Assembly (NCBI RefSeq): GCF_001040705.1
Contig: NZ_CVQP01000009.1
Coordinates: forward strand, 1-64,000
Direction of reading: 5' to 3'
Source of the DNA: Rhodococcus sp. RD6.2
GTDB lineage: Bacteria > Actinomycetota > Actinomycetes > Mycobacteriales > Mycobacteriaceae
Length of the DNA: 64,000 bases
Part shown: piece by piece, positions 1-64,000 of the stretch
How positions within the stretch are numbered: position 1 is the stretch's first letter
Layout: each line of letters begins with the position of its first letter
Notes under the pieces: model-generated
Databases searched by the model: none
The model's input: only the letters and a program-made list of their open reading frames with translations
Told to the model about the DNA's origin: nothing
Made by a program: the position numbers and the translations under genes

Positions 1-1
1 G

Positions 2-292
2 TTGGCGTTGGAGAATACGCGGTTCTGGGCGCCGTTGTCGTTGTCGCCGGAGCAGAAGCATTCGATCGAGGATCCGATCGAGATGGAGGCGGCGGCGGAT
101 GCGTTGCCGATCGAGCAGGTGGCGAAGCGGTGGATTGTGGCGTCGGATCCGGATGATGCGGTGGAGCAGGTGAAGGCGTATGTGGATGCTGGGTTGAATC
201 ATTTGGTGTTTCATGCGCCGGGTCATGATCAGCGGCGGTTTTTGGAGTTGTTCGAGCGGGATTTGGCGCCGCGGCTGCGCGCACTCGCCTGA
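2..292 (+). CDS. fgd: F420-dependent glucose-6-phosphate dehydrogenase, C-terminal part (cut by window start)
   Basis: This is the last 96 residues of a luciferase-like F420 enzyme that oxidises glucose-6-phosphate in the cytosol and supplies reduced F420. The tail, with a [21 protein letters not shown] block, matches mycobacterial Fgd1 closely; the family is about 335 residues, so the 5' two-thirds lie outside the window. Codon use is odd: all eight Asp codons are GAT, all four His codons CAT, and Leu is mostly TTG, whereas the next gene and the rest of the window use GAC, CAC and CTC/CTG. The stop is followed 36 bp later by the WhiB gene. The family call is firm; the start cannot be seen. 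Confidence 0.88.
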
Positions 293-328
293 TTGCCCCG
301 TCGTTCGACACGGAAGGACCGTCTACCT

Positions 329-634
329 ATGGCGATGGCTCGAATCGGCGCGGCAGCAACACTTCCCACCGCAACGGCGGAGTCCTGGGAATGGCAGCTG
401 CGGGCGCGATGCCGCGGTATGGACAGCGCGATGTTCTTCCATCCGGAAGGCGAACGCGGCCCGACTCGAGCGTGGCGCATTCGCACCGCGAAGGCGCTGT
501 GCGCGCAGTGCCCGGTCATCGAGCAGTGTCGGCAGCACGCCGTGGACATCGGTGAGCAGTACGGGATCTGGGGTGGAACGTCGGAATCGGAACGGTACCG
601 CGACGGCCGGCCGGTCAGGAGAATGGCGCACTGA
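329..634 (+). CDS. WhiB-family iron-sulfur transcription regulator (WhiB3-like)
   Basis: A 101-residue redox-responsive regulator that should bind a [4Fe-4S] cluster and act with the housekeeping sigma factor. Four cysteines (C28, C58, C61, C67) have the family spacing C-x29-C-x2-C-x5-C, followed by the GIWGG turn (79-83) and a basic C-terminus. The MFFHPEGERG stretch after C28 is characteristic of WhiB3 rather than WhiB1, 2 or 7. ATG 329 was chosen because GGAAGGA at 312-318 sits at good spacing; an in-frame TTG at 293 directly follows the fgd stop and lacks a site. Family certain, subgroup likely. Confidence 0.9.
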   Translation: MAMARIGAAATLPTATAESWEWQLRARCRGMDSAMFFHPEGERGPTRAWRIRTAKALCAQCPVIEQCRQHAVDIGEQYGIWGGTSESERYRDGRPVRRMAH

Positions 635-649
635 CCGGCCGGACCGGCG

Positions 650-2218
650 TCACGCCGACTGAACCTGCTCGCGCAGGACGTTCTTGAGTACCTTGCCGGA
701 CGCGTTGCGGGGCAGGGTGTCGATCAGTTCGAGTGCGGTCGGCAGCTTGTAGCGGGCGAGGGAGCTCGACGCCCACTCGCGCAGCGACTCGATGCCGAGA
801 ACGGCGGAATCGCGCAGCGCCACATACGCGACGGGCGTCTCGCCCCACACCGGGTGGGAACGGCCCACGATGCTGACCTCGACGATGTCGGGGTGACCGG
901 CCAGCACGTTCTCCACCTCGGAGCAGTAGATGTTCTCGCCACCGGAGATGATCATGTCCTTCGCGCGGTCGACGACGTACACGAAGCCGTCCTCGTCGAC
1001 GCGGACGAGGTCTCCGGAATGAAACCAGCCGCCGTGGAACGCATCGGCGGTGGCCTCCGGCTTGTTCCAGTAGCCGAGCATCATTCCCGGTCCGCGGTAG
1101 ACGATCTCGCCGACCTCGCCAGGTGCCACGTCCCGCATGTCAGGCGTCACGACCCGTGCCGACACCGATGCGATGGGACGGCCGACCGACCCCAGCTTGC
1201 GGAGGGCGTCCCTGCCGTGCAGTACGCACGTCACCGGCGACATCTCCGTCTGCCCGAAGAGCGCGATGCTCATCGAGCCGGGGAAGGTGTCCGACATGGT
1301 CCGCAACAGCGTGTCGGATGCGGGGGCGGCGCCCCAGCCCAGGGTGCGCAGCCGGGCGAGATCCCGCTGCGGCACAGTCGGTTCCGCGCACACGGCCTGC
1401 CACTGCGTGGGGACGAGGAAGACGCTGGTGACGCCCTCGGACTCGATCGTGTCGAGGATCTCGGTCGCGACGAATGCGCGGGTCGGGTGGATGACCAGCG
1501 TGCCGCCGACGTAGATCGTGGGGATAACCGAGCCGACCGCGCCGATGTGGAACAGCGGTGACGCGACGAGGTTGACCTCGTCCTCGTCCACGTACTGGAA
1601 GGCGCGCATCACGGTGGTCCCCTGCGACTGCAGGTTCAGGTGGGTGAGGACCGCGCCCTTCGGCCTCCCCGTCGTTCCGGAGGTGTACATGATCAGCGCG
1701 GGAGAATCCTCGGGCACGTCCGGCAGTTCGGCCGTCGACGGCGCGGCAGCGAGCAGGTCGGCATACAGCTCGAAACCCGCCGGGTCGGGAGCGACGACGG
1801 CGACCCGGGGTGGGTTCGTCAGCCCGGGCAGTGCGGCGGTGACGATCGGGAGTCCGATGTCGTCCACGACGACGATCTTGGCGCCGCAGTCGTTCAGGAT
1901 GTAGCCGGCTTCGGGGCCGGTGAGCCGGAAGTTGATCGGTACGGCGATGGCGCCGAGAAGGTTGGCGGCGAGGACCGTCTCGATGAACTCGGGTCGGTTG
2001 CCGGTGACCAGCGCAACCCGGTCGCCGAACCCGACGCCGCGTGCTGCGAACGCGGAGGCGAGGGCGTGGACACGGTCATTCAGTTCGGACCAGGTGGTGG
2101 TCGTCCCGGTGAATCGGATGGCGGAGCGGTCGCCGAGTGCAGTGGCATGCCGCTGCACCTGGTTCATCCAGTGATTGCGCCTGGCGAGGTGCGGTTGGTC
2201 GGAGACATGTGTGGGCAC
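650..2218 (-). CDS. Acyl-CoA synthetase (FadD-type, AMP-forming)
   Basis: A 522-residue ANL-superfamily ligase that adenylates a carboxylic acid and transfers it to CoA. The P-loop [12 protein letters not shown], the GWFHSGDLVRVDEDG hinge region and the C-terminal catalytic lysine motif NASGKVLKN are all present. GTG 2218 is preferred: it gives a normal family length, and an AAGGCAG stretch lies about 6 bases upstream; upstream in-frame sequence is low-complexity and unlike the family. It lies 64 bp downstream of the MpaB-type oxygenase on the same strand, so the two probably form an operon in which the oxygenase product is activated here. Substrate unknown. Confidence 0.9.
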   Translation of the reverse strand: MPTHVSDQPHLARRNHWMNQVQRHATALGDRSAIRFTGTTTTWSELNDRVHALASAFAARGVGFGDRVALVTGNRPEFIETVLAANLLGAIAVPINFRLTGPEAGYILNDCGAKIVVVDDIGLPIVTAALPGLTNPPRVAVVAPDPAGFELYADLLAAAPSTAELPDVPEDSPALIMYTSGTTGRPKGAVLTHLNLQSQGTTVMRAFQYVDEDEVNLVASPLFHIGAVGSVIPTIYVGGTLVIHPTRAFVATEILDTIESEGVTSVFLVPTQWQAVCAEPTVPQRDLARLRTLGWGAAPASDTLLRTMSDTFPGSMSIALFGQTEMSPVTCVLHGRDALRKLGSVGRPIASVSARVVTPDMRDVAPGEVGEIVYRGPGMMLGYWNKPEATADAFHGGWFHSGDLVRVDEDGFVYVVDRAKDMIISGGENIYCSEVENVLAGHPDIVEVSIVGRSHPVWGETPVAYVALRDSAVLGIESLREWASSSLARYKLPTALELIDTLPRNASGKVLKNVLREQVQSA

Positions 2219-2282
2219 GTCTTCTGCCTTTCGGATTGGATTCCGGGCGGGGCGGAGGGGGCGCCCCGCCCGGAAAGTGGGA

Positions 2283-3197
2283 TCAGTTCGCGGGGCTGCT
2301 TTCCGGTGCGGGCTCGTCCGCGCCGGCCGAATCGGTGGCGGCGGTGTGGCGCACGGGGCAGCCCGGGGTGAAGGTTCCCATCTTCGGGATGTCGAACCCG
2401 TTGGGGTAGCTCTTGATTCGAGGCATGTCGTGGACGTGGAGAGGCGTGCTCCGCGAGGGTAGGACGGCAACGATCCGGGCGCGGATCTTGAGCGCGCCCT
2501 CGGAGGCGCGTCGTGCGAACGTTCCGGGGTCTCGGTAGTGGAATGCGGCGAGCAGTGACTTGTCCATGAGCGAACGGCTGAAGACGTCGATGATCGGCTT
2601 CGCGAAGCTCGGGTAGAACGACGCGAGAAGGTCGAGGGTGGAGTCCGCTACGCGCCGCGCACCCGGGTCGAAGGCGAAGTGCTCGGCCTCGTAGGAGTCC
2701 ATGAAGGTCGCGAAGTCCTCGAAGGTGTCGGGGATGTCCTTGATGCCCATGTGCTTGCCGAGGGTCTGGTAGTAGCGGACCGAGGCGCGGAGTTCGGCAG
2801 CAGTCAGTTGGCGCCATCCGAACTTCTCGATCCAGCGCGCAGGCACGACGACGAAGGTCGACAGGACGTACAGGAAGTCGGCGTTGGAGATGTCGTACAT
2901 GTGGTGCATCTGGTTGATGCGACGCAACGCGGCCTTGCCGTTCCTGCTGTCGAAGCCGTCGAGGAGGGGCAGTTCGAGCAGGATCGAGGTGTCGTCGTAG
3001 CGCTTCTGGGTGTCGTTCGTGAAGGCGCCGGTCTCGTCGAGCAGCTTGCCGATGCTGGGGACGGCGTACGTGCGGAAGAGGGCGAAGCTCAGGGACTGGT
3101 TGATGTCCCAGGGGAACTCGTAGGTCGAGAGGTTTCGGTAGATCTCCACGTATCGCGTCTCGGGATCGAGGCCGATATTCGGGTTTCGCTTGCTCAC
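2283..3197 (-). CDS. MpaB/DUF2236-family oxygenase (rubber-oxygenase-like fold)
   Basis: A 304-residue protein of the family containing fungal MpaB (cleaves the prenyl side chain of a mycophenolic acid precursor) and latex-clearing protein Lcp, b-type haem proteins that split isoprenoid double bonds. The recognisable core is the histidine-containing RINQMHHMYDISNADFLYVL segment near residues 92-111. No signal peptide is visible, so it is probably cytosolic. It is the first gene of a likely two-gene operon with an acyl-CoA synthetase and diverges from a TetR gene. The family assignment is good; substrate and activity are inference. A proline/alanine-rich tail follows the domain. Confidence 0.8.
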   Translation of the reverse strand: MSKRNPNIGLDPETRYVEIYRNLSTYEFPWDINQSLSFALFRTYAVPSIGKLLDETGAFTNDTQKRYDDTSILLELPLLDGFDSRNGKAALRRINQMHHMYDISNADFLYVLSTFVVVPARWIEKFGWRQLTAAELRASVRYYQTLGKHMGIKDIPDTFEDFATFMDSYEAEHFAFDPGARRVADSTLDLLASFYPSFAKPIIDVFSRSLMDKSLLAAFHYRDPGTFARRASEGALKIRARIVAVLPSRSTPLHVHDMPRIKSYPNGFDIPKMGTFTPGCPVRHTAATDSAGADEPAPESSPAN

Positions 3198-3217
3198 GTC
3201 GACTCTCCTTTAGCGTT

Positions 3218-3230
3218 CGTTCAGTGAGCG
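3218..3230. promoter_or_regulatory. Imperfect palindrome, candidate TetR operator
   Basis: CGTTCAGTGAGCG reads nearly the same on both strands (CGYTCASTGARCG). It sits 21 bp before the oxygenase start in the gap between the oxygenase operon and the divergent TetR gene. This is the usual place for a TetR autoregulatory operator. Position and symmetry are seen; binding is inferred. Confidence 0.45.
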
Positions 3231-3321
3231 TAAGTCGAGTTATGGTTTTGTGCAAGGGGTCACACTGGTTCAGGTTCCGCAGGCTGTACCAGGCGGAACG
3301 TCGACAGAAGGGAGCGTGGCC

Positions 3322-3927
3322 GTGGTGGACGACGACAGGAAGCGGACGCCGACACGTGGTGCGCAACTGCGCTATCTCGAGGCGGGACTTCGCGTGCTGG
3401 CGAACCACGGGCACGCGGGCCTCAAGCTCGCAACGGTGTGCGAGACGGTAGGGGCCACGACCGGCTCCTTCTACCACGCGTTTCCGAACTGGGGCGACTA
3501 CACCTCGGCGCTGATCCGCTACTGGCGCGAGGAGAAGAGTGACCGCTTCATTCGCAGCGCCCGTGACGTCACCGACCCGGTGCAGCGGCTGCGATTCCTC
3601 ATCGATGTCGCCCTGCAGCTCCCGCACGAATCGGAGGCCGCGATTCGCGTATGGGCCTCCCACGACTCCGCCGTCCGGGCCATCCAGATCGATGCCGACG
3701 AGGAGCGGAGGCGGTTCATCTCGGACGCCTACTTCGACGCCATCGGTGACCGCGACCGTGCCGACCGATACGCGACCGTCGCGATGTACCTGCTCGTCGG
3801 CTACGAGAACGCCACCCACCGGTCACGCAGCGCACTACGGTGGGCGCTCGAAACCTACTTCCAGCAGGCGTTGGCCGAGGAGGACCTGGTCGCACCGACG
3901 CACGACGACGCCCCGGTCACTCAGTAG
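3322..3927 (+). CDS. TetR-family transcription regulator
   Basis: A 201-residue regulator with an N-terminal helix-turn-helix around residues 12-58 (VCETVGATTGSFYHAFPNW recognition region) and a helical ligand-binding C-terminal half. GTG 3322 is chosen because AGAAGGGAG (3306-3314) lies 7 bases upstream; in-frame GTGs at 3316 and 3325 are alternatives. Divergent placement from the MpaB-type oxygenase and acyl-CoA synthetase suggests it represses that pair and itself through the palindrome at 3218-3230. The ligand is unknown, perhaps an acyl-CoA or terpenoid acid. Confidence 0.85.
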   Translation: MVDDDRKRTPTRGAQLRYLEAGLRVLANHGHAGLKLATVCETVGATTGSFYHAFPNWGDYTSALIRYWREEKSDRFIRSARDVTDPVQRLRFLIDVALQLPHESEAAIRVWASHDSAVRAIQIDADEERRRFISDAYFDAIGDRDRADRYATVAMYLLVGYENATHRSRSALRWALETYFQQALAEEDLVAPTHDDAPVTQ

Positions 3928-4071
3928 CGGGCACTACGAATCTCGAATGATGCTCGTCCGCAAGGTTGCGGGACACCTGTTCGGGCTCATGAGGCGGTGA
4001 CCGCCTGCCCGACCGGGTCCTACGATGGGATCGACCATGCAGGGCTCCGGCTACCACGGCGGTGATGCTCG

Positions 4072-5343
4072 ATGACGGTTCTTCGTTTCGCGACGCTGTG
4101 CGTCACGGCCTTCGTTCTGGTCGCGGGGTGTTCGACGACCTCCGAGCCGTCGGAGGAGACCGCCCCGTCCACGGCGTCGGGCGCGGTCAAGTCCGTGGAC
4201 CAGGACGCGTTGCAGGCCGCGGTCGAAGTGGCGGCAATGCAGATGCGGGTGCCCGGAGCCTTCGTGCGGGTACGTACTCCACAGGGCACGGTGGACGCGG
4301 CCGTGGGTGCCACCGAACTGGGGACGGGATTCGAACCCGATGCCGGCACGCACTTCCGGATCGCGTCGAACACCAAGACGCTGACGTCGGCGCTGATCGT
4401 GCTGTTGGTTCAGGACGGACTGCTCGCGTTCGATGCCCCGGTTTCCGAGTTCGTTCCCGGCGTGCCGAACGGTGAGAACATCACCATCGCACAGCTTCTG
4501 GACATGCGAAGTGGCCTGTACAACTACACCGAGGCGCCGGAGCTTGCCGCCACGATGGACGCCGACCCGGCGAAGGCGTGGACGCCACAAGAGGTTCTCG
4601 ATATCGCGTTCGCGCAGCCACCGAACTTCCCGCCGGGCGCCGAGTACGAGTACAGCAACACCAACTACGCGCTGCTGGGTCTCGTCGCGGAGAAGGCTGG
4701 TGGGCGTCCGCTCTCGGAGTTGTTCGCCGAGCGCCTGTTCCGTCCGTTCGGACTGAACGAGACATCGATGCCTGCCGCCGACGACGTGTCGATCCCGCGC
4801 CCGCTCTCGCACGGATACATGTACGGCGAATCGAAGTACGCACTGGTCGACGAACCGTATCCGGACGACCTGGCGGCAGCGGCCCGCGCGGGGACCGTCG
4901 CGCCTCTCGACTACACCCACCAGAACCCGTCGTACGCGACCGCGGCGGGCGGCGCGATCTCCACCGCGAACGACCTGGCGACGTGGATCGACGCGCTGGT
5001 CTCGGGAGAGGTGTTCGACGCCGACATGCAGCAGCAGTGGTATGACAGCAGGCGGGCCGAAGATCCCGGCACCCCGGACGGGCAGCAGTACGGATACGGC
5101 ATCAGCCATCAGCAGTTCGGGCCGGGGGTCGCGATGTACTACCACGGCGGTGAACTGCCGGGATTCAATTCGTTCATCGGCCACGACCCCGACAACGACG
5201 TCACGATCGTGATCTGGACTAACCTCACACTGTCACCTGACGGTGCAACCACGGCGAACGCGTTGCTGCCCGTCGTCCTGGATCAGGTGTACGAGGGCCT
5301 GGACCTCGGCTCACCGGCGCCGATGTCGACACCGACCCGGTGA
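4072..5343 (+). CDS. Serine hydrolase lipoprotein, beta-lactamase class C / DD-carboxypeptidase family
   Basis: A 423-residue predicted lipoprotein: a short hydrophobic signal ends in lipobox LVAGC with Cys20 as the lipidation site, then a Ser/Thr/Glu-rich linker. Catalytic signatures are SNTK (S99, K102), YSN (194-196) and HGG (358-360), the three motifs of penicillin-recognising serine hydrolases. It should act outside the membrane on peptidoglycan peptides or small esters/amides; true beta-lactamase activity cannot be read from sequence. It stands alone on the plus strand, and the ribosome-binding site before ATG 4072 is weak. It converges with the secreted protein gene downstream. Confidence 0.88.
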   Translation: MTVLRFATLCVTAFVLVAGCSTTSEPSEETAPSTASGAVKSVDQDALQAAVEVAAMQMRVPGAFVRVRTPQGTVDAAVGATELGTGFEPDAGTHFRIASNTKTLTSALIVLLVQDGLLAFDAPVSEFVPGVPNGENITIAQLLDMRSGLYNYTEAPELAATMDADPAKAWTPQEVLDIAFAQPPNFPPGAEYEYSNTNYALLGLVAEKAGGRPLSELFAERLFRPFGLNETSMPAADDVSIPRPLSHGYMYGESKYALVDEPYPDDLAAAARAGTVAPLDYTHQNPSYATAAGGAISTANDLATWIDALVSGEVFDADMQQQWYDSRRAEDPGTPDGQQYGYGISHQQFGPGVAMYYHGGELPGFNSFIGHDPDNDVTIVIWTNLTLSPDGATTANALLPVVLDQVYEGLDLGSPAPMSTPTR

Positions 5344-5355
5344 GCCGAGGAGGTT

Positions 5356-5886
5356 CTACGCGGGCAGGATGCTGACGGTGCCCTTGCAGACCGCGTTCTG
5401 CGGGTTCACGAACCACCAGGCGCCACCGGTCTGGACGGTGACGGTGAAGTCGACGACGCCGGTGCCGGTCCACGTCCGGTTGATCGGGATGCTCGGCTTC
5501 TGCAGCCAGGCGGATTCGTCGCTGACGCTGCGACCCGACTCCTTGGTGTCGCGGTTCGTCCAGTCGACGAGTACGCGGTTGCCGTACCAGTTGGGCCCGA
5601 TGCTCGGGATCAGCCCGGACGGGGGTGCGGGCAGTTCGTTGCCGCCGCTGAGGAGCAGTGACGGCTCCAGTGCGGCACCGCCGGGACGAAGCGACGCGCC
5701 CGAGGACGCGGTGACGGTCCAGGTGAACGGCGGCGCCCAGAACAGCGGGTTGTTGCTCGAACAGGTCATGGTCGTCGTGGACGATTCCGCGTTCGCGACC
5801 GCACCGCCCCCGACCATGATCGACGTGCTGAGGGCTGCCGCCCCGAGAACTGCAGCGGCCGCACGACGAATCCTCCGGTTACCCAT
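5356..5886 (-). CDS. Secreted protein of unknown function
   Basis: A 176-residue protein with a clear Sec signal peptide: a basic start (MGNRRIRRAAAA), a hydrophobic stretch and a probable cleavage after VANA near residue 33. The mature part has two cysteines (near each end, possibly a disulfide) and several tryptophans, and looks beta-rich. ATG 5886 has the strong site GGGGAGGA just upstream; longer readings run into non-coding sequence. I do not recognise the family. It ends 12 bp from the stop of the convergent hydrolase gene and diverges from the frameshifted glycine-rich gene. Confidence 0.75.
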   Translation of the reverse strand: MGNRRIRRAAAAVLGAAALSTSIMVGGGAVANAESSTTTMTCSSNNPLFWAPPFTWTVTASSGASLRPGGAALEPSLLLSGGNELPAPPSGLIPSIGPNWYGNRVLVDWTNRDTKESGRSVSDESAWLQKPSIPINRTWTGTGVVDFTVTVQTGGAWWFVNPQNAVCKGTVSILPA

Positions 5887-6086
5887 GAATCCTCCCCTTG
5901 ATCGACGACGCGAGAATGGAGCTCTGCCCCACACGCCACATTGTCGGTGCGGAACCGGAATTCGTTACAGAACCGTCGTCGGGGGAGTCGTTCTCGGACG
6001 GGCGGGAACTTTCCTGCGGCGGCCCGCATCTACCTATCCGAGAAGGCACGCCGGGACGTTCGGTCCCGATTCGGAAAGGAACTGGA

Positions 6087-6597
6087 ATGACGGAGAGCCA
6101 CGCACTCACGGACCTGGGCATCGATCTCTCGGAAGTGCTGAGCGACCCCGCCGCCACCGTGAACGTCTCGACCGAGTCCGTGACCGTCGGCTTCGATGCG
6201 GCGGCGGGCACGTCGGCCGGCGCGGGTATCGAGGTGGAGTTCGGTGCTCCGGGTGGTGTGCCGCAGCTCAGTGTCGAGGGCGGCGGGCAGGTGGCGGCCG
6301 AGGGTGGGTTCCAGGCGGGCGGAAGCTACGACTCGGTCGACCTTTCCTCCGAAGGGGGTACGACGGAGGTGACCATCGACTCCGTCGATGCGGGCATTTG
6401 CGGGCGGCGGCAGCGTCGTGGCGGGCGCGGAGTTCGATTTCGACGTGTACGGAAACCCGGACGGCGGCCTTCCCGCGTTCGATGCAGGCGTGGGTGTCGA
6501 CTACGCCGCCGAGAGCGAACTCCACACCGACGCGGGCTACTCCCACACGGAGATCAGTGCCGAAACAGGTGGGTACGGAGCCGATTACGGCATGTGA
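6087..6597 (+). pseudogene. Glycine-rich acidic protein, reading frame broken by +1 frameshift near 6396
   Basis: From ATG 6087 (site GAAAGGAAC) the frame encodes an acidic Gly/Ala/Val-rich protein starting TESHALTDLGIDLSEVLSD. Near 6390-6403 coding character switches to the next frame, which continues in the same style (GGGSVVAGAEFDFDVYG) and ends at 6597 after AETGGYGADYGM. Dropping one base, such as the A at 6396 in GGCATTTGC, joins both halves into about 169 residues. It could be a real mutation, a sequencing error or less likely programmed frameshifting. No known domain is recognised; the N-terminus is loosely reminiscent of IniB-type glycine-rich proteins. Confidence 0.65.
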
Positions 6598-6654
6598 TCA
6601 GGTGCGAAGTGGCCCCGCCGGATTCGCCGTCGGGGCCACTGTCGTCACGGTCGG

Positions 6655-7392
6655 TCAGCGGGCCCGCGCCTCCGCGACGGCCTCCGCGATTGGCATCGCC
6701 AGTGCGGGTCCGTGCCCGGGAAGGATCGTGTCGGCGTCGAGCGCCGCCAAGTGGTCGAGCGCGGCCGCCGTGTCGCCGTGACCGTGGTCGAACACGGGTG
6801 GGAGTAGTTGCGGGCCGGACACTTTCGACAGGGGATGGGCGGTGACCAGGGCGTCGCCGGTGACGATGACGCCGTGCTGCGGCAGGTGGTAGGCCGTGTG
6901 TCCGGACGTGTGGCCGTGGGTGGCGACGGGGACGGGCGCGCCCGGCAGGTCGAGGGCTCCCGCTGCCGGAAACGCCAGGCCGTCGCTGACGGAGAGCTGC
7001 TTCGTGGCTCCGGCCCGGGCAATGCTCACCAGCCACCGCGCCACACCGTGGCGGTGCAGCATCGGAACGAAGTCCTTCGCGGTCGCCTGCTCGAGGTAGT
7101 CGCGGCGCAGGTGCGCGACCTCGACCGGATCGGTGAACACGGGAATGCCGTAGCGCCGGTGGAAGTCGACGATGGTGCCCATGTGGTCGATGTGGGCGTG
7201 GGTGAGCAGCATGCCGTGGATGTCCTCGGGGCGACGCCCGAGTGAGCGGATCGCGGACTCCGCGGCACCGACGTCACCGGGGTAGCCGCCGTCGATCAGG
7301 GTCAGCGCGTCGCCGTCCCGGAGGAGCACCATGTTCACGTGTGTGCCGAGGACGCGGAAGACGTCGGGGGCAACTTCGTCGAGGTTGGTCAC
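6655..7392 (-). CDS. Metallo-beta-lactamase-fold hydrolase
   Basis: A 245-residue MBL-fold enzyme. The metal-binding motif THAHIDHMG (HxHxDH) lies near residues 68-76, a second histidine in HGHTSGHT, an aspartate in VTGDAL and a final histidine in LPGHGPA, giving a full two-metal site. The family includes glyoxalase II-like thioesterases, lactonases and other hydrolases; no closer assignment is safe. GTG 7392 gives the expected domain start (TNLDEVAPDVFRV), but the upstream site is weak. It diverges from the ArsR gene and could share its regulatory region. Confidence 0.85.
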   Translation of the reverse strand: MTNLDEVAPDVFRVLGTHVNMVLLRDGDALTLIDGGYPGDVGAAESAIRSLGRRPEDIHGMLLTHAHIDHMGTIVDFHRRYGIPVFTDPVEVAHLRRDYLEQATAKDFVPMLHRHGVARWLVSIARAGATKQLSVSDGLAFPAAGALDLPGAPVPVATHGHTSGHTAYHLPQHGVIVTGDALVTAHPLSKVSGPQLLPPVFDHGHGDTAAALDHLAALDADTILPGHGPALAMPIAEAVAEARAR

Positions 7393-7446
7393 GGGCCCAT
7401 TCTGGTGGACGTGCGTGGCGCTGGACGGTTGATGCTCCACTCGGCC

Positions 7447-7474
7447 TTGACATACAACCAATCGGTTGTATGTT
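7447..7474 (+). promoter_or_regulatory. Promoter with embedded ArsR-type operator
   Basis: A perfect inverted repeat ACATACAACC-N4-GGTTGTATGT (7450-7473) lies within a promoter made of TTGACA (7447-7452), a 16-bp spacer and TATGTT (7469-7474). The -10 ends 6 bases before GTG 7481, so the transcript is probably leaderless. A repressor bound here would cover both promoter elements. Confidence 0.75.
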
Positions 7475-7480
7475 GGAGGG

Positions 7481-7840
7481 GTGAGCGGAGATGACGAGGA
7501 CCGGGCAGACGCCCTGTTCCACGCGCTCGCCGACCGGACCCGCCGCGACATCATGCGCCGTGTCCTCGCCGGAGAGCACTCGGTGTCGTCGCTCGCGCAG
7601 CAGTACGACATGAGCTTCGCTGCAGTGCAGAAACACGTCTCCGTACTGGAGAAGGCCGGATTGCTCACCAAGCGGCGAAACGGCCGGGAGCAGTTGGCCA
7701 GTGGCGACGTCGCGGCCGTGCGGTCGGTGGCGTCCATGCTCGCCGAGTTCGAACAGGTGTGGCGCGGTCGCATCGCCCGTATCGACGAACTCATCGCATT
7801 CGATTCACCCGTCGTATCCGGATCAACGCAGGAGGACTGA
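7481..7840 (+). CDS. ArsR-family transcription regulator
   Basis: A 119-residue winged-helix repressor. The pattern ALFHALADRTRRDIMRRVL followed by SSLAQQYDMSFAAVQKHVSVL is the classic ArsR DNA-binding domain of the type paired with SRPBCC/AHSA1 proteins. No metal-binding cysteines are present, so metal sensing is unlikely. GTG 7481 is supported by a promoter whose predicted start point falls on or next to it. It lies 3 bp upstream of the AHSA1-domain gene, certainly co-transcribed, and should autoregulate through the inverted repeat at 7450-7473. Confidence 0.9.
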   Translation: MSGDDEDRADALFHALADRTRRDIMRRVLAGEHSVSSLAQQYDMSFAAVQKHVSVLEKAGLLTKRRNGREQLASGDVAAVRSVASMLAEFEQVWRGRIARIDELIAFDSPVVSGSTQED

Positions 7841-7843
7841 ACG

Positions 7844-8326
7844 ATGCCTGTTATCGACGTCAAGCCCGACCTCGACAACCTGACCCTGACCATCACCGCC
7901 GAGTTCGCAGCTCCGGTGGAGCGAGTCTGGCAGATCTACGCCGACCCGCGTCAGCTGGAAAAGGTATGGGGCCCACCGACCTTCCCGGCAACGTTCGTCG
8001 ACCACGACCTCACGCCCGGTGGCCGCGTCACGTACTTCATGACCGGTCCGGAGGGAGAGAAGTACGCCGGCTACTGGCAGATCACGGCCGTCGACGAGCC
8101 GACGAGCTTCGCGTTCGAGGACGGCTTCGCCGACGAGGAGTTCAACCCGAATCCCGAACTGCCGGTGTCGAAGAACGTCTACTCCTTCGCAGCAACCGAG
8201 ACCGGAACCCGGGCCACGTACGTGAGCACCTATGCCTCCGCCGAAGGGCTGCAGACGGTGCTGGACATGGGCGTGGTCGAGGGGTCCACGCTGGCGATCA
8301 ATCAGATCGACGCGTTCCTGGCCTGA
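7844..8326 (+). CDS. SRPBCC / AHSA1-domain protein
   Basis: A 160-residue helix-grip protein of the Activator-of-Hsp90 C-terminal family. The opening ITAEFAAPVERVWQIYADP and the following FVDHDLTPGGRVTYFM segment are typical. These small cytosolic proteins have a deep hydrophobic cavity and are commonly encoded directly behind an ArsR regulator, as here with a 3-bp gap. The biochemical role of such pairs is mostly unknown; lipophilic-ligand binding is plausible. A strong hairpin follows at 8337-8379. Confidence 0.88.
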   Translation: MPVIDVKPDLDNLTLTITAEFAAPVERVWQIYADPRQLEKVWGPPTFPATFVDHDLTPGGRVTYFMTGPEGEKYAGYWQITAVDEPTSFAFEDGFADEEFNPNPELPVSKNVYSFAATETGTRATYVSTYASAEGLQTVLDMGVVEGSTLAINQIDAFLA

Positions 8327-8336
8327 CGGCGCGCCT

Positions 8337-8379
8337 GCGGTGCGGGGCCTGAGGTCGTCGACCTCAGGCCCCGCACCGC
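8337..8379. terminator. Strong hairpin terminator between convergent genes
   Basis: Two 21-base arms, left 8337-8357 and right 8359-8379, are perfectly complementary (GCGGTGCGGGGCCTGAGGTC on the left). There is no U-tract. Placement between the AHSA1 gene and the convergent dehydrogenase gene suggests it stops transcription from both sides. Confidence 0.75.
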
Positions 8380-8401
8380 ACCCGTGTGTGAGCGGACGGA
8401 T

Positions 8402-9439
8402 CTACGGCCGGACGAGCACCTTGAGTGCTTCGCGGGAGTCCATGAGTCGGTAGGCCTCGGCCACGTCGTCGAGCGAGGTCTCGGCATCGAACACGCGACC
8501 CGGCTCGATCTCCCCGCCGAGCACCTGGGGAATCGCGGCCTCGATGTACGCGCGGACCGGGGCGGGTCCGCCGGTCAGGGTGATGTTCTTGCCGAACAGC
8601 GACCCGAATCCGACTGGGGCGGACTCGTACTGTGGGACCCCGACCCGGGAGATGACGCCGCCGGGCCGGACGATGCCGTACGCCTGTTCGTACGCGGGCA
8701 TGTGGCCAACCGCCTCGAGAACGATGTGCGATCCCTCGCCGCCGGTGAGGTCGAGGACCTGTGCGATCCCGTCGGCGCCGCGGTCGGCGACCACGTCGGT
8801 GGCGCCGAAGTCGCGTCCGAGGTCGGTGCGGACGGTGTGCCGGCCCATCAGGATGATCCGTTCGGCGCCCAGCTGTTTCGCGGCAAGGACGGCGGACAGT
8901 CCGACGGCCCCGTCGCCGATCACGGTCACGGTGCTACCCGGTGTCACGCGTCCCACGTGCGCGGCGTGATACCCGGTGAGGTAGACGTCGGACAGAGTGA
9001 GCAGGGACGGCAGCAGCTTGTCGTCGACGTCGGAGGGAACCTTCACGAGGGTGCCCGCCGCCTGCGGAACGCGGACCAGTTCGGCCTGGGCGCCGCCGAC
9101 CCCGTTCGAACCGTAGAAGCCGCCGTGCCGGCACGAGGTGTGAAATCCGTCCAGGCAATAGGGGCAGGTGTTGTCGGAGTAGGCGAACGGGGAGATGACG
9201 AGGTCGCCCGGCCTCAGCGTGGTCACCGCGGAACCGACGTCCTCGACCACACCGATGAACTCGTGGCCCATCGCGGAGCCGCGCTCGTTCGGCGTCATCG
9301 AGTGGTACGGGTGCAGGTCGGACCCGCACACGCAGGCCAGGGTGACGCGGACGACGGCGTCGGTCGGTTCCTGGATCGTCGGGGTGGGCACGTCCTGGAC
9401 CCGGACGTCGCCGGGGCCGTACATGAATGTTGCTCGCAT
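8402..9439 (-). CDS. Zinc-dependent alcohol dehydrogenase (MDR family)
   Basis: A 345-residue medium-chain dehydrogenase/reductase. Catalytic zinc ligands are visible as C38 in CVCGSD and H59-E60 in MGHEF; a cysteine cluster TCPYCLDGFHTSC (92-103) is probably the remnant of the structural zinc lobe. The Rossmann motif is VIGDGAVGLSA near 173-183. It should oxidise alcohols or reduce aldehydes with NAD(P). It follows the aldo/keto reductase on the same strand by 28 bp, so the two are probably co-transcribed and may serve carbonyl detoxification. AGGAAT precedes ATG 9439. Confidence 0.9.
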   Translation of the reverse strand: MRATFMYGPGDVRVQDVPTPTIQEPTDAVVRVTLACVCGSDLHPYHSMTPNERGSAMGHEFIGVVEDVGSAVTTLRPGDLVISPFAYSDNTCPYCLDGFHTSCRHGGFYGSNGVGGAQAELVRVPQAAGTLVKVPSDVDDKLLPSLLTLSDVYLTGYHAAHVGRVTPGSTVTVIGDGAVGLSAVLAAKQLGAERIILMGRHTVRTDLGRDFGATDVVADRGADGIAQVLDLTGGEGSHIVLEAVGHMPAYEQAYGIVRPGGVISRVGVPQYESAPVGFGSLFGKNITLTGGPAPVRAYIEAAIPQVLGGEIEPGRVFDAETSLDDVAEAYRLMDSREALKVLVRP

Positions 9440-9467
9440 GATGACGGATTCCTGTTCGTGAGGGTGG

Positions 9468-10361
9468 TCAGGCTTCGGGGATGGCGATGCCGAACTTCTC
9501 GAGGGTCAGCGAGGCGGGTTCGGGGCCGCCGCGGATTCCGGTGTCGAGTGCATCGATCGCCGCGAGCTCGCTGTCGGTGAGGGTGAAGTCGGTGACGGCT
9601 AAGTTCTCCGAGATACGTTGCGGTGTCACGGACTTGGGGATGGCTGACCGGCCCTGCTGCAGGTGCCATCGCAGCATCACCTGTGCTGCGGACTTGCCGT
9701 GCTTCTCGCCGATCGCGCGGATCGTCGGATCGTCGAGGGTGCTGCTGTTGCGGCCGTCGCGGGAGAAGGTGATCCCGCCGATCGGCGACCAGGCCTGGGT
9801 GAGGATGCCGTGTACCGCGTCGGCGGCGAGCACTCCCGGCTGCCGGAAGTACGGGTGCATCTCGATCTGGTTGACGGCGGGCACCACGTTTGCCGATGCG
9901 GTGAGCCGATCGAGGTGGTCGGGCATGAAGTTGCTGACGCCGATCGAGCGAACCTTCCCGTCGGCGAGCAGCGTCTCGAGCGCTCGGTACGCGCCCTGCG
10001 TCAGGTCGAAACGGGTGGGCAGCGGCTGATGCAGGATCAGCATGTCGAGCCGGTCGAGGCCCAGCTTTCCCGCCGACTTGTCGAAGGCGTGCAGCGTGGC
10101 GTCGTAGCCGTAGTCGCTGATCCACACCTTCGTCTCGACGAAGATCTCCGCGCGGTCGATGCCGGAGCGACGGATCGCCTCACCCACCTCACGCTCGTTG
10201 CCGTACGCGGCAGCGGTGTCGATGTGCCGGTAGCCGGTGCGCAGGGCCACTTCGACGGCTGCGATCGTCTCGTCCGGTGGCGTCTGGAAGACACCGAAGC
10301 CGAGCGCGGGCAGGGTGACGCCGTTGTTCAGGGTGAGGGTCGGAACGGGTTTCACGGTCAT
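9468..10361 (-). CDS. Aldo/keto reductase
   Basis: A 297-residue (alpha/beta)8-barrel NADPH reductase. The full catalytic tetrad is visible: D48 (GYRHIDTA), Y53 (AAYGNE), K78 (VETKVW) and H111 (LILHQP). The coenzyme site near residues 250-265 (IPKSVTPQRISENL) is intact. It is of the 2,5-diketo-D-gluconate reductase-like branch and likely reduces small aldehydes or ketones. ATG 10361 is favoured over an in-frame GTG at 10370. It is divergent from the XRE regulator and upstream of the alcohol dehydrogenase, so the regulator probably controls the pair. Confidence 0.92.
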   Translation of the reverse strand: MTVKPVPTLTLNNGVTLPALGFGVFQTPPDETIAAVEVALRTGYRHIDTAAAYGNEREVGEAIRRSGIDRAEIFVETKVWISDYGYDATLHAFDKSAGKLGLDRLDMLILHQPLPTRFDLTQGAYRALETLLADGKVRSIGVSNFMPDHLDRLTASANVVPAVNQIEMHPYFRQPGVLAADAVHGILTQAWSPIGGITFSRDGRNSSTLDDPTIRAIGEKHGKSAAQVMLRWHLQQGRSAIPKSVTPQRISENLAVTDFTLTDSELAAIDALDTGIRGGPEPASLTLEKFGIAIPEA

Positions 10362-10429
10362 GGCTTTCACGGTAGGAAGGAGCCGCGGATTCAGGGAGGG
10401 CCTGGTGTTACCCCGTTCCGGGCGTGCCG

Positions 10430-10444
10430 GGTACTGGCGGTACC
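10430..10444. promoter_or_regulatory. Inverted repeat in the aldo/keto reductase-XRE gap
   Basis: GGTAC-TGGCG-GTACC is a 15-bp interrupted palindrome 37 bp before the XRE gene start and about 70 bp before the aldo/keto reductase. It is the best operator candidate in the divergent region; no binding evidence exists. Confidence 0.4.
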
Positions 10445-10480
10445 TCCCACGAGGGGTGTTCCGGTCGTACCGTCGAGGGC

Positions 10481-11368
10481 ATGGATCTGAAGGCGGAGAC
10501 TGCCGAGTTCCTCGCGTCGCGGCGTGCGCGGATCACCCCCGACAAGGCCGGTCTGCCCGCGTACGGCGGCAATCGGCGGGTGCCGGGACTGCGCCGCGAG
10601 GAGGTGGCGATGCTCGCGGGAGTGAGCGTCGACTACTACACGCGTCTCGAACGCGGCAATCTTCGTGGGGTGTCCGAGGGAGTGCTCGAGTCGCTGGCGG
10701 AGGCACTGCAACTCGACGACGCGGAACGCAGTCACCTGTTCGATCTGTCCCGGTCCGCGAACGCGTCGGGTGCCGCTCGGTCACGGGCACGGCGGAGGGC
10801 GCCGGGCAGGCTACGTCCGGTGGTACAGCGCATCCTCGATTCGATGGAGACAGTGCCCGCCCTGGTGCGCAACGGCCGACTGGACGTGCTGGGTGCGAAT
10901 CTGCTCGGCCGCGCACTGTATGCGCCGATGTACGACTCACCCGAGCGGGTGGCGAAGCAGCCGGTGAACACCGCCAGATTCCACTTCCTCGACACCGGGG
11001 CGGCGCAACGGTTCTGGGGGGACCGCTGGGAGAAGGTCGCGCACGATGCCGTCTCGATCCTGCGGTCGGAGGCGGGACGGAACCCACACGACCGGGAACT
11101 GATCGCCCTTGTCGGCGAGTTGTCGACGCGTAGTGAGGACTTTCGTCGCATGTGGGCGTCCCACGACGTCCGCCTGCACCGCACGGGCACGAAGGTGTTC
11201 CACCACCCGGCGGTGGGTCGACTCGAACTCGACTACGAGGCGCTGCTGCTGCCCGTGGATTCCGGCCTGCAACTCAACGTGTACACGGCGGTGCCCGGGT
11301 CTCTGTCCGACGACGGTCTCAAGCTGCTCACCTCGTGGGCGGCGACCACCCTCGTCGCGCCGTCCTGA
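10481..11368 (+). CDS. XRE-type helix-turn-helix regulator with MmyB-like ligand-binding domain
   Basis: A 295-residue regulator with an N-terminal HTH (residues ~25-80: RRVPGLRREEVAMLAGVSVDYY then LERGN) and a C-terminal PAS-like MmyB domain (~105-290). This architecture is abundant in actinobacteria, often divergent from an oxidoreductase it controls, and the C-terminal domain is thought to bind small lipophilic ligands. Here it is divergent from the aldo/keto reductase and alcohol dehydrogenase genes. ATG 10481 opens the domain at the usual position. Confidence 0.92.
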   Translation: MDLKAETAEFLASRRARITPDKAGLPAYGGNRRVPGLRREEVAMLAGVSVDYYTRLERGNLRGVSEGVLESLAEALQLDDAERSHLFDLSRSANASGAARSRARRRAPGRLRPVVQRILDSMETVPALVRNGRLDVLGANLLGRALYAPMYDSPERVAKQPVNTARFHFLDTGAAQRFWGDRWEKVAHDAVSILRSEAGRNPHDRELIALVGELSTRSEDFRRMWASHDVRLHRTGTKVFHHPAVGRLELDYEALLLPVDSGLQLNVYTAVPGSLSDDGLKLLTSWAATTLVAPS

Positions 11369-11487
11369 TCCGGGGCGACGTCACACCACCCCCGGAGGCG
11401 CGGAATGTGGCGGGAGCGTGACGAGTGTGCGCCGGCTCGGGAGCCCGGCGGGTCCAGCTGTCGGTAGCCACTCGTATCGTCGTGGGC

Positions 11488-11892
11488 ATGGGAACTTGGG
11501 GTTCGGGGCCGTTCGAGAACGACGGCGCGTGTGATCTGCTCGCAGCGCTTCGCGCAGGCGAATTCGACATCGACGACTACGCAGGCCATGTCGGCGGGGA
11601 CTATCTCGAGGCCGACGACGCGCAGGCCGCGATCGCACTCGCGGAGGTCGTCGCCGTGGCCGATGGACTGCTTCCGGCGCCAGGGCAGCTCGACGGCATC
11701 GACGCGGCCCGCTACGCCGCGTCGCTGACACCGGAGCAGCGCGCGTGGATCGTCGTCACGCTCGAGCGCACCATCGCGGACGCCGACACCTCCGAACTGT
11801 TCGAGCTGTGGGCGGAGAACGGTCCCGAGGATCTGGAGGAGTGGCGGGCGCCGATCGAAAGCAGGTTGGCGGGTCTGAAGCAGCCGCGCTGA
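11488..11892 (+). CDS. DUF4259 domain protein
   Basis: A 134-residue acidic cytosolic protein. The opening GTWGSGPFENDGACDLL and the following helical segments are those of DUF4259, whose function is not known; the family is often found near toxin-immunity or regulatory genes. Full domain length is present. ATG 11488 starts exactly at the domain; no strong ribosome-binding site is seen. It stands between the XRE regulator and the LCP gene with about 115-bp gaps on either side and is probably a single-gene unit. Confidence 0.8.
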   Translation: MGTWGSGPFENDGACDLLAALRAGEFDIDDYAGHVGGDYLEADDAQAAIALAEVVAVADGLLPAPGQLDGIDAARYAASLTPEQRAWIVVTLERTIADADTSELFELWAENGPEDLEEWRAPIESRLAGLKQPR

Positions 11893-12007
11893 GCGCGTCA
11901 CGTCGCCGTCCACTGTGCGTTCGATTATGGTCGTTAGACTCGCGTAGCAGAATCCTGCTGCTCAGCGAGACAGGCTCGGACACTTCACGCTCCGACGGCA
12001 GGACGAC

Positions 12008-13036
12008 ATGGACGAGGACGACACGGATCACGACGCACCCCCGAGCAGTGCGGGGTCGGCGCGCATGCGGAGCCGCGCGGCCCGAGGAGTCGGCGCGGTC
12101 CTGTTCTCCGGCGTGGTCGTCGCCGTGGGAGTGTTCGGCTACGCGGGCTACCTGACGATTCGTGTGGCCCACTCGTACAGCAGCGGTATCACGTCCACGC
12201 AGGATGCGTTCCCCGACGAGGAGGGACGTCCGGCGCAGACGCAGGCGACGAACATCCTGCTGATCGGTGTCGACAAGGCGTGTGCTGCGGGCGGGACACC
12301 GCTCGCGCCGCAGGCCGGCCAGACGGACTCCATGATGCTCGTGCACCTGCCCGCCGATCGATCGACCGTTCACGTCGTGTCGATCATGCGGAACCTGTGG
12401 GTGCCCATCCCTGGCCACGGATTCGACAAGATCGACGCGGCAGTCGTACTCGGCGGAGCGCCCCTGGCCGTCGAGACCGTCGAGAACCTGTTGCGCGCCA
12501 GAATCGACCACCTCGCGATCGTGGACCTCGCAGGCCTCGCCTCGGTTGTCGATGTGGTCAACGGAATCGACGTCCGCAGCGACCGCGCCTTCACGAGCGC
12601 CGGGTTCGAGTTCGTGCGCGGCGCCAATCATCTCGACGGCGCGGAGGCGATGCGTTTCCTGCGTGAGCGGGAGGCATTCCCGGACGCGGACTTCGCGCGA
12701 GTGAAGAATCAGCAGGCAGTGGCCCGCGGCATCACCGACCGCGTCTTCTCCGGCGACGCCGTGACCGACCCGTCGCACCTCGACAACGTCGTCGACGAAC
12801 TCGCCCCGTACGTGACCGTGGACAGCGAACTCGACTGGCGGACGGCGATGTCGCTCGGCTACAGCCTCTACGGTGCCCGCGGCCAGCACCACTACGTCAC
12901 CATCCCCACGTCCGGCATCGACACCACCTTCGGCGGGCAGTCGATTGTCAGGCCCGACGACGTCGCTCTGGCACAGTTGCGGGACGCCTTCGCTCGCGAC
13001 GACGTCGCGACACTGCACCGCGTCGGCGGCGGGTGA
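12008..13036 (+). CDS. LytR-CpsA-Psr (LCP) family protein, divergent
   Basis: A 342-residue protein with a cytosolic N-terminus, one membrane segment (about 27-49) and an extracellular LCP domain beginning TNILLIGVDK. LCP enzymes attach arabinogalactan or other glycopolymers to peptidoglycan from lipid-linked precursors. The segments SIMRNL (125-130) and KIDAAVVLGG (141-150) correspond to the usual S[IL]PRD[TL] and K[IL]NAAY.GG, so the conserved Asp after Arg128 is Asn129 here. No C-terminal LytR_C domain is present. It overlaps the next gene region by a GTGA, suggesting co-transcription. Catalytic competence is uncertain. Confidence 0.82.
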   Translation: MDEDDTDHDAPPSSAGSARMRSRAARGVGAVLFSGVVVAVGVFGYAGYLTIRVAHSYSSGITSTQDAFPDEEGRPAQTQATNILLIGVDKACAAGGTPLAPQAGQTDSMMLVHLPADRSTVHVVSIMRNLWVPIPGHGFDKIDAAVVLGGAPLAVETVENLLRARIDHLAIVDLAGLASVVDVVNGIDVRSDRAFTSAGFEFVRGANHLDGAEAMRFLREREAFPDADFARVKNQQAVARGITDRVFSGDAVTDPSHLDNVVDELAPYVTVDSELDWRTAMSLGYSLYGARGQHHYVTIPTSGIDTTFGGQSIVRPDDVALAQLRDAFARDDVATLHRVGGG

Positions 13037-13059
13037 ACGACGGCCGACGAGAGGCAACG

Positions 13060-13575
13060 GTGATACTCCCCAAGGTCCGAGATCCGCGTTTCATCACGAT
13101 CCGCCGCGGCGGGACCCTCACCGATGAGGATCACCACCTGCTCGCACTGTGGGCGGCGTCGTGCGCGGAACACGTCCTGCCCCTCTTCGAATTGGAGCGG
13201 CCTGACGACCTGCGGCCGCGGGAGGCGATCGAGCATGCCCGCGCCTGGGTGCGCGGGGAGGTCCCGATGATGCAGGCACGTGCGGCGGGAGGCCATGCGA
13301 TGGGGGCCGCCCGAGACCTTCGAGGAGCGGCCCGTCATGCCGCCTACGCGGCGGGGCAGGCCGGGGCCGTCGCGCACGTCGCCGCTCACGACCTCGGTGC
13401 GGCCGCCTATGCGATCAAGGCCGCACGAGCGGCTGCGCCTGCCGCCGACGCCGAAGCTGCGGGGCGGCGCGAATGCCGATGGCAGCGAGACCAACTGCCG
13501 GACACGATCCGCGAGCTGGTCCTCGACGACCAGCGGTTGCGCAACGACATCTGCTGGTCGGTGTTCGACTGCTGA
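13060..13575 (+). CDS. Imm-5-like putative immunity protein
   Basis: A 171-residue, alanine-rich, mostly helical protein. The segment LLALWAASCAEHVLPLFE followed by DDLRPREAIEHARAWVRGE is characteristic of the Imm-5-like putative immunity family. Such proteins are proposed to neutralise polymorphic toxins, but many occur alone, and no toxin gene is adjacent. GTG 13060 has GAGAGG five bases upstream; GTG 13033, overlapping the LCP stop, is an alternative giving 180 residues. Probably in one transcript with the LCP gene. Function not established. Confidence 0.75.
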   Translation: MILPKVRDPRFITIRRGGTLTDEDHHLLALWAASCAEHVLPLFELERPDDLRPREAIEHARAWVRGEVPMMQARAAGGHAMGAARDLRGAARHAAYAAGQAGAVAHVAAHDLGAAAYAIKAARAAAPAADAEAAGRRECRWQRDQLPDTIRELVLDDQRLRNDICWSVFDC

Positions 13576-13948
13576 GCAATCGTTCTCGAACCGAAATGCG
13601 ACGCGCCACAGGTGTGAACAGAGGCGCTTCGGGGCATGCTCCTACCGTGGTCGGTGGTGGCGCTCGTGTTGGGCGGGTCCACCTGCACGAGGGGAGCCCC
13701 GAACTGTGCATCGCGTCAAGGCAGGCCGTCAGCCGCTCGAGCGGACCTCCGGAGTGGACCGTGAGCCCACACCCTCGACCGACGAACCGATTCGCTGGCC
13801 CGATCCCAGTCCGCTCGACGAGTGGTGGACCTCCGTGATGGCACGTGGGAAACCGGATACCGCTCCCTGACCACGCGGACTGGGTCCGTAGACGGATTCG
13901 AGGTCGACTAACCGCCCCCGAGGATGCGTCGGGGCCCATGATGGAGCC
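13576..13948. other. 373-bp region with little coding evidence
   Basis: Between the Imm-5-like gene and the PLP enzyme I see only one short candidate frame (13709-13870). No hairpin, insertion sequence or RNA gene is apparent. A promoter for the PLP enzyme gene presumably lies near 13900. Confidence 0.5.
13709..13870 (+). CDS. Possible small protein (53 residues)
   Basis: GTG 13709 follows GAGGGGAG (13692-13699) at good spacing and opens a 53-codon frame rich in Pro, Trp and charged residues (RWPDPSPLDEWWTSVMARG). It resembles no family I know. Site and length make it possible, but base composition is not decisive, so treat it as tentative. Confidence 0.25.
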   Translation, partial: HRVKAGRQPLERTSGVDREPTPSTDEPIRWPDPSPLDEWWTSVMARGKPDTAP

Positions 13949-14938
13949 ATGACCGAGGCGCATCTGTATCGACGCTTTCCCGCACTGAAGGCGAGTCTTC
14001 CCCGATTGCCCCTGGGTACGGGGCCGAGTCCGGTGCGTGAACTGACCCACCTGCCCACGGCGTCCGGTTCGGTCTGGCTCAAGGACGACGGTGCGTACGG
14101 AGACGGCGGCTGGGGCGGAAACAAGGTTCGGAAACTGGAATGGCTGCTGGCCGACATCCTGCGCCGCGATCGCAGGACGGTGATCACCGTCGGAGGGTTG
14201 GGTACCAACTGGGGGCTGGCCACCGCCCGCTACTGCCGGGAGCACGGGGTGAACACCGCGCTGGCGCTGGTCGACCAGCCCATGGACGACCACGTCCGGG
14301 ATCAGCTGCAGCGACTGCGCGACAGTGGCGCGCGGCTGTACTTCACCCACACCAAGGCGCGGACAGTCGCCACAGTGCCGTGGCTGCTGGCCCGACACCG
14401 TCGTGCCTGCTTCATCCCACCCGGCGGATCCAACGCCATCGGTGCTCTCGGGTATGTCGAGACGGCATTCGAACTGGCCGAGCAGATCCGCGAGGGGGCA
14501 TTGCCCAAGCCGGGCAGCGTCGTGGTTCCCGTCGGCTCCGGAGGCACCGCCGCCGGCCTGTCCCTCGGCCTGGGGTTGGCCGGGCTGTCGGACGTCACGG
14601 TCACCGCCGTCGTCGTCAACGACACGTTGCGCCTGGACCGGCGCACACTCGACCGGATGGCCCGTCGCACCGCGACGTTGCTCACCGACCGCGGCGCCGC
14701 GTTGCCGGACGTGCAGCCGGCCCCGCTGGTTGTCACCCGCGACTGGTTGGGCCCCGGCTACGGACACCCAACCCCTGCGGCGCTGGCTGCGCTCGCCCTG
14801 GCGCGGGAAGGTGAGAATCTCGCCCTGGAACCGGTGTACACCGGCAAGGCGATGGCAGCGTTGCTCGACCTCGACGAGGGCGGCCGATCGAGCCGTGACG
14901 CTCCGGTGTTGTTCCTCAACACGAACGGACCTCGATGA
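13949..14938 (+). CDS. PLP-dependent D-cysteine desulfhydrase / ACC deaminase-like enzyme
   Basis: A 329-residue fold-type II PLP enzyme. WGGNKVRKLEWLL (residues ~55-67) contains the PLP-binding lysine of the D-cysteine desulfhydrase/1-aminocyclopropane-1-carboxylate deaminase family, and VPVGSGGTAAGLSLG is the phosphate-binding loop. It should release ammonia (and sulfide) from a small amino acid such as D-cysteine; which substrate cannot be told. The family is usually 325-340 residues, so it is complete. The DHFR-like gene follows 61 bp later on the same strand. Confidence 0.85.
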   Translation: MTEAHLYRRFPALKASLPRLPLGTGPSPVRELTHLPTASGSVWLKDDGAYGDGGWGGNKVRKLEWLLADILRRDRRTVITVGGLGTNWGLATARYCREHGVNTALALVDQPMDDHVRDQLQRLRDSGARLYFTHTKARTVATVPWLLARHRRACFIPPGGSNAIGALGYVETAFELAEQIREGALPKPGSVVVPVGSGGTAAGLSLGLGLAGLSDVTVTAVVVNDTLRLDRRTLDRMARRTATLLTDRGAALPDVQPAPLVVTRDWLGPGYGHPTPAALAALALAREGENLALEPVYTGKAMAALLDLDEGGRSSRDAPVLFLNTNGPR

Positions 14939-14999
14939 CGTCTCGCCACAGGTCTCGTGCGCGGATCGGGACGTCCGGCAGGAGTGGGGAAGCACGGAC

Positions 15000-15620
15000 A
15001 TGAAGCTGACGACCATGACGCAGGTGACCGTCGACGGTGTGGTGCAGGGGAACGGCGGCGCCTCGGACGAGGACCGCCGGAACGGATTCGTACGCGGCGG
15101 CTGGGCGCTCGGGGCGGGCGACGCGGAGACCATGGGGCTGATCACCTCGACGTACCAGCGGGCCGATGCGTTCCTGTTCGGTCGGCGGACCTACGAACTC
15201 TTCGCCGGGTACTGGGGGACGGTCCCGGAGATGCGCGCCCACCCCATCGGTGTGGCATTGAACGAGACGCCCAAGTACGTCGCCTCGAGGACGCTCACCG
15301 AGGTGCGTTGGGAGAACACCACCCTTCTCACCGGTGACCTTGCCGCGGCGATCGCCGAACTGAAGGCGACATCCGAGGGGGAGTTGCAGGTGCACGGCAG
15401 TGGCACCCTCGTCCGATGGCTGCTCGCACGGGACCTCGTCGACGAGATGACCCTGATCGTCGTCCCGGTGATCCTCGGCCAGGGCACCCGATTGTTCCCC
15501 GACAACGGGCCCGACATCGCGCTCGACCTGGTCGATTCGCGTGTCGATTCGAAGGGTGTCACGATCCAGGTCCATCGGCCGAACGGCCGTCCGAGCTACC
15601 CGGCCGATCCGGGCGGATGA
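15000..15620 (+). CDS. Dihydrofolate reductase-like / RibD C-terminal domain protein
   Basis: A 206-residue protein of the RibD_C/DHFR-like superfamily: it opens KLTTMTQVTVDGVVQG, has FGRRTYE in the NADPH-binding region and closes with VVPVILGQGTRLF, all typical of stand-alone YwjB/YyaP-like reductases. The true substrate of these small proteins is usually unknown. ATG 15000 follows GGAGTGGGGA; no coding similarity lies upstream. Probably co-transcribed with the PLP enzyme gene. Confidence 0.85.
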   Translation: MKLTTMTQVTVDGVVQGNGGASDEDRRNGFVRGGWALGAGDAETMGLITSTYQRADAFLFGRRTYELFAGYWGTVPEMRAHPIGVALNETPKYVASRTLTEVRWENTTLLTGDLAAAIAELKATSEGELQVHGSGTLVRWLLARDLVDEMTLIVVPVILGQGTRLFPDNGPDIALDLVDSRVDSKGVTIQVHRPNGRPSYPADPGG

Positions 15621-15868
15621 CACCGTGGTCGCCGTGCGTCAGAGGTGTTGAGTCGCAAAGGATACGGATCGATGACGACGCCGACTGACAGTCACCGAAG
15701 CGAGACCTTCGAGCGTCGAGATTCCGGTGCCCCCCGCACCGGATCGGAGTTAAATGGTTCCAACCAACCCACGAGAATTCGACAGTAGAAAGTACAGCCC
15801 AAGTCAGCCGGCCACCCGCAGCTGTCAGGTAGTGAAGCACGGGCGGCGCATCGTCTTCGGGAAGCGCG

Positions 15869-17083
15869 ATGATCGAAGCAGTGTCGGGACTTCACACGGG
15901 CAGGCGAGAACATGCGGTCGCGCCCGAACCGCACGAACACACGGCAGACAGGATGGGGGACGACGCGGTTCCGCTGCGCCACCTCCTCGCGGTGGCACAG
16001 TTGACACCGCCCCAGGCCGCGCTGCTCGTGACGGACGTGATCGATCAGGTCGAGTCGGCGCGTGGACTCGGCAGGCAGCCGTCCTCCGTCCGGGGCACGG
16101 CCGTCACGGTGGCCGAGTCCGGTCGGCTGACACTCGAGCGGATGACCCGCCGGACCGGACCCGCACCGGACGTCACGGACGCGGTCGCGGGTGTCGTTCG
16201 GAGCATCGCCACCAACTGCCGTAAGGCGGAGTTCGTCGACAGGCTCACCGAATCCATTTCGGCGGCAAAGGATCTGCAGGACCTGGTGCGGATGGTTCGG
16301 GTGGCAGTCGCGCCCGACCTCGACCCGGACGCGGAGGAACGGCGGCGTCGTCAGATCGGCGAGCTCGTCACCGTGGCGAGTGGACACCCGCTTCCGGACG
16401 GCCGGCTCGTCACCGAGGCGCCGACCGCGCAGGACCTGCATTTCACCGACGCCGGATCCCTCGCGTCGAAAAGCTGGATTCCGCCCGTCCACAAGGTGTG
16501 GGACGAGCGTCGGAGGCGCCCGTCCCGGCGCGTCGTGATGTTCTCGCTGCTCGCGATCGCGATCCTCGCCGGAGCGGCGGTGGCCGTTCCCCGTGTCTGG
16601 TCCGAAATGGGCCGTGGCTGGAACGCCGTCCTGAGTCCGGACGATCCACCGGACCCGAACGCGATCGACCCGGTGTCACCGCCACCCGAGCCGTCACCCC
16701 CAGCGGGCGGTGTCGCGCCTGCGCCCGTCCCCTCCGGTCCTCCGGGCAGTGCCGGTCCGATCACCGCCGTCACCGCGACCTTCGCCGAGGGGGCGTGCGC
16801 GGCCGGGCAGCCGTGCCTGGTGCGGGTGGACGTGAACTACGACCCGGCGAAGGCAGTCGCCGCGGTGACCTGGAAGCTGGTCGTCCACGACCGGTGTTCA
16901 GGGGAGGTGCGCAGCAGTGCCGACGTCACGATGCCGACGGAGCCGGGGCGCGAGCAGGTGTACGGCCTCGGCAAGACCGACCTGCCGGCCGGTCCCGCGA
17001 TTGCGATCGTCGCCGAGACCAGCGCCCCCGCCGTCGCCGCCTCGGAGCCGTTGTTCGTGCCCGCCGAGAACGCGACCTGCTGA
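15869..17083 (+). CDS. Single-pass membrane protein of the wall-synthesis locus, RodZ-like topology
   Basis: A 404-residue protein with about 220 predominantly helical cytosolic residues, a basic stop (DERRRRPSRR) and one hydrophobic segment (222-241). A Pro/Ser/Gly-rich linker (about 256-297) follows, then a C-terminal extracellular domain of about 105 residues with four cysteines that looks like a beta-sandwich. I know no family for it. The order cytosolic domain, one membrane pass, linker, outside beta domain resembles RodZ, though no HTH is evident. It ends 15 bp before the SEDS-PBP fusion gene, so the two are surely co-transcribed and probably work together. ATG 15953 is an alternative start. 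Confidence 0.75.
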   Translation: MIEAVSGLHTGRREHAVAPEPHEHTADRMGDDAVPLRHLLAVAQLTPPQAALLVTDVIDQVESARGLGRQPSSVRGTAVTVAESGRLTLERMTRRTGPAPDVTDAVAGVVRSIATNCRKAEFVDRLTESISAAKDLQDLVRMVRVAVAPDLDPDAEERRRRQIGELVTVASGHPLPDGRLVTEAPTAQDLHFTDAGSLASKSWIPPVHKVWDERRRRPSRRVVMFSLLAIAILAGAAVAVPRVWSEMGRGWNAVLSPDDPPDPNAIDPVSPPPEPSPPAGGVAPAPVPSGPPGSAGPITAVTATFAEGACAAGQPCLVRVDVNYDPAKAVAAVTWKLVVHDRCSGEVRSSADVTMPTEPGREQVYGLGKTDLPAGPAIAIVAETSAPAVAASEPLFVPAENATC

Positions 17084-17098
17084 GGCGCGGGGAATGCC

Positions 17099-19951
17099 AT
17101 GCGGGGAAACGACCGCGAATCCGATCCGTGGATCGTCACGGCAGCGCTCGTCCTCGTCGTCCTCGGCCTGCTGAACCTGGTCTCCATCGGGCTCACCTCG
17201 TTCGCCGTCAGGCAACTGGGCTTCGCGGTCGTCGGGGTCGGCGCGATGTGGGTGGTCTCCCGGATGCGGGTGGACAAGCTGAGCCGGCTCGGTTGGTGGA
17301 TGCTCGGGGCGTCCGTCGTGATGCTGGCGGCCGTGCCGTTCGTGGGGGTCTCGGTCAAGGGCGCGCAGCGCTGGCTCGACTTCGGCCTGTTCACCGTTCA
17401 GCCGTCGGAGATCGCGAAACTCGCGTTGGTCCTGGTGGCGGCGACGGTGCTCGCCCGCGGCTACTCGACGCTCCGGCTGCTGGCGACGCTCGCGATCGCC
17501 GCGACGGTGGTCGCGTTGGTGGCGATGCAACCCGACCTGTCGACGGCCGTGGTGATGGCGGCGACCGCCGCGTTGATGCTCGTGCTCGCCAGGGTCCCAC
17601 TGCTTCCCCTGGTTCCACTGTTCACGCTCGGGGTCGCCGCCATGCCCCTCGCCGTCCTGTTCCTACGCCCGTACCAGCTCGAACGGATCCACGTGTTCCT
17701 GTCGAGCGAGGCCGACCCGAGCGGTCCGGGTTGGGCATCACTGCAGGCGGACATCGCGGTCGGCAGCGGTGGGCTGTGGGGTCTGGCACGCGACCCCATG
17801 TACGCCCTGCGCGCGCAATACCTCCCGGAGTCGGAACACGACCTCGCGTTCGCGAGCGTCGTGTACGGGTGGGGACTGATCGCCGGGCTCGCGGTCGTGG
17901 CGGCGTCCCTCGTGATCGCGTGGCGGTCGGCGCTCGCCGCCCGGCGCGCCCGGACGAGGCAGGGCGCACTCGTCGCAGCCGGTGTCGGTGTCCTGTTCGG
18001 GATGCACGCGATCCTGTCGGTCGGGGCGAGCCTGTCCGTGTTGCCACACACCGGAATGCCGATCCCGCTGTTCAGCTACGGCGGCACGGTCGCCATCGTC
18101 GGGTTCGTCGCGATCGGGCTGGTGCTCGCGGTACGGCGGGACGGCGTCGCGCGACCGTTGTGGGCGCCGCCGTCCAAGCGCCGTGGGCGCCCGCGAGGAA
18201 TGACGGTCGGGTCGCTCGCGGTCACCGCCGCGCTCGTCGCGATGTCGGTGTTCGCATGGCAGTTGCAGACCGAACGCGGTCCGGAGTTGCGCGCGCTCGG
18301 CGACCAGCAGATGCAACGGTGCATCCGGCTGCCGGCCGAGCGGGGACTCATTCTCGACCGGACCGGGGTGCCGCTCGCGACGAACGTGCCCGAGTACACG
18401 GTGTCGGTCGTCGCCCGACTGTTCGACGAGTCGAACCTCGGTGCGCGGGGGCAACTCGCGGCGCTGCTCGGGCTCCCACCCGCGGAGGTGGACGCCCCCC
18501 TCGACGAGCTGCGTGAGGGGGAGGTGCAGGCCGTCCTCGGCAGGGCCACTCCCGATCAGGCGCGGGCCGTCATCGACGCACACATACCGGGCGTGCTGGT
18601 GGCGCCGTCCGGAAAGCGGCACTACCCGTTCGGTACGACGCTCGCATCGATCCTCGGCTACGTCGGTGTCGGCGACCCCGAGGACATGGAGCGTTGGAAC
18701 CATCTGGCGCTCGGGTCGCGAGTCGGCAAGGCGGGCCTCGAGAAGCAGTACGACGCGCTGCTGCGCGGCAGCGACGGCAAACAGTGCATGTACGTCGACC
18801 CGTCCGGGCGTCCGGTCGCCGCGGGTGAGCGGGTCGACCCCATCCGCGGGCACGACCTGCGGCTGCACCTCGACATGGGATTGCAGAACCTGGCGACGGA
18901 CGGGTTGACGCAGGCGGTGCGCAGCAGTGGCGGTGACCTGGGTGCCGTGGTCGTGATGAATGCGCGCACCGGCGCGGTGCTGGCGCTGGCCAGCGTGCCC
19001 GGTTTCGACAACAACGTCTACGGTCCGCCCGTCGACCTCGTCGCCCTCGCGTCGCAGACCGGGGGACCCGGGCCCGGCCGGATGCTCAACCACGCATTTC
19101 AGACGGCGGCGCCGCCCGGCTCGACCTTCAAGATCGTCACCGCGTCGGTCGACATGGTTCACCCCGTGCTGTCACCCGACCAGGTCATCGCGACCGGCGC
19201 GTCGTACACGTACGGCGGCCACACCTTCAACAACTGGCAACCGATGGGCCCGCACAACATGCTGCAGGCCATCCAGACGTCCGACAACGTCTACTTCTAC
19301 AAGCTGGCAGAACTTCTCGGGCCCGAGCGGATCGCCGAGGTCGCCGACCAGCTCGGTGTGGGTCGGGCATCCGGAATCGACCTGCCCGGCGAGGCCACCG
19401 GGTTCCTCGGCACCCCCACGTCGGTCGGCGAGATCGGGTCCACCTGGTATCCGGGGTCCACCCTGCTCATGGGCATCGGGCAGGGCACCGTGACCGCCAC
19501 GCCGATACAGGTGGCGAGGTGGACGGTCGGCGTCGGCACCGGCGCGATGGTGACACCGCAACTGGCCGCGGGCTACGACGCCGGAACCATCGTCCCCGTC
19601 GACACGGAGCAGCCGCGACGGCTTCCGTTCGCGGACCTGCTCGGTCCGGTCCGGGCCGGGATGCGGGCCTCGGCGACGGTGGGTACGGGTGGCCAGCTCG
19701 CCGATCTGCCGGTGACCGCCGGCACCAAGACCGGCACGGCAGAGGATCCGTCGGCGCCGGGCAAGGGGCTCGACGCGTGGTTCTCCGCGGTGGCGCCCTT
19801 CGAGAATCCCGAGATCGTCGTGACTGCCATGGTGCGGGGCGGCGGGTTCGGCTCGGCGACATCGGGTCCCGTGGTGAAGGCGATCCTCGCGCGGTACTTC
19901 GGAGCCCCGGCACCGGCGGCACCCGCAGCAACCGCGGCACCGCCGGGATGA
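17099..19951 (+). CDS. SEDS glycosyltransferase (RodA/FtsW) fused to class B penicillin-binding protein
   Basis: A 950-residue fusion. Residues ~10-345 form a polytopic SEDS domain with RPYQLERIHVFL (190-201), the catalytic-loop aspartate D248 in PESEHDLAFA, and FSYGGT (325-330). A linker and a further membrane segment (about 369-389) precede a transpeptidase with STFK (S675, K678), SDN (728-730) and KTGT (877-880). It should polymerise lipid II and cross-link the strands. Normal genomes encode these as two proteins (RodA+PBP2 or FtsW+PBP3). GGGGA precedes ATG 17099. It follows the single-pass protein gene by 15 bp and converges with the mreB-like gene. All catalytic motifs look intact. Confidence 0.92.
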   Translation: MRGNDRESDPWIVTAALVLVVLGLLNLVSIGLTSFAVRQLGFAVVGVGAMWVVSRMRVDKLSRLGWWMLGASVVMLAAVPFVGVSVKGAQRWLDFGLFTVQPSEIAKLALVLVAATVLARGYSTLRLLATLAIAATVVALVAMQPDLSTAVVMAATAALMLVLARVPLLPLVPLFTLGVAAMPLAVLFLRPYQLERIHVFLSSEADPSGPGWASLQADIAVGSGGLWGLARDPMYALRAQYLPESEHDLAFASVVYGWGLIAGLAVVAASLVIAWRSALAARRARTRQGALVAAGVGVLFGMHAILSVGASLSVLPHTGMPIPLFSYGGTVAIVGFVAIGLVLAVRRDGVARPLWAPPSKRRGRPRGMTVGSLAVTAALVAMSVFAWQLQTERGPELRALGDQQMQRCIRLPAERGLILDRTGVPLATNVPEYTVSVVARLFDESNLGARGQLAALLGLPPAEVDAPLDELREGEVQAVLGRATPDQARAVIDAHIPGVLVAPSGKRHYPFGTTLASILGYVGVGDPEDMERWNHLALGSRVGKAGLEKQYDALLRGSDGKQCMYVDPSGRPVAAGERVDPIRGHDLRLHLDMGLQNLATDGLTQAVRSSGGDLGAVVVMNARTGAVLALASVPGFDNNVYGPPVDLVALASQTGGPGPGRMLNHAFQTAAPPGSTFKIVTASVDMVHPVLSPDQVIATGASYTYGGHTFNNWQPMGPHNMLQAIQTSDNVYFYKLAELLGPERIAEVADQLGVGRASGIDLPGEATGFLGTPTSVGEIGSTWYPGSTLLMGIGQGTVTATPIQVARWTVGVGTGAMVTPQLAAGYDAGTIVPVDTEQPRRLPFADLLGPVRAGMRASATVGTGGQLADLPVTAGTKTGTAEDPSAPGKGLDAWFSAVAPFENPEIVVTAMVRGGGFGSATSGPVVKAILARYFGAPAPAAPAATAAPPG

Positions 19952-19994
19952 GGGGGGCGCGGCACCGCCGCGGTGACTGGGAGAGGCCGACAGG

Positions 19995-20987
19995 TCAGTT
20001 GTTGCTGTAGGCGGCAACAACTTCGGGGTGGGCGAGGCACGCCGTCGCACCTTCGGCCACACACGTGAGTGGACGTTCCGCGGTCTTCACCGGCAGCCCG
20101 AACGCATCCTCGAGCAGTTGCGACAGCCCACGGAGCATCGAGCCACCGCCGATCGCGAGGACCCCCTCGGACATCACGTCGCCGATGGCCTGCGGCGGAA
20201 GGTCTTCCAGGCAGGACGTCAGGGTCTGCACGATGCTCGCCGTGGTCGGTCGTAGCGCCTCGACGATCTCGTCGACGTCGAGGGAGAGCAGGCGGGCCCG
20301 GCCGGTGACGGCGTCGAGGCCCTCCACCACGACGGACTGACCCTTCTCGGTGTCCGGCGTGCCCATCTTCGCGCGTTCGGCGGTGAGGTCGCCGACGATG
20401 ATCTGGTGTTCCTCGCGCAGGTAGTGGTGCAGCGCGGTGGTGAGTTCGTCACCGGCGATCCGGCAGCTTCGGTGCGAGATCACGCCACCGAAGCAGACGG
20501 CGGTGACCTCGGAGGTGCCGCCGCCGATGTTCACGACGAGATGCGCACGGGGTTCCATCGGATTGATACCGCACCCGACGGCGCCCGCGACGGGTTCGGG
20601 TATCAATCCGACCTTCCGCAGGCCGGCTTCGTGGCCGACTTCGAGCAGTGCGCGGCGTTCGAGCGGTGTCGCGCCTTCCGGTACCGAGATGACTGCTGTG
20701 GGTCGACGGCCGAAGTGTCCGTACGGCGAGGCCTGTTTGATGACGGCAGAGACGAACGCCTTCGCGGATTCCAGGTCCACGATGACACCGGCCCGCATCG
20801 GGCGCACCTGTGTGATGCCTATGGGCGTGCGTCCGACGAGACTGCGCGCCTCCTGGCCGATTGCAAGCGCACGATGTGGTTCCTTGGTGCGAACCAGCAT
20901 GAAAGACGGTTCGTTCAGAACGATTCCGTCCTCGGGGGTCCCGACGACCGTGTTCGCTGTTCCGAGATCGATACCGAGTCCGCTCAC
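19995..20987 (-). CDS. mreB: MreB-like actin homologue
   Basis: A 330-residue protein matching MreB along its length: phosphate-1 loop GIDLGTANT (5-13), ISVPEGATPLERRAL (100-114), the glutamate E131 before PVAGAVG, phosphate-2 loop NIGGGTSEV (153-161) and adenosine loop IGGGSMLRGL (279-288). The phosphate-2 loop normally begins with Asp; here it is Asn153. GTG 20987 is chosen because GGGAGG lies five bases upstream; an in-frame TTG at 21026 lacks a site. MreB polymers guide lateral wall synthesis, yet polar-growing Mycobacteriales generally lack MreB. It converges with the SEDS-PBP gene (43 bp apart) and diverges from a secreted-protein gene. Confidence 0.9.
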   Translation of the reverse strand: MSGLGIDLGTANTVVGTPEDGIVLNEPSFMLVRTKEPHRALAIGQEARSLVGRTPIGITQVRPMRAGVIVDLESAKAFVSAVIKQASPYGHFGRRPTAVISVPEGATPLERRALLEVGHEAGLRKVGLIPEPVAGAVGCGINPMEPRAHLVVNIGGGTSEVTAVCFGGVISHRSCRIAGDELTTALHHYLREEHQIIVGDLTAERAKMGTPDTEKGQSVVVEGLDAVTGRARLLSLDVDEIVEALRPTTASIVQTLTSCLEDLPPQAIGDVMSEGVLAIGGGSMLRGLSQLLEDAFGLPVKTAERPLTCVAEGATACLAHPEVVAAYSNN

Positions 20988-21166
20988 GTCGGCCTCCCAG
21001 TGGGAATCGAAACGAGATTGGGTCAAATGCTACGCACGCGGAGGCGATCGCGCGCGGTTTCGTCGCCGATGCAGCGGTGCGGTTCGGGAGTCTTGACACT
21101 GCGACGGTTCCGGCGATTGACTGAGCACCACGTGCCGACCCGCCCACCTGTTCGGGAGGTTGACGT

Positions 21167-22048
21167 ATGCGCGGAACTGGTGTGGCCCGCCCGGCGACTC
21201 GGCGCGGGGCCTCCTCGATCATGGCTGTGGTCGGAGCGTGCCTTCTGGTCCTGGCGCCGGGCCCGATGGCGGGGGGCGAACCTCTGCCGGAGACCGGATT
21301 CGCGGTCCCGTTCTCCGGGGCGCCCGGCTACGAGCAGCTGGCGCCGACCCAGGTGTCCGATCCGGAGCAACTCAATCAGCCGCTCGGTGAGCAGAAGGCG
21401 GACGAGATCGCAGCCCGGATCGGGCTCGCCAGGGACGATGCGCTGACCGACCAGCAGTATCGCGAACTCGTCAAGGGCGGGGGAGTCGGCGGAGATCGCG
21501 ATGCCGCGGAGGTGATCGACGCGTGCGTCCGGATCCTCACCAACACGAACGGCCGCCCCCTCCTGTCCGACGTCGACGGCCGCCCGACGCCGACCGTCCT
21601 GGCCAGCTACGGGTTGTACGTGAACACCGACGGACTGCTGCAGAGTCCGGCCAACGCGGACGCGCCGACGAGGCAGGTGAATTCGCTGATCGCGCCCGGA
21701 GGATTCGTGGGCACCTGGCTCAGGGACAACGGTGCGACCCACTCCCTGATCGCACTGTACCGATCGGCCTACACGGTGCAGGCCGTGTACGGGTATGCTG
21801 CGCAGCAGATTTCGGGTGCTGCGCAACTGGTTACCAACACCGAGGGCGGGGTGAGCGCGACGGTCGGCATGTCGATGGCCCCGCCGCTGTGGACCGTGAA
21901 CTTCGCCCTGCTGTATGTGTTGAAGCCGTCCCTCGCCGCCGCGATGCCCGCGTACTGGGCGCCCATTCCTCCGGCGGTCGCCGACGCCGTCAGGGCGACT
22001 CCCACCGGTCAGGTTCCCTACAGCGACCATCGGTCCTCCTTCGAGTGA
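21167..22048 (+). CDS. Exported protein of unknown function next to mreB-like gene
   Basis: A 293-residue protein with an N-terminal signal segment (basic start, then hydrophobic MAVVGACLLVLAPG at about residues 19-32) and a mature region without further clear membrane segments except a moderately hydrophobic stretch near 235-260. Strong site GGGAGG (21152-21157) precedes ATG 21167. I do not recognise the domain; the middle part (LLSDVDGRPTPTVLASYG) looks globular. Divergent position 179 bp from the MreB-like gene suggests shared control and possibly a role at the envelope. Confidence 0.75.
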   Translation: MRGTGVARPATRRGASSIMAVVGACLLVLAPGPMAGGEPLPETGFAVPFSGAPGYEQLAPTQVSDPEQLNQPLGEQKADEIAARIGLARDDALTDQQYRELVKGGGVGGDRDAAEVIDACVRILTNTNGRPLLSDVDGRPTPTVLASYGLYVNTDGLLQSPANADAPTRQVNSLIAPGGFVGTWLRDNGATHSLIALYRSAYTVQAVYGYAAQQISGAAQLVTNTEGGVSATVGMSMAPPLWTVNFALLYVLKPSLAAAMPAYWAPIPPAVADAVRATPTGQVPYSDHRSSFE

Positions 22049-22096
22049 TCCCGTCCCTCCTCGGTGACGCCTCCACGCCTCGGGGGAGGATGAGGC

Positions 22097-22720
22097 ATGC
22101 CGTTCACACTGCCCGCAGGCGCCGACGTCGAGGTGGAGACCGAGGTGAAGCACTCGCGGTTCATCGCGGTGTTGCGTCGTGTCGACGGGCCGGTGGCGGC
22201 GCAGGGTTTTCTGGACGAGCAGCGACGGCGATATCCCGATGCGCGGCACCACTGTTGGGCGTACGTGACGGGTAACGAGCCGTCGGAGCGGGCCGAACGC
22301 TCTGGTGACGACGGGGAACCGGGAGGAACGGCCGGGGTGCCGATGCTGCAGGTGCTCCGTGCCCGAGACCTGGTCGACGTGGCGGTGGTGGTGACGCGGT
22401 ACTTCGGCGGCGTCAAACTCGGCGCGGGCGGTCTCGTGCGCGCATATTCCGGGGCGGTGGCCGCGGTGGTCGATGCGGCGCGACTGGTCGGCCGGGAACG
22501 TCTCGACCTGCTGGCACTCGAGGTCGGTCACGACACCGCCGGCCGGGTGGAGGCCGAACTCCGCGGTCGCGGAGTCGCCATCGTCGACACCGTCTACGGT
22601 TCGGTCGTCACCCTCACCCTGGCCACTCGGGACCCCGCGCGCGTCGCCGATGTGGTGGCCGAAGTCACCTCCGGTGCAGCCGATCTCGTGCCCGCGGGCA
22701 CGCGGTGGGTGGATGTGTGA
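22097..22720 (+). CDS. YigZ/IMPACT-family protein
   Basis: A 207-residue protein with the N-terminal UPF0029/IMPACT domain: KHSRFIAVLRRVD, then HHCWAYV, GDDGEPGGTAGVPML and TRYFGGVKLGAGGLVRAY in order, followed by a short C-terminal ferredoxin-like domain. This is the complete bacterial length. The family binds nucleic acid or ribosomes and may affect translation stress responses, but the bacterial function is not settled. It lies 48 bp after the exported protein gene and could be in the same transcript, though the roles appear unrelated. Confidence 0.9.
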   Translation: MPFTLPAGADVEVETEVKHSRFIAVLRRVDGPVAAQGFLDEQRRRYPDARHHCWAYVTGNEPSERAERSGDDGEPGGTAGVPMLQVLRARDLVDVAVVVTRYFGGVKLGAGGLVRAYSGAVAAVVDAARLVGRERLDLLALEVGHDTAGRVEAELRGRGVAIVDTVYGSVVTLTLATRDPARVADVVAEVTSGAADLVPAGTRWVDV

Positions 22721-22739
22721 GCATCCGCGCGCGGGTGAG

Positions 22740-23624
22740 TCAGGCCTGCGACATGGCTCGTGCCGTTGCGGTCAGTTCCGCTATGTACGTGCGCCGTTCG
22801 TCCGGGCTGACTGCGGAGCGGAGGGGTCCGATCTGCAGTTCCCATCGCGGCGTTCCTCCGGCGTCGAACACCGCGGCGGTCATGTAGCTGATCGGCAGAG
22901 GCAGCTCCGATTCGAGTGCCTCCACCGTGTACGGGTAGCCGCTGGTGTCGTCGATGAGCGCCCGCACCTGGTCGCGTAGCCGCTGACTGGCCGCATTCGA
23001 GGAGAGGTGCGTGACCACCTGGGCCAGCACGTCGATGCGGTCGATGTCGGCTGCATCGGCGCCCCAGACCGCGACCCCGGTCGACGCGGTCTGCGTCAGG
23101 AGGTGGGCGAGCTGGTCGCGGCGATCGGGGGGTGCGGTGTCGAGCCATCGCTGTTGCACGGCGGGGCCGGAGGATGCGACGACGGAGATGCCGCCAGGCG
23201 CCTCCAGTGGCAGGCGGACCCCCACTTCGATGCCACGTGGAATGTGTCCGAGCCTGTCGGTCATCGCGACGAACACCATCTGGGTGCCGTCGATCAGGCT
23301 GAGGGCAGCCCCGCAGCGAACCCGAGAAGCGAGGCCTTCAAGGTGGCCCATCGCGTTGTCCGGCAGGCTGAGCGCCTCGCGCGCCCGCGCGGCGATCGTC
23401 GCCAGTGCCGGGCCGAGTTGGTAGCGCAGGTCCGGCAGGCGCAGCACCCAGCCTCGCTGCTCGAGGGTGGCGAGGATGGAGCCGGTGGTGGATCTGCTCA
23501 GGTCGAGGGCGTCGGCGAGGTCCGCGGACGTCGCGGGGGTGTTGCGTGCGGCGAGCATTCCGATGATCGACACGACCCGGTCGGTTGGGGGAGATGGCAC
23601 GGAGCCACTCTTGCCAACTGTCAT
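22740..23624 (-). CDS. IclR-family transcription regulator
   Basis: A 294-residue regulator with a winged HTH at residues ~12-70 (RVVSIIGMLAARN, then ADLADALDLSRSTTGSILATLEQRGWV) and a C-terminal effector domain (~85-290) that is longer than the compact IclR core. It converges with the YigZ gene and diverges from the P450 gene with 79 bp between starts, in which two palindromes lie. It very likely controls the P450. Effector unknown. Confidence 0.88.
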   Translation of the reverse strand: MTVGKSGSVPSPPTDRVVSIIGMLAARNTPATSADLADALDLSRSTTGSILATLEQRGWVLRLPDLRYQLGPALATIAARAREALSLPDNAMGHLEGLASRVRCGAALSLIDGTQMVFVAMTDRLGHIPRGIEVGVRLPLEAPGGISVVASSGPAVQQRWLDTAPPDRRDQLAHLLTQTASTGVAVWGADAADIDRIDVLAQVVTHLSSNAASQRLRDQVRALIDDTSGYPYTVEALESELPLPISYMTAAVFDAGGTPRWELQIGPLRSAVSPDERRTYIAELTATARAMSQA

Positions 23625-23659
23625 CAGATGCTCCTACTCTCGCGGTAGTTCAAATACTT

Positions 23660-23686
23660 GTATCACACGATACGAATATTCGCATC
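23660..23686. promoter_or_regulatory. Two overlapping palindromes, candidate IclR operator
   Basis: GTATC-ACAC-GATAC (23660-23673) overlaps an 18-bp imperfect palindrome GATACGAATATTCGCATC (23669-23686) whose core CGAATATTCG is perfect. Both lie in the short divergent gap between the iclR-type and P450 genes, about 20-45 bp before the P450 start. Two dimers could bind side by side. Confidence 0.6.
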
Positions 23687-23703
23687 ATCGATTGGGGAGT
23701 TTC

Positions 23704-24912
23704 ATGACCGTGGCCACCGATCTCGGGGACGTCGACATCGAGGGAGTCGACTTCGCGTTCGAGGATCGCCCCGACATTCACGAGGTGCTCGAGGGGCTGC
23801 GTGAGCTCAAGTCGCACGCCATCGTGCCCTTCGCGGGGGTGAAGGCGGTGCTGCTGCTCACCAACGACCTCGTCGCCGCCGCCTTCAAGGACGAGGAGGT
23901 CTTCCCCGCCTCGGCCATCTACCCGATGACCACCGGGCCCGTCCTCGGAAAGACCCTGCAGTGCATGGCAGGCGACGAGCATCGCAAGAACCGGGCGCTG
24001 GTGTCGCCGTCGTTCCAGCGCAAGCGGGTCGCCGAGTTCATCGAACCGCTCCTCGAACCGCTCGCGCACGAGCTCATCGACCGGTTCGCCGATCGGGGTT
24101 CGGTGGATCTCGTGGCGGAGTTCACGACCCGGTACCCGGTGCTCCTGATCAGCCGGCTGATGGGCCTTCCGGAGCAGGACGAGGCGACTATTCACAGGTG
24201 GGCGCACGACCTGTTCTACTTCCCGTTCGACCCCGAGGCCGCGATGCGCGCATCGCAGGACTTCACCGACTTCGCCACGCCTATCATCGCCGACCGTCGC
24301 AGCAATCCCGGCGACGATCTGATCTCGGTCCTGGTCACCGAGAATCAGGAGGGTGAGACCCTCGCCGACGACGAGGTGCTCTCGTTCCTGCGACTGCTGT
24401 TCCCCGCGGGCGCGGACACCACGATGCTCGCGCTGGGCAACACCCTGTCCGCGTTGCTCACCCATCCCGATCAGATGGAACTGCTGCGGTCCGACCTCGC
24501 CGAGCACGCGATCTGGGCGGTGTGGGAGGGGCTGCGCTGGGAGCCACCGGTGGGACTGCTGCCACGGGCGTGCCCGGAGGCGGTCAGCTGGAACGGGATC
24601 GACATCCCGGCGCTGACGCCGATGGTCTTCTCCATCAATGCCGCGAACCGGGACCCCGACGTGTACCCGGATCCGCACGACTTCGACATCACCCGGCGCA
24701 AGCAGGCGATGCTCTCGTTCGGCCGGGGCCCGCACAGCTGCGCCGGAAACTGGCTGGCCATCGCCGAACTCGAGACGGCACTGACGGCACTCCTCCGACG
24801 ACTGCCCGGGCTGCGTCTGCGCGCCGGCGCCGAGGCGGACGCGAGGGTGACCAGCCAGGTCGGTGTGGCGCTACGCGGCCCGAACGCGCTGGCCGTCGAG
24901 TGGGACGTCTGA
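23704..24912 (+). CDS. Cytochrome P450
   Basis: A 402-residue soluble class I-type P450. I-helix AGADTT (235-240) carries the oxygen-activation residues, EGLR (275-278) is the K-helix ExxR, and FGRGPHSCAG holds the haem ligand C346. ATG 23704 follows GGGGAG. There is no ferredoxin or reductase gene beside it, so electrons must come from elsewhere. The divergent IclR-type gene is its probable regulator. Substrate cannot be predicted from sequence; the family is complete in length. Confidence 0.93.
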   Translation: MTVATDLGDVDIEGVDFAFEDRPDIHEVLEGLRELKSHAIVPFAGVKAVLLLTNDLVAAAFKDEEVFPASAIYPMTTGPVLGKTLQCMAGDEHRKNRALVSPSFQRKRVAEFIEPLLEPLAHELIDRFADRGSVDLVAEFTTRYPVLLISRLMGLPEQDEATIHRWAHDLFYFPFDPEAAMRASQDFTDFATPIIADRRSNPGDDLISVLVTENQEGETLADDEVLSFLRLLFPAGADTTMLALGNTLSALLTHPDQMELLRSDLAEHAIWAVWEGLRWEPPVGLLPRACPEAVSWNGIDIPALTPMVFSINAANRDPDVYPDPHDFDITRRKQAMLSFGRGPHSCAGNWLAIAELETALTALLRRLPGLRLRAGAEADARVTSQVGVALRGPNALAVEWDV

Positions 24913-25018
24913 CTTCTGTTGCAGCACAAACTGTTCGACGCCGACGGTCGGCGCCCCCTGAACGGGACCTGATACTGGTCCGAAATCCCACCGTATCCCT
25001 ACGACGAGACGAGACTTC

Positions 25019-26584
25019 GTGAAGAACACCAGGACCACCCGGGCCACGTCGGCGCGATGTCGTCGTACCTCCGGTGACGACGGAGCCGCACAGAACAGGT
25101 CTACACGTGCCGGTGTTGCCGCGACCGCGGTCGCGCTGTCCGTCGTGCTAGGCAGCGGTAGCGCCGCCGCGGCTGAGCCGTGGGGCCCACTCGCGCCACC
25201 GAATCCGTACCTGGGCCCGGCCGGGACGTCGACCATGCACGGCGACGCCGGTTCCTCGGACGTCACACCCCTCGCCGGTCCCGGTACGGGGAAGGTCACG
25301 GTCGGGGCGACGAGTCTCGTCTCCGCCTGCCCGACACTGCTGCAGGGGTCCGATTCCTTCGTCGTTGCGCTGTGCACCACCATGATCGGGCGCAATCCGA
25401 CCGTGCACCTGATCGACACCGACGGCTCCGGTTCGTCGGGATCGGCGAGCGGGCTCGGATCGTCGGACCTCGGCTCCGTCGCTGCCGGGTCCACGGGCGG
25501 CAACTCGGCGGGCGCCTCGCTCGCGGAACTCGAACTGCCCAAGGGCAGCCTCCTCGGTGGCGTGTACGCCTACCTCGACAACAACGACAGGCTCGTCGCC
25601 GTCGACGGGGAGCGCAGGCTCGTCCGGGTCGGGCACCACAACAGTGGCGGACGGTGGTCCCTGTCCGTCGACGAGTCCGTCGACCTGTCCGGTGTGATCG
25701 CCGCCGACGACAGTGTCACCGGTCTGGCTCCCGACTGGGCCGGGAACGTGTGGTTCGCGACGGGCGCGGGCCGGGTCGGGTACGTCGACGCCGCCGGGGT
25801 TGCGCGTACGGTCGATCTGCCCGCGGGCGAGCGCGTCGAGAACAGCATCTCCACGTCGCCCACCGGGACCTCGGTGGCGACCACGCACGCCCTGTACGAG
25901 CTGTCCGCCGCACCGGGTCAGGCGCCTCAGGTGCAGTGGCGGGCCGCGTACGACCGCGGAAGTGCCCGAAAGCCAGGACAACTCAGCTGGGGAACCGGGT
26001 CGACTCCCACCTACTTCGGGCCCGTGACCGGGCACGAGTACGTGACGATCGTGGACAGCGCCGACACCACGGTGTCGCTGCTGGTGTACCGGGTGTCGGA
26101 CGGTCAGCAGGTGTGCCACACCCCGGTGCTGGCGAACGGTGGACCGGGCAGCGAGAACTCGCCGATCGCGATCGGATCGACGGTGATCGTCGCCGGAACG
26201 TACGGCTACCCGTACCCCGCCGTCCCGGAGAGCGCCGGACCGTCCGTGCCCGCCTCGGCGCCGTTCGCAGGCGGGATGACGCGTGTCGAGGTCGGCTCCG
26301 GCGGATGCACCGTGCTCTGGGACACCGACGTGAAGAGCTCTGCGGTTCCGCACCTGTCGACCGCCGACGACACCATCTACACGGTGCTCCGGAAGGGTAC
26401 GGGCGGTGCTACGGACGGGTTCGCCTACGCCGCGATCAACCCGGCCACCGGTGCGGTCATGGCGACCGCGGACATGCCGGGCAGCACCCTCAACGACACC
26501 ATCCAGATGTCCGGCCTCATCACCTCCGAAGGTGACCTGATTCAGGGAACGCTCAACGGCATCGTGCGCGTATCGCGCGGCTAG
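25019..26584 (+). CDS. Secreted beta-propeller-like protein
   Basis: A 521-residue exported protein: an N-terminal basic region then a hydrophobic signal (AGVAATAVALSVVLGSGSAAAA) ending near residue 52. The mature part shows repeated blade-like units (DRLVAVDGERRLVRVG, GNVWFATGAGRVGYVD and similar), consistent with a PQQ-like or BamB-like propeller without enzymatic motifs that I can identify. GTG 25019 has no strong site, but no better start exists. A second propeller protein is encoded at 28745-30154; the two are not neighbours in one operon. Role unknown. Confidence 0.72.
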   Translation: MKNTRTTRATSARCRRTSGDDGAAQNRSTRAGVAATAVALSVVLGSGSAAAAEPWGPLAPPNPYLGPAGTSTMHGDAGSSDVTPLAGPGTGKVTVGATSLVSACPTLLQGSDSFVVALCTTMIGRNPTVHLIDTDGSGSSGSASGLGSSDLGSVAAGSTGGNSAGASLAELELPKGSLLGGVYAYLDNNDRLVAVDGERRLVRVGHHNSGGRWSLSVDESVDLSGVIAADDSVTGLAPDWAGNVWFATGAGRVGYVDAAGVARTVDLPAGERVENSISTSPTGTSVATTHALYELSAAPGQAPQVQWRAAYDRGSARKPGQLSWGTGSTPTYFGPVTGHEYVTIVDSADTTVSLLVYRVSDGQQVCHTPVLANGGPGSENSPIAIGSTVIVAGTYGYPYPAVPESAGPSVPASAPFAGGMTRVEVGSGGCTVLWDTDVKSSAVPHLSTADDTIYTVLRKGTGGATDGFAYAAINPATGAVMATADMPGSTLNDTIQMSGLITSEGDLIQGTLNGIVRVSRG

Positions 26585-26705
26585 CCGCCGTGGACCACCG
26601 GTGGCTCGGTCGATTCCGTCCGCGGATTCCGACCGGGCCACCGCGTGTTTCGCCCTCGGGTCGAGGACGCGCCGACCGCTGTCGGATGATCGGGCGTCCT
26701 CGGCG

Positions 26706-28319
26706 TCACGGCAGCATCCACGCTGCCGCGCCGGTGGTCTGCAGCCAGATCAGAGCAGACATCACCGCCAGGCCGCCCAGGCTCCACGGCAGCAGCCTGC
26801 GCAGCAGTGCGCCCTCCCGGCCCGCAAGGCCCCCGACGGCCGCGACCAGCGCGAGGTTCTGAGGAGACAGCACCGTTCCCAGTGCGCCACCGGACATGTT
26901 CGCGGCAGCCAGCACTCGTGGGTCCAATCCGGCCTGACCGGCGGCCGCAACCTGAAGGGCCCCGAACAGTGCGTTGGAGGAGGTGTTGGACCCGGTCGCC
27001 GCGACGCCGAGCCACCCCAGGGCGGGGGACAGCAACGCGAACGCGCCGCCTGCCGTGGCCATCCACTGTCCGATCGTCATCGTCTGCCCGGACAGGCTCA
27101 TCACGTACGCAAGGGCGAGCACCGACATCACCGTGACGATCGGCCACTTCAGACGGTTCAGTGCCGCGACGTAACTGCGGAACGCGTCTGCCGGCCGCAG
27201 CCGCAGGATCGGGATGCACAGCAGGCCTGCGACCAGGACCAGTGTCCCCGGGGCGGCGAGGGTGTGGAAGGTGAAGGCGACCGCAGTGGGTTCGAGCCCG
27301 GCGGCTGTCACGACGTCGAGTCCGGGCCAGTCGAACACCCGCGTTGTCCGGGCGAGAAGCGCCTTCACCGGTCCGAGTTGGCTGGCCGCGAACACCGCCA
27401 CGATCAGCACGTACGGCGCGTACGCCTGCGCGGTTCGGGCGCGGTTCGGCTCGTCGGCGTGCCCGGGTCGGTCGGACTCCGCGGCACCCGCGCGGGTCCC
27501 GGCGCCGGGTGTCCAGACCCGCAGGAGGGCGACCAGCGCGAGCGCGCTCACCGTTGCGGCGACCGTGTCGACCAGCCCGACCGCGATGTAGTTCGAGCAC
27601 ACGAACTGGGCTGCCGCGAAGGAAATTCCAGCGACCACCGCGGCGGGCCAGGTCTCCCGCAGGCCGCGTCGACCGTCGATCAGGACCACCAGCACGAGTG
27701 GCACGACGACGGCCACAACCGGAACCTGCCGTCCGACGACGGCTCCGATCTCGTCGACGGGCAGTCCCGTCACCCGCGACATGGTCAGGGTCGGCGTTCC
27801 CAGCACCCCGAACGGTGTCGCGACGGTGTTGGCGACGAGCGCGACCATCGCCGCCTTCATCGGACGAAAACCGAGTGCCACCAACATGACCGACGAGATC
27901 ACGATCGGGGTGCCGAACCCTGCCACCGACTCGAGCAGGGCGCCGAAGCAGAACGCGACGATGATCGCCTGGATACGGCGGTCTGCGGAAATGCCGGCGA
28001 ACGAGCGCCGCAGCGCGTCGAAGTGGCCGCTCTCGACGGTCATGTTGTAGATCCACACCGCGTTGACGACGGTCCACATGATCGACAGCAACGCGAAGCT
28101 CGCGCCCTCGGCGCCCGCGCTCAGTGCCTGGCCCGCGGGCATCCGGTAGACCCCGATCGCGATCACCAGGGCGACGGCCAGCGACACCAGCGCCGCCCAG
28201 TGCGCCTTGATTCTCAGCACCGCAAGCATCACGAACATGGAGACGAGCGGCAGTGCGGCGACGACTGCCGACAGTCCGAGTTCGCCCGCCACGGGCGCCG
28301 GTACCTGCACGAATGCCAC
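26706..28319 (-). CDS. L-lactate permease family transporter
   Basis: A 537-residue polytopic membrane protein of the LctP/LldP family, with about 13-14 hydrophobic helices. Diagnostic stretches are ESVAGFGTPIVISS (near 131-144), FGVLGTPT, and the C-terminal SNTSSNALFGALQ and LSPQNLALVAA. The family imports lactate or glycolate with protons. GTG 28319 has GAGGTGGAG at suitable spacing. There is no lactate dehydrogenase gene next to it, so the substrate may be another short hydroxy acid. It converges with the propeller gene on the left. Confidence 0.92.
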   Translation of the reverse strand: MAFVQVPAPVAGELGLSAVVAALPLVSMFVMLAVLRIKAHWAALVSLAVALVIAIGVYRMPAGQALSAGAEGASFALLSIMWTVVNAVWIYNMTVESGHFDALRRSFAGISADRRIQAIIVAFCFGALLESVAGFGTPIVISSVMLVALGFRPMKAAMVALVANTVATPFGVLGTPTLTMSRVTGLPVDEIGAVVGRQVPVVAVVVPLVLVVLIDGRRGLRETWPAAVVAGISFAAAQFVCSNYIAVGLVDTVAATVSALALVALLRVWTPGAGTRAGAAESDRPGHADEPNRARTAQAYAPYVLIVAVFAASQLGPVKALLARTTRVFDWPGLDVVTAAGLEPTAVAFTFHTLAAPGTLVLVAGLLCIPILRLRPADAFRSYVAALNRLKWPIVTVMSVLALAYVMSLSGQTMTIGQWMATAGGAFALLSPALGWLGVAATGSNTSSNALFGALQVAAAGQAGLDPRVLAAANMSGGALGTVLSPQNLALVAAVGGLAGREGALLRRLLPWSLGGLAVMSALIWLQTTGAAAWMLP

Positions 28320-28381
28320 TGGGCTCCACCTCGGTCGTCGACGAACGGTCTCCCTCGCCGGTGAACCTACCAGGAACTATA

Positions 28382-28391
28382 TCGTGCACGA
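28382..28391. promoter_or_regulatory. Palindrome upstream of the lactate-permease-family gene
   Basis: TCGTGCACGA is a perfect 10-bp palindrome 63 bp before the permease start. A possible minus-strand -10 (TATAGT, complement at 28376-28381) abuts it, so it may be an operator. Evidence is only positional. Confidence 0.35.
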
Positions 28392-28444
28392 ATTAATCGC
28401 ACGGTAACTATCTTCGTGGTGGGGTGCGGTGGTTCCCGGCATCG

Positions 28445-28711
28445 TCAGGGCGTGACGAGGCACACGGGACCGAGGGGAGTGGCGGGATTGACGGTGACCG
28501 TCCGGACGGGGCCGCCGGCGGAAGTCTGATACGCCATCAGCGAATGCTCACCCGGCGCCGTCGGCGTCCACAGCGCGACCTTGTGCCCGAGGATCACCGG
28601 CGTGCTGAAGTACGGGTCGACCTTCCAGGCCTGTTCCTCGGGAGACATGATCGCCTCGTTGGTGTAGTCGACGATGTCGGTGCGAGGCTCGACCAACAGG
28701 CCGACGTGCAC
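28445..28711 (-). CDS. Short orphan frame, possible gene remnant (88 residues)
   Basis: From GTG 28711 an 88-residue frame reads with good coding character (SPEEQAWKVDPYFSTPVILG, then GEHSLMAYQTSAGGPVRTV) and stays open a further 12 codons upstream to a TAG near 28743-28745. No ATG or ribosome-binding site is evident. It starts 33 bp after the propeller gene stop on the same strand, so it could be a small translated partner or the truncated 3' end of a lost gene. No family recognised. Confidence 0.35.
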   Translation of the reverse strand: MHVGLLVEPRTDIVDYTNEAIMSPEEQAWKVDPYFSTPVILGHKVALWTPTAPGEHSLMAYQTSAGGPVRTVTVNPATPLGPVCLVTP

Positions 28712-28744
28712 GCCGCCGCCCGCGACGTCGATCAGACGAGGCGG

Positions 28745-30154
28745 CTATCTCGAGACGGCCACGTGATCGAGCCACGACACCATGAGGCTGCCGCCTGCGC
28801 TGGACACCTGGATCTGGCGAGGGTCGGTGTCGCCCGGCCACGGCACCGACCACACGATCTCTCCATCGCTCGCCCGGATCGCATGGGTGCCGGTGTAGTC
28901 GCCGAACGCGAAGTGCTCGCCGTCGGTGGCTCCGCCGCGCACCCAGTACGCGTCCTCCCACGGCGTCTGCCACAGCTGCCTGCCCGAGCGTAGGTCGAGA
29001 CCGGTGATGGTCTTCGAGTCCGGTGAGGTGACCAGGGCGGTGCTTCCGACCACTGCCACCAGAGCGCTGCTCCTGCCGGATGATTCGTCCTTCACGAGTG
29101 CCGGGCTGCGCCAGAGTTCGTCACCGGACGCGGGATCGTAGGCGCCGTCGCCGAGAAACATCGGCGGCGGCGAGGACGGCTTGCTGGGGAAGGTTGGTGA
29201 GCGGTACGAGGGGATGGGGATCGAGCGGATGGTCGAACCGTCCGCGGCGAGGAGGTCCTGAGTTCCGACCGTTCCCGACCGCGAGCCGCGGCTGACGAGG
29301 AACAGGCCGTCCCCAACCGGTTGAAGCGAGTCGCCCTCGAAGGTGAACCGCGTGGCCCCGGAGTCGAGATCGAAGACGGTGTACACGTACTGCGGATCGC
29401 CCGGGCCGCGCACCACGGCGATGACGGCGTTGCTGTCCGGCACCGTATGGACGGGCGCGCCGCCGTCGAGGGTGCCGAAGGTGCGTCGGAAGTTCGCGGT
29501 GAGATCGGTGACGGTTCCGCTGGTGAGAACCGGCGCCTGGGTCCCGCCGTCCGTTCCGGAACCCGACACGTACACGGTGCTTCCGCTGATCTGCGCGCCG
29601 TTGATGTCGAAGTCGGTGCCGAGTTCGGCCAGGAGCGTCCCGGATGTGGTGTCGACGAACGCTATCCGACGCCTCTCCCAGCACGCGAGGACCGCGGCCT
29701 CGACCTCGGGACTGCACTGAGTCACCCTTCCGATCCGTGTCTTCCATGCCGGCGACCCATCGGTGGGACGAATCCCGACGAGGGTCACGTCACCGACGGG
29801 ACGACCGGACTGCCCCGCGACTTCGGGAAGGGGGTGTGCCACGGCAGCGATCATGAGGTCGCCGGCGTCGAGAATCCCGCCGTAGCCGTAGTAGGACTCG
29901 AGCTGGTACGGCATCGGCAGGAGGACGTCACCGGGATTGTCGGTGAGGCGTCCGACGTCGAGGGTCCACGCCTGCGCCGGCGCAGTCTCGAGCGAGGTGG
30001 TCACCACGTGGCGGTCGGCCTCGGCGGATGGTTCGCCGCCGGTCGGGGACTCGTCCTGGCGAAGGACGGTCACGAGCACCCCGAGCGCCGCGACCACCAC
30101 CATGATCGAACCGAGTATGACGAGCTTCCGGTGATCCCCCACCCCCGTGTGCAT
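28745..30154 (-). CDS. Membrane-anchored PQQ-like beta-propeller protein
   Basis: A 469-residue protein with an N-terminal anchor (LVILGSIMVVVAALGVLVTVL, residues ~12-32) and an extracellular domain with repeated propeller units such as GSPAWKTRIGRVTQC, SGDELWRSPALV, SGRQLWQTPW and DGEIVWSVPWPG, each with the aromatic pattern of PQQ-like repeats. No catalytic residues for a quinoprotein are visible, so a binding or scaffold role is likelier. ATG 30154 and GTG 30160 are both possible; a hairpin overlaps them and no ribosome-binding site is seen. Confidence 0.75.
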   Translation of the reverse strand: MHTGVGDHRKLVILGSIMVVVAALGVLVTVLRQDESPTGGEPSAEADRHVVTTSLETAPAQAWTLDVGRLTDNPGDVLLPMPYQLESYYGYGGILDAGDLMIAAVAHPLPEVAGQSGRPVGDVTLVGIRPTDGSPAWKTRIGRVTQCSPEVEAAVLACWERRRIAFVDTTSGTLLAELGTDFDINGAQISGSTVYVSGSGTDGGTQAPVLTSGTVTDLTANFRRTFGTLDGGAPVHTVPDSNAVIAVVRGPGDPQYVYTVFDLDSGATRFTFEGDSLQPVGDGLFLVSRGSRSGTVGTQDLLAADGSTIRSIPIPSYRSPTFPSKPSSPPPMFLGDGAYDPASGDELWRSPALVKDESSGRSSALVAVVGSTALVTSPDSKTITGLDLRSGRQLWQTPWEDAYWVRGGATDGEHFAFGDYTGTHAIRASDGEIVWSVPWPGDTDPRQIQVSSAGGSLMVSWLDHVAVSR

Positions 30155-30163
30155 AGGCACACG
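30146..30163. promoter_or_regulatory. Hairpin overlapping the propeller gene start
   Basis: CGTGTGC-ATAG-GCACACG is a perfect inverted repeat that includes both candidate start codons of the minus-strand propeller gene. It could be an operator or an RNA hairpin limiting initiation. Symmetry is seen; role is inferred. Confidence 0.4.
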
Positions 30164-30220
30164 TTAACGGTCCGCCGGCGAGGGCCACAGTAATCCTCGA
30201 ATCGGCACCGTCGGCACAGC

Positions 30221-31015
30221 TCAGGGCAGTATCGAATCGACGTAGCCGCCGTCGACCCGGATCGCACCGCCGGTGGTGGCCGACGCGAGGGGAGAGGCGA
30301 GGTACACGACGAGGTTCGCGATCTCCTCGGGCTCGATGAGACGCTGTAGTAGCGACTGGGGCCGGTACGTCACCATGAACTCGTGTTGCGCTTCATCCCA
30401 GGGCAATTCGTCGCCGACCAGTTCGCGGACGAACTCCTCGACACCACCGGTGTGTGTCGGCCCGGCTATCACAGAGTTCACGGTGACTCCGGTGCCGGCG
30501 GCGGCCTTCGCGAAGCCGCGGCTGACGGCGAGCAGTGACGTCTTCGTCATGCCGTAGTGGATCATCTCAGCCGGTATTACGACGGCCGAGTCGCTGGCCA
30601 GGTTGAGGACGCGACCCCAGCGGCGGTCGGTCATGCCGGGCAGGTAGGCGCGGATGAGACGGATGGCGGAGAGGACGTTGACCTCGAAGTAGCGGCGCCA
30701 CTCGGCATCGTCGATCTCCAGTGGGGGAGCGGAGCCGAAGATGCCGAGGTTGTTGACGAGGATGTCGACGGCGGGCACTGCGTTCAGTACGGCCGCGGTG
30801 CCCGCCTCTGTGGACAGGTCGCCGACGGCGCCGAGGACGTCGGCGCCGTCGGATTCGGCTCGCACCGCTCGGGCTGCCTCCTCAACTCGGTCCGCGCCTC
30901 GACCGTTGACCACGACACGGGCACCCGAGCGGGCGAGACCTACGGCGATGGCGAGGCCGATGCCCTGGGTCGATCCGGTGACAAGCGCGGTGCGCCCGGT
31001 GAGATCGATCTGCAT
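30221..31015 (-). CDS. Short-chain dehydrogenase/reductase
   Basis: A 264-residue classical SDR: TGSTQGIG cofactor loop near 15-22, VDILVNNLGIFG, catalytic serine in LNLASDSAV and YGMTK (YxxxK). ATG 31015 is preferred to ATG 31021 because GGGGAG then lies 8 bases upstream. It is probably an NAD(P)-dependent alcohol/ketone or acyl-CoA dehydrogenase. It follows the SMP-30 and acyl-CoA synthetase genes on the same strand, with a 129-bp gap to SMP-30, and may belong to their catabolic unit. Confidence 0.9.
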   Translation of the reverse strand: MQIDLTGRTALVTGSTQGIGLAIAVGLARSGARVVVNGRGADRVEEAARAVRAESDGADVLGAVGDLSTEAGTAAVLNAVPAVDILVNNLGIFGSAPPLEIDDAEWRRYFEVNVLSAIRLIRAYLPGMTDRRWGRVLNLASDSAVVIPAEMIHYGMTKTSLLAVSRGFAKAAAGTGVTVNSVIAGPTHTGGVEEFVRELVGDELPWDEAQHEFMVTYRPQSLLQRLIEPEEIANLVVYLASPLASATTGGAIRVDGGYVDSILP

Positions 31016-31144
31016 GTGCATTGCTCCCCTCGCGGAGCCGGTGCCACCGTCGTCGACGACGTTGTCGACGATCTTCGTGCCGTCGCTACCGGCTCCGACG
31101 AGCGTATCGGGCTGCTGGACGCTGCGCAGGGCGCACCGATCGGG

Positions 31145-32083
31145 TCAGACCGGGACCGCCTGGTTGTTGAGAACCAGACCCGCTCGGGGCCAGTCGAATC
31201 GGAGGACCTTGCCGGTGCTCGACGCCGTGATGTACGCCGTGCGCATGTCCGGTCCACCCCAGCAGATGTTCGTGATGCCGGGGTCGCCGTCGGTGTCGAT
31301 GGCGACGATCTCGACCAGTGTGCCCTCCGGGCTGATCACGCAGATGCCGGGCGTGGCCAGCGACGCGACGCAGATGTTTCCGTTGGCCTCGACGCCGAGC
31401 GAGTCGAAGTAGCGGAAGTCGGGCGACCCGTAGAGGAAGTTGCCGCCGCCGGAGCCGGCGAGGGTCAAACCGCCCACGATCTCACCGGGCCCGGTGATCT
31501 CCCACCACCAGACGCGGGCGGTGAAGGTCTCGCTGACGTAGAGCCGGGTGCCGTCAGGGGAGATCCCGACTCCGTTGGGGCCGTTCATGTCCGATGCAAT
31601 CTGACGGATGGACGAGCCGTCGACGGTGCCGTAGAAGAGGCGGCCGTGGTCGGTCGTCTTCTCGTTGCTCTTGCCGTGGTCGGTGAAGTAGAAGCCACCG
31701 TGCGCGTCGAAGACGATGTCGTTGGGGCCGCGCAGTGGGGTTCCGTCGCACTCGGTGTACAGCGTTTCGACCTCGCCGGTCTCGAGGTCGACGGCCTGGA
31801 TGCTGCCGCTGGTGTAGTCCGCCGGGGTGCCCCCGGAGAAGACGTAGCCGTACGCCTCGGTGGCGATCATTCCGCCGCTGTTCGCGATGTAGCAGCGCCC
31901 GTCGGGGCCGATCGCAGCGCCGTTGGGGCCACCGCCGACCTCCGCGACGACGGTGGTGGTGCCGTCGGGGGTCACGCGGGTGAGGGTGCCCCGGTGAATT
32001 TCGACGACCAGCACATCGCCGTTCGGCAGTGACACCGGGCCTTCAGGGAACTTCAGCCCGGTGGTGAGGACGGTGAATGACAT
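31145..32083 (-). CDS. SMP-30/gluconolactonase-family lactone hydrolase
   Basis: A 312-residue six-bladed propeller hydrolase. The metal-binding glutamate in LKFPEGPV near residue 14, the GGGPNGAAIGPDGRCYIANSGG segment (split here as GGGPNGAA and DGRCYIAN), DMNGPNGVGISPDG and the final blade are family hallmarks. It opens lactone rings using a divalent metal. AGGAGAA precedes ATG 32083. It sits 36 bp after the acyl-CoA synthetase gene on the same strand, suggesting that a cyclic ester intermediate is processed in the same pathway. Confidence 0.88.
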   Translation of the reverse strand: MSFTVLTTGLKFPEGPVSLPNGDVLVVEIHRGTLTRVTPDGTTTVVAEVGGGPNGAAIGPDGRCYIANSGGMIATEAYGYVFSGGTPADYTSGSIQAVDLETGEVETLYTECDGTPLRGPNDIVFDAHGGFYFTDHGKSNEKTTDHGRLFYGTVDGSSIRQIASDMNGPNGVGISPDGTRLYVSETFTARVWWWEITGPGEIVGGLTLAGSGGGNFLYGSPDFRYFDSLGVEANGNICVASLATPGICVISPEGTLVEIVAIDTDGDPGITNICWGGPDMRTAYITASSTGKVLRFDWPRAGLVLNNQAVPV

Positions 32084-32119
32084 CGGGTTCTCCTGTGTTC
32101 GTGGGTCGTTGAAGGGGCG

Positions 32120-33655
32120 TCAGTTGGTGGTGAACTGATCGCGCAGGACGTTCTTGCGGATCTTGCCGCTGACGGTCTGGGGCATCTCGTCGATGAAGAT
32201 GACCTTGCGGGGCTGCTTGAACGCGGCGAGTTGCGCCTTGCAGCTGCCGACGACCTCGTCGGCCGTCAGCTGCGTGCCCGGCTTGCGCACCACGACCGCG
32301 GTGACGAGTTCGCCCCACTTCTCGTCGGGTGTTCCGATGACGGCGGCACCGAGAACGTCGGGGTGTGTGTAGATCGCGTTCTCGACCTCGCTGGAGTACA
32401 CGTTCTCGCCACCGGTGATGATCATGTCCTTGGCCCGGTCGACGATGTAGAGGAAGCCCTCCTCGTCCTGGCGCGCCAGGTCTCCGGTGTGGAACCAGCC
32501 GCCCTCGAAGGCCTCCGTATCCGCCGCGGGGTTGCCGAAGTATCCGTTGGTGACCTGGTCGCCCTGGACGACGATCTCACCGATTTCGCCGGTGGCGCAC
32601 TCGTTTCCGGACGGGTCGACCACGCGGACGTCGACCAGCGACATCGGCTTGCCGACGGCGTCGAGCAGGTGCTCCTCGCCCTGAGCCGCTCGGACGTGGG
32701 CCGCCTTGTCCAGGGTGAGCATGTTGCCGCCCAGTTCCGTCATGCCCATCCCGGCGTAGACGACCGGACCGAACCGCTCGATGGTCTGGCGCAGCACGTC
32801 GGCGGGGATCTTCGACGCTCCGTAGCCCATCCATTCCAGGCTGCTGAGGTCGTAGTCGTTGATCTTGGGGTGTGCGAGCAGCATCTGCATCATGGTCGGT
32901 GCGAAGCCGCCGCTGGTCACGCGGTTGTCCTGCACCAACTGCATCCACCGCTCGGGATCCCAGCCCGACATCATCAGGACCGAGCCGCCGTGAAACTGGT
33001 GCAGCGGCGTCAGGTAGCCGGCGATGTGGCACAGCGGCATGGCGTTGAGGAAGCACGTGTCCGGCGTGGGGTCGTACTCGATCGCCGACTGGATCAGTGC
33101 GGTGTTGAGGTTGCGATGGCTCAGCCGGGCGCCCTTGGGTTTGCCCGTCGTCCCGCTGGTGTAGAGGATCCACGCGTCGTCGTCGTCGCTGATCCTCAAT
33201 TGCGGGACGGTCGTCGCCGACGACGTCAGGACGTTCTCGTAGGTGGTGAATCCCGTTGCAGCCTCACCGATCACGATAATGTGCTCGACGCTCGTGAGCT
33301 CGGATCGATGGTCGGCGATGGCCTCGAGGTACTTGGCCTCGACCATCAGCACGCGTGCGCCGGAGTCGTTGAGGATCCAGACCCACTCCATGGGGTGGAG
33401 CCGGTAGTTGAGCAGGGTCAGGACCATGCCTGCGGACGGGACGCCGTAGTAGGCCTCGACGTACTCGAGGTTGTTCTCGGACAACAGGGCGACGCGGTCC
33501 CCGGGGGAGGCCAGCCCGCTCAGGCCGTTGGCCAGGCGCATCCCGCGCTGGTGGAGTTCGGCGTAGGTCCGCGCGTCGGAACCGTCGTCCATGGCGAGCG
33601 CGGTCCGATGGGGGAAGCGGGCGGCGTTCCGCCGCAGAAGGTCGCTGTACAGCAT
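32120..33655 (-). CDS. Acyl-CoA synthetase (AMP-forming)
   Basis: A 511-residue ANL ligase: LYTSGTTGKPKGARLSH P-loop near 165-181, GWFHTGDLARQDEEG, DMIITGGENVYSSEVE and the lysine motif TVSGKIRKN at the end. ATG 33655 gives the usual family length; sequence upstream is not similar to ligases. It heads a leftward run with SMP-30 and the SDR, and diverges from the HMG-CoA-lyase-like gene, whose upstream region holds a GntR-type palindrome that could control both directions. Substrate unknown. Confidence 0.9.
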   Translation of the reverse strand: MLYSDLLRRNAARFPHRTALAMDDGSDARTYAELHQRGMRLANGLSGLASPGDRVALLSENNLEYVEAYYGVPSAGMVLTLLNYRLHPMEWVWILNDSGARVLMVEAKYLEAIADHRSELTSVEHIIVIGEAATGFTTYENVLTSSATTVPQLRISDDDDAWILYTSGTTGKPKGARLSHRNLNTALIQSAIEYDPTPDTCFLNAMPLCHIAGYLTPLHQFHGGSVLMMSGWDPERWMQLVQDNRVTSGGFAPTMMQMLLAHPKINDYDLSSLEWMGYGASKIPADVLRQTIERFGPVVYAGMGMTELGGNMLTLDKAAHVRAAQGEEHLLDAVGKPMSLVDVRVVDPSGNECATGEIGEIVVQGDQVTNGYFGNPAADTEAFEGGWFHTGDLARQDEEGFLYIVDRAKDMIITGGENVYSSEVENAIYTHPDVLGAAVIGTPDEKWGELVTAVVVRKPGTQLTADEVVGSCKAQLAAFKQPRKVIFIDEMPQTVSGKIRKNVLRDQFTTN

Positions 33656-33959
33656 GTGGGCTCCAAGGGAAACGAGGCCGGTTCGACTAAGGATTGCACA
33701 CAATCTAGCGTGGAAGTGCGACAGGTCACAAGGGGTTGTCGATAACGCCCCGGTTGTCCGGGGATGCGGAACGAATGCGCGCCCGGGTGTAGGAATCTGG
33801 GAACTCTGAGCGAGATCGGCTGTGTGGGTCGGTGAGCAGGGGTGTCGAGCCGGGGGTGCGTCGGGATTGCATCCCTTCGTGAGGCTACGTTGTTTGTATA
33901 CAATGTTGAGGCGTCCTGAGGGATAGCTGCAAGCGAGGCTGCGACGGAAGGTGTTGGCC
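33656..33959. other. Divergent regulatory region (304 bp)
   Basis: No gene is seen between the acyl-CoA synthetase and the lyase-like gene. It holds the palindrome at 33894-33903 with an overlapping -10-like TACAAT (33899-33904), and presumably the leftward promoter near 33700. Confidence 0.5.
33894..33903. promoter_or_regulatory. GntR-type operator, site 1
   Basis: TTGTATACAA is a perfect palindrome that overlaps a TACAAT -10 element in front of the lyase-like gene. Near-copies occur at 35608-35617 and 35659-35670 on either side of the GntR gene's own promoter, so this is probably one regulon. Confidence 0.65.
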
Positions 33960-34844
33960 GTGGAGATCGTCGAGGTGAGCCCCCGTGACGGGCTGCAGAA
34001 CGAGAAGGTGCACGTGTCGACCGCGGACAAGATCGCGCTGATCGAGCGTGCGATCGCGTCCGGCCTGCGTCGTATCGAGGCGACCAGCTTCGTGCACCCG
34101 GCCGCGGTACCGCAGATGGCCGATGCCGAGGCCGTCATGGCAGGAGTGCCACGCCGCGCCGACGTCTCCTACAGCGGCCTCGTCCTCAACCGTCGCGGAT
34201 TCGATCGCGCGGTTGCGGCGGGCGTCGACGAGGTGAACTGCGTCGTCGTGGCGTCCGAGACGTTCAGTGCGCGCAACCAGCGCATGTCGGTCGCCGACTC
34301 GGTGGACACGGTGCGCGATCTCGTCGGGGACGCGCGGGCGGCCGGCATCGCGGTGTCGGTCACCATCGCCACCGCATTCGGGTGCCCGTTCGAGGGTGAG
34401 GTTCCGGAGTCGGCTGTCCTCGGACTTGCAGCGCAGGTGGCCGAGCTCGGTGTGGACGAGATCGCGTTGGCCGACACCATCGGGGTCGGGGTGCCCGCCC
34501 AGGTCACCCGCCTGGTCGCGGGGACCGCGGCAGTCGCTCCCGACGTCCGGTTGCGCTGCCACTTCCACAACACTCGTAACACCGGCTACGCCAACGCGAT
34601 CGCGGCACTCGACGCGGGAGTGACGGTGCTGGACTCCTCGATCGGCGGGATCGGCGGGTGCCCCTTCGCGCCGGACGCCACCGGCAACATCGCGACGGAA
34701 GACCTCGTCTATCTCCTGGACCGAAGCGGAATCGATTCGGGTGCGCGGCTTCCCGACCTGATCGACGCCTCAGACTGGCTCGGCGGGGTTCTCGGCGCCA
34801 CGGTTCCCGGACAGCTTGCCCGCGCCGGTGCCTTCCCGGGCTGA
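33960..34844 (+). CDS. Hydroxymethylglutaryl-CoA lyase-like aldolase
   Basis: A 294-residue HMGL-like TIM-barrel lyase. EVSPRDGLQNEK (metal and substrate loop), TSFVHPAAVPQMAD, HFHNTRNTGYANA (metal histidines) and the cysteine loop GGIGGCPFAPDATGNIATED are all conserved, so it should split a 3-hydroxy-3-methylglutaryl-CoA-like thioester into a CoA product and a keto acid. GTG 33960 follows GGAAGG by 8 bases; GTG 33951 is an alternative. Its last 75 bp overlap the 3' end of the convergent GntR gene. A CoA-transferase in the same probable regulon fits leucine/isoprenoid-type or methyl-branched acid breakdown. Confidence 0.88.
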   Translation: MEIVEVSPRDGLQNEKVHVSTADKIALIERAIASGLRRIEATSFVHPAAVPQMADAEAVMAGVPRRADVSYSGLVLNRRGFDRAVAAGVDEVNCVVVASETFSARNQRMSVADSVDTVRDLVGDARAAGIAVSVTIATAFGCPFEGEVPESAVLGLAAQVAELGVDEIALADTIGVGVPAQVTRLVAGTAAVAPDVRLRCHFHNTRNTGYANAIAALDAGVTVLDSSIGGIGGCPFAPDATGNIATEDLVYLLDRSGIDSGARLPDLIDASDWLGGVLGATVPGQLARAGAFPG

Positions 34845-35543
34845 CCCCTCGAACAGGTCGGCCACCTCCCCGCCGTCGGTGGCGGCGAGGTGGGCGAGCA
34901 GCACATCGCGACCCTGGAGGACGTGCTCGTGCATGAGGGCCGATGCCCGGCCACCGTCGCCGCCGACGATCGCGTCCCGGATGAGCTGGTGGAACAGGTG
35001 TGACCGCTCGGTCTGGGCCCGGTCGTACTGCCGGAACGCCTGGAAGACGAGGGGGACGTCCGTGGTGCGTTCGAGGAGCCGGCTCAGGCGTTCGTGCTTC
35101 GCGGCGGCCATGATCGCCCCGTGGATCCGGCTGTTCGCGGTGTCGACCGCTCGGACCCGGTCCACCGCGTCCAACGACGTCGCGGACAGTGCGAGCGCGA
35201 ACGCGTCGATGCCCGCGTCGAGTTCGTCGAGGTTGGTGGCATCGATACGCTCCGCTGCCAGCTCGGCCGCGTATGCCTCGAGTCGCGCGCGGAGACCATA
35301 CAGGTCCGACACGTCGGCCGTCGACAAGGTGCGCACGACGGCTCCCCGGTTGGGTTCGCTGAGAACGAGTCCTTCGGCCTCGAGCCGTCGCAGCGCCTCA
35401 CGGACGGGTGTGCGAGACAGCGAGAACTGCTCGGCGATGCGCTGCTCGATCAGACGCTGACCCGGCCGGTACCGCCCTTCGACGATCTCCCGGCGAATGT
35501 GCGCATAGGCCGCCTGTCCCGGTGCCTGCGGTGTGGTTGCCAC
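34770..35543 (-). CDS. GntR-family (FadR subfamily) transcription regulator
   Basis: A 257-residue regulator: winged HTH at ~10-75 (AAYAHIRREIVEGRYRPGQ, then QFSLSRTPVREALRRLEAEGLV) and an FCD-type helical effector domain (~85-225) with the metal-ligand histidine pattern. GTG 35543 has GAGGAACC just upstream. Its 3' end overlaps the convergent lyase-like gene by 75 bp. Palindromes of the form TTGTNTACAA lie before this gene, before the CoA-transferase and before the lyase-like gene, so it probably represses all three. Confidence 0.9.
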   Translation of the reverse strand: MATTPQAPGQAAYAHIRREIVEGRYRPGQRLIEQRIAEQFSLSRTPVREALRRLEAEGLVLSEPNRGAVVRTLSTADVSDLYGLRARLEAYAAELAAERIDATNLDELDAGIDAFALALSATSLDAVDRVRAVDTANSRIHGAIMAAAKHERLSRLLERTTDVPLVFQAFRQYDRAQTERSHLFHQLIRDAIVGGDGGRASALMHEHVLQGRDVLLAHLAATDGGEVADLFEGSAREGTGAGKLSGNRGAENPAEPV

Positions 35544-35607
35544 GGTTCCTCTTCGTTGTGTCGGGTGATCGCGTCGCGGCAAGCCTATCCCGACCGACCA
35601 CCCTTGT

Positions 35608-35617
35608 TTGTATACAT
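35608..35617. promoter_or_regulatory. GntR-type operator, site 2
   Basis: TTGTATACAT differs from site 1 only in its last base. It is 65 bp upstream of the GntR start, suitable for autoregulation. Confidence 0.6.
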
Positions 35618-35658
35618 ACTGGGGGTGTTTCCGGTTCAGCGGGGGACAATCGCCATAA

Positions 35659-35670
35659 ATTGTGTACAAT
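35659..35670. promoter_or_regulatory. GntR-type operator, site 3, overlapping a leaderless promoter
   Basis: ATTGT-GT-ACAAT is a perfect interrupted palindrome. Its right half contains a -10-like TACAAT (35665-35670) placed 7 bases before ATG 35678, so the CoA-transferase transcript is probably leaderless and directly blocked by a bound regulator. Confidence 0.65.
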
Positions 35671-35677
35671 CGACCGC

Positions 35678-36892
35678 ATGACTGCGACTGTTGGTCCTCT
35701 GAGTGGCCTGCGTGTACTCGAACTGGGAAGCTTCATCGCCGGTCCCTTCGCCGGACAGTTGCTCGGCGACTACGGAGCCGAGGTCCTCAAGGTCGAGGCG
35801 CCCGGTTCCGGTGACTCGATGCGTCGGTGGGGCGTGACGGTCGACGGCGAGAGCCTGTGGTGGCCGTCCATCGCGCGCAACAAGAAGTCGGTCGCCATCG
35901 ACCTGAGGCAGTCCGACGGCCGCGATCTGATCCGTGCGCTGGTCGCCGAGGCCGACATCGTCCTCGAGAACTTCCGGCCCGGCACGCTCGCCAAGTGGGG
36001 GCTGGACTACGCGGCGCTCTCAGAGATCAACCCGCGAATCATCGTCGTCCACGTCTCCGGGTTCGGTCAGGACGGGCCGCGATCGACGGACGCCGGATTC
36101 GGCAGTGTCGGCGAGGCGATGGGCGGCATCCGGCACACGACGGGCAACCCGGAACTGCCTCCGACCCGTACCGGCATCAGCCTCGGTGACTCGCTGGCGG
36201 CCCTGTTCGCCGTGATCGGCACCCTCGCGGCGGTCCACGAACGGTCGGTCAGCGGCCGGGGTCAGGAGGTGGACGTCGCGATCTACGAGGCGGTGGCCGC
36301 GCTCATGGAATCGACCATGGCGGACCATGAAATCGGTGGAATCACCCGCGGGCGAACCGGATCCGTGCTGCCTCGGGTGGCGCCCTCGAACGTCTACCCC
36401 ACGTCGGACGGAGCCGAGGTGATCATTGCCGCGAACGCCGACACCGTCTTCCGCCGGCTCTGCACTGCCATGGGTCGAGTGGAACTTGCCGAGGACCCGA
36501 GGTTCGCCGAACACGGACCACGTGGCGACAACATGGCCGAGATCGACGCCATCATCGGTGCCTGGGCATCAACGATGACCGCCGACCAACTGCTGAAGGA
36601 GATGGAGGACGGCGGCGTTCCCGCCGGCCGGATCTACACCGCCCCGGACATGTTGGCCGATCCGCACTATGAGGCGCGGGACATGGTGGTGCGCTTGGTC
36701 AACCAGTTCGGTGTTGCCGTGCCCGCCGCAGGCGTCGTGCCCAAGTTCTCTCGGTCCGCACCGGCGCAACCGGTTCCCGGTCCGGGTCTCGGTGAGCACA
36801 CACGTGAAGTGCTGACCGCGCTGGCAGGCGTCGACGAGGCCCGCTGGGCCGACCTGCAGTCCTCGGGAATTGCCATGCAGGACAACAGCTGA
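35678..36892 (+). CDS. CoA-transferase family III (CaiB/BaiF)
   Basis: A 404-residue class III CoA-transferase that moves CoA between acids. The opening LSGLRVLELGSFIAGPFAGQ and LLGDYGAEVLKVE, then RNKKSVAIDLR and NFRPGTLAKWGLDY, are family signatures; the catalytic aspartate is expected in the ISLGDSLAA segment near residue 172. It probably activates an organic acid using a CoA donor. It is divergent from the GntR regulator and followed by a hairpin terminator, so it forms a one-gene unit in that regulon. Confidence 0.92.
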   Translation: MTATVGPLSGLRVLELGSFIAGPFAGQLLGDYGAEVLKVEAPGSGDSMRRWGVTVDGESLWWPSIARNKKSVAIDLRQSDGRDLIRALVAEADIVLENFRPGTLAKWGLDYAALSEINPRIIVVHVSGFGQDGPRSTDAGFGSVGEAMGGIRHTTGNPELPPTRTGISLGDSLAALFAVIGTLAAVHERSVSGRGQEVDVAIYEAVAALMESTMADHEIGGITRGRTGSVLPRVAPSNVYPTSDGAEVIIAANADTVFRRLCTAMGRVELAEDPRFAEHGPRGDNMAEIDAIIGAWASTMTADQLLKEMEDGGVPAGRIYTAPDMLADPHYEARDMVVRLVNQFGVAVPAAGVVPKFSRSAPAQPVPGPGLGEHTREVLTALAGVDEARWADLQSSGIAMQDNS

Positions 36893-36900
36893 CATCTGGT

Positions 36901-36926
36901 CCCGGACGCCGTTGACGGCGTCCGGG
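36901..36926 (+). terminator. Hairpin terminator after the CoA-transferase gene
   Basis: CCCGGACGCCG-TTGA-CGGCGTCCGGG is a perfect 11-bp stem with a 4-base loop starting 9 bp after the stop codon. Confidence 0.75.
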
Positions 36927-36958
36927 ATCTGCCGCGCTGACAAGTATCGGCGCAATGC

Positions 36959-36985
36959 GGCCCCACACACGAATGGTGTGGGGCC
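36959..36985 (+). terminator. Second hairpin terminator
   Basis: GGCCCCACAC / GTGTGGGGCC with a 7-base loop, followed by a short T-rich stretch (TGTTTG). Together with the hairpin at 36901 it isolates the CoA-transferase gene from the transporter operon. The 346-bp gap (36893-37238) otherwise holds only the promoter and operator listed next. Confidence 0.7.
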
Positions 36986-37075
36986 TGTTTGCGTTGTCCG
37001 ACGGTTTCGTCTGGTGGTGCGTCGTATTCCATTGGGGTGGAAGGGGTCTGGAGCGACCATGCGGCTGCGACGGGG

Positions 37076-37104
37076 TTGACATGCTCCGTGTCGACGATCA
37101 CAAT
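37076..37104 (+). promoter_or_regulatory. Probable promoter of the ABC importer operon
   Basis: TTGACA (37076-37081), a 17-bp spacer and CACAAT (37099-37104) suit a housekeeping-type promoter. The predicted start point is near 37111, directly before the palindrome at 37117-37130. Confidence 0.5.
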
Positions 37105-37116
37105 TTGGGCGAATGG

Positions 37117-37130
37117 TGACATGACTGTCA
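37117..37130. promoter_or_regulatory. TGACAGTCATGTCA operator, copy 1 (importer operon)
   Basis: The minus strand reads TGACAGTCATGTCA, the same 14 bases found at 44891-44904 and 47969-47982. It is an inverted repeat TGACA-N4-TGTCA placed just after the predicted promoter of the importer operon, so a bound repressor would block it. Confidence 0.7.
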
Positions 37131-37238
37131 CATCACCCTCACTCCTGCTGCGGCGCCGCCGTGGCAACCGGCAACACCCTTCCCGGAGTCGACACCCACC
37201 ACCTCCGGGGCCACCCCCCCTCGACAAACGGAGCGACC

Positions 37239-38474
37239 ATGAAACGCACCATCGCCGTTGGCCTGACCGCCCTGTGCGCCACAGCAACCCTGACCGCCTG
37301 CTCCGGCCGCGAGAGCGCGACGGCCGCAGGCGACTGCGATCCCGGTATCACCGACTCCGAGATCCGGTTCGGTACCAGCCTCATGCAGTCGGTGGCTGGA
37401 CCTCAGGCCGCCGCGGCGACCGCGCTGTTCGAGGAGATCAACGCGGCAGGCGGGGTTGCCATGGGGGACGGCAAGACTCGCAAGATCTTGTACACCGCGC
37501 TGGACGACGGATACGACCCCGCCCGCACGGTCGGCAATGTTCGCTCGCTGGTGGAGCAGGAGCAGGTCTTCGCGATCCAGAACCTGGTCGGTACCGCCTC
37601 GACCCTCGCGGTCGTCGACTACCTGGCGCAGAAGGAGGTGCCGCTCGTCTTCCCGATGACCGGCACCGACGAACTGCTTGCCACTATCGACAAGCGCCCG
37701 ATCGTCGCAGGCGCGGTGAATCCGCAGACCGGATGGGAGGTGTCGGAGCGGGCGAAGCAGATCCTCCGCGACCACCCGCAGGCGAAGATCGCCGTGCTGT
37801 ACCCGAACGACAGCCTCGGCAACGGCAGCCTCGACGCGCTGAAGTCCGCGCTCGAGGGAAGCGGGACGCAGATCGTCGCACAGCAGTCGTACGAGCAGAC
37901 CACGCCGTCGGTGGACTCTCAGATCGTCAACCTCGCGAACTCCGGTGCCGACGTGTTCGTCAACTTCGCGACCGCGAGCTTCGTGACGCAGTCCCTCAAG
38001 AAGGCTCACGAATTGAGTTGGAAGCCGGACACGTACATCTACTCGGGCGCCACGGACACGAACTTCGTGCTCGCCCCGGCAGGACTCGAGGCCGCCGAGG
38101 GTGTCCACTCCTTCTACTGGATCTACGACGTCAGCAGCCGGGATCACGACGGTCAGCCCGGTGTGCAGGAGTGGCGCGCGTTCGCCGACCGGAACGCAGG
38201 CACCGTCAAGACCACCGACACCATCGCGGCAACGGGCTACAACACCGCGCAGTTGCTGGTCACCGCGCTCGAACAGATGAAGGGCTGCACCCGCGCCGAC
38301 CTCCTCGACTCGGTCCGGAACATGCACGACGTGACCACGGACCTCTCCATCGAGGGCGTCACGTTCGACACCACCCCGGATTACCCGTACGCGATCACGT
38401 CGATGGCACCGATGACCTTCCGCGGCGGCAGCTGGCACTACGACGCTGTGGTCAACCGCAGCACCGAGGGGTGA
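37239..38474 (+). CDS. ABC importer substrate-binding lipoprotein (branched-chain amino acid type)
   Basis: A 411-residue type I periplasmic-binding-fold lipoprotein (Peripla_BP_6 class). The signal peptide ends in lipobox LTAC with Cys21. The mature protein opens CDPGITDSEIRFGTSLMQSVAGP and has the two-lobe pattern with AQKEVPLVFPMTGT and KIAVLYPNDSLGNG. Relatives bind amino acids, but many in actinobacterial catabolic loci bind aromatic acids, urea or other organic acids. First gene of a five-gene importer operon, overlapping the next by four bases. The palindrome upstream ties it to the TetR at 48000. Confidence 0.9.
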   Translation: MKRTIAVGLTALCATATLTACSGRESATAAGDCDPGITDSEIRFGTSLMQSVAGPQAAAATALFEEINAAGGVAMGDGKTRKILYTALDDGYDPARTVGNVRSLVEQEQVFAIQNLVGTASTLAVVDYLAQKEVPLVFPMTGTDELLATIDKRPIVAGAVNPQTGWEVSERAKQILRDHPQAKIAVLYPNDSLGNGSLDALKSALEGSGTQIVAQQSYEQTTPSVDSQIVNLANSGADVFVNFATASFVTQSLKKAHELSWKPDTYIYSGATDTNFVLAPAGLEAAEGVHSFYWIYDVSSRDHDGQPGVQEWRAFADRNAGTVKTTDTIAATGYNTAQLLVTALEQMKGCTRADLLDSVRNMHDVTTDLSIEGVTFDTTPDYPYAITSMAPMTFRGGSWHYDAVVNRSTEG

Positions 38475-39277
38475 GTGCGGTGCGGGAGGCGAGCGCGGCC
38501 GGTACCGGTGAGGTACCCACCCTGCGAGTGCAGGACATCACGCTCCGGTTCGGTGGCGTCGTCGCGCTGAACGGGCCGTCGTTCACGATCGAGCCCGGGC
38601 AGATCGTTGGGCTGATCGGACCGAACGGCGCGGGCAAGACGACGATGTTCAACTGCATCAGCAGGCTGTATCAGCCGGACTCGGGGCGGATCACCTTCGG
38701 GGACATCGATCTTCTGGCCCTGTCGGCGGACGGTGTCGCCGATGTCGGAATCGCCCGGACCTTCCAGAACATCGGCCTGTTCCCCACGATGACGGTGGTC
38801 GACAACGTGCTCACCGGCGCGTACTCGCGCACCCGGTCGGGGTTCCTGGGCAGTGCCCTCGGTCTGCCCCGGACCTCGCGGGAGGAACGGCAGGAGCGGG
38901 AGGACGCCTGGGCGCTGCTCGACTCGATGAACCTCGCGTCGGTAGGACGCGACCCCGCGGGCACCCTGCCCTACGGGACCCTCAAACGAATCGAGCTGGC
39001 GCGGGCCCTGATGCAGCGTCCGCGTCTGCTGATGCTCGACGAGCCGGCGAACGGGTTGATCCACGAGGAGGTTCTCGAACTCGCGGAGACCGTCCGGCGA
39101 CTGCGCGACGAGCGTGGGTTCTCGGTCCTGCTGGTCGAGCATCACATGGCGATGGTGATGTCGATTTCCGACCGGGTCGTCGTCCTGAACTTCGGCGAGA
39201 AGGTCACCGAGGGTGTTCCCGCGGAGGTCGCGGTCCATCCGGAGGTCGTCGAGGCGTACCTGGGAGGTGCCGCATGA
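38471..39277 (+). CDS. ABC importer ATP-binding subunit, LivG-like
   Basis: A 268-residue cytosolic ATPase with Walker A GPNGAGKTT, Q-loop in RTFQNIGLF, a modified signature LPYGTLKRIELARAL typical of LivG, and Walker B LLMLDEPANGL, followed by the switch histidine in VEHHMAM. GTG 38471 overlaps the stop of the binding-protein gene (GTGA), which implies translational coupling. It pairs with the LivF-like ATPase encoded next. Confidence 0.93.
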   Translation: MSAVREASAAGTGEVPTLRVQDITLRFGGVVALNGPSFTIEPGQIVGLIGPNGAGKTTMFNCISRLYQPDSGRITFGDIDLLALSADGVADVGIARTFQNIGLFPTMTVVDNVLTGAYSRTRSGFLGSALGLPRTSREERQEREDAWALLDSMNLASVGRDPAGTLPYGTLKRIELARALMQRPRLLMLDEPANGLIHEEVLELAETVRRLRDERGFSVLLVEHHMAMVMSISDRVVVLNFGEKVTEGVPAEVAVHPEVVEAYLGGAA

Positions 39278-39981
39278 ACCTGCTGACACTCGAGGGGGTT
39301 CACGCCCGCTACGGCAGCGCGGAAGTGCTGCACGGCATCGACTTCCAGGTGCCCGACGGCGAGGTGACCGTGGTCCTCGGCGCGAACGGCGCAGGCAAGA
39401 CGACGATCCTGCGGTCGATCTGCGGGATGGTACGGACGAGCGGGCGGATCACGTTCGACGGCCGTGACATCACGGGAATGCGCACCGACCGGATCGCCCG
39501 ACTCGGCGTGGCGCACGTCCCGCAGGGGCGCGGCACGTTCGGGGATCTCAGTGTGGAGGAGAACCTGCTGATCGGTGGCTACGCCACCACGTCCGCGGCC
39601 ACCGGGCGGGCGGTCGAGCAGTGGTACGACTTCTTCCCGCGGCTACGGGAACGCCGACGCCAGTTGGCGTCGGGGCTCAGCGGCGGCGAGCAGCAGATGC
39701 TCGCCATCGCCCGCGCACTGGTCGCCCAGCCGCGGCTGCTCCTGCTCGACGAGCCGTCGCTCGGGCTCGCGCCGCGCATCACCCAGGAGGTGTTCGCCGC
39801 GCTCGGCCGCATCAAACAGGACACCGGGACAACGATTCTCGTCGTCGAGCAGAACGCGCATCTGGCCCTCGAGATCGGTACGTCGGCGGTGCTCGTCGAC
39901 TCGGGCCGGATCGTGTCCCAGCGTCCCGCGGTCGACCTCGCCCACGACGAGTCGGTGCGACGCGCCTACCTCGGATACTGA
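39274..39981 (+). CDS. ABC importer ATP-binding subunit, LivF-like
   Basis: A 235-residue ATPase with Walker A GANGAGKTT, canonical signature LSGGEQQML, Walker B LLLLDEPSLGLAPR and switch histidine in VEQNAHLAL (position shifted as in LivF). ATG 39274 overlaps the LivG-like stop by four bases. It forms the ATPase heterodimer that drives the two permeases encoded downstream. Confidence 0.94.
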   Translation: MNLLTLEGVHARYGSAEVLHGIDFQVPDGEVTVVLGANGAGKTTILRSICGMVRTSGRITFDGRDITGMRTDRIARLGVAHVPQGRGTFGDLSVEENLLIGGYATTSAATGRAVEQWYDFFPRLRERRRQLASGLSGGEQQMLAIARALVAQPRLLLLDEPSLGLAPRITQEVFAALGRIKQDTGTTILVVEQNAHLALEIGTSAVLVDSGRIVSQRPAVDLAHDESVRRAYLGY

Positions 39982-39997
39982 GCACAGGAGTCAGGCA

Positions 39998-40882
39998 ATG
40001 CAGGTATTTCTTCAACAGTTGGTGGACGGGCTGACCTGGGGCGCGCTGTACGGCGCGTTCGCGCTGAGCATCGTCCTCGTCTACCGGGCGTCCGGGATCG
40101 TGAACTTCGCCCAGGGCGAGATGGCGATGTTCTCGGCGTTCTTCGCGTGGCAGTTCCACCAGTGGGGTGCGCCGCTGTACCTCGCCATCCTCGGTGCGAT
40201 GGTCGTGGCGTTCGCCGGTGGCGCGGTGACCGAACGCGTGCTGATCCGACCGTTGGCGTCGTCCCCGAACCACATGCCGCTGGTCATCATCACCCTCGGT
40301 CTGATGCTCGTGCTCAATAGTGCGGCCGGATGGATCTGGGGCGTGCAGAGCAAGCCCTTCCCGACTGCGGTGTCGGGATCCGTCGTCACCCTCGGACCGG
40401 TGGCGATCTCCCGACAGTCACTGGTGATCGTGGCCGCGGTCGTGGTCGTGGCGGTCCTGCTCTTCTGGCTGTTCCAACGGACCAGGACCGGACTCGCGAT
40501 GCGAGCGGCGGCAGGCAATCCGGACTCGGCACAGCTGATCGGTATCCCGGTCGGACGGATGCTCACCATCGGGTGGGGACTGGCCGCCGCGATCGGGGCA
40601 CTCGCGGCATCGCTCGCGGCTCCGCAGTTGCTCCTCCAGCCGAACATGCTCGTCGCGTCGCTGATCTACGCGTTCGCGGCGGCAGTGCTCGGCGGGCTGG
40701 ACAGCCCGGTCGGGGCACTCATCGGTGGTCTGATCGTCGGCATCGCGGAAAACTTGGCGGGCACGTACATCTCGTGGATCGGGCACGACTTCAAACAGGC
40801 GGTGGCGCTGGCCCTGATCCTCGGCGTCCTGCTCTTCAAGCCCGAGGGCCTCTTCGGTGCACGAAAGGTCGTGAGGGTATGA
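39998..40882 (+). CDS. ABC importer permease, LivH-like
   Basis: A 294-residue inner-membrane permease with about eight hydrophobic helices. GALYGAFALSIVLVYRASGIVNFAQGEMAMF is the typical LivH opening (read in parts: SGIVNFAQGEM), and MRAAAGNPDSAQLIGI is the EAA-like loop that contacts the ATPases. ACAGGAG precedes ATG 39998 at 10 bases. It overlaps the LivM-like gene by four bases. Confidence 0.93.
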   Translation: MQVFLQQLVDGLTWGALYGAFALSIVLVYRASGIVNFAQGEMAMFSAFFAWQFHQWGAPLYLAILGAMVVAFAGGAVTERVLIRPLASSPNHMPLVIITLGLMLVLNSAAGWIWGVQSKPFPTAVSGSVVTLGPVAISRQSLVIVAAVVVVAVLLFWLFQRTRTGLAMRAAAGNPDSAQLIGIPVGRMLTIGWGLAAAIGALAASLAAPQLLLQPNMLVASLIYAFAAAVLGGLDSPVGALIGGLIVGIAENLAGTYISWIGHDFKQAVALALILGVLLFKPEGLFGARKVVRV

Positions 40883-41943
40883 GAATCCTGGAACTTCTGC
40901 GCCAACCCCGCGCGGAGCTCGACGCGCCGCGCTGGCTGTCCCGGACCACGGTGGCCGTCGTGCTGCTCGTCGCGGCGGCGGCGCCGCTGGTGTCTGCGCC
41001 GTACGTCAACTTCGACCGGTCCATGGTGCTCGTGTACGTCGTCGTCGGGCTGGGGTTGAACCTGCTTACCGGCAACACCGGGCAGATCTCGCTCGGGCAC
41101 GGCTTCTTCTTCGCGGTCGGGGCCTACCTGAGTGCCGTGCTGATCGAGAACCACGGCGTGCCCTACCTGCTGCTGTTCCCGATCGCCTTCGTCGTCTGTT
41201 ACGGCGTCGGCTACCTGTTCGGGCTGCCCGCGCTGCGACTCCACGGACTCCAGTTGGCGCTCGCCACACTGGGTCTCGCGCTCGTGACGCCCGCGGTGAT
41301 CAAACGGTTCGAGCACGTCACCGACGGGCAGGCCGGTATCAACGTCACCGGTGCGCAGGCACCGGAGTTCACCGGGCTCGAGCGTGACCAGTGGGTGTAC
41401 TACCTGTGCCTGGCGACCGCCGTCGTGGCGTACGTGGTGGTGCGCCGGCTCTCGACCGGGCGAATCGGGCGTTCGCTCATCGCGATTCGCGACTACGAGG
41501 CGGTCGCGACCACGCTCGGTGTCCCCGCCACCCGCACGAAGACGACGGTGTTCGCTCTCAGTGCGGCGCTCGCGGGTGTCGGCGGTGTGCTCTACAGCCT
41601 CGTGGTCCAGTACGTGGGTCCGGAGGCGTTCGGCCTTCCGCTGGCGATCGCGTTCATCACGCTGATCGTCGTCGGCGGCCTCGGCACCGTGCCCGGTGTC
41701 GTGTTCGGTGCCTTCTTCGTGGTGTACGTGCCGCAGTTCACGGCCGACATCAACCAGTCGGCGGCAGGGATCACCTACGGCGCCGCGCTGATCCTGTTCA
41801 TCTTTGTGCTTCCGTACGGGCTGATCAGCCTCGTCCGGTGGGGTCTCGGCCCTGTCGTCGCGCGAATCCCCGGTCGGCGCAAGGATTCCCGGATCGCTTC
41901 CGCAGCGGAAGAGGACCCTCGGGAGATGGTCGCCGCGTCCTGA
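40879..41943 (+). CDS. ABC importer permease, LivM-like
   Basis: A 354-residue permease with about nine hydrophobic helices. LGLNLLTGNTGQISLGHGFFFAVGAY is the LivM hallmark (core GQISLGHG), and IAIRDYEAVATTLGV is the ATPase-contact loop. A hydrophilic basic/acidic tail ends the protein. It is the last gene of the operon and is followed by a 20-bp-stem terminator. Start ATG 40879 overlaps the preceding stop. Confidence 0.93.
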   Translation: MRILELLRQPRAELDAPRWLSRTTVAVVLLVAAAAPLVSAPYVNFDRSMVLVYVVVGLGLNLLTGNTGQISLGHGFFFAVGAYLSAVLIENHGVPYLLLFPIAFVVCYGVGYLFGLPALRLHGLQLALATLGLALVTPAVIKRFEHVTDGQAGINVTGAQAPEFTGLERDQWVYYLCLATAVVAYVVVRRLSTGRIGRSLIAIRDYEAVATTLGVPATRTKTTVFALSAALAGVGGVLYSLVVQYVGPEAFGLPLAIAFITLIVVGGLGTVPGVVFGAFFVVYVPQFTADINQSAAGITYGAALILFIFVLPYGLISLVRWGLGPVVARIPGRRKDSRIASAAEEDPREMVAAS

Positions 41944-41953
41944 TCGACCCGCC

Positions 41954-41995
41954 ACCAAGGTCTCCCGTCGTGACATCACGACGGGAGACCTTGGT
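41954..41995 (+). terminator. Strong hairpin terminator of the importer operon
   Basis: Arms 41954-41973 and 41976-41995 (left begins ACCAAGGTCTCCCG) are perfectly complementary over 20 bp with a 2-base centre, followed by the T-rich CGTTCTTGTTGG. Confidence 0.85.
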
Positions 41996-42028
41996 CGTTC
42001 TTGTTGGGCCGCCCTACCGGACAGCGGC

Positions 42029-42063
42029 CGCGCCGATCCTCCAGATAACTGGGGATCGGCGCG
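42029..42063 (-). terminator. Hairpin terminator of the leftward acyl-CoA synthetase operon
   Basis: Outer stem CGCGCCGATCC (42029-42039) pairs with GGATCGGCGCG (42053-42063) around an inner stem CCAG-ATAA-CTGG. It lies 31 bp past the stop of the convergent synthetase gene. Confidence 0.65.
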
Positions 42064-42093
42064 ACCGGGGTTCGTTCTCGCGTGCGGCCGGCG

Positions 42094-43611
42094 TTACAGC
42101 CGGTGCTTGGCCAGCTTGCCGGTCTCGGTGCGGGGGAGTGCGTCGACGAACTGCACCGACCGCGGGCACGTGTAGCGGGCGAGTCGACTACGCGCGAAGT
42201 CGATGATGTCCTGTGCGAGGTCGTCCGACGGATCGGTGCCCGGGACCAGTTGCACGACCGCGTGCACGGACTGCCCCATCTCCGGATCCGGGACGCCGAT
42301 CACCGCGACGTCCAGGATCGCGGGGTGCACGCTGAGACAGTTCTCGATCTGTTGCGGGTAGATGTTGACGCCACCCGAGATGATCATGAACGTCGCCCGG
42401 TCGGTGAGGAACAGGTAGCCGTCCCCGTCGAGGTAGCCGACGTCGCCGACCGTCGTCCATGTCGGATGGTCGGGATGCCGGGTGTCGGCGGTCTTGACGG
42501 GATCATTGTGGTACTCGAAGCTCCAGTCGTCGCGTTCGAAGTAGAGCAACCCGACCTCACCCGGCCCCAGCTCGCTGCCGTCGTCCCCGCAGATGTGGGC
42601 GATGCCCTGTGCGCTGCGGCCGACGCTACCCGGCTTGCGACGCCACTCTGCGCTGTCGATCAGTGTGGAGCCGTTGGTCTCCGAGCAGCTGTAGTACTCG
42701 TAGAGCACGTCGCCCCACCAGTCGAGCATCGCTTCCTTGACCTCGACCGGGCAGGGAGCAGCGGCGTGGACGGCGACCCGCAGTGAATTCAGGTCGTACC
42801 GGCCACGCTCCTCCTCCGGAAGCTTGAGCATCCGGATGAAGTGGGTGGGCACCCACTGCGAGTGAGTTACCGAGTACCGCTCGATCGCCGCGAGGGCGTC
42901 GCCCGCGTCGAACCGGTCCATCAGCACCACGGTGCCGCCGAGCGACTGGGTCGCCGTGCTGTAACGCAGCGGCGCGGCGTGGTAGATCGGTGCCGGTGAG
43001 AGGTAGACGGTGTCGGCGTCGAATCCGTAGTACTTCTCGACGATGGCGGTAGCCGGGAGTCCGGGTGCCTCGTGGATCTGCCGGTCGGGGAGCGGTGACT
43101 TGATGCCCTTCGGCCGGCCCGTGGTCCCGGACGAGTACACCATGTCCGCCCCGGCAGGCTGATCCGGCAGCGGCTCCGCCGACACCGAGCCCACCGCGTC
43201 CGCGTAGGAGTCGTATCCGCTGACCGGGCCACCGAAGGCCAGCCGCAGGCAGTCCGCGGAGAGGTGCCCGGCCAGGTCGGCGGCGAGCTCGGTCAACGCC
43301 GCCGACACCACGAGCACCTTCGCGTCGGAGTCTGCAACCACGTAGGCGATGTCGTCGACGGTGCCGTGATGGTTGGCGGTCGTGACGTAGAGGCCGCAAC
43401 GCATGGCGCCCCAGTACAATTCGAAGAGCGTCGGATCGTTGTTGCACAGCACGGCAATGTGGTCACCGCGCCGCAGTCCGGCCTCGAACAGCCAGCGCGC
43501 GAAACGCGCGGATCGTTCCTCCAATTCGGCGTAGGTGATGGTCGCCCCGGTCGATGCCATGACGACAGCGGCCTTGTCCGGGGTGACGACGCTGTGGGTG
43601 CCAGGAAACAC
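42094..43611 (-). CDS. Acyl-CoA synthetase (AMP-forming), regulon member
   Basis: A 505-residue ANL ligase: [17 protein letters not shown]-loop, [10 protein letters not shown] before the A5 region, [15 protein letters not shown] hinge, and C-terminal lysine in [14 protein letters not shown] 43611 begins 5 bases after the stop of the carboxymuconolactone-decarboxylase-like gene. It should activate the acid brought in by the adjacent importer or produced by the VOC enzyme. Third and last gene of a leftward operon driven from the divergent promoter region near 44890. Confidence 0.9.
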
Positions 43612-43616
43612 GACCG

Positions 43617-44255
43617 CTACTCGCCGGACAGGTCCGCGGACAGGTCGGCGACGACGACGCCCTCGGGAACCTGGACCTCTTCGATGAGTTCGGGACGATC
43701 GTCGAACTCGAGCTTCAGTGCGCGGCAGATGGTGGCGTGCATGTCGTACATGCACGTGATGTACGTCAGTTCCATGATCTGCTTGTCCGACAGGTTCTCC
43801 TGCAGGACGGCGAACACCGCGTCGGGAACTCGGCCGCCGTCGTAGACGAGTCCGTCCGTGTAGGCGAGGACGGCGCGTTCGAGTTCCGAGAACTGGTCGC
43901 TGACCTGCCAGTGCGGGACGGCGGCGATCTTCTCCTCGCTCATGCCGAGCGAACGCATCTGCTTGCAGTGTTGGGAGAAGACGAACTGGCTACCGCGCGC
44001 GTACCCCGCGCGGCCCTGGCCGAGTTCGCGCAGAAGCGGGTCGAGGTCGGCGTTGCGGTAGAGGGCGAATCCTCGTACGGCGTGGCGGAACACGTCGGAG
44101 GACTGGGCGAACACCGTCCACCAGTCGCCGGGGGTGGCGTGGATGGTGCCGTGATCGACGGCGGGGTCCTTGTCGGGGCCGAAGAGCCGGTCGTAGAAGA
44201 AGAGGATCTTCTCGTCGGTCACCTCGGCGCGGGGGACCTCACGAAGTCGGGGCAT
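43617..44255 (-). CDS. Carboxymuconolactone decarboxylase-like (AhpD-fold) protein
   Basis: A 212-residue helical protein of the CMD/AhpD superfamily, the long form seen in actinobacterial catabolic loci. Recognisable parts are [20 protein letters not shown] and the second helix pair [19 protein letters not shown]; the usual CxxC is not present as such, only spaced cysteines around H and C. So a decarboxylase, dehydratase or peroxidase-like role cannot be decided. GAAAGGA precedes ATG 44255. It lies between the VOC and ligase genes in one operon. Confidence 0.82.
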
Positions 44256-44274
44256 TGCTGGTCCTTTCGGGCTG

Positions 44275-44841
44275 TCAGGAAGCGCTGGGAACGTTGCGGT
44301 CGGCAGCAGTCTTCGGCTGGTGCGACACGTCGGCGTCGGTGAAATCGCGCGTCCAGCAGGCGAATTCAAGAAGGACGCCGTCGGGGTCCTGGAAGTAGAA
44401 CGACCGGACGAAGGTGCCTGCGTGAACCTCCCGTGACGCGCCCTCCGGGCTGTCGTCGTGGTTGAGGACGATGCTCAGCGGTACGCCCTCGGTCTTGAGT
44501 GCCTTGCGGTACTCGTCGAACTTCTCCGGCGGGACGGCAAGCGCGACGTGATTCATCGAGCCGACCGCGCTGGTGAGCTCGTCGCGGCCGGGCAGTCCCG
44601 CGGGCGCGGAGATTCCGGGAACCCCGTCCGGTGCGTCGGCCAGCCAGAAGAACGCCAGCGTGTTTCCGCCGCCGCAGTCGAAGAAGAAGTGCTGGCCGAG
44701 GTTGTCGGGCAGATCGAGGGTCTTGACCAGCGGCATTCCGAGGGTGCCCGAGTAGAAGTCGATGGTGCGCTGCATGTCCGAGCACACGAGCGCGAGGTGG
44801 TTGATGCCGCGGAACTCGAACTTCGGGTTGGTGGTGTTCAT
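44275..44841 (-). CDS. VOC-family metalloenzyme (glyoxalase/extradiol dioxygenase superfamily)
   Basis: A 188-residue protein with two beta-alpha-beta-beta-beta modules. Metal-ligand positions are visible as H15 in GINHLALVCSD, a second histidine in SMNHVALAVP and E in PDGVLLEFACW. It could be a ring-cleaving dioxygenase, an isomerase or an epimerase; length (188) is between glyoxalase I and one-domain dioxygenases. First gene of the leftward operon, divergent from the SnoaL-like gene with a shared operator at 44891-44904. Confidence 0.85.
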   Translation of the reverse strand: MNTTNPKFEFRGINHLALVCSDMQRTIDFYSGTLGMPLVKTLDLPDNLGQHFFFDCGGGNTLAFFWLADAPDGVPGISAPAGLPGRDELTSAVGSMNHVALAVPPEKFDEYRKALKTEGVPLSIVLNHDDSPEGASREVHAGTFVRSFYFQDPDGVLLEFACWTRDFTDADVSHQPKTAADRNVPSAS

Positions 44842-44889
44842 GGCGAACCTTTCGTGGACGACTGCCCGAGTGAGGGGCCATTACGTGAC

Positions 44890-44918
44890 TTGACAGTCAT
44901 GTCATGTTCTTGGATAGT
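44890..44918 (+). promoter_or_regulatory. Leaderless promoter with TGACAGTCATGTCA operator, copy 2
   Basis: TTGACA (44890-44895), 17-bp spacer, GATAGT (44913-44918). The palindrome TGACAGTCATGTCA (44891-44904) begins inside the -35. The start point should fall on GTG 44925, so the transcript is leaderless. The same 14-mer lies before the importer and TetR genes; here it can control both divergent operons. Confidence 0.75.
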
Positions 44919-44924
44919 CTCACT

Positions 44925-45335
44925 GTGACCACGTCATCTGTCAATACCGGCTTCGGCGACCTCGCAGATCGCTTCTTCGCTGCCGTGTGCAGCGGAGACG
45001 AGGCGGCACTCACCGAGCTGTACTCACCGGACGCGCGCATCTGGCACAACGACGACGGGCGGGAGCAGACGGTCGCGGAGAACCTCCGCACCCTCCGCTG
45101 GCTCGGCCGAACCCTCGAGGACTTCCGATATGAGGACATCCGGCGTTACCTGCTCCCCGACGGATTCGCGCAACAGCACGTCCTGCGCGCGAGCCTTCCG
45201 GGCCACGGTCCGATCGAGGTGCCTGCGAGTCTGTTCGTGCGCGTCGAGAACGGGTCGATCGCCCGCATCGACGAGTACGTCGACTCGGCCGCCACCCGGC
45301 CCCTGCAACTTGCTGCCACAAGGAGGCACCCATGA
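44925..45335 (+). CDS. SnoaL/NTF2-like protein
   Basis: A 136-residue cone-shaped NTF2-fold protein: FGDLADRFFAAVCSGDEAALTELYSPDARIWHNDDG is the classic SnoaL opening (core LTELYSPDARIWHN). Relatives are polyketide cyclases, ketosteroid isomerases or hydratases; the active residue cannot be assigned. GTG 44925 is chosen over ATG 44904 because the latter sits inside the operator and upstream of the -10. It overlaps the acyl-CoA dehydrogenase start by four bases. Confidence 0.85.
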   Translation: MTTSSVNTGFGDLADRFFAAVCSGDEAALTELYSPDARIWHNDDGREQTVAENLRTLRWLGRTLEDFRYEDIRRYLLPDGFAQQHVLRASLPGHGPIEVPASLFVRVENGSIARIDEYVDSAATRPLQLAATRRHP

Positions 45336-46516
45336 CCGTGAACCACCCCGAAGACGCCATCGCCGACCTGTGCGCCCGGATGCGCGCGTTCATCGACGAC
45401 GAGGTGATTCCGGCAGAACCCGTCCTCGCGAAGGAGGACGCGGCCGCCCACGAACTGCTCGGACAACTGCGTTCCCGGGCGAAGGAACTCGGACTGTGGG
45501 CGCTCGGGCACCCCGCCGACGTGGGTGGCGGCGGAGTGCCGTTCCTGGACTTCGTCTACCTCAACGAGGTCATCGGCCGATCCGAATTCGGCCAGCTGGC
45601 AGTCGGTTCGGTGTCCATGCAGGACACCATCATGCTGCACAAGCACGGTACCGACGAGCAGAAGCGGCGCTGGATCCCGCCGATCCTCTCGGGCGAGTTC
45701 CTGCCCTCGGTCGGTCTGACCGAACCGGACGCGGCGGGTTCCGATCCCACGCTCATCGAGACCCGCGCTGAACTCGACGGTGACACCTGGGTCATCAACG
45801 GGCACAAGTGGTTCACCACGGGTGTCGCTCACGCCGGCTACTGCACGGTGTTCGCCCGCACCGAGCCGGAGTCGACGCCTCGGCACTCCCGGATCAGCGC
45901 GATCATCGTGCCGACCGACACGCCCGGTTTCGAGATCGTTCGGTCGATTCCGACCATGGGACACGACCCCAGCGACCACTACGAGGTCCTCCTCACCGAC
46001 GTCCGGGTGCCCGCCGCGAACCTTCTCGGCGAGCGCGGCAAGGGCTTCGTCGTCGCGCAGGACCGGCTCGGGCCGGGCCGCATCTTCCACGGCATGCGCT
46101 GGCTCGGTCAGGCGCAGCGCGCGTACGAGCTGATGTGCGAGCGCGCGAACACCCGGTACGTCCACGGGTCCCTGCTCGCCGAGAAGGGCGAGATCCACCG
46201 GTACATCGCGGAATCCGCGGCGCAGATCCACGCGGCCCGGCTGATGACCCTCGATGCCGCGCGCACGATGGATTCCGGCGCGGACGCCCGAATCCAGATC
46301 GGGCTGGTGAAGTTCTGGGGTGCGCGGATGCTGCACGACGTCGTCGACCGCGCCATTCAGGTGCACGGTGCGCTGGGCCTGACCTCGGACACCCCGCTCG
46401 AGCGGATGTACCGGCAGGCGCGGTACGCGCGCATCTACGACGGTCCGGACGAGGTGCACCGCATGTCGACCGCGCGCCGGCTGCTGCGTGACCCGGGTGC
46501 CGCGCCGTGGCTGTGA
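45332..46516 (+). CDS. Acyl-CoA dehydrogenase, ACAD10/11-like
   Basis: A 394-residue FAD enzyme. SVGLTEPDAAGSDPTLIETRA is the flavin-loop signature (core GLTEPDAAGSDP), WFTTG follows, and the C-terminal IYDGPDEVHRMSTARRLLRD (20 residues) is typical of the ACAD10/11 branch. GGAGG precedes ATG 45332. The next gene is an aminoglycoside-phosphotransferase-like kinase overlapping by a GTGA; in mammalian ACAD10/11 the same two domains are fused. That pairing suggests work on 4-hydroxyacyl-CoA via a phosphorylated intermediate. Confidence 0.92.
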   Translation: MTVNHPEDAIADLCARMRAFIDDEVIPAEPVLAKEDAAAHELLGQLRSRAKELGLWALGHPADVGGGGVPFLDFVYLNEVIGRSEFGQLAVGSVSMQDTIMLHKHGTDEQKRRWIPPILSGEFLPSVGLTEPDAAGSDPTLIETRAELDGDTWVINGHKWFTTGVAHAGYCTVFARTEPESTPRHSRISAIIVPTDTPGFEIVRSIPTMGHDPSDHYEVLLTDVRVPAANLLGERGKGFVVAQDRLGPGRIFHGMRWLGQAQRAYELMCERANTRYVHGSLLAEKGEIHRYIAESAAQIHAARLMTLDAARTMDSGADARIQIGLVKFWGARMLHDVVDRAIQVHGALGLTSDTPLERMYRQARYARIYDGPDEVHRMSTARRLLRDPGAAPWL

Positions 46517-47889
46517 ACGACGGCGCCGTCAGCCTCGGTGACGGAATCGGATTGGTGCTCAGCGAGTCTCGCGGCACCGCGATGACCGTCTCCGAGCCTC
46601 GGCAGCTGACCGGTGGGGCGAGCCGTCAGGTGTGGGCAGCGGAGGCCCACTACGCGGACGGGCAGTCGCTCGCGGTCGTGCTGCGTCGGGATCCGCCCGG
46701 GCACGGCGACGCCGAGCGGATGCGCGCCGAGGCGGCCTGTCTGCGCGCCGCCGCCGCAGTCGGGGTTCCGGTGCCCGCGCTGCTCGCGTCCGGGGACACC
46801 GCACCGGGCATCGACGCCCCGTACCTGGTGATGGACATGGTCCAGGGCGAGTCGATCCCGCGCAAACTGCAGCGGGACCCCGAACTCGCCGAGGTACGAA
46901 CGCATCTCGCAGAGGACATGGGTTTCGTGCTGGGGACGATCCACCGCGCCGACGTGGACACCCTCGGAATGCTCGACGTAGGCGACCCCCTCGACGCGCT
47001 CGAGTCCGTGTATCGGGACCTCGACGATCCCCGTCCCGCGGTCGAGGTCGGGCTGCGATGGCTCAGGGAGAACCGGCCCGTCAAGCGCCCGGACGCGTTG
47101 GTGCACGGAGACTTCCGGCTCGGCAATGTCCTCGTCGACGGAGCCGGGATTCGCGGAGTCCTGGACTGGGAACTCGCGCACCTGGGTGATCCGATCGAGG
47201 ACCTCGGCTGGCTCTGCGTCCGAGCCTGGCGGTTCGGTGCGCAGCCGCCGGTCGCTGGCATCGGTACCCGGGAACAGTTGCTCGACGGCTACGAACGTGC
47301 CACGGGAACCCGGCCGTCCGACGCCGAACTGCACTGGTGGGAGACCTACGGAACGCTGCGGTGGCTGGTGCTGAGCCGGTTCCAGGCGCAGCGGCACCTG
47401 GGCGGTTCCGAGAACTCGATCGAGTTGGCCGCGATCGGGCGTCGCGTGTGCGAGTCCGAGTACGACCTGCTGCTGATCCTGGGACTGCTCGACGGCACCG
47501 AAGTGCCGCCGGGCGAGACAACGCCCGGTCCGTCGTTGCATGATCGCCCGAGTCTGTCGGAGATCCTCGACCTTGTCGCCGGCACGCTGCGCGACGACGT
47601 CGCGCCCGTACTCGACGGCGCGCACGACCGCGAGCGGTACCTGCTCCGGATCTGCGTCAACCTGCTGGGCATGGCGGGGCGGGAACTCGGTGCCGAGGAC
47701 CGCACGCGCGACCTGCAGGATCTGCTCGCAGCCGTCGGCTGCGTGTCCGAAGCCGAGCTTGCGGGGAAGATCCGCGCCGGCTCCGTCGCGTACACCGACC
47801 CGGCCGTGAGTCGGCCGATCTCGACTGCGGTGCTCGCGCGACTGGGTGTGGCGAATCCCCGGCATCTGCTCCCGGCGTCGCGCCACTGA
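46513..47889 (+). CDS. Aminoglycoside-phosphotransferase-fold kinase (ACAD10/11 kinase-domain type)
   Basis: A 458-residue kinase-fold protein. The catalytic loop LVHGDFRLGNVLVD and metal loop GVLDWELAHLGDPIEDLGWL (each visible as HGDFRLGN and DWELAHLGDP) are complete; GGASRQVWAAE is the glycine-rich start. Beyond about residue 330 a helical C-terminal extension of about 120 residues follows. Relatives include LvaA of levulinate catabolism, which phosphorylates 4-hydroxyvaleryl-CoA. GTG 46513 overlaps the dehydrogenase stop by four bases; GTG 46507 is possible. A terminator follows. Confidence 0.88.
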   Translation: MNDGAVSLGDGIGLVLSESRGTAMTVSEPRQLTGGASRQVWAAEAHYADGQSLAVVLRRDPPGHGDAERMRAEAACLRAAAAVGVPVPALLASGDTAPGIDAPYLVMDMVQGESIPRKLQRDPELAEVRTHLAEDMGFVLGTIHRADVDTLGMLDVGDPLDALESVYRDLDDPRPAVEVGLRWLRENRPVKRPDALVHGDFRLGNVLVDGAGIRGVLDWELAHLGDPIEDLGWLCVRAWRFGAQPPVAGIGTREQLLDGYERATGTRPSDAELHWWETYGTLRWLVLSRFQAQRHLGGSENSIELAAIGRRVCESEYDLLLILGLLDGTEVPPGETTPGPSLHDRPSLSEILDLVAGTLRDDVAPVLDGAHDRERYLLRICVNLLGMAGRELGAEDRTRDLQDLLAAVGCVSEAELAGKIRAGSVAYTDPAVSRPISTAVLARLGVANPRHLLPASRH

Positions 47890-47905
47890 GTTTCCGTTCG
47901 GCCTC

Positions 47906-47938
47906 GTCCCCTCCAGCGTTGTCTAGGCTGGAGGGGAC
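47906..47938 (+). terminator. Hairpin terminator after the kinase gene
   Basis: GTCCCCTCCAGC / GCTGGAGGGGAC form a perfect 12-bp stem with a 9-base loop, 17 bp after the stop. It separates the operon from the TetR gene. Confidence 0.8.
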
Positions 47939-47968
47939 GTGTGTTTCACGGGAAGCATTAACCTGACT

Positions 47969-47982
47969 TGACAGTCATGTCA
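47969..47982. promoter_or_regulatory. TGACAGTCATGTCA operator, copy 3 (TetR promoter)
   Basis: The same 14-mer as at 44891, and identity extends to the surrounding 20-mer ACTTGACAGTCATGTCATGT. TTGACA (47968-47973) again forms the -35. It lies 18 bp before the chosen TetR start, so the regulator probably represses itself. Confidence 0.75.
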
Positions 47983-47999
47983 TGTTGGCTCACACTTTC

Positions 48000-48680
48000 A
48001 TGGTGAGCAAGCCACCGGCCAGTACGCCCTCCGCGACGCCGCCCGTCGACGCCCTGACCGCACGGGGTCGAAAGACTCGGGACAGCCTGCTGGACGCGGC
48101 GCGCACTGTCTTCGAGGAGGTCGGATTCCTCGACACCCGGGTGGAGCAGATCGCGCAGGAAGCGTCCGTCTCGTACGGAACCTTCTACCGCTACTTCGAG
48201 TCGAAGGAAGACGTGTTCAAGGAGTTGAGCACGCGCCTGTTCGACGATGTGCACCGTCGCGAACCCCTCGACCCCGACCTGACGCCCGCCGCCAGGCTGG
48301 TCGCGACGAATCGGTCGTACTACCAGGCGTACCGGCGCAACGCGAAGATGATGGCCATCGTCGAGCAGGTCGCGACCTTCAATGCCGAGTTCCGCGAACT
48401 CCGTCATGAGCACCGTCGGCAACTGATCGAGCGGACATCCAAGGCCATCGCGCGCTGGCAGGAACAGGGCCAGGCGAGGGCGTCCCTCGATCCGGTGATG
48501 GCCGCGCGGGCCATGGCCGCGATGACCGACCACACCCTCTACCTGTGGCTGGTTCAAGGCGACGAAGCGGACGAGGAAGGTCTGCTCGACACACTGGACC
48601 AGATGTGCATCGGAGCCCTCGGTCTGGACCGGGGCGACGATGCCGTTGCCGGGCAGGAACATTCGTCGTCGGAGCACTGA
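48000..48680 (+). CDS. TetR-family regulator of the 37-48 kb regulon
   Basis: A 226-residue regulator: HTH at about residues 24-70 (KTRDSLLDAARTVFEEVGF, then QEASVSYGTFYRYFESKED) and a helical C-terminal domain resembling KstR2-like or FadR-like TetR proteins. ATG 48000 is favoured because ATG 47982 touches the operator; GTG 48003 is also possible. Its promoter carries the 14-mer shared with the importer operon and the two divergent catabolic operons. The ligand is probably a CoA ester of that pathway. Confidence 0.9.
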   Translation: MVSKPPASTPSATPPVDALTARGRKTRDSLLDAARTVFEEVGFLDTRVEQIAQEASVSYGTFYRYFESKEDVFKELSTRLFDDVHRREPLDPDLTPAARLVATNRSYYQAYRRNAKMMAIVEQVATFNAEFRELRHEHRRQLIERTSKAIARWQEQGQARASLDPVMAARAMAAMTDHTLYLWLVQGDEADEEGLLDTLDQMCIGALGLDRGDDAVAGQEHSSSEH

Positions 48681-48763
48681 TCAGGTGCAACCCGCCGTTG
48701 ACGGCGCGCGGCACTGACTCGTGCGGTCGGTGAACCCTGTCTCCTGGCGTGAGCCACTTGCCG

Positions 48764-48810
48764 CTCTCGTGCACGGTCGGGACCTTCGTGGAACCGACCG
48801 TGCACGAGAG
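48764..48810. terminator. Bidirectional terminator between two convergent TetR genes
   Basis: CTCTCGTGCACGGTCGG (48764-48780) and its exact reverse complement (48794-48810) are separated by 13 bases. A 17-bp perfect stem between convergent stops suggests shared termination. Confidence 0.75.
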
Positions 48811-48822
48811 GCTTCGGCATCG

Positions 48823-49437
48823 TCAGGTGCTGGGGATGATGCTTGTACCGAGGCGCCAGATGGTGTCCAGCAACTCGTCCCGTGACGGTGGGACCTCGCG
48901 GCTCATCGCCTCGGCCATGAGCTCGCGGAACGCTCCGAGAAAGGCGGCTGCGGCCAGTCGTGCGTCGACCGCGGGATCGACCTCACCGCCCCGCTGTGCG
49001 TGAGAGATGTTTCGAGCGGCCATGTCGATCTGTGTCGCGAGGCGCTCCGCGTCGGCCTGGGACGCCGACGGCTCACGCAGCCGGCGTCCCACGACGATCG
49101 GGGCGAGTGGTTCGTCGCGCAGAAAGTCGATCTCCCGCGACAGACGCAACCGTTCCCTTTCGATCCAGCCCAGATCCGAGGACACCGTGACGGCGAACAC
49201 CGCGTCGTCGTATGCGTCGTAGAAGGCGTGGACGACGGCCGCGACCAGGCCGTCCTTTGCGCCGAAGTACCGATAGAGCAACCCCGGAGAAGTCTCGGCG
49301 CGAGCCGCGACCTTGGCCACCTCCAGGGTGCCACCGGTATCCAGCAGTTCAGCGCGGGCGGCCTCGATGAGACGCAACCGAGTTGCGTCTCCTCGGGCCG
49401 TCAGCGCCTGGGGGGATCTGTCAGGGGATGATGACAT
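48823..49437 (-). CDS. TetR-family transcription regulator
   Basis: A 204-residue regulator with HTH at ~14-62 (RLRLIEAARAELLDTGG, then ARAETSPGLLYRYFGAKDGL) and a helical ligand domain. ATG 49437 gives a normal length and overlaps the crotonase stop by 17 bp, so the two are co-transcribed. A palindrome in the divergent region at 50329-50346 is a candidate operator controlling this crotonase-TetR operon and the SDR/monooxygenase operon. Confidence 0.88.
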   Translation of the reverse strand: MSSSPDRSPQALTARGDATRLRLIEAARAELLDTGGTLEVAKVAARAETSPGLLYRYFGAKDGLVAAVVHAFYDAYDDAVFAVTVSSDLGWIERERLRLSREIDFLRDEPLAPIVVGRRLREPSASQADAERLATQIDMAARNISHAQRGGEVDPAVDARLAAAAFLGAFRELMAEAMSREVPPSRDELLDTIWRLGTSIIPST

Positions 49438-50311
49438 TGTTCGGGTCCGGCTGCTCTTCCTTGGGTGCGGTGCTGTAGTCACCGAACGGCTTGTCCCGCA
49501 CCTTCACCATCGCGGAAACGCCCTGCTGCTCTGCCAGTTCGATGAATTCCAGCGCTTCGGGGGTGTTCCGCATCAGCCCGTCGAGGACCGGACCGAGGGT
49601 CTGCGTGCTGGCCAGCCCCATGTTCTCGTACGCCTGGTTGACGATGAGCTTCATCGCGGAGAGCTGGGAGACCGGGATGCTGGACAGCTGCTCGGCCAGT
49701 CGTGAGACCTCGTCCTCGAGCTCTGCAAACGGCACCGCCTTGTTGATGAGTCCGATCTCCGCAGCCTCGACGCCGGAGACAGGTTTTCCGGTCAGAGCAT
49801 ACTCCTTGGCCTTCGCCAGCCCGAGTCGGTAGATCCACATGCCGGAGAGGTGACAACCCCACATGCGCGCGTACGGGGTGCCGATCCGCGCGTCCTCGGA
49901 GGCGATCACGAAGTCGGCGCCGAGCGCCATTTCGCTACCCCCTCCGAGGCACCAGCCGTGGATCTGGGCGATCACCGGCTTGGGGCTGCGCCACATGCTC
50001 ATGAACTTCTGGGTCGGAGCTTCGGACGGGGCGGTCGCCATGACGAAGTCCTTGCCGGCGTCCCACTTGCCGTCGGTGTTCATCTGCTCGCCCCAGTGCT
50101 GGAACCCTCCACCGAAATCGTATCCGGCACAGAAGGATCGGCCAGCTCCGCGGACGACGACAACCTTGACCTCCGGGTCGCGGTTCGCCGTCGTCATCGC
50201 GTCCTGGAACTCGTCGGGCATCGGCGGAACGATGGTGTTCAGTCGGTCGGGGCGGTTGAACGTGATCGTGGCGACCGGACCTGCGACGGAGTAGATCAAA
50301 GTCTCGTACAT
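49421..50311 (-). CDS. Enoyl-CoA hydratase/isomerase (crotonase) family protein
   Basis: A 296-residue crotonase. FNRPDRLNTI, SFCAGYDFGG (first oxyanion-hole segment) and HGWCLGGGSEMALGADFV (second) are conserved, as is IGTPYARMWG. The first catalytic Glu position near GGSEMAL is as in many actinobacterial paralogues, so the reaction may be hydration, isomerisation or hydrolysis. GAGGTGG precedes ATG 50311. First gene of a leftward pair with the TetR gene, divergent from the SDR and flavin monooxygenase. Confidence 0.88.
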   Translation of the reverse strand: MYETLIYSVAGPVATITFNRPDRLNTIVPPMPDEFQDAMTTANRDPEVKVVVVRGAGRSFCAGYDFGGGFQHWGEQMNTDGKWDAGKDFVMATAPSEAPTQKFMSMWRSPKPVIAQIHGWCLGGGSEMALGADFVIASEDARIGTPYARMWGCHLSGMWIYRLGLAKAKEYALTGKPVSGVEAAEIGLINKAVPFAELEDEVSRLAEQLSSIPVSQLSAMKLIVNQAYENMGLASTQTLGPVLDGLMRNTPEALEFIELAEQQGVSAMVKVRDKPFGDYSTAPKEEQPDPNNVIIP

Positions 50312-50328
50312 TTTCCACCTCTCGTTGG

Positions 50329-50346
50329 TAAACTGAATTCACTTTA
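50329..50346. promoter_or_regulatory. Palindrome in the crotonase-SDR divergent region
   Basis: TAAACTGAATTCACTTTA has a perfect core TGAATTCA and matching TAAA/TTTA ends; one symmetric pair (C/C) mismatches. It lies 18 bp upstream of the crotonase start. Candidate operator for the TetR encoded at 48823-49437. Confidence 0.55.
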
Positions 50347-50503
50347 GCTATGGATCTCCGCGGTTGTCCACCCATTGACGGAATCGGGAAGGCGTGGGTA
50401 GCTTGATCCGCAATCGAGCGGTTCGGCTGCTTGCTCTGCCCAGTTCTGTTGGGCGCAAACCATATTCGGCTAGCTCCTATGTACGTGAAGGAGATCATGG
50501 GTC

Positions 50504-51277
50504 ATGAATTCATCCTCGGTCGGTCCCGCAACGGGGCCGAGGCACGGGACGAAGGTCGTCGTGACGGGCGCGGCGGGAGGCATCGGGGCGGCGCTGGTCG
50601 GTGCCCTGGTCGCACTCGGATGTGAGGTCGTCGGAATCGACCGTCCGGGAACGTCGCTGCCGGACGGAGTCGTGTCCATCCCGCTTCTCGAAGCGGACCT
50701 CGCGGACGACGCGGCGGCGGCGGCCGCCGTCGAACGCGCCGTGTCCCTGCTCGGAGGGCTGGACTGCCTGATCGGTGCCGCCGCCAGCGTGGCGAGCGTT
50801 CACCGCGCCGGCTCGTTCTCGCCGTCGGTTTTTCGTCACGACATCGAGTCGAATCTGTTGTCCCAGTTCTGGACCGCGCAGGCGGCCTATCCAGCCCTGG
50901 TCGCGAGCAGCAACGCGAACCTCGTCCTGTTCTCGTCGACGGGAGCATTGGACGGGTTGCCCGGCCAGGTGTCGTACGGCGCTGCCAAGGCAGGAGTGCT
51001 CGGACTCGTCCGCACCCTTGCCGCCGAATGGGCCGACTCCGGGATTCGCGTCAACGCGATCGTCCCGGGGTTGGTGGCCACGCCCAAGGTGCTCGCGATG
51101 CCGGCGGAGACCCGTGAGCGGGTGCTGCGGACCGTTGCGATGAAACGCCTGGTCGAGGTGGACGAGGTGGTCGCGTCGGTGCTGTTCCTGATGTCGTCCG
51201 GAGCCGGGGCGATCACCGGCCAGTCGCTCCGGGTCGACGGGGGCGCGGGGATCAACACGCAGGGCCTCTACCGCTGA
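50504..51277 (+). CDS. Short-chain dehydrogenase/reductase
   Basis: A 257-residue SDR: VVTGAAGGIGAAL cofactor loop, DCLIGAAAS in place of the common NNAG, FSSTGAL with the catalytic serine, and YGAAKAG (YxxxK). The NNAG change is tolerated in many paralogues. GAAGGAG (50487-50493) precedes ATG 50504. Next to the flavin monooxygenase gene 37 bp downstream, it probably oxidises an alcohol to the ketone used by that enzyme. Confidence 0.9.
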   Translation: MNSSSVGPATGPRHGTKVVVTGAAGGIGAALVGALVALGCEVVGIDRPGTSLPDGVVSIPLLEADLADDAAAAAAVERAVSLLGGLDCLIGAAASVASVHRAGSFSPSVFRHDIESNLLSQFWTAQAAYPALVASSNANLVLFSSTGALDGLPGQVSYGAAKAGVLGLVRTLAAEWADSGIRVNAIVPGLVATPKVLAMPAETRERVLRTVAMKRLVEVDEVVASVLFLMSSGAGAITGQSLRVDGGAGINTQGLYR

Positions 51278-51314
51278 TGTGCTCGTAGCTGCCACGAACG
51301 GAACAGGATCGACG

Positions 51315-52832
51315 ATGAACTCCAGTAATCCGCAAGACGATTCGACATGGACGGACGTACTCGTCCTGGGTGCGGGCTTCTCCGGGCTTGCAGCTGCCGC
51401 AACCATCGCCCGCGCAGGTGAACTCGACTACCTGATCCTCGAACAGGGTGACGACGTGGGCGGAACCTGGCGCGAGAACACCTACCCCGGGTGTGCCTGC
51501 GACATCCCGTCACCGCTCTACTCCTTCTCATTCCGACAGAACCCGGACTGGCGCCACCTGTTCGCTCCTCAACAAGAGATCCTGCAGTACCTCCGCGACA
51601 CCAGCACAGAACTCCGGATTGCCGAGCGAATTCGCTTCGGCACCAAGGTTGTCGGTGCGGACTGGAACGAACAGGACGGGTCCTGGACGGTCGCCGTGGA
51701 GGACGGCTCGACATTCCGTGCGCGATTCCTGGTGTCCGCGATGGGAATCCTGCACCATGCCTCGTACCCGCAGATACCCGGACTCGACGACTTCGACGGC
51801 CCGGTGTTCCACTCGGCGCACTGGGATCACACGTGCGACCTCTCCGGCAAGCGGGTGGCGGTCGTCGGGACCGGTGCGAGCGCAATCCAGTTCGTGCCCG
51901 CCATCGTCGACGAGACCGCCGGACTCACGCTCTTCCAGCGGACCGCTCCCTGGATCGTCCCCAAGGTGAACCGCACCTTCAGCGAGGAAGAGCGAGAGGA
52001 GATGCGCCGCAACCCGATCAAACGATGGAAGCGGCGCGCGAGTCTGTTCTGGACCCACGAGAAGCGGGCGAAGGGATTTGTCTCGGACACCTCGAGGATG
52101 GGGCCCACGAAGGCGCTGGCCTCGGGGCACCTGCGAAAACAGATCACCGATCCCGAGCTGAGGGCGAAACTCACGCCGGACTACGAGATCGGCTGCAAAC
52201 GTCTGCTCATCTCCAGCGACTACTATCCGGCCCTCACCAAGCCGCACGTCGACGTTGTCACCGCGGGCGTCAAGGAAGTCCGTGCGAGTTCCGTGATCGA
52301 CATGGACGGAAAGATGCACGATGCCGACGTCCTGATCTTCGGCACCGGATTCGACGCACAGAACGGACTCACCCGGGTGCCGATTCGGGGCCGTGGCGGG
52401 GTGACCCTCGGTTCGCAATGGGATTCGGGACCGGAGGCGTACCTGGGGACGACAGTGGCGGGCTTTCCGAACCTCTTCCTGCTGTGCGGTCCGAACACGG
52501 GCCTCGGACACAACTCGCAGGTGTTCATGATCGAGGCCCAGGCCAGGTACATGAGCAGGTGCCTGCGGTACGCGGGCCGTGACGGTGCGCTCGAGGTGCG
52601 GCGCGATGCCCAGGACCGGTTCAACGAGTACCTGCAGGGCCGGCTCGCCGCGACCGTCTGGCAGGCGGGCGGATGCACGAGCTGGTATCAGGACCCTGCT
52701 ACCGGACGGAACACGCTGCTGTGGCCGAAATCGACTCTGTCCTACTGGTTCCGCACCCGATTGCTTCGCCGCTCCGACTACCTGCGGAGCGAGTACGCCC
52801 GATCCACCCGGCCGGCTGTGACGGCCGGCTGA
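51315..52832 (+). CDS. Flavin-containing monooxygenase, Baeyer-Villiger type
   Basis: A 505-residue FAD/NADPH monooxygenase. GAGFSG (FAD Rossmann), GGTWRENTYPG, the Baeyer-Villiger fingerprint FDGPVFHSAHWD (FxGxxxHxxxWD) and GTGASA (NADPH Rossmann) occur in order. It should convert a ketone into an ester or lactone. The C-terminal part is full length. Together with the upstream SDR and downstream acyl-CoA synthetases it fits oxidative breakdown of an alicyclic or long-chain ketone. ATG 51315 was chosen to start just before the FAD motif. Confidence 0.9.
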   Translation: MNSSNPQDDSTWTDVLVLGAGFSGLAAAATIARAGELDYLILEQGDDVGGTWRENTYPGCACDIPSPLYSFSFRQNPDWRHLFAPQQEILQYLRDTSTELRIAERIRFGTKVVGADWNEQDGSWTVAVEDGSTFRARFLVSAMGILHHASYPQIPGLDDFDGPVFHSAHWDHTCDLSGKRVAVVGTGASAIQFVPAIVDETAGLTLFQRTAPWIVPKVNRTFSEEEREEMRRNPIKRWKRRASLFWTHEKRAKGFVSDTSRMGPTKALASGHLRKQITDPELRAKLTPDYEIGCKRLLISSDYYPALTKPHVDVVTAGVKEVRASSVIDMDGKMHDADVLIFGTGFDAQNGLTRVPIRGRGGVTLGSQWDSGPEAYLGTTVAGFPNLFLLCGPNTGLGHNSQVFMIEAQARYMSRCLRYAGRDGALEVRRDAQDRFNEYLQGRLAATVWQAGGCTSWYQDPATGRNTLLWPKSTLSYWFRTRLLRRSDYLRSEYARSTRPAVTAG

Positions 52833-52901
52833 CGCACATATGCGTTGTTGTTCGATCCGACCCGAGCGGGCTCAAGCCGCACTCAGTGAAAGGCATCTGC
52901 A

Positions 52902-54527
52902 ATGTCCACGATTCCCGAGTTGGTCCACCGCAACGCCGAACTGTACGGCGACATGCCGGCGCTGTCCCACGACGGCCAGGTCCTCACCTGGAGTGAAACC
53001 CGGATGAACATCGCGCGGATCGCGGCGGCGCTGTCCCGATTGGGTGTTCGGGCAGGTGATCGCGTCGCGATCATGATGTCCAGCCGTCCGGAACACTGGC
53101 TGACGGATCAGGCGGTCGTGCATCTCGGGGCGCTCCCGGCAACGGTCTACGGCACGATGCCGTCCTCGCAGATCGCCTATCTGGGGCAGCACAGCCGGGC
53201 TCGCGTGGCGGTGCTCGAGGGTGCCGCGGAAGTCGAGCGCTGGCTGCCGGTGCTCGACCAGCTCCCAGAACTCGAGCGCATCGTGGTCATGGATCCGGGG
53301 GCGCGCCCGGCCGACGACGAACGTTTCGTCACGTGGTCGGATGTCGTGACGGACGAGGCGGATCTCGACGCCTTCGAGACGACCCGGCGGGGCATCACCG
53401 AAGACGACCCGGTCGCACTGATCTACACCTCTGGCACCACGGGGGTTCCGAAAGGTGTTCTGCTCACCCACCGCAACGTGATCGCCAACGCCGAAGCCAG
53501 GGACGCGGCCGCACCGACCCCCGATCACTTCCGCAGTGTCTGCTACCTGCCGCTGGCGCACATCGCCGAACGCATGGTGTCGGTCTACATGATCATTCAC
53601 AAGGCCGGCCACGTGACGTTCTGTCCCGACGCGAGTCAGCTCGTCGGGGTGCTCCGCCAGACGCGGCCGACCAGTCTCTTCGGAGTTCCCCGAATCTGGG
53701 AGAAGTTGGCCGCGGCACTGCGGGCGCGCCCGGATTCGTCGCTCGCGGACATCGGACTCGACGAGGTGATCTGGGCCTGCAGCGCTGCCGCGCCGCTGTC
53801 CGTGGACGTGCAGGAGTACCTGCGGGAGAAGGGCCTCGCCGTCGTCGAAGCATGGGGCATGACCGAGGCAACCGGCGTGGTCACGTCGACAAGTGCCGAC
53901 GATTTCCGGTTCGGGTCCGTCGGTCTCCCGATTCCAGGAACCGAGATCAAGCTGCTCGACGACGGCGAGATCCTCGTGCGCGGACCCATCGTGTCCCCGG
54001 GCTACCTCCAGCAGGACGGATCCCTGGTTCCCGTGACCGACGACGAGGGCTGGATGCACTCGGGTGACGTCGGGCGGATCGACGAGGACGGACACCTCTA
54101 CATCATCGACCGGAAGAAGGACCTGATCATCACTGCAGGCGGGAAGAACATCGCCCCTGCCGCGGTCGAGGCCCTGCTGACGAGGCACCCACTGGTCGGC
54201 CAGTCGCTTGCCTACGGCGACCGGCGTCCGTACGTCGTCGCTCTCATCGTTCTCGACCAGGCGGCGGCAACGGCGTGGGCGACCTCCCGCGGAATCGACG
54301 TCGAGGCCCACTCGGACCTGGCCACACATCCGGACGTGATCGCGGAGATCGACCGGGCCGTCGAGTCGGCCAACGACGACCTCGCGCGGGTCGAACAGGT
54401 GAAGCGCTACCGGGTGCTTCCGACGGAATGGACCCCCGAAAGCGGCGAACTCACCGCGAGTCTGAAGATCAAGAGGCGTGCCGTTCACGAGAAGTACGGT
54501 GACGTTTTCGAGGCTCTGTACGCATAG
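52902..54527 (+). CDS. Long-chain acyl-CoA synthetase (FadD15-like)
   Basis: A 541-residue ANL ligase of the long-chain branch: IYTSGTTGVPKGVLLTH P-loop, VEAWGMTEATG, HSGDVGRIDEDGHLYIIDRKKDL (read as GDVGRIDEDG and DRKKDLI) and the C-terminal ASLKIKRRA with the catalytic lysine. The long spacer after GGKNIAPA is typical of FadD15-like enzymes. It lies 69 bp after the monooxygenase gene on the same strand and is followed by a terminator. Confidence 0.9.
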   Translation: MSTIPELVHRNAELYGDMPALSHDGQVLTWSETRMNIARIAAALSRLGVRAGDRVAIMMSSRPEHWLTDQAVVHLGALPATVYGTMPSSQIAYLGQHSRARVAVLEGAAEVERWLPVLDQLPELERIVVMDPGARPADDERFVTWSDVVTDEADLDAFETTRRGITEDDPVALIYTSGTTGVPKGVLLTHRNVIANAEARDAAAPTPDHFRSVCYLPLAHIAERMVSVYMIIHKAGHVTFCPDASQLVGVLRQTRPTSLFGVPRIWEKLAAALRARPDSSLADIGLDEVIWACSAAAPLSVDVQEYLREKGLAVVEAWGMTEATGVVTSTSADDFRFGSVGLPIPGTEIKLLDDGEILVRGPIVSPGYLQQDGSLVPVTDDEGWMHSGDVGRIDEDGHLYIIDRKKDLIITAGGKNIAPAAVEALLTRHPLVGQSLAYGDRRPYVVALIVLDQAAATAWATSRGIDVEAHSDLATHPDVIAEIDRAVESANDDLARVEQVKRYRVLPTEWTPESGELTASLKIKRRAVHEKYGDVFEALYA

Positions 54528-54584
54528 CCGGTGGTGGTCGCAGCGATGGTGGATTGTCACGCCATTCCTCGACCAGCGCATCGG

Positions 54585-54615
54585 AGTGCCCCGCTGAGCA
54601 CGTCAGCGGGGCACT
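54585..54615 (+). terminator. Hairpin terminator after the long-chain synthetase gene
   Basis: AGTGCCCCGCTGA / TCAGCGGGGCACT form a perfect 13-bp stem with a 5-base loop, 57 bp after the stop. The 304-bp gap 54528-54831 otherwise contains the KstR-like site and a promoter for the next gene. Confidence 0.8.
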
Positions 54616-54736
54616 GTCGTCGAACCGGAAGGCCGGCCGGAACCGAACAGGTTGATCGGCGAGCCGCCCGCGGCGAGCTTCGGCGGGTGCCGGGAATCAC
54701 GCGCTGGTGCTCGACGGTGGCGCCGCAGAGCGCTAA

Positions 54737-54750
54737 TCAAACTAGTTGGT
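54737..54750. promoter_or_regulatory. KstR-like operator
   Basis: TCAAACTAGTTGGT fits the KstR consensus TnnAACnnGTTnnA at every defined base except the last. KstR controls cholesterol catabolism in Rhodococcus and Mycobacterium, and the gene behind it is a steroid-type acyl-CoA ligase homologue. One site with one mismatch, so moderate evidence. Confidence 0.5.
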
Positions 54751-54831
54751 TCGTTTTGCTTGTCCGCTGATGGAACCTGTTCTAGGTTGTACGGACCTCC
54801 TCGTACGAGTTGGGCCGACGAAAGGAATCCG

Positions 54832-56439
54832 ATGCAGTTCAACCTTGCGGACGTCTTCGAAACGGTCGCCTCCGCGGTGCCCGATCGCATCGCGCTCAGC
54901 TACGAGGGGGAGAACTTCTCGTACGCCGCGCTGGACGCCGAGGCGAACCGGACGGCGTCGCTGCTGGCGGAGTCGGGCGTCACCACCGGCGACCACGTCG
55001 CCCTGTTCCTGAAGAACAGCCTCGAGCACGTCACGAGCATCCTCGGGCTGATCAAGATCCGTGCCGTGCCGATCAACGTCAACTACCGGTACACGCCCGC
55101 GGAACTGGAGTACATCTTCACCAACTCCGACTCCGTCGCCGTCGTCGTCGAGCTGACCGAGCACCAGGTGACACTCGCCGGACTGCTCGAGGCCTGCCCG
55201 CTGATCCGGACCGTCTTCGTGGTCGGCGACGTCGCCGACGAACTGCGCAGCGCCGCCGCCGGCCGCGGCGTCGCCCTCGTCGATTTCGCCGACACCCGCA
55301 ACCAGCCTGCGACCCGCGAGTTCGAGGCACGCTCCGGCGACGACCTGTACGTCCTGTACACCGGCGGCACGACCGGGTACCCGAAGGGCGTCATGTGGCG
55401 TCAGGACGACTTCTTCCGCAAGCCGCTGTCCGGAGGCAACCCCTACGGCGACGAGCCCCGACAGGACCTCGCCGAGGTCGCCGCCGCCGCGAAGGAGTTC
55501 CCCGACTTCGCCTTCCTCATCGCGGCACCGCTCATGCACGGCGCCGCGCTCTACTCGCTGTTCACCTTCTTCACGCTCGGCGCGCGCGTCGTGCTGCGCC
55601 GGGACTTCAACCCGGCCAAGGTCGTCGAGTCGATCGAGCAGGACCGGGTGCAGGTGATCCTCATCGTCGGTGACGGCATGGGTCTGCCCCTGGTCGACGA
55701 GATGGAACGCCGTCAGGGCGATGTCGACATGAGCTCGCTGTTCTCGATCACGTCCGGCGGCGCGATCTGGTCGACCAGTGTCCGGGACCGAATGCTCGCG
55801 GTGAAGCCGGACCTGTTGCTGCGCGACAACTTCGGTGCGTCCGAATCGGGCAACGACGGCGCATTCACCGTCGACGAGGCAGGCAACCTGCGAATGCCGC
55901 CCTCGGCGAACATGATCGTCGTCGACGAGCAGTTCGAGCAGATTCCCGCAGGCTCCGACGACATCGGCTACATCGCCCGGATCGGCAACATCCCGCTCGG
56001 CTACTACAAGGACGAGGAGAAGACGGCGCGCACCTTCCCGACGCGCGCCGACGGAGTCCGGATCTCGGTGCTCGGCGACATGGGCCGAGTCGAAGCGGAC
56101 GGCACCATCGTGTTCCTCGGGCGCGGCTCGCAGTGCATCAACACCGGTGGCGAGAAGGTCTTCGCCGAGGAAGTCGAGGCCGCCCTGCACGCGCACCCGT
56201 CGATCTCCGACGCGCTCGTCGTGCCGATTCCCGACCCCCGCATGGGCCAGCAGGTCGCGGCGGTCGTCGCGACCTACCCCGGCACCGACGAGCTCACCCT
56301 CGACGAGGTTCAGGAGCACTGCCGAAAGTCCCTCGCCGGATACAAGATTCCGCGCTCGGTCGTGGTCGTGGACGAGGTCAAGCGGACCCCGGCAGGCAAG
56401 GCCGACTATCGGTGGGCGACGTCGGTGGCATCCGAGTAG
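54832..56439 (+). CDS. Acyl-CoA synthetase, FadD19-like (steroid side-chain ligase type)
   Basis: A 535-residue ANL ligase whose pattern follows FadD19 of steroid side-chain degradation: LYTGGTTGYPKGVMW (a GG in place of SG at the P-loop), NIPLGYYKDEEKTA, LGRGSQCINTGGEKVFAEEVE and VKRTPAGKADYRW at the C-terminus. GAAAGGA precedes ATG 54832. Preceded by a KstR-like site and isolated between two terminators. Exact substrate (sterol C24-C27 acid or another branched acid) is inference. Confidence 0.9.
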   Translation: MQFNLADVFETVASAVPDRIALSYEGENFSYAALDAEANRTASLLAESGVTTGDHVALFLKNSLEHVTSILGLIKIRAVPINVNYRYTPAELEYIFTNSDSVAVVVELTEHQVTLAGLLEACPLIRTVFVVGDVADELRSAAAGRGVALVDFADTRNQPATREFEARSGDDLYVLYTGGTTGYPKGVMWRQDDFFRKPLSGGNPYGDEPRQDLAEVAAAAKEFPDFAFLIAAPLMHGAALYSLFTFFTLGARVVLRRDFNPAKVVESIEQDRVQVILIVGDGMGLPLVDEMERRQGDVDMSSLFSITSGGAIWSTSVRDRMLAVKPDLLLRDNFGASESGNDGAFTVDEAGNLRMPPSANMIVVDEQFEQIPAGSDDIGYIARIGNIPLGYYKDEEKTARTFPTRADGVRISVLGDMGRVEADGTIVFLGRGSQCINTGGEKVFAEEVEAALHAHPSISDALVVPIPDPRMGQQVAAVVATYPGTDELTLDEVQEHCRKSLAGYKIPRSVVVVDEVKRTPAGKADYRWATSVASE

Positions 56440-56501
56440 TCCGGCGTCGCGTCGCGGGCGGCGACGTCGGGTCGAACCCCGGCGCCGCCGTGGCCCGGGC
56501 C

Positions 56502-56531
56502 CCTCGACCGTGGCGATGTCCACGGTCGAGG
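56502..56531. terminator. Bidirectional terminator between convergent ligase and thiolase genes
   Basis: CCTCGACCGTGG / CCACGGTCGAGG form a 12-bp perfect stem with loop CGATGT; an outer GGCCCGG/CCGGGCC pair can extend it. Confidence 0.8.
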
Positions 56532-56583
56532 TCACTATCCGGGCCACCGGCCCGCCTTCGTCGACGGGTCCCCGTATCTGCGG

Positions 56584-57822
56584 CTACCGGTCGCCTCGGA
56601 CGACGACCGTGGCGACCGCGGTCGTGAACGAACCACCGATGTTCACGGTGAGGGCGCGCCGGGCGCCCTCGACCTGCTGGTCCCCGGCTCGCCCGGTGAC
56701 CTGCCGTGCGGCATCCAGCACCATCCGGATACCGGTGGCGCCCACCGGATGTCCGTGCGACATCAGTCCGCCGCTGGGGTTCACCGGGAGGCGTCCACCG
56801 CGCTCGATAGAGCCGTCCATGACGACCTCGCCGCCCTTACCCGGGTCTGCCAACCCGATGTGCTCGAGCGTCACCAGACCGTTGATGGTGAAGCAGTCGT
56901 GGATCTCGGCGACGTCGAGGTCGTCCACCCCGGCGATCCCCGCGCGCCGATAGGCGTCCTCGACAGCGCCGCGCAGGTGCGGGAACAGGAAGTCGTCGTC
57001 TGCGCTCTGGGCGATCTTGTCCGCGAGCAGCAGGGTCGCGGTGCGGTGACCGAACCCGGCGACGGTCGCCTCCTGATCGAGATCGGCACCGGTCCGCTGC
57101 GCCCATTCCCGAGCGAACTTCGGACCGGCCAGGACCACGACCGCGGCACCGTCGGTGATCCGGCCGCAATCGGTCTTGCGGAGCATCCCCTCCACGACGG
57201 GGTTCACCTCGTCGTCCTCGTCGAAGGAACCCGCCGGGAACTCCCAGTCCCGGGTCTGCGCAAGGTTGTGGCGGGACCCGTTGTCGAACGCAATCTCCGC
57301 GAAACGTCCGAGGTGCGCGTGGTCGAGTCCGTAACGCCGCTCGTACTCCTGCGCGATGTCGGCGAAGAGTGCGGGCCACGGGTAGGTGACGTCGAGCGCC
57401 TCCCGTCCGGCCCACGCTGCGGTGCCCAGGTACTCCGCGGCCGTCTTCGCGGACACGTTGCGCATCAACTCGACGCCGACCACCAGCGCGACGTCGTAGC
57501 GGCCGGATTCGATGTCGGCGCAGGCGGCGAGGATCGCCGTGCTGCCGGAGGCGCAGGCCGCCTCGTGCCGCGTGCTGGGCAGGCCGTCGAGTCCGGGTAC
57601 GGCCGCAACGACCATGCCGCCGAGCTGGGCCTGTCCCGCGAAGAGTTCGCCCGCGAGGTTGCTGACGTGAATGACACCGATCTCGTGATCGTCGACCTGT
57701 GCGTTCGAGAGGGCGGCGGGCACGGTCTCGGCGATCATGTCGACCAGCCCCAGTCCCTCCTTCGCCCAGTTCCTGGCGAAGTCTGTCTGCGCTCCGCCGA
57801 GGACGTAGACGGGGTTCGTCAT
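56584..57822 (-). CDS. Thiolase, SCP2/acetyl-CoA acetyltransferase-like
   Basis: A 412-residue thiolase of the SCPx-type branch. HEAACASGSTAILA holds the nucleophilic Cys, EIHDCFTINGLVTLEHIG the HDCF block, and SGGLMSHGHPVGATGIRM the catalytic histidine. It should split a 3-ketoacyl-CoA, often of a branched or steroid-type chain. AAGGAG precedes ATG 57822. It is separated from the carotenoid-oxygenase gene upstream by a hairpin, so it may be expressed less than the rest of the leftward operon. Confidence 0.9.
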   Translation of the reverse strand: MTNPVYVLGGAQTDFARNWAKEGLGLVDMIAETVPAALSNAQVDDHEIGVIHVSNLAGELFAGQAQLGGMVVAAVPGLDGLPSTRHEAACASGSTAILAACADIESGRYDVALVVGVELMRNVSAKTAAEYLGTAAWAGREALDVTYPWPALFADIAQEYERRYGLDHAHLGRFAEIAFDNGSRHNLAQTRDWEFPAGSFDEDDEVNPVVEGMLRKTDCGRITDGAAVVVLAGPKFAREWAQRTGADLDQEATVAGFGHRTATLLLADKIAQSADDDFLFPHLRGAVEDAYRRAGIAGVDDLDVAEIHDCFTINGLVTLEHIGLADPGKGGEVVMDGSIERGGRLPVNPSGGLMSHGHPVGATGIRMVLDAARQVTGRAGDQQVEGARRALTVNIGGSFTTAVATVVVRGDR

Positions 57823-57879
57823 CTGTTTTCTCCTTGATGTGACGGGTTTGGGGAGGTAGGCAGACACCACGAAAGGCTC

Positions 57880-57913
57880 CCGGGCGACGCGGTTCTCGGA
57901 CCGCATCGCCCGG
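57880..57913 (-). terminator. Hairpin between carotenoid-oxygenase and thiolase genes
   Basis: Arms 57880-57892 and 57901-57913 pair over 13 positions with one mismatch around an 8-base loop. It lies just past the oxygenase stop and may end or attenuate the operon before the thiolase. Confidence 0.6.
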
Positions 57914-57928
57914 AAGCTCCTTCGGTTT

Positions 57929-59410
57929 CTAGCCGCGGGCCTCGGCCAGCTGCTCGGCGCGCACCCACGTGGCGTGGAAGCCGGACGGCACGCGCCGCGG
58001 CAGCAGGACCCGGGCGACGGGTCCGGCGGCGACATCCGCGGCGTCGAAGATGTTGATCTCGCCGCGGTCCTCGGCCTCGTCGTTGACGAAGCACACGAGG
58101 TAGCCGTCGGTCTCACCCGTCGATCCGTCGCGGGGGGCGAACGGCGCCTCCGAACCCCAACGCCCGGACCCGAACTTGTGCTCTTCCTTCGTGCCGGACT
58201 GCGAGTCGAACCGCACGATGCCGTCGAAGAGCAGTGTCGGCTCGTTGGCGAGGCTCATGTTGTACGAGTACCGGTGCGATCGACCCATGATCCGCGAATC
58301 CACGCTCGGGAACTCGATGTTGGCGTCGTCGAGCGCGGACTCGACGGTCGCCCCGGTGCGCAGGTTGAGGCGGTACCGGTAGAGCTGTGCGTCGAGTCGC
58401 ATGTACGCGAGCATGTTCGACAGCGGCGAGGCGAACGTCGTCTGGTGCTGGGGGTTCTTGACCCGGCACACGTCCATGACGATCTCGTCGCCCTCTTCCC
58501 ACGAATTGACGACGTGGTAGATGTAGCAGGGCTTCACCTCGAACCACCGCACGTCGCTGCCGCTGCCGTGGCGGGGGACGACCGCGAAACGAGCGGAGAG
58601 CTCCTGGTCGTAGAAGATCCGGTACTTGCCGGCCCGGCGCGCGTCGTGGTCCTGCACCAGCGGCAGGTCCATGAGAATCGAGTAGTTCTCGGTGATCCCG
58701 ATGTCGTGCGGGAGTCGCGGACCCGGCAGGTCGATCTGCGTGCGGTGCGTCTGCGTGCCGTCGGCGCCGATGATGCCGTAGCCCAGGTAGTCCTGGTCGG
58801 GGCCGTAGTCGAACCAGATCAGTTCGCCGGTGGCCTCGTCGACCTTCGGGTGGGCCATCATGTCACCGGCGAAGGTGCCCAGGAAGTCCTGCGCGCCCAG
58901 CGTTTCCAGCGACAGCGGGTCGATGCTGTACGGCGTGCCGCACAGGTACCACGTCGCCAGGATCTCACCGCGGTGGTAGATGACGTCGGTGTTGCCGGAA
59001 TCCTTGATTCCCAGGCCGTGGCCGTTGCCCCACGGATTGCCCGCGGGGTTCTCCATGAGTCCCGTCCACAGGGCCCGGCCGGCCTCGGACTCCTCCTGGA
59101 AGGCCTTGGTCCGGACGTACCGGTTGGTGTAGCGCACCTTCCCGTTCTCGAAGTGGGCCGCGTGGATCATGCCGTCGCCGTCGAACATGTGGTAGCGGCC
59201 CGGGGCCTCGAACTGGCGGTTCGGGCCGTTACGGAGGTACACGCCGTTGAGATCCTTGGGGATCTCACCGATGACGGTGAGGTCGTCCAGGGTCAGTTCG
59301 TCGGCGATCGGCGCGAACACCCCGAGGGTGTAGGGATTCTCGTCGGTGGCGTCGACCGGGCGCGCGACGGCGACGAGGTCGCCGTTCGCACCGGACTGAG
59401 TGGATGTCAT
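57929..59410 (-). CDS. Carotenoid-cleavage-type oxygenase
   Basis: A 493-residue seven-bladed non-haem Fe(II) dioxygenase. The four iron-ligand histidines are at H187 (MMAHPKVD), H235 (LPHDIGITENY), H299 (CYIYHVVNSWE) and H479 (SGFHATW), with the GPNRQFE and RYHMFDGDGM family segments near the start. It should split a conjugated C=C bond in an apocarotenoid, stilbene or related alkene to give aldehydes. Its start is 2 bp after the thioesterase stop. A PaaN-like aldehyde dehydrogenase in the same operon fits this chemistry. Confidence 0.93.
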   Translation of the reverse strand: MTSTQSGANGDLVAVARPVDATDENPYTLGVFAPIADELTLDDLTVIGEIPKDLNGVYLRNGPNRQFEAPGRYHMFDGDGMIHAAHFENGKVRYTNRYVRTKAFQEESEAGRALWTGLMENPAGNPWGNGHGLGIKDSGNTDVIYHRGEILATWYLCGTPYSIDPLSLETLGAQDFLGTFAGDMMAHPKVDEATGELIWFDYGPDQDYLGYGIIGADGTQTHRTQIDLPGPRLPHDIGITENYSILMDLPLVQDHDARRAGKYRIFYDQELSARFAVVPRHGSGSDVRWFEVKPCYIYHVVNSWEEGDEIVMDVCRVKNPQHQTTFASPLSNMLAYMRLDAQLYRYRLNLRTGATVESALDDANIEFPSVDSRIMGRSHRYSYNMSLANEPTLLFDGIVRFDSQSGTKEEHKFGSGRWGSEAPFAPRDGSTGETDGYLVCFVNDEAEDRGEINIFDAADVAAGPVARVLLPRRVPSGFHATWVRAEQLAEARG

Positions 59411-59412
59411 GG

Positions 59413-59940
59413 CTACTCCGCTTCGAAGGTGTTGAGGTTGGGTGGAGTGGATGAATGCTGGTGCGGCGGCGAGGGGTAGAGGATCATCTGGGTGCACCGG
59501 AAGAGTGCGATCGCCGCGCCGGCCCCGTCGCGGACGATGGCATCCCACACCTGGGTGCGGCGTCCGCCGTGGACGAGCGTGGCCGCCGCGGTGACCGTTC
59601 CGGACCGCGCGGTGCCGAGATAGTTGGTCTTGACCTCGAGTGTCGTGAACCCGGATGCCCCGGAGGGCAGGGAGAGTCGGGCACCGACACCGCACATCGT
59701 GTCGGCCAGCGCGACGACCGTCGCCGCGTGCAGGTATCCGTTCGGAGCCTGCAGCTCTTCACGCACCGTCAGCTCGCCGGTGACGGCCGTCCCGGATGCC
59801 TCCAGGACGCGCATCCCGACCAGGCCGGGGAAGCGGCCCTCGAACATCGCGGTCAACTCGTCGGCGAGCTCACCACCGGACCCGGTGGGTGTCTCGCGGG
59901 GCTTGCCGACCGGCGACCCGGCGGCTTCGGCTGTTCCCAT
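59413..59940 (-). CDS. Hotdog-fold thioesterase (PaaI-like)
   Basis: A 175-residue hotdog protein: GYLHAATVVALADTMCG is the PaaI-type catalytic helix (HGG..-like HAATVVALAD), followed by TTLEVKTNYLGTARSGTVTA (TNYLG). It hydrolyses acyl-CoA thioesters or recovers CoA from dead-end intermediates in catabolic pathways. Gaps of 2 bp to both neighbours show it is inside the operon. A Ser/Pro-rich tail ends the protein. Confidence 0.88.
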   Translation of the reverse strand: MGTAEAAGSPVGKPRETPTGSGGELADELTAMFEGRFPGLVGMRVLEASGTAVTGELTVREELQAPNGYLHAATVVALADTMCGVGARLSLPSGASGFTTLEVKTNYLGTARSGTVTAAATLVHGGRRTQVWDAIVRDGAGAAIALFRCTQMILYPSPPHQHSSTPPNLNTFEAE

Positions 59941-59942
59941 GG

Positions 59943-61682
59943 TCAGTCGACCTTCGCGACCTCGCCGCGGATCTCGCGACGCTGCAGCTTGCCGACCGGG
60001 TTACGAGGAAGGTTCTCGACCGTGACGAGTCGTTCGGGCAGCTTGAACGACGCGACCTCCTTGGCGCGCAGGTACTCGACGAGGTCGTCGAGTGCGATGT
60101 CGCCTCCGTTCGCGGGAACAACCACCGCACAGCACTTCTCGCCGAGGACCTCGTCGTCGTAGCCGACGACGGCCACATCGGCGACGGCCGGGTGATCGAT
60201 GAGGATGCCCTCGATCTCGGCCGGTGCGATGTTCATGCCGCCGCGGATGATGATCTCCTTGCTCCGGTCGACGAACTTGAGGTATTCGCCGTCCTCCCCG
60301 CACAGCTCGAAGATGTCACCGCTGCACAGGTATCCGTCCTCGTCGAACGAGCTGGACTCCGCGGTCCCCTCGAGGTAGCCGGCGAAGATCGTCGGACCCT
60401 TGAGGCGGAGTTCGCCGCGTCCGCCGACCTCGGTGACCTCCAGGCCGGTGGCCAGGTCCACCAGGCGCACCGAGGTCCGTTCGGCCACGGTGGTCGCCCA
60501 CGTCCGGGACCGTGCCCCATAGTTCGGCAGGTACTCGGCACGCACCAACGGGTCGGGAGTATCCGACGGCGCGCCGAGCAGACACACGCCCTCGTTGGAG
60601 CCGAAGAAGTTGAGCACCTCCACGCCGAGCTTGTACTGCCAGTCGCGCACCACGCCGGGAGGCAGCGGCGCACCGCCCGAACCGACGCGACGCAGCGCGG
60701 ACAGGTCGTGTGCGTTCCGGATGTCCTCGCGCTGCAACAGCATCGTGAGGATCGCGGGCGGCATGGACGTGTGCGTGACGCGGTGACGCTGGAGCTGATC
60801 GAGGTAGACGGCCATGTCCAGCGGATGGTGGTGGATCAGGTGACCACCGCCGAGCAGCCACGGCAGCAGCGACGTCGCGAATCCGGCCATGTTGACCATC
60901 GGGAACGGGTTGAGCATGACAGACGCCTCGGTCGTCTCCAAGCCGTCCTGCACGGCCTGCCCGACCGCGATCCAGTCACCGTGGCAGCGCGGAACACCCT
61001 TCGGTGCAGCCTCGGTGCCGCTGGTCCAGCAGACGGTGATGCAGTCGTTCACCGAGCGGGGCAGGGCGGTGTAGGCGCGACGGACGTCGTCGAGTTCGTC
61101 GGCGGTGGCGGGTGCCGAGTCCAGCGGCACCCCGTCGTTGCCGATGGAGGGGCCGAAGGTGAAGACGGTGCGCAGCGACGGCACCTCACCGATCAGGCCG
61201 AGTGCCTCCTCGGACGGCGTGCGGTCGCCCATGGTGTTGACGGTGACAATCGCGACAGCCGAGGAGGATTCGACGATCCGGGTCAGTTCGTGCCGTCGGT
61301 ACGAGGCGGGCATCGGGGACGCGATCGCCCCGAGACGCCACAGCGCGAAGTAGATCGCGCTCAGGGCGGCCGAGTTCGGCATCAGCACCGCGACGACGTC
61401 GCCCGGGCCGATTCCCGACTTGTGGAGGGTGGCGGCGAGCTCGTCGACGCGGGCGTCGAGTTCCCGCCACGTGAATGCCTCCGGTTCGCGCTCGCACAGC
61501 GCCGGCAGGTTCGGGGGATCGGTGATCGCCGGGGCGTCGGGCCGGGTCCGGACCTGGGTGTCGAGGAGGTCGAGCACGGTCAGCGGCGACCACCACTCGT
61601 TCTCGAGGAAGAAGTCGACGCGGTCGGTGGGATGGCACTGGCGTAAACGGTTGGCGGCGTGGCCGTCCGTGATGGTGGTCAT
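59943..61682 (-). CDS. Acyl-CoA synthetase (AMP-forming)
   Basis: A 579-residue ANL ligase, long form, with CWTSGTEAAPKGVPRCH as the P-loop (TSGTE.xPKG variant used by cinnamate- and cyclohexanecarboxylate-type ligases), IIIRGGMNIAPAEIEG and the C-terminal NPVGKLQRREI lysine motif. In the operon it would activate an acid formed from the aldehyde released by the oxygenase. Overlap/gap with neighbours is 2-25 bp. Substrate class uncertain. Confidence 0.9.
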   Translation of the reverse strand: MTTITDGHAANRLRQCHPTDRVDFFLENEWWSPLTVLDLLDTQVRTRPDAPAITDPPNLPALCEREPEAFTWRELDARVDELAATLHKSGIGPGDVVAVLMPNSAALSAIYFALWRLGAIASPMPASYRRHELTRIVESSSAVAIVTVNTMGDRTPSEEALGLIGEVPSLRTVFTFGPSIGNDGVPLDSAPATADELDDVRRAYTALPRSVNDCITVCWTSGTEAAPKGVPRCHGDWIAVGQAVQDGLETTEASVMLNPFPMVNMAGFATSLLPWLLGGGHLIHHHPLDMAVYLDQLQRHRVTHTSMPPAILTMLLQREDIRNAHDLSALRRVGSGGAPLPPGVVRDWQYKLGVEVLNFFGSNEGVCLLGAPSDTPDPLVRAEYLPNYGARSRTWATTVAERTSVRLVDLATGLEVTEVGGRGELRLKGPTIFAGYLEGTAESSSFDEDGYLCSGDIFELCGEDGEYLKFVDRSKEIIIRGGMNIAPAEIEGILIDHPAVADVAVVGYDDEVLGEKCCAVVVPANGGDIALDDLVEYLRAKEVASFKLPERLVTVENLPRNPVGKLQRREIRGEVAKVD

Positions 61683-61707
61683 GGCGTCCTTACGTTCAGT
61701 GGGGATG

Positions 61708-62904
61708 TCAGCGGAGTCGGCGGACGACGACAGCGGCGCCGAGCCCGAGCGCCGCCGGGATGGTGACGAGGGCGTATTCGCCGTCCACCTGGGAAAGTCG
61801 ATCGAGGGCGTTGACGAGGAGGACGCCGCCGCTCGCGCCGAGCGGGTGGCCGGTGGCGAGCGACCCGCCGAGAGGGTTGACCTTCGCCGGATCGAGGTCC
61901 AACTCGCGGGTCATCACCAGGGCGGAGGCGGCGAACGATTCGTTCGCCTCGATCACGTCGAGCTGTCCTGTGGTGATTCCCGCGTTCGCGAGGGCGCGCC
62001 TGGACGCGTCGACACCCGCGGTGAGCAGGGGCGAACGCACGGCCGTCTGCGCAACACCCACGACCTCGGCAATAGGCTCGCGGCCGATCACGTTGCGTGC
62101 AGCGGAAGAACCGAAGACCGCCATCGAAGCGCCGTCCGCCATCTGCGGGGCCGTGGCCGCGGTGTGCAGGCCGCCGTCCGGACGTCCGATGGTGGGCAGA
62201 CGTCTTGCCACCCTGTCCCAGGACGGATCCTCGCCGAAGAGCGGGGCGAGCTCGGCGAGCGATTCGAGGGTGACACCCGGGCGGGCTCCCTCGTCCGATG
62301 CGAGGACGGTGGTGCCGTCGACGCGGACCGGGATCATCGCCGCCGACGGCTGTGCAGCGGTGGCGCGCTGGTGTGAGGTGACCGCGTAGGCGTCGAGATC
62401 CGTTCGGGTCAAGCCGTATTGCGCCGCCAGGAGGTCCGCGGAGACGCCGATCGTGACGTAGCCGGTGCGGTCGCCGAGCTCCTCGTCGGAGGTGAACGCC
62501 GGGCGGTCCGCCAGCATCGGGACCCGTGACATCGACTCGACACCGCCGGCGGCGACGATGTCGGCGATACCGGATGCCACCTTCGCCGTGGCGGACTCGA
62601 TGGCTTCCAGTCCGGAACAGCACAGTCGCGAGACCACCCCGGCGCCGACGTGGTCCGGCCAGCCCGCCCACAGCACGCCGGCACGGGCGACGTTTCCGCC
62701 CTGTTCGCCGAAGGCGGTACTGGTCCCGACGATGACGTCGTCGACCGCGTCGGTGGGGAGTCCGCGTTCCTGCAGGGCGGTGAGCAGTTGGGCCAGCAGT
62801 TCGTGCGAGGGAAGGTCGGCGAGCGTGCCGCCCTGACGCCGGACACGGGCCTTCGGAGTGCGGACGGCGTCGTAGACGTAGACGCGGGACGAGAACTGGG
62901 ACAT
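61708..62904 (-). CDS. Thiolase-family acyltransferase lacking the second catalytic cysteine
   Basis: A 398-residue thiolase. SRLCCSGLEAI carries the nucleophilic Cys (C95), IEANESFAAS the NEAF-like block, and LATGHPLGASGG the catalytic histidine. At the C-terminal end where normal thiolases have CxGGGQG, this protein reads IPAALGLGAAVVV, so the second cysteine is absent. It may work with a different base or act on unusual substrates. It starts 2 bp after the aldehyde dehydrogenase stop on the same strand. Confidence 0.88.
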   Translation of the reverse strand: MSQFSSRVYVYDAVRTPKARVRRQGGTLADLPSHELLAQLLTALQERGLPTDAVDDVIVGTSTAFGEQGGNVARAGVLWAGWPDHVGAGVVSRLCCSGLEAIESATAKVASGIADIVAAGGVESMSRVPMLADRPAFTSDEELGDRTGYVTIGVSADLLAAQYGLTRTDLDAYAVTSHQRATAAQPSAAMIPVRVDGTTVLASDEGARPGVTLESLAELAPLFGEDPSWDRVARRLPTIGRPDGGLHTAATAPQMADGASMAVFGSSAARNVIGREPIAEVVGVAQTAVRSPLLTAGVDASRRALANAGITTGQLDVIEANESFAASALVMTRELDLDPAKVNPLGGSLATGHPLGASGGVLLVNALDRLSQVDGEYALVTIPAALGLGAAVVVRRLR

Positions 62905-62906
62905 GG

Positions 62907-64000
62907 TCACTTCCCTTCGATCTGGCGGCGGTCCTGCACGATCCGGAAGCGTCCGGCGACGAAGGACTCGTCCGTCAGGGTTGCGTTGCCTGCCGGGTTG
63001 AGGCCGGTGACGTGGTAGTCGCTGTAGGCGGCGGCGAACTGCATCGGCATCGAGGACACGAGGTTCGCGGACAGGGACGCCCCGGCATCGGCGTAGGCGT
63101 CGGCGACCTTGTCGACGACCGCGTCGTCGGTGCAGTAGAAGTACGAACTGATGGCGCCGTGGCTGCGGATGCTCGCCGTCGCGTGCTTCACCGCGGACGT
63201 GACGTCGGCGCAATCGATCAGGAACGCGACCGGGCCGAACTGTTCACCGTCGGGCGGCGTCGAACCTCGACGCGGATCGACCCGAACGACCAGCGGGGTC
63301 ACGGCCCGGGCCTGGGGGTAGTCCGGATGGGCGTACGGTGCCGGCCCGCGGACCAGGGTCCCGTCCGCCTCGGCAGCGTCGGCGAGGGCGGTGATCGACT
63401 GCAGCGTCGCCTCGGATTGCAGTGCGCCGCACACCGCTCCGGCCCGGCGGGGGGCTCCGGCGAGATCGTCGATCGCCGACAGCAGGGCCGCGACGACGTC
63501 GTCTCGGGAGACCACGCCGTCGTCCGTGTCCACGCCCGCATCCGGGATGTAGATGTTCTGGGGTGTCGTGCACATCTGTCCGCTGAAGAGCGAGAGCCCG
63601 CCTGCCAGTGTGCGCATCGCCGCAGACAGGTCCGACACGGAATCGACGATGACGGTGTTGACGCCCGCGGTTTCGGTGAACACCAGGGTGTTCGGGACGT
63701 TGCGTTCGAGCCACGATCCGAATGTGGGGCTGCCGGTGAAGTCGACGATCCGCACCTCGGGGCTGGTGGCGAGCTCACCGGCGATGGGGGCGTCGACGGT
63801 GTCGACCACGAGCTGGACGGCATCGGCGGGCAGCTGCGCCTCGGCCAGCACCTCGCGGATCACCTCCACCGCGAGTGCGGTGGCGAGCACCGATCGGGGG
63901 TGCGGCTTGACGAGGACCGGGTTCCCGGTCGCGAGGTTCGCGAGGATCGCCGGGTAGGCGTTCCACGCGGGGAACGAGGCGCAGGCCACGACGAGCGCGG
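62907..64000 (-). CDS. PaaN-like aldehyde dehydrogenase, cut by window end
   Basis: The last 364 residues or so of an aldehyde dehydrogenase resembling PaaN (phenylacetate degradation protein, ALDH superfamily). FPAWNAYPAILANLATGNPVLVKPHP is the cofactor region (core NPVLVKPHP), FTGSPTFGSW the glycine motif, FTETAGVN the catalytic Glu region and SGQMCTTPQNIYIP the catalytic Cys. The N-terminus lies beyond 64000. It heads the visible leftward operon and would oxidise an aldehyde to an acid. Confidence 0.88.
   Translation of the reverse strand, partial: ALVVACASFPAWNAYPAILANLATGNPVLVKPHPRSVLATALAVEVIREVLAEAQLPADAVQLVVDTVDAPIAGELATSPEVRIVDFTGSPTFGSWLERNVPNTLVFTETAGVNTVIVDSVSDLSAAMRTLAGGLSLFSGQMCTTPQNIYIPDAGVDTDDGVVSRDDVVAALLSAIDDLAGAPRRAGAVCGALQSEATLQSITALADAAEADGTLVRGPAPYAHPDYPQARAVTPLVVRVDPRRGSTPPDGEQFGPVAFLIDCADVTSAVKHATASIRSHGAISSYFYCTDDAVVDKVADAYADAGASLSANLVSSMPMQFAAAYSDYHVTGLNPAGNATLTDESFVAGRFRIVQDRRQIEGK

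Follow-up and report, generated by a model that had tools for sequence, protein, structure and literature searches.

The window, a 64,000-nucleotide stretch of Rhodococcus sp. RD6.2 DNA, contains a compact locus of four open reading frames (ORFs), which encode a single-pass membrane protein (TM1), a fusion of a RodA-type SEDS protein with a PBP2-type transpeptidase, an MreB-family actin, and an exported protein (Table 1). The coordinates, lengths, and spacing of these ORFs in a preliminary description of the locus were re-checked against the ORFs, and all were correct. Upstream of the TM1 gene lies the position-conserved element GGAGTTAAAT, a candidate for the cassette's own promoter. Of 40 family loci (two loci omitted), 18 have GAGTTNAAT 118 to 134 bp 5′ of TM1, a count inflated by the kinship of the loci, compared with a mean of 0.05 and a maximum of 2 of 40 in single-base shuffles. 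Three promoter patterns were tried 5′ of TM1, and none was clearly enriched over single-base (not dinucleotide) shuffles. A SigH-like pattern was seen 5′ of mreB in 4 of 41 loci (single-base shuffle mean, 0.5; maximum, 2), and no known RNA family was found in the window at gathering thresholds.

Table 1. Features of the locus, with positions counted in the window
Feature	Position	Strand	Remarks
GGAGTTAAAT	15746..15755	+	Position-conserved element, 123 bp 5′ of the TM1 gene
404-aa ORF (TM1)	15869-17083	+	First gene of the set; from the ORF list
TM1 parts			One hydrophobic segment (residues ~220-244) between a cytoplasmic part and a Pro-rich stretch; Cys 310, 316, 343, and 404 in the outer domain
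950-aa ORF (RodA-PBP2 fusion)	17099-19951	+	Starts 15 bp past the 404-aa ORF
Fusion cytoplasmic linker	18134..18214	+	Residues 346-372, motif RRDG..R.LW......rPR
343-aa ORF (mreB)	19995-21026	-	Convergent to the fusion, 43 bp between
293-aa ORF (exported protein)	21167-22048	+	Divergent from the 343-aa ORF

The preliminary description had named a lack of co-occurrence in related genomes as the first of two findings that would count against it; the genes do co-occur. TM1 and strong mreB matches mark the identical 44 of 251 family genomes, neither is found without the other in any of the 251, and TM1, the fusion, and a convergent mreB stand together in all 40 of the family loci fetched first. 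Among 49 named fusion loci, which represent several actinobacterial families plus a few differently labelled MAGs, mreB lies within 10 kb of the fusion in 47, and the remaining 2 fusions are at contig ends. In 40 of these 47 loci the two genes are adjacent and convergent, a count that takes in L167 and L175, where the ends of the two genes share a few bases (called "upstream divergent" by the script); mreB is co-directional and downstream in 1, co-directional and upstream in 4 (Actinomycetospora), and convergent yet distant in 2 (7 and 8.7 kb). The linkage of the trio outlasts changed flanks and gene order in distant relatives, and no flanking gene family is common to more than 9 of 41 loci as annotated with a simple gene caller. 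For 50 loci, the tree of the fusion and that of MreB have 37 of 47 splits in common (relabelled trees: mean, 0.1; maximum, 2), and the three genes are inherited together; L122, L128, L130, L152, and L171, which the script had extracted as fragments or with frameshifts, were left out of the MreB trees and of the MreB residue counts given below.

The distribution of this cassette is patchy and accessory. It is carried by 8 of the 20 genomes sampled from the genus of R. wratislaviensis, and carriers include Geodermatophilaceae as well as Rhodococcus, with R. jostii NBRC 16295 (L132) among them. On three Rhodococcus plasmids the fusion is intact, but mreB is missing from the surrounding 6 to 8 kb and TM1 is reduced to pieces at most; the fusion can therefore persist away from its partners. 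No phage record covers 80% of the fusion, and the 10 matches listed, of 30, align to the PBP half only. Weak MreB matches in other genera (E values of ~1e-6 to 1e-11) fall in frames mostly of 600 to 670 aa, which were read as DnaK-type and not counted. A full-text literature search found no description of the three-gene set.

Four genes had been claimed for the locus in the preliminary description; TM1, the fusion, and mreB form a unit, but the exported protein is a bystander. The 293-aa protein has no Pfam match, and its gene is present in 6 of 6 genomes of the window's genus, one of which is without the cassette. Outside the window's genome, full-length copies are either more than 300 kb from the cassette or on a different contig, and none was found near the cassette across 40 family loci. 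Being present without the cassette and unlinked to it elsewhere, this protein was rejected as a fourth member; it is a mere neighbor where the cassette sits.

The fusion matches the Pfam families FTSW_RODA_SPOVE (8e-65), PBP_dimer (3.4e-30), and Transpeptidase (8.6e-49). Its best NCBIfam models are pbp2_mrdA (388.9 bits; cut-off, 455) and rodA_shape (239.1 bits; cut-off, 336.7), and a RodA/PBP2-type assignment is the right class, though the scores fall below both curated thresholds. For the SEDS part, rodA_shape gives a higher score than ftsW (239 versus 215), whereas the SEDS protein of the host's pkn cluster shows the reverse (213 versus 262). PBP2a/PBP4(5)-type models are also listed, but far below cut-off and as would be the case with any other class B PBP. 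SEDS Asp248 and the transpeptidase residues Ser675, Lys678, Ser728, and Lys877 are invariant in 104 of 104 fusions, and the SxN motif ends in Asn (Asn730) in just 60%; the 104 include genomes present under two loci and leave out L100, L127, L130, L152, and L159 as well as rows that were too short. The window's fusion has intact, Rod-type enzyme domains. The linker is as conserved as the SEDS domain, with a mean major-residue fraction of 0.67 in both across the 104 fusions. In E. coli, MreB is described as binding the RodA C-tail and the PBP2 N terminus (PMC13327600). The linker joins these two segments and, by analogy, may be contacted by MreB in the cassette as well.

The 343-aa MreB scores 310.3 bits against Pfam MreB_Mbl (PF06723; cut-off, 27), compared with ~490 to 525 bits for most of the listed actinobacterial MreBs. 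It also exceeds the cut-off of NF010539 (306.7 bits; cut-off, 293) and falls below that of TIGR00904 (286.5 bits; cut-off, 365.75), and its best PDB matches are the MreB structures 8azg (E value of 3e-71) and 1jce (E value of 5e-71). We take T. maritima Glu131 and Asp158 to be the catalytic acids of MreB; the equivalent of the former is kept in the window (Glu144), and that of the latter is Asn166. Among 91 distinct cassette MreBs (101 rows, identical sequences counted once), 59 have both acids and the other 32 have at least one of them changed, so a canonical ATPase cycle cannot apply to all of them. One of the 32 has a change of Glu to Asp only. In a tree with small outgroup sampling and long branches flagged by the program, 50 cassette MreBs form their own clade (support, 100/100); the 10 canonical actinobacterial MreBs and the 6 from Bacillota/Mycoplasmatota fall outside it. 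The cassette was also considered as a reduced local mre cluster, an idea rejected because its MreBs form this one clade off the canonical ones.

TM1 gives no Pfam match above cut-off and one far below. Its hydrophobic segment was read by eye in the window and found by script in relatives, and the four Cys of the outer domain are conserved in the alignment of relatives (conservation check without L047, L100, and L130). Conservation is poor in the N-terminal part: lengths of just 195 to 246 aa, with script-chosen starts, occur among Pseudonocardia TM1 proteins, and only residues 176 to 404 match in the TM1 of G004. L156, L160, L163, L169 (a short form), L174, and L175 have doubtful starts and were omitted from the TM1 alignment after A2 (A3). 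Profile comparison indicates a kinase-like N terminus: residues ~33 to 95 align with kinases, and residues 33 to 180 align with longer deep homologues. In hhalign, the N terminus of the deep homologues matched 25 pkn-cluster kinases with a Prob of 93 and an E value of 3.5e-7, 28 actinobacterial TM1 proteins alone matched these kinases in the same register (Prob, 32; E value, 4.9e-4), and the two TM1 groups matched each other (Prob, 97; E value, 1.2e-10). It is quite improbable that TM1 is not kinase-derived and that the likeness comes from a helix-rich, Ala/Leu-rich composition; hmmscan lists no kinase family for 37 members at E values up to 1 or for 14 proteins at E values up to 10, the scores of individual actinobacterial members are close to those of shuffles (only L133 barely beats the top score that 720 shuffled sequences reach with a kinase HMM), and PDB profile matches to kinases are marginal (best E value, 0.027), but the deep homologues are collinear with the kinase profile, the actinobacterial ones alone keep the register, and 33 shuffled or reversed controls are far worse (best E value, 0.088). 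The catalytic motifs of kinases are HRD and DFG. Neither was seen on reading the 37-protein TM1 alignment or the window's TM1, and the cytoplasmic part therefore looks like an inactive relic of a Ser/Thr kinase. No RodZ family was among the TM1 matches (37 members).

The host genome encodes two further SEDS proteins besides the fusion, and the gene for one of these lies in the pkn cluster; MreC (PF04085) was not found in this genome. MreC is present in 1 of 16 cassette genomes (G379, with a second MreB beside MreC) and in 1 of 10 others. The MreD search (PF04093) gave a match in 1 of 26 genomes and missed G266, which has MreC; the HTH_25 (RodZ) search is non-specific, with short matches in 26 of 26 genomes, including cassette-free ones. 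The interpretation in the preliminary description is partly supported. Its separate machine resembling the Rod complex, here alongside the usual wall machinery, is supported by the co-occurrence of the genes, the two other SEDS genes, and the MreC search of the host; the role in cell-shape change or dormancy that it put forward is tentative.

Mycobacteria and corynebacteria, relatives of Rhodococcus, are textbook cases of polar growth without MreB. We consider it probable that the cassette is a natural minimal Rod complex, self-contained and movable. MreB would bind the membrane and the conserved cytoplasmic linker, and the fusion would polymerize and cross-link peptidoglycan as a single polypeptide, so that polymerase and cross-linker could not separate. 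TM1, apparently descended from a membrane Ser/Thr kinase and now catalytically dead, would replace MreC and perhaps also RodZ and MreD; it would connect the intracellular filament with something on the outer side of the membrane and act as a switch for the synthase. We infer that the trio forms a complex, with the linker as the MreB contact and TM1 as a regulator, which would add MreB-guided, dispersed rather than polar wall synthesis to a host whose relatives grow polarly. A more elaborate version is tentative: a mobile, plug-in elongasome in which ATP hydrolysis by the actin has become optional, as changed catalytic acids in several lineages would suggest, a pseudokinase replaces RodZ/MreC/MreD, and the RodA tail and PBP2 head are welded into an MreB-docking linker, giving polar growers a second route of wall insertion.

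The cassette might, alternatively, be a developmental machine, a Rod complex for a special cell form only (coccoid cells, buds, spores, or fragmenting hyphae), like the Streptomyces spore-wall MreB complex. We regard this as possible though short of probable, and it is compatible with, not opposed to, the minimal Rod complex. Accessory genes alongside two other SEDS genes would suit such a role, and the Streptomyces complex is described as elongasome-like with a kinase (PMC4416010, PMC4255298). Among carriers, coccoid cells and budding are described for Geodermatophilaceae (PMC9686282) and rod-coccus cells are reported for Rhodococcus (PMC12671745); however, only 8 of 20 sampled genomes in the genus of R. 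wratislaviensis carry the cassette, so a link to the coccoid-rod life cycle is weak at best, and the promoter patterns tried 5′ of TM1 also speak against special deployment, none being clearly enriched. We think it unlikely that the fusion is a back-up or stress wall synthase, a spare and perhaps beta-lactam-tolerant RodA-PBP2 acting alone, with MreB and TM1 only helping placement or being lost. The plasmids with an intact fusion, no nearby mreB, and TM1 fragmented or nearly gone would fit this, as would the many changed catalytic acids, the patchy distribution, and the appearance of the PBP2a/PBP4(5)-type models at their low scores; the MreB linkage is nevertheless kept through three gene orders and across families, and mreB and TM1 are never apart in the family genomes.

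If the minimal Rod complex reading is right, a seemingly complete wall synthase guided by an actin is present in a good part of the rhodococci. Its single-chain enzyme should purify more easily, the short conserved linker is a possible grip point of the actin filament on the synthase, and TM1 would place a pseudokinase among the possible switches of wall growth.

In E. coli and B. subtilis, the Rod complex (elongasome) consists of MreB, MreC, MreD, RodZ, RodA, and PBP2. The cassette is like it in its MreB-family actin, RodA-type SEDS protein, PBP2-type transpeptidase, and synthase catalytic residues. Unlike it, the cassette has RodA and PBP2 in one protein, a host in which MreC was not found, and a single-pass partner with a kinase-like relic instead of a known RodZ family at the locus, and it is mostly convergent, accessory, and mobile. 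In E. coli, MreB with activated RodA-PBP2 is described as a minimal elongasome, likewise without MreC (PMC13327600). That system is a laboratory mutant with separate MreB-binding segments, whereas the cassette is a natural, conserved module in which these segments are merged into one conserved linker that may bind MreB; as a natural counterpart of a mutation-built machine, it asks which Rod parts are truly needed. An artificial E. coli RodA-PBP2 fusion, also a single chain with RodA first, is reported to have largely restored rod shape and made polymer in vitro (PMC6207328); it has a Gly-Ser linker, whereas the cassette fusion has a natural linker with a conserved motif and its own MreB. The Streptomyces spore-wall complex resembles the cassette as MreB-directed wall synthesis in an actinobacterium with a kinase member, a Ser/Thr kinase described as binding MreC and PBP2 (PMC4416010), but differs in its mre cluster, separate PBP2, and active kinases. 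The pkn-cluster RodA-type SEDS protein and PBP of Mycobacteriales, described in polar growth linked to DivIVA (PMC8262863), are likewise a SEDS/class B PBP pair; unlike the fusion, they are encoded by separate genes with the SEDS protein nearer ftsW, and this pair is present in the same genome as the cassette.

Three of the four reading frames put forward in the preliminary description form a real, conserved, and mobile module. All four frames are present in the window as described. Pfam assigned SEDS, PBP_dimer, and Transpeptidase domains to the 950-residue fusion and MreB (310 bits) to the 343-residue product, whose top PDB matches are MreB structures, and the 404-residue single-pass protein (TM1) and the 293-residue exported protein reached no family above the Pfam cutoff. 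An LCP-family protein, a PLP enzyme, and a RibD-domain protein were recognized by Pfam 5' of the cassette.

In order to define the unit, 251 family genomes were searched with MreB and with TM1; TM1 and strong MreB matches (>460 bits) were found in an identical set of 44 genomes (list equality checked). The carriers comprise 5/6 genomes of the window's genus, 12/14, 8/20, 3/3, 1/1, and 15/18 of five other genera, and 0/189 of the remaining family genomes. The proposed co-occurrence thus held for the trio, as TM1, fusion, and convergent mreB follow in that order in all 40 first-fetched loci, and three further family loci also carry the trio (3/3). One of these three, L130, comes from a genome that is only 79% complete, and its fusion and mreB are broken across frames. 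TM1 and the start of the fusion share 14 bp in 14/40 loci (script-chosen start codons), and the fusion and mreB stops are frequently only a few bases apart. No other gene family near the cassette was common to more than 9/41 loci with a simple gene caller. The exported protein, which had been proposed as a fourth member, was ruled out because it lies near the cassette in 0/40 loci and its copies are found elsewhere in the genomes: it is present in 11/36 genomes tested (one by a weak partial match only), including a genus member without the cassette, and full-length copies outside the window's genome are on a different contig from the cassette or >300 kb away. MreC was detected in 1/16 cassette genomes tested, there next to a second MreB, and in 1/10 genomes tested outside the carriers.

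Coordinates of features noted beside the cassette and in a related genome
Feature	Location	Remark
PLP enzyme	window, 13949-15620 (segment)	D-cysteine desulfhydrase/CuyA type; coordinates cover the RibD-domain protein too
Cytochrome P450-like protein	window, 23467-24912	by reading; apparently no relation to cassette
Lactate-permease-like protein	window, 26706-28319	by reading; apparently no relation to cassette
Third SEDS gene of G003, the genus member without cassette	G003:C17:246348-247451	557-residue open frame; too short for fusion

Beyond the family, fusions scoring >640 bits occur in 15/348 genomes of the order, 3 from family members and 12 from other families (two of the latter cut by contig ends). 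A cassette-type MreB (50 to 57% identity) is found in 12/12 of these other-family genomes, in one of them frameshifted and 7 kb from the fusion; it is absent from 20/20 fusion-free control genomes, three of which hold another MreB (36 to 38%). The frameshifted cassette MreB 7 kb from the fusion at L171/L122 (Blastococcus sp. TF02-09) is a sign of module decay in that strain. When the fusion alignment was used to scan named genomes, at least 80 loci were listed, and at least 49 of these are fusions (identity of 40% or higher), from Rhodococcus, Prescottella, Skermania, Haloechinothrix, Actinophytocola, Amycolatopsis, Pseudonocardia, Actinomycetospora, Geodermatophilus, Modestobacter, Trujillonella, Blastococcus, Nocardioides, and Phytoactinopolyspora, as well as from MAGs labelled Chloroflexi, Dormiibacterota, Actinomycetota, or "bacterium," labels that may be wrong. 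The remaining 31 listed loci (30 to 34% identity, mostly Negativicutes) were read collectively as ordinary mre loci, not fusions. MreB is adjacent and convergent to the fusion in 40 of the 49, co-directional in others (downstream in 1, upstream of TM1 in 4), and convergent at a distance of 7 and 8.7 kb in 2; the last 2 fusions are at contig ends, one with 10 kb downstream free of MreB. TM1 was located by script in 45/49 loci (40 upstream, 5 beyond mreB) and additionally by reading in locus L167. The linkage of the trio is thus kept across three gene orders, which is good evidence for a joint function. For 50 loci, the tree of MreB and that of the fusion have 37/47 splits in common (relabelled mean, 0.1; maximum, 2).

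As for mobility, the cassette flanks vary between loci, and an element ~120 bp 5' of TM1 is position-conserved in 18/40 loci. In the compared genome G004, the cassette maps to a different contig, and the LCP gene, the following ORF, the exported protein, and YigZ are clustered without it; the site spans 7.4 kb in the window (PLP enzyme, RibD protein, trio) versus 0.7 kb in G004, and the PLP enzyme and RibD-domain protein were possibly co-inserted with the cassette as the same extra segment. The case against an inseparable trio rests most strongly on three large Rhodococcus plasmids (NZ_CP046575.1, NZ_CP021356.1, and NZ_CP070615.1; L270 to L272), which carry an intact fusion (71 to 72% identity) with no mreB within 6 to 8 kb; no plasmid record matched the window MreB at ≥60%. 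TM1 is fragmented beside the fusion on the R. pseudokoreensis plasmid, reduced to a short stretch on that of R. oxybenzonivorans, and partially matched ~10 kb from the fusion on that of strain WAY2. Two of the three plasmid fusions adjoin metal-transport and heme-copper oxidase genes.

Fifty cassette MreBs form a single clade (100/100) separate from 10 canonical actinobacterial and 6 Bacillota/Mycoplasmatota sequences, a small outgroup in a tree with flagged long branches. At the phosphate-2 position, where Asp is usual in MreB, the window protein has Asn166 and several Prescottella-group relatives have Ser. The equivalents of Glu131 and Asp158 (T. maritima numbering) are both retained in 59/91 distinct cassette MreBs and in 10/10 canonical actinobacterial ones; the six Bacillota/Mycoplasmatota proteins retain Glu in 4 and Asp in 6. 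At least one of these catalytic acids is altered in 32/91 cassette MreBs from several lineages, which suggests that hydrolysis may be dispensable in part of the family. A SigH-like pattern lies 5' of mreB in 4/41 family loci (single-base shuffle mean, 0.5; maximum, 2).

TM1 consists of a cytoplasmic part, one hydrophobic segment, a Pro-rich stretch, and an outer domain with four Cys, invariant among 31 aligned proteins; among 37 proteins, at least 90% retain C310 and all retain the remaining three. No Pfam family was matched by more than 1/37 members (best E, 0.0044), and no kinase family appeared among the hmmscan matches. The TM1 gene is located beyond mreB in five deep-branching MAG loci. 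A longer reading, possible in four of these five and in L167, resembles a degraded kinase by eye, with a glycine-rich loop, Lys, and DWG replacing DFG in L167. Against a profile of 25 kinases from the pkn clusters of 14 genomes, five deep TM1 proteins gave Prob 93 (E, 3.5e-7), and 28 actinobacterial proteins alone gave Prob 32 (E, 4.9e-4) in the same register; the two TM1 groups matched each other at Prob 97. The best of 30 column-shuffled and 3 reversed controls reached E 0.088, and E was 0.06 or worse when the target was an MreB or SEDS profile. A PDB profile search placed Ser/Thr kinases on top, marginally (E, 0.027). Speaking against a kinase origin are the lack of kinases among the hmmscan matches and the fact that L133 alone among actinobacterial members slightly exceeded the best of 720 shuffles. 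Judging from these profiles, the N-terminal domain of TM1 is very probably kinase-derived and catalytically dead.

Three SEDS genes are present in the host, which makes the fusion an extra one. Its SEDS half is closer to rodA_shape than to ftsW, whereas the opposite holds for the host pkn-cluster SEDS. SEDS Asp248 and transpeptidase Ser675, Lys678, Ser728, and Lys877 are identical in 104/104 fusions, and the SxN Asn (Asn730 in the window) is retained in 60%. SEDS proteins end, and class B PBPs start, in the cytoplasm; the joint should therefore be cytoplasmic. The linker motif (RRDG..R.LW......rPR) is as conserved across 104 fusions as the SEDS domain (both 0.67), which is odd for a simple tether.

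None of the open-licence PMC papers among the matches listed describes this gene set, by title and abstract start. Passages in the literature state that M. tuberculosis and relatives lack Rod components except RodA-PBP2 (PMC8262863) and that mycobacteria lack MreB (PMC7864634). The wording "nearly all" of a survey leaves room for a rhodococcal mreB, whose existence may thus have been visible there. A passage of PMC9686282 reports MreB annotated in every Geodermatophilaceae genome of that study; in contrast, a strong MreB match is missing from some sampled genomes of the family we read as Geodermatophilaceae. Most probably, the module is a naturally occurring minimal Rod complex whose partner protein is a pseudokinase, and it may serve dispersed growth, a coccoid form, or dormancy. 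For such a partner, the kinase PkaI of the Streptomyces Rod-like complex, described in part of PMC4416010 as binding MreC and PBP2, provides an actinobacterial precedent. An artificial RodA-PBP2 fusion, according to a section of PMC6207328, largely restored rod shape and made polymer in vitro. According to PMC13327600, E. coli MreB is bound both by the C-terminal tail of RodA and by the N-terminal cytoplasmic segment of PBP2, and MreB plus activated RodA-PBP2 acts as a minimal elongasome; the fusion linker unites the equivalents of these two segments, and by this analogy we infer that it would serve as an MreB dock.
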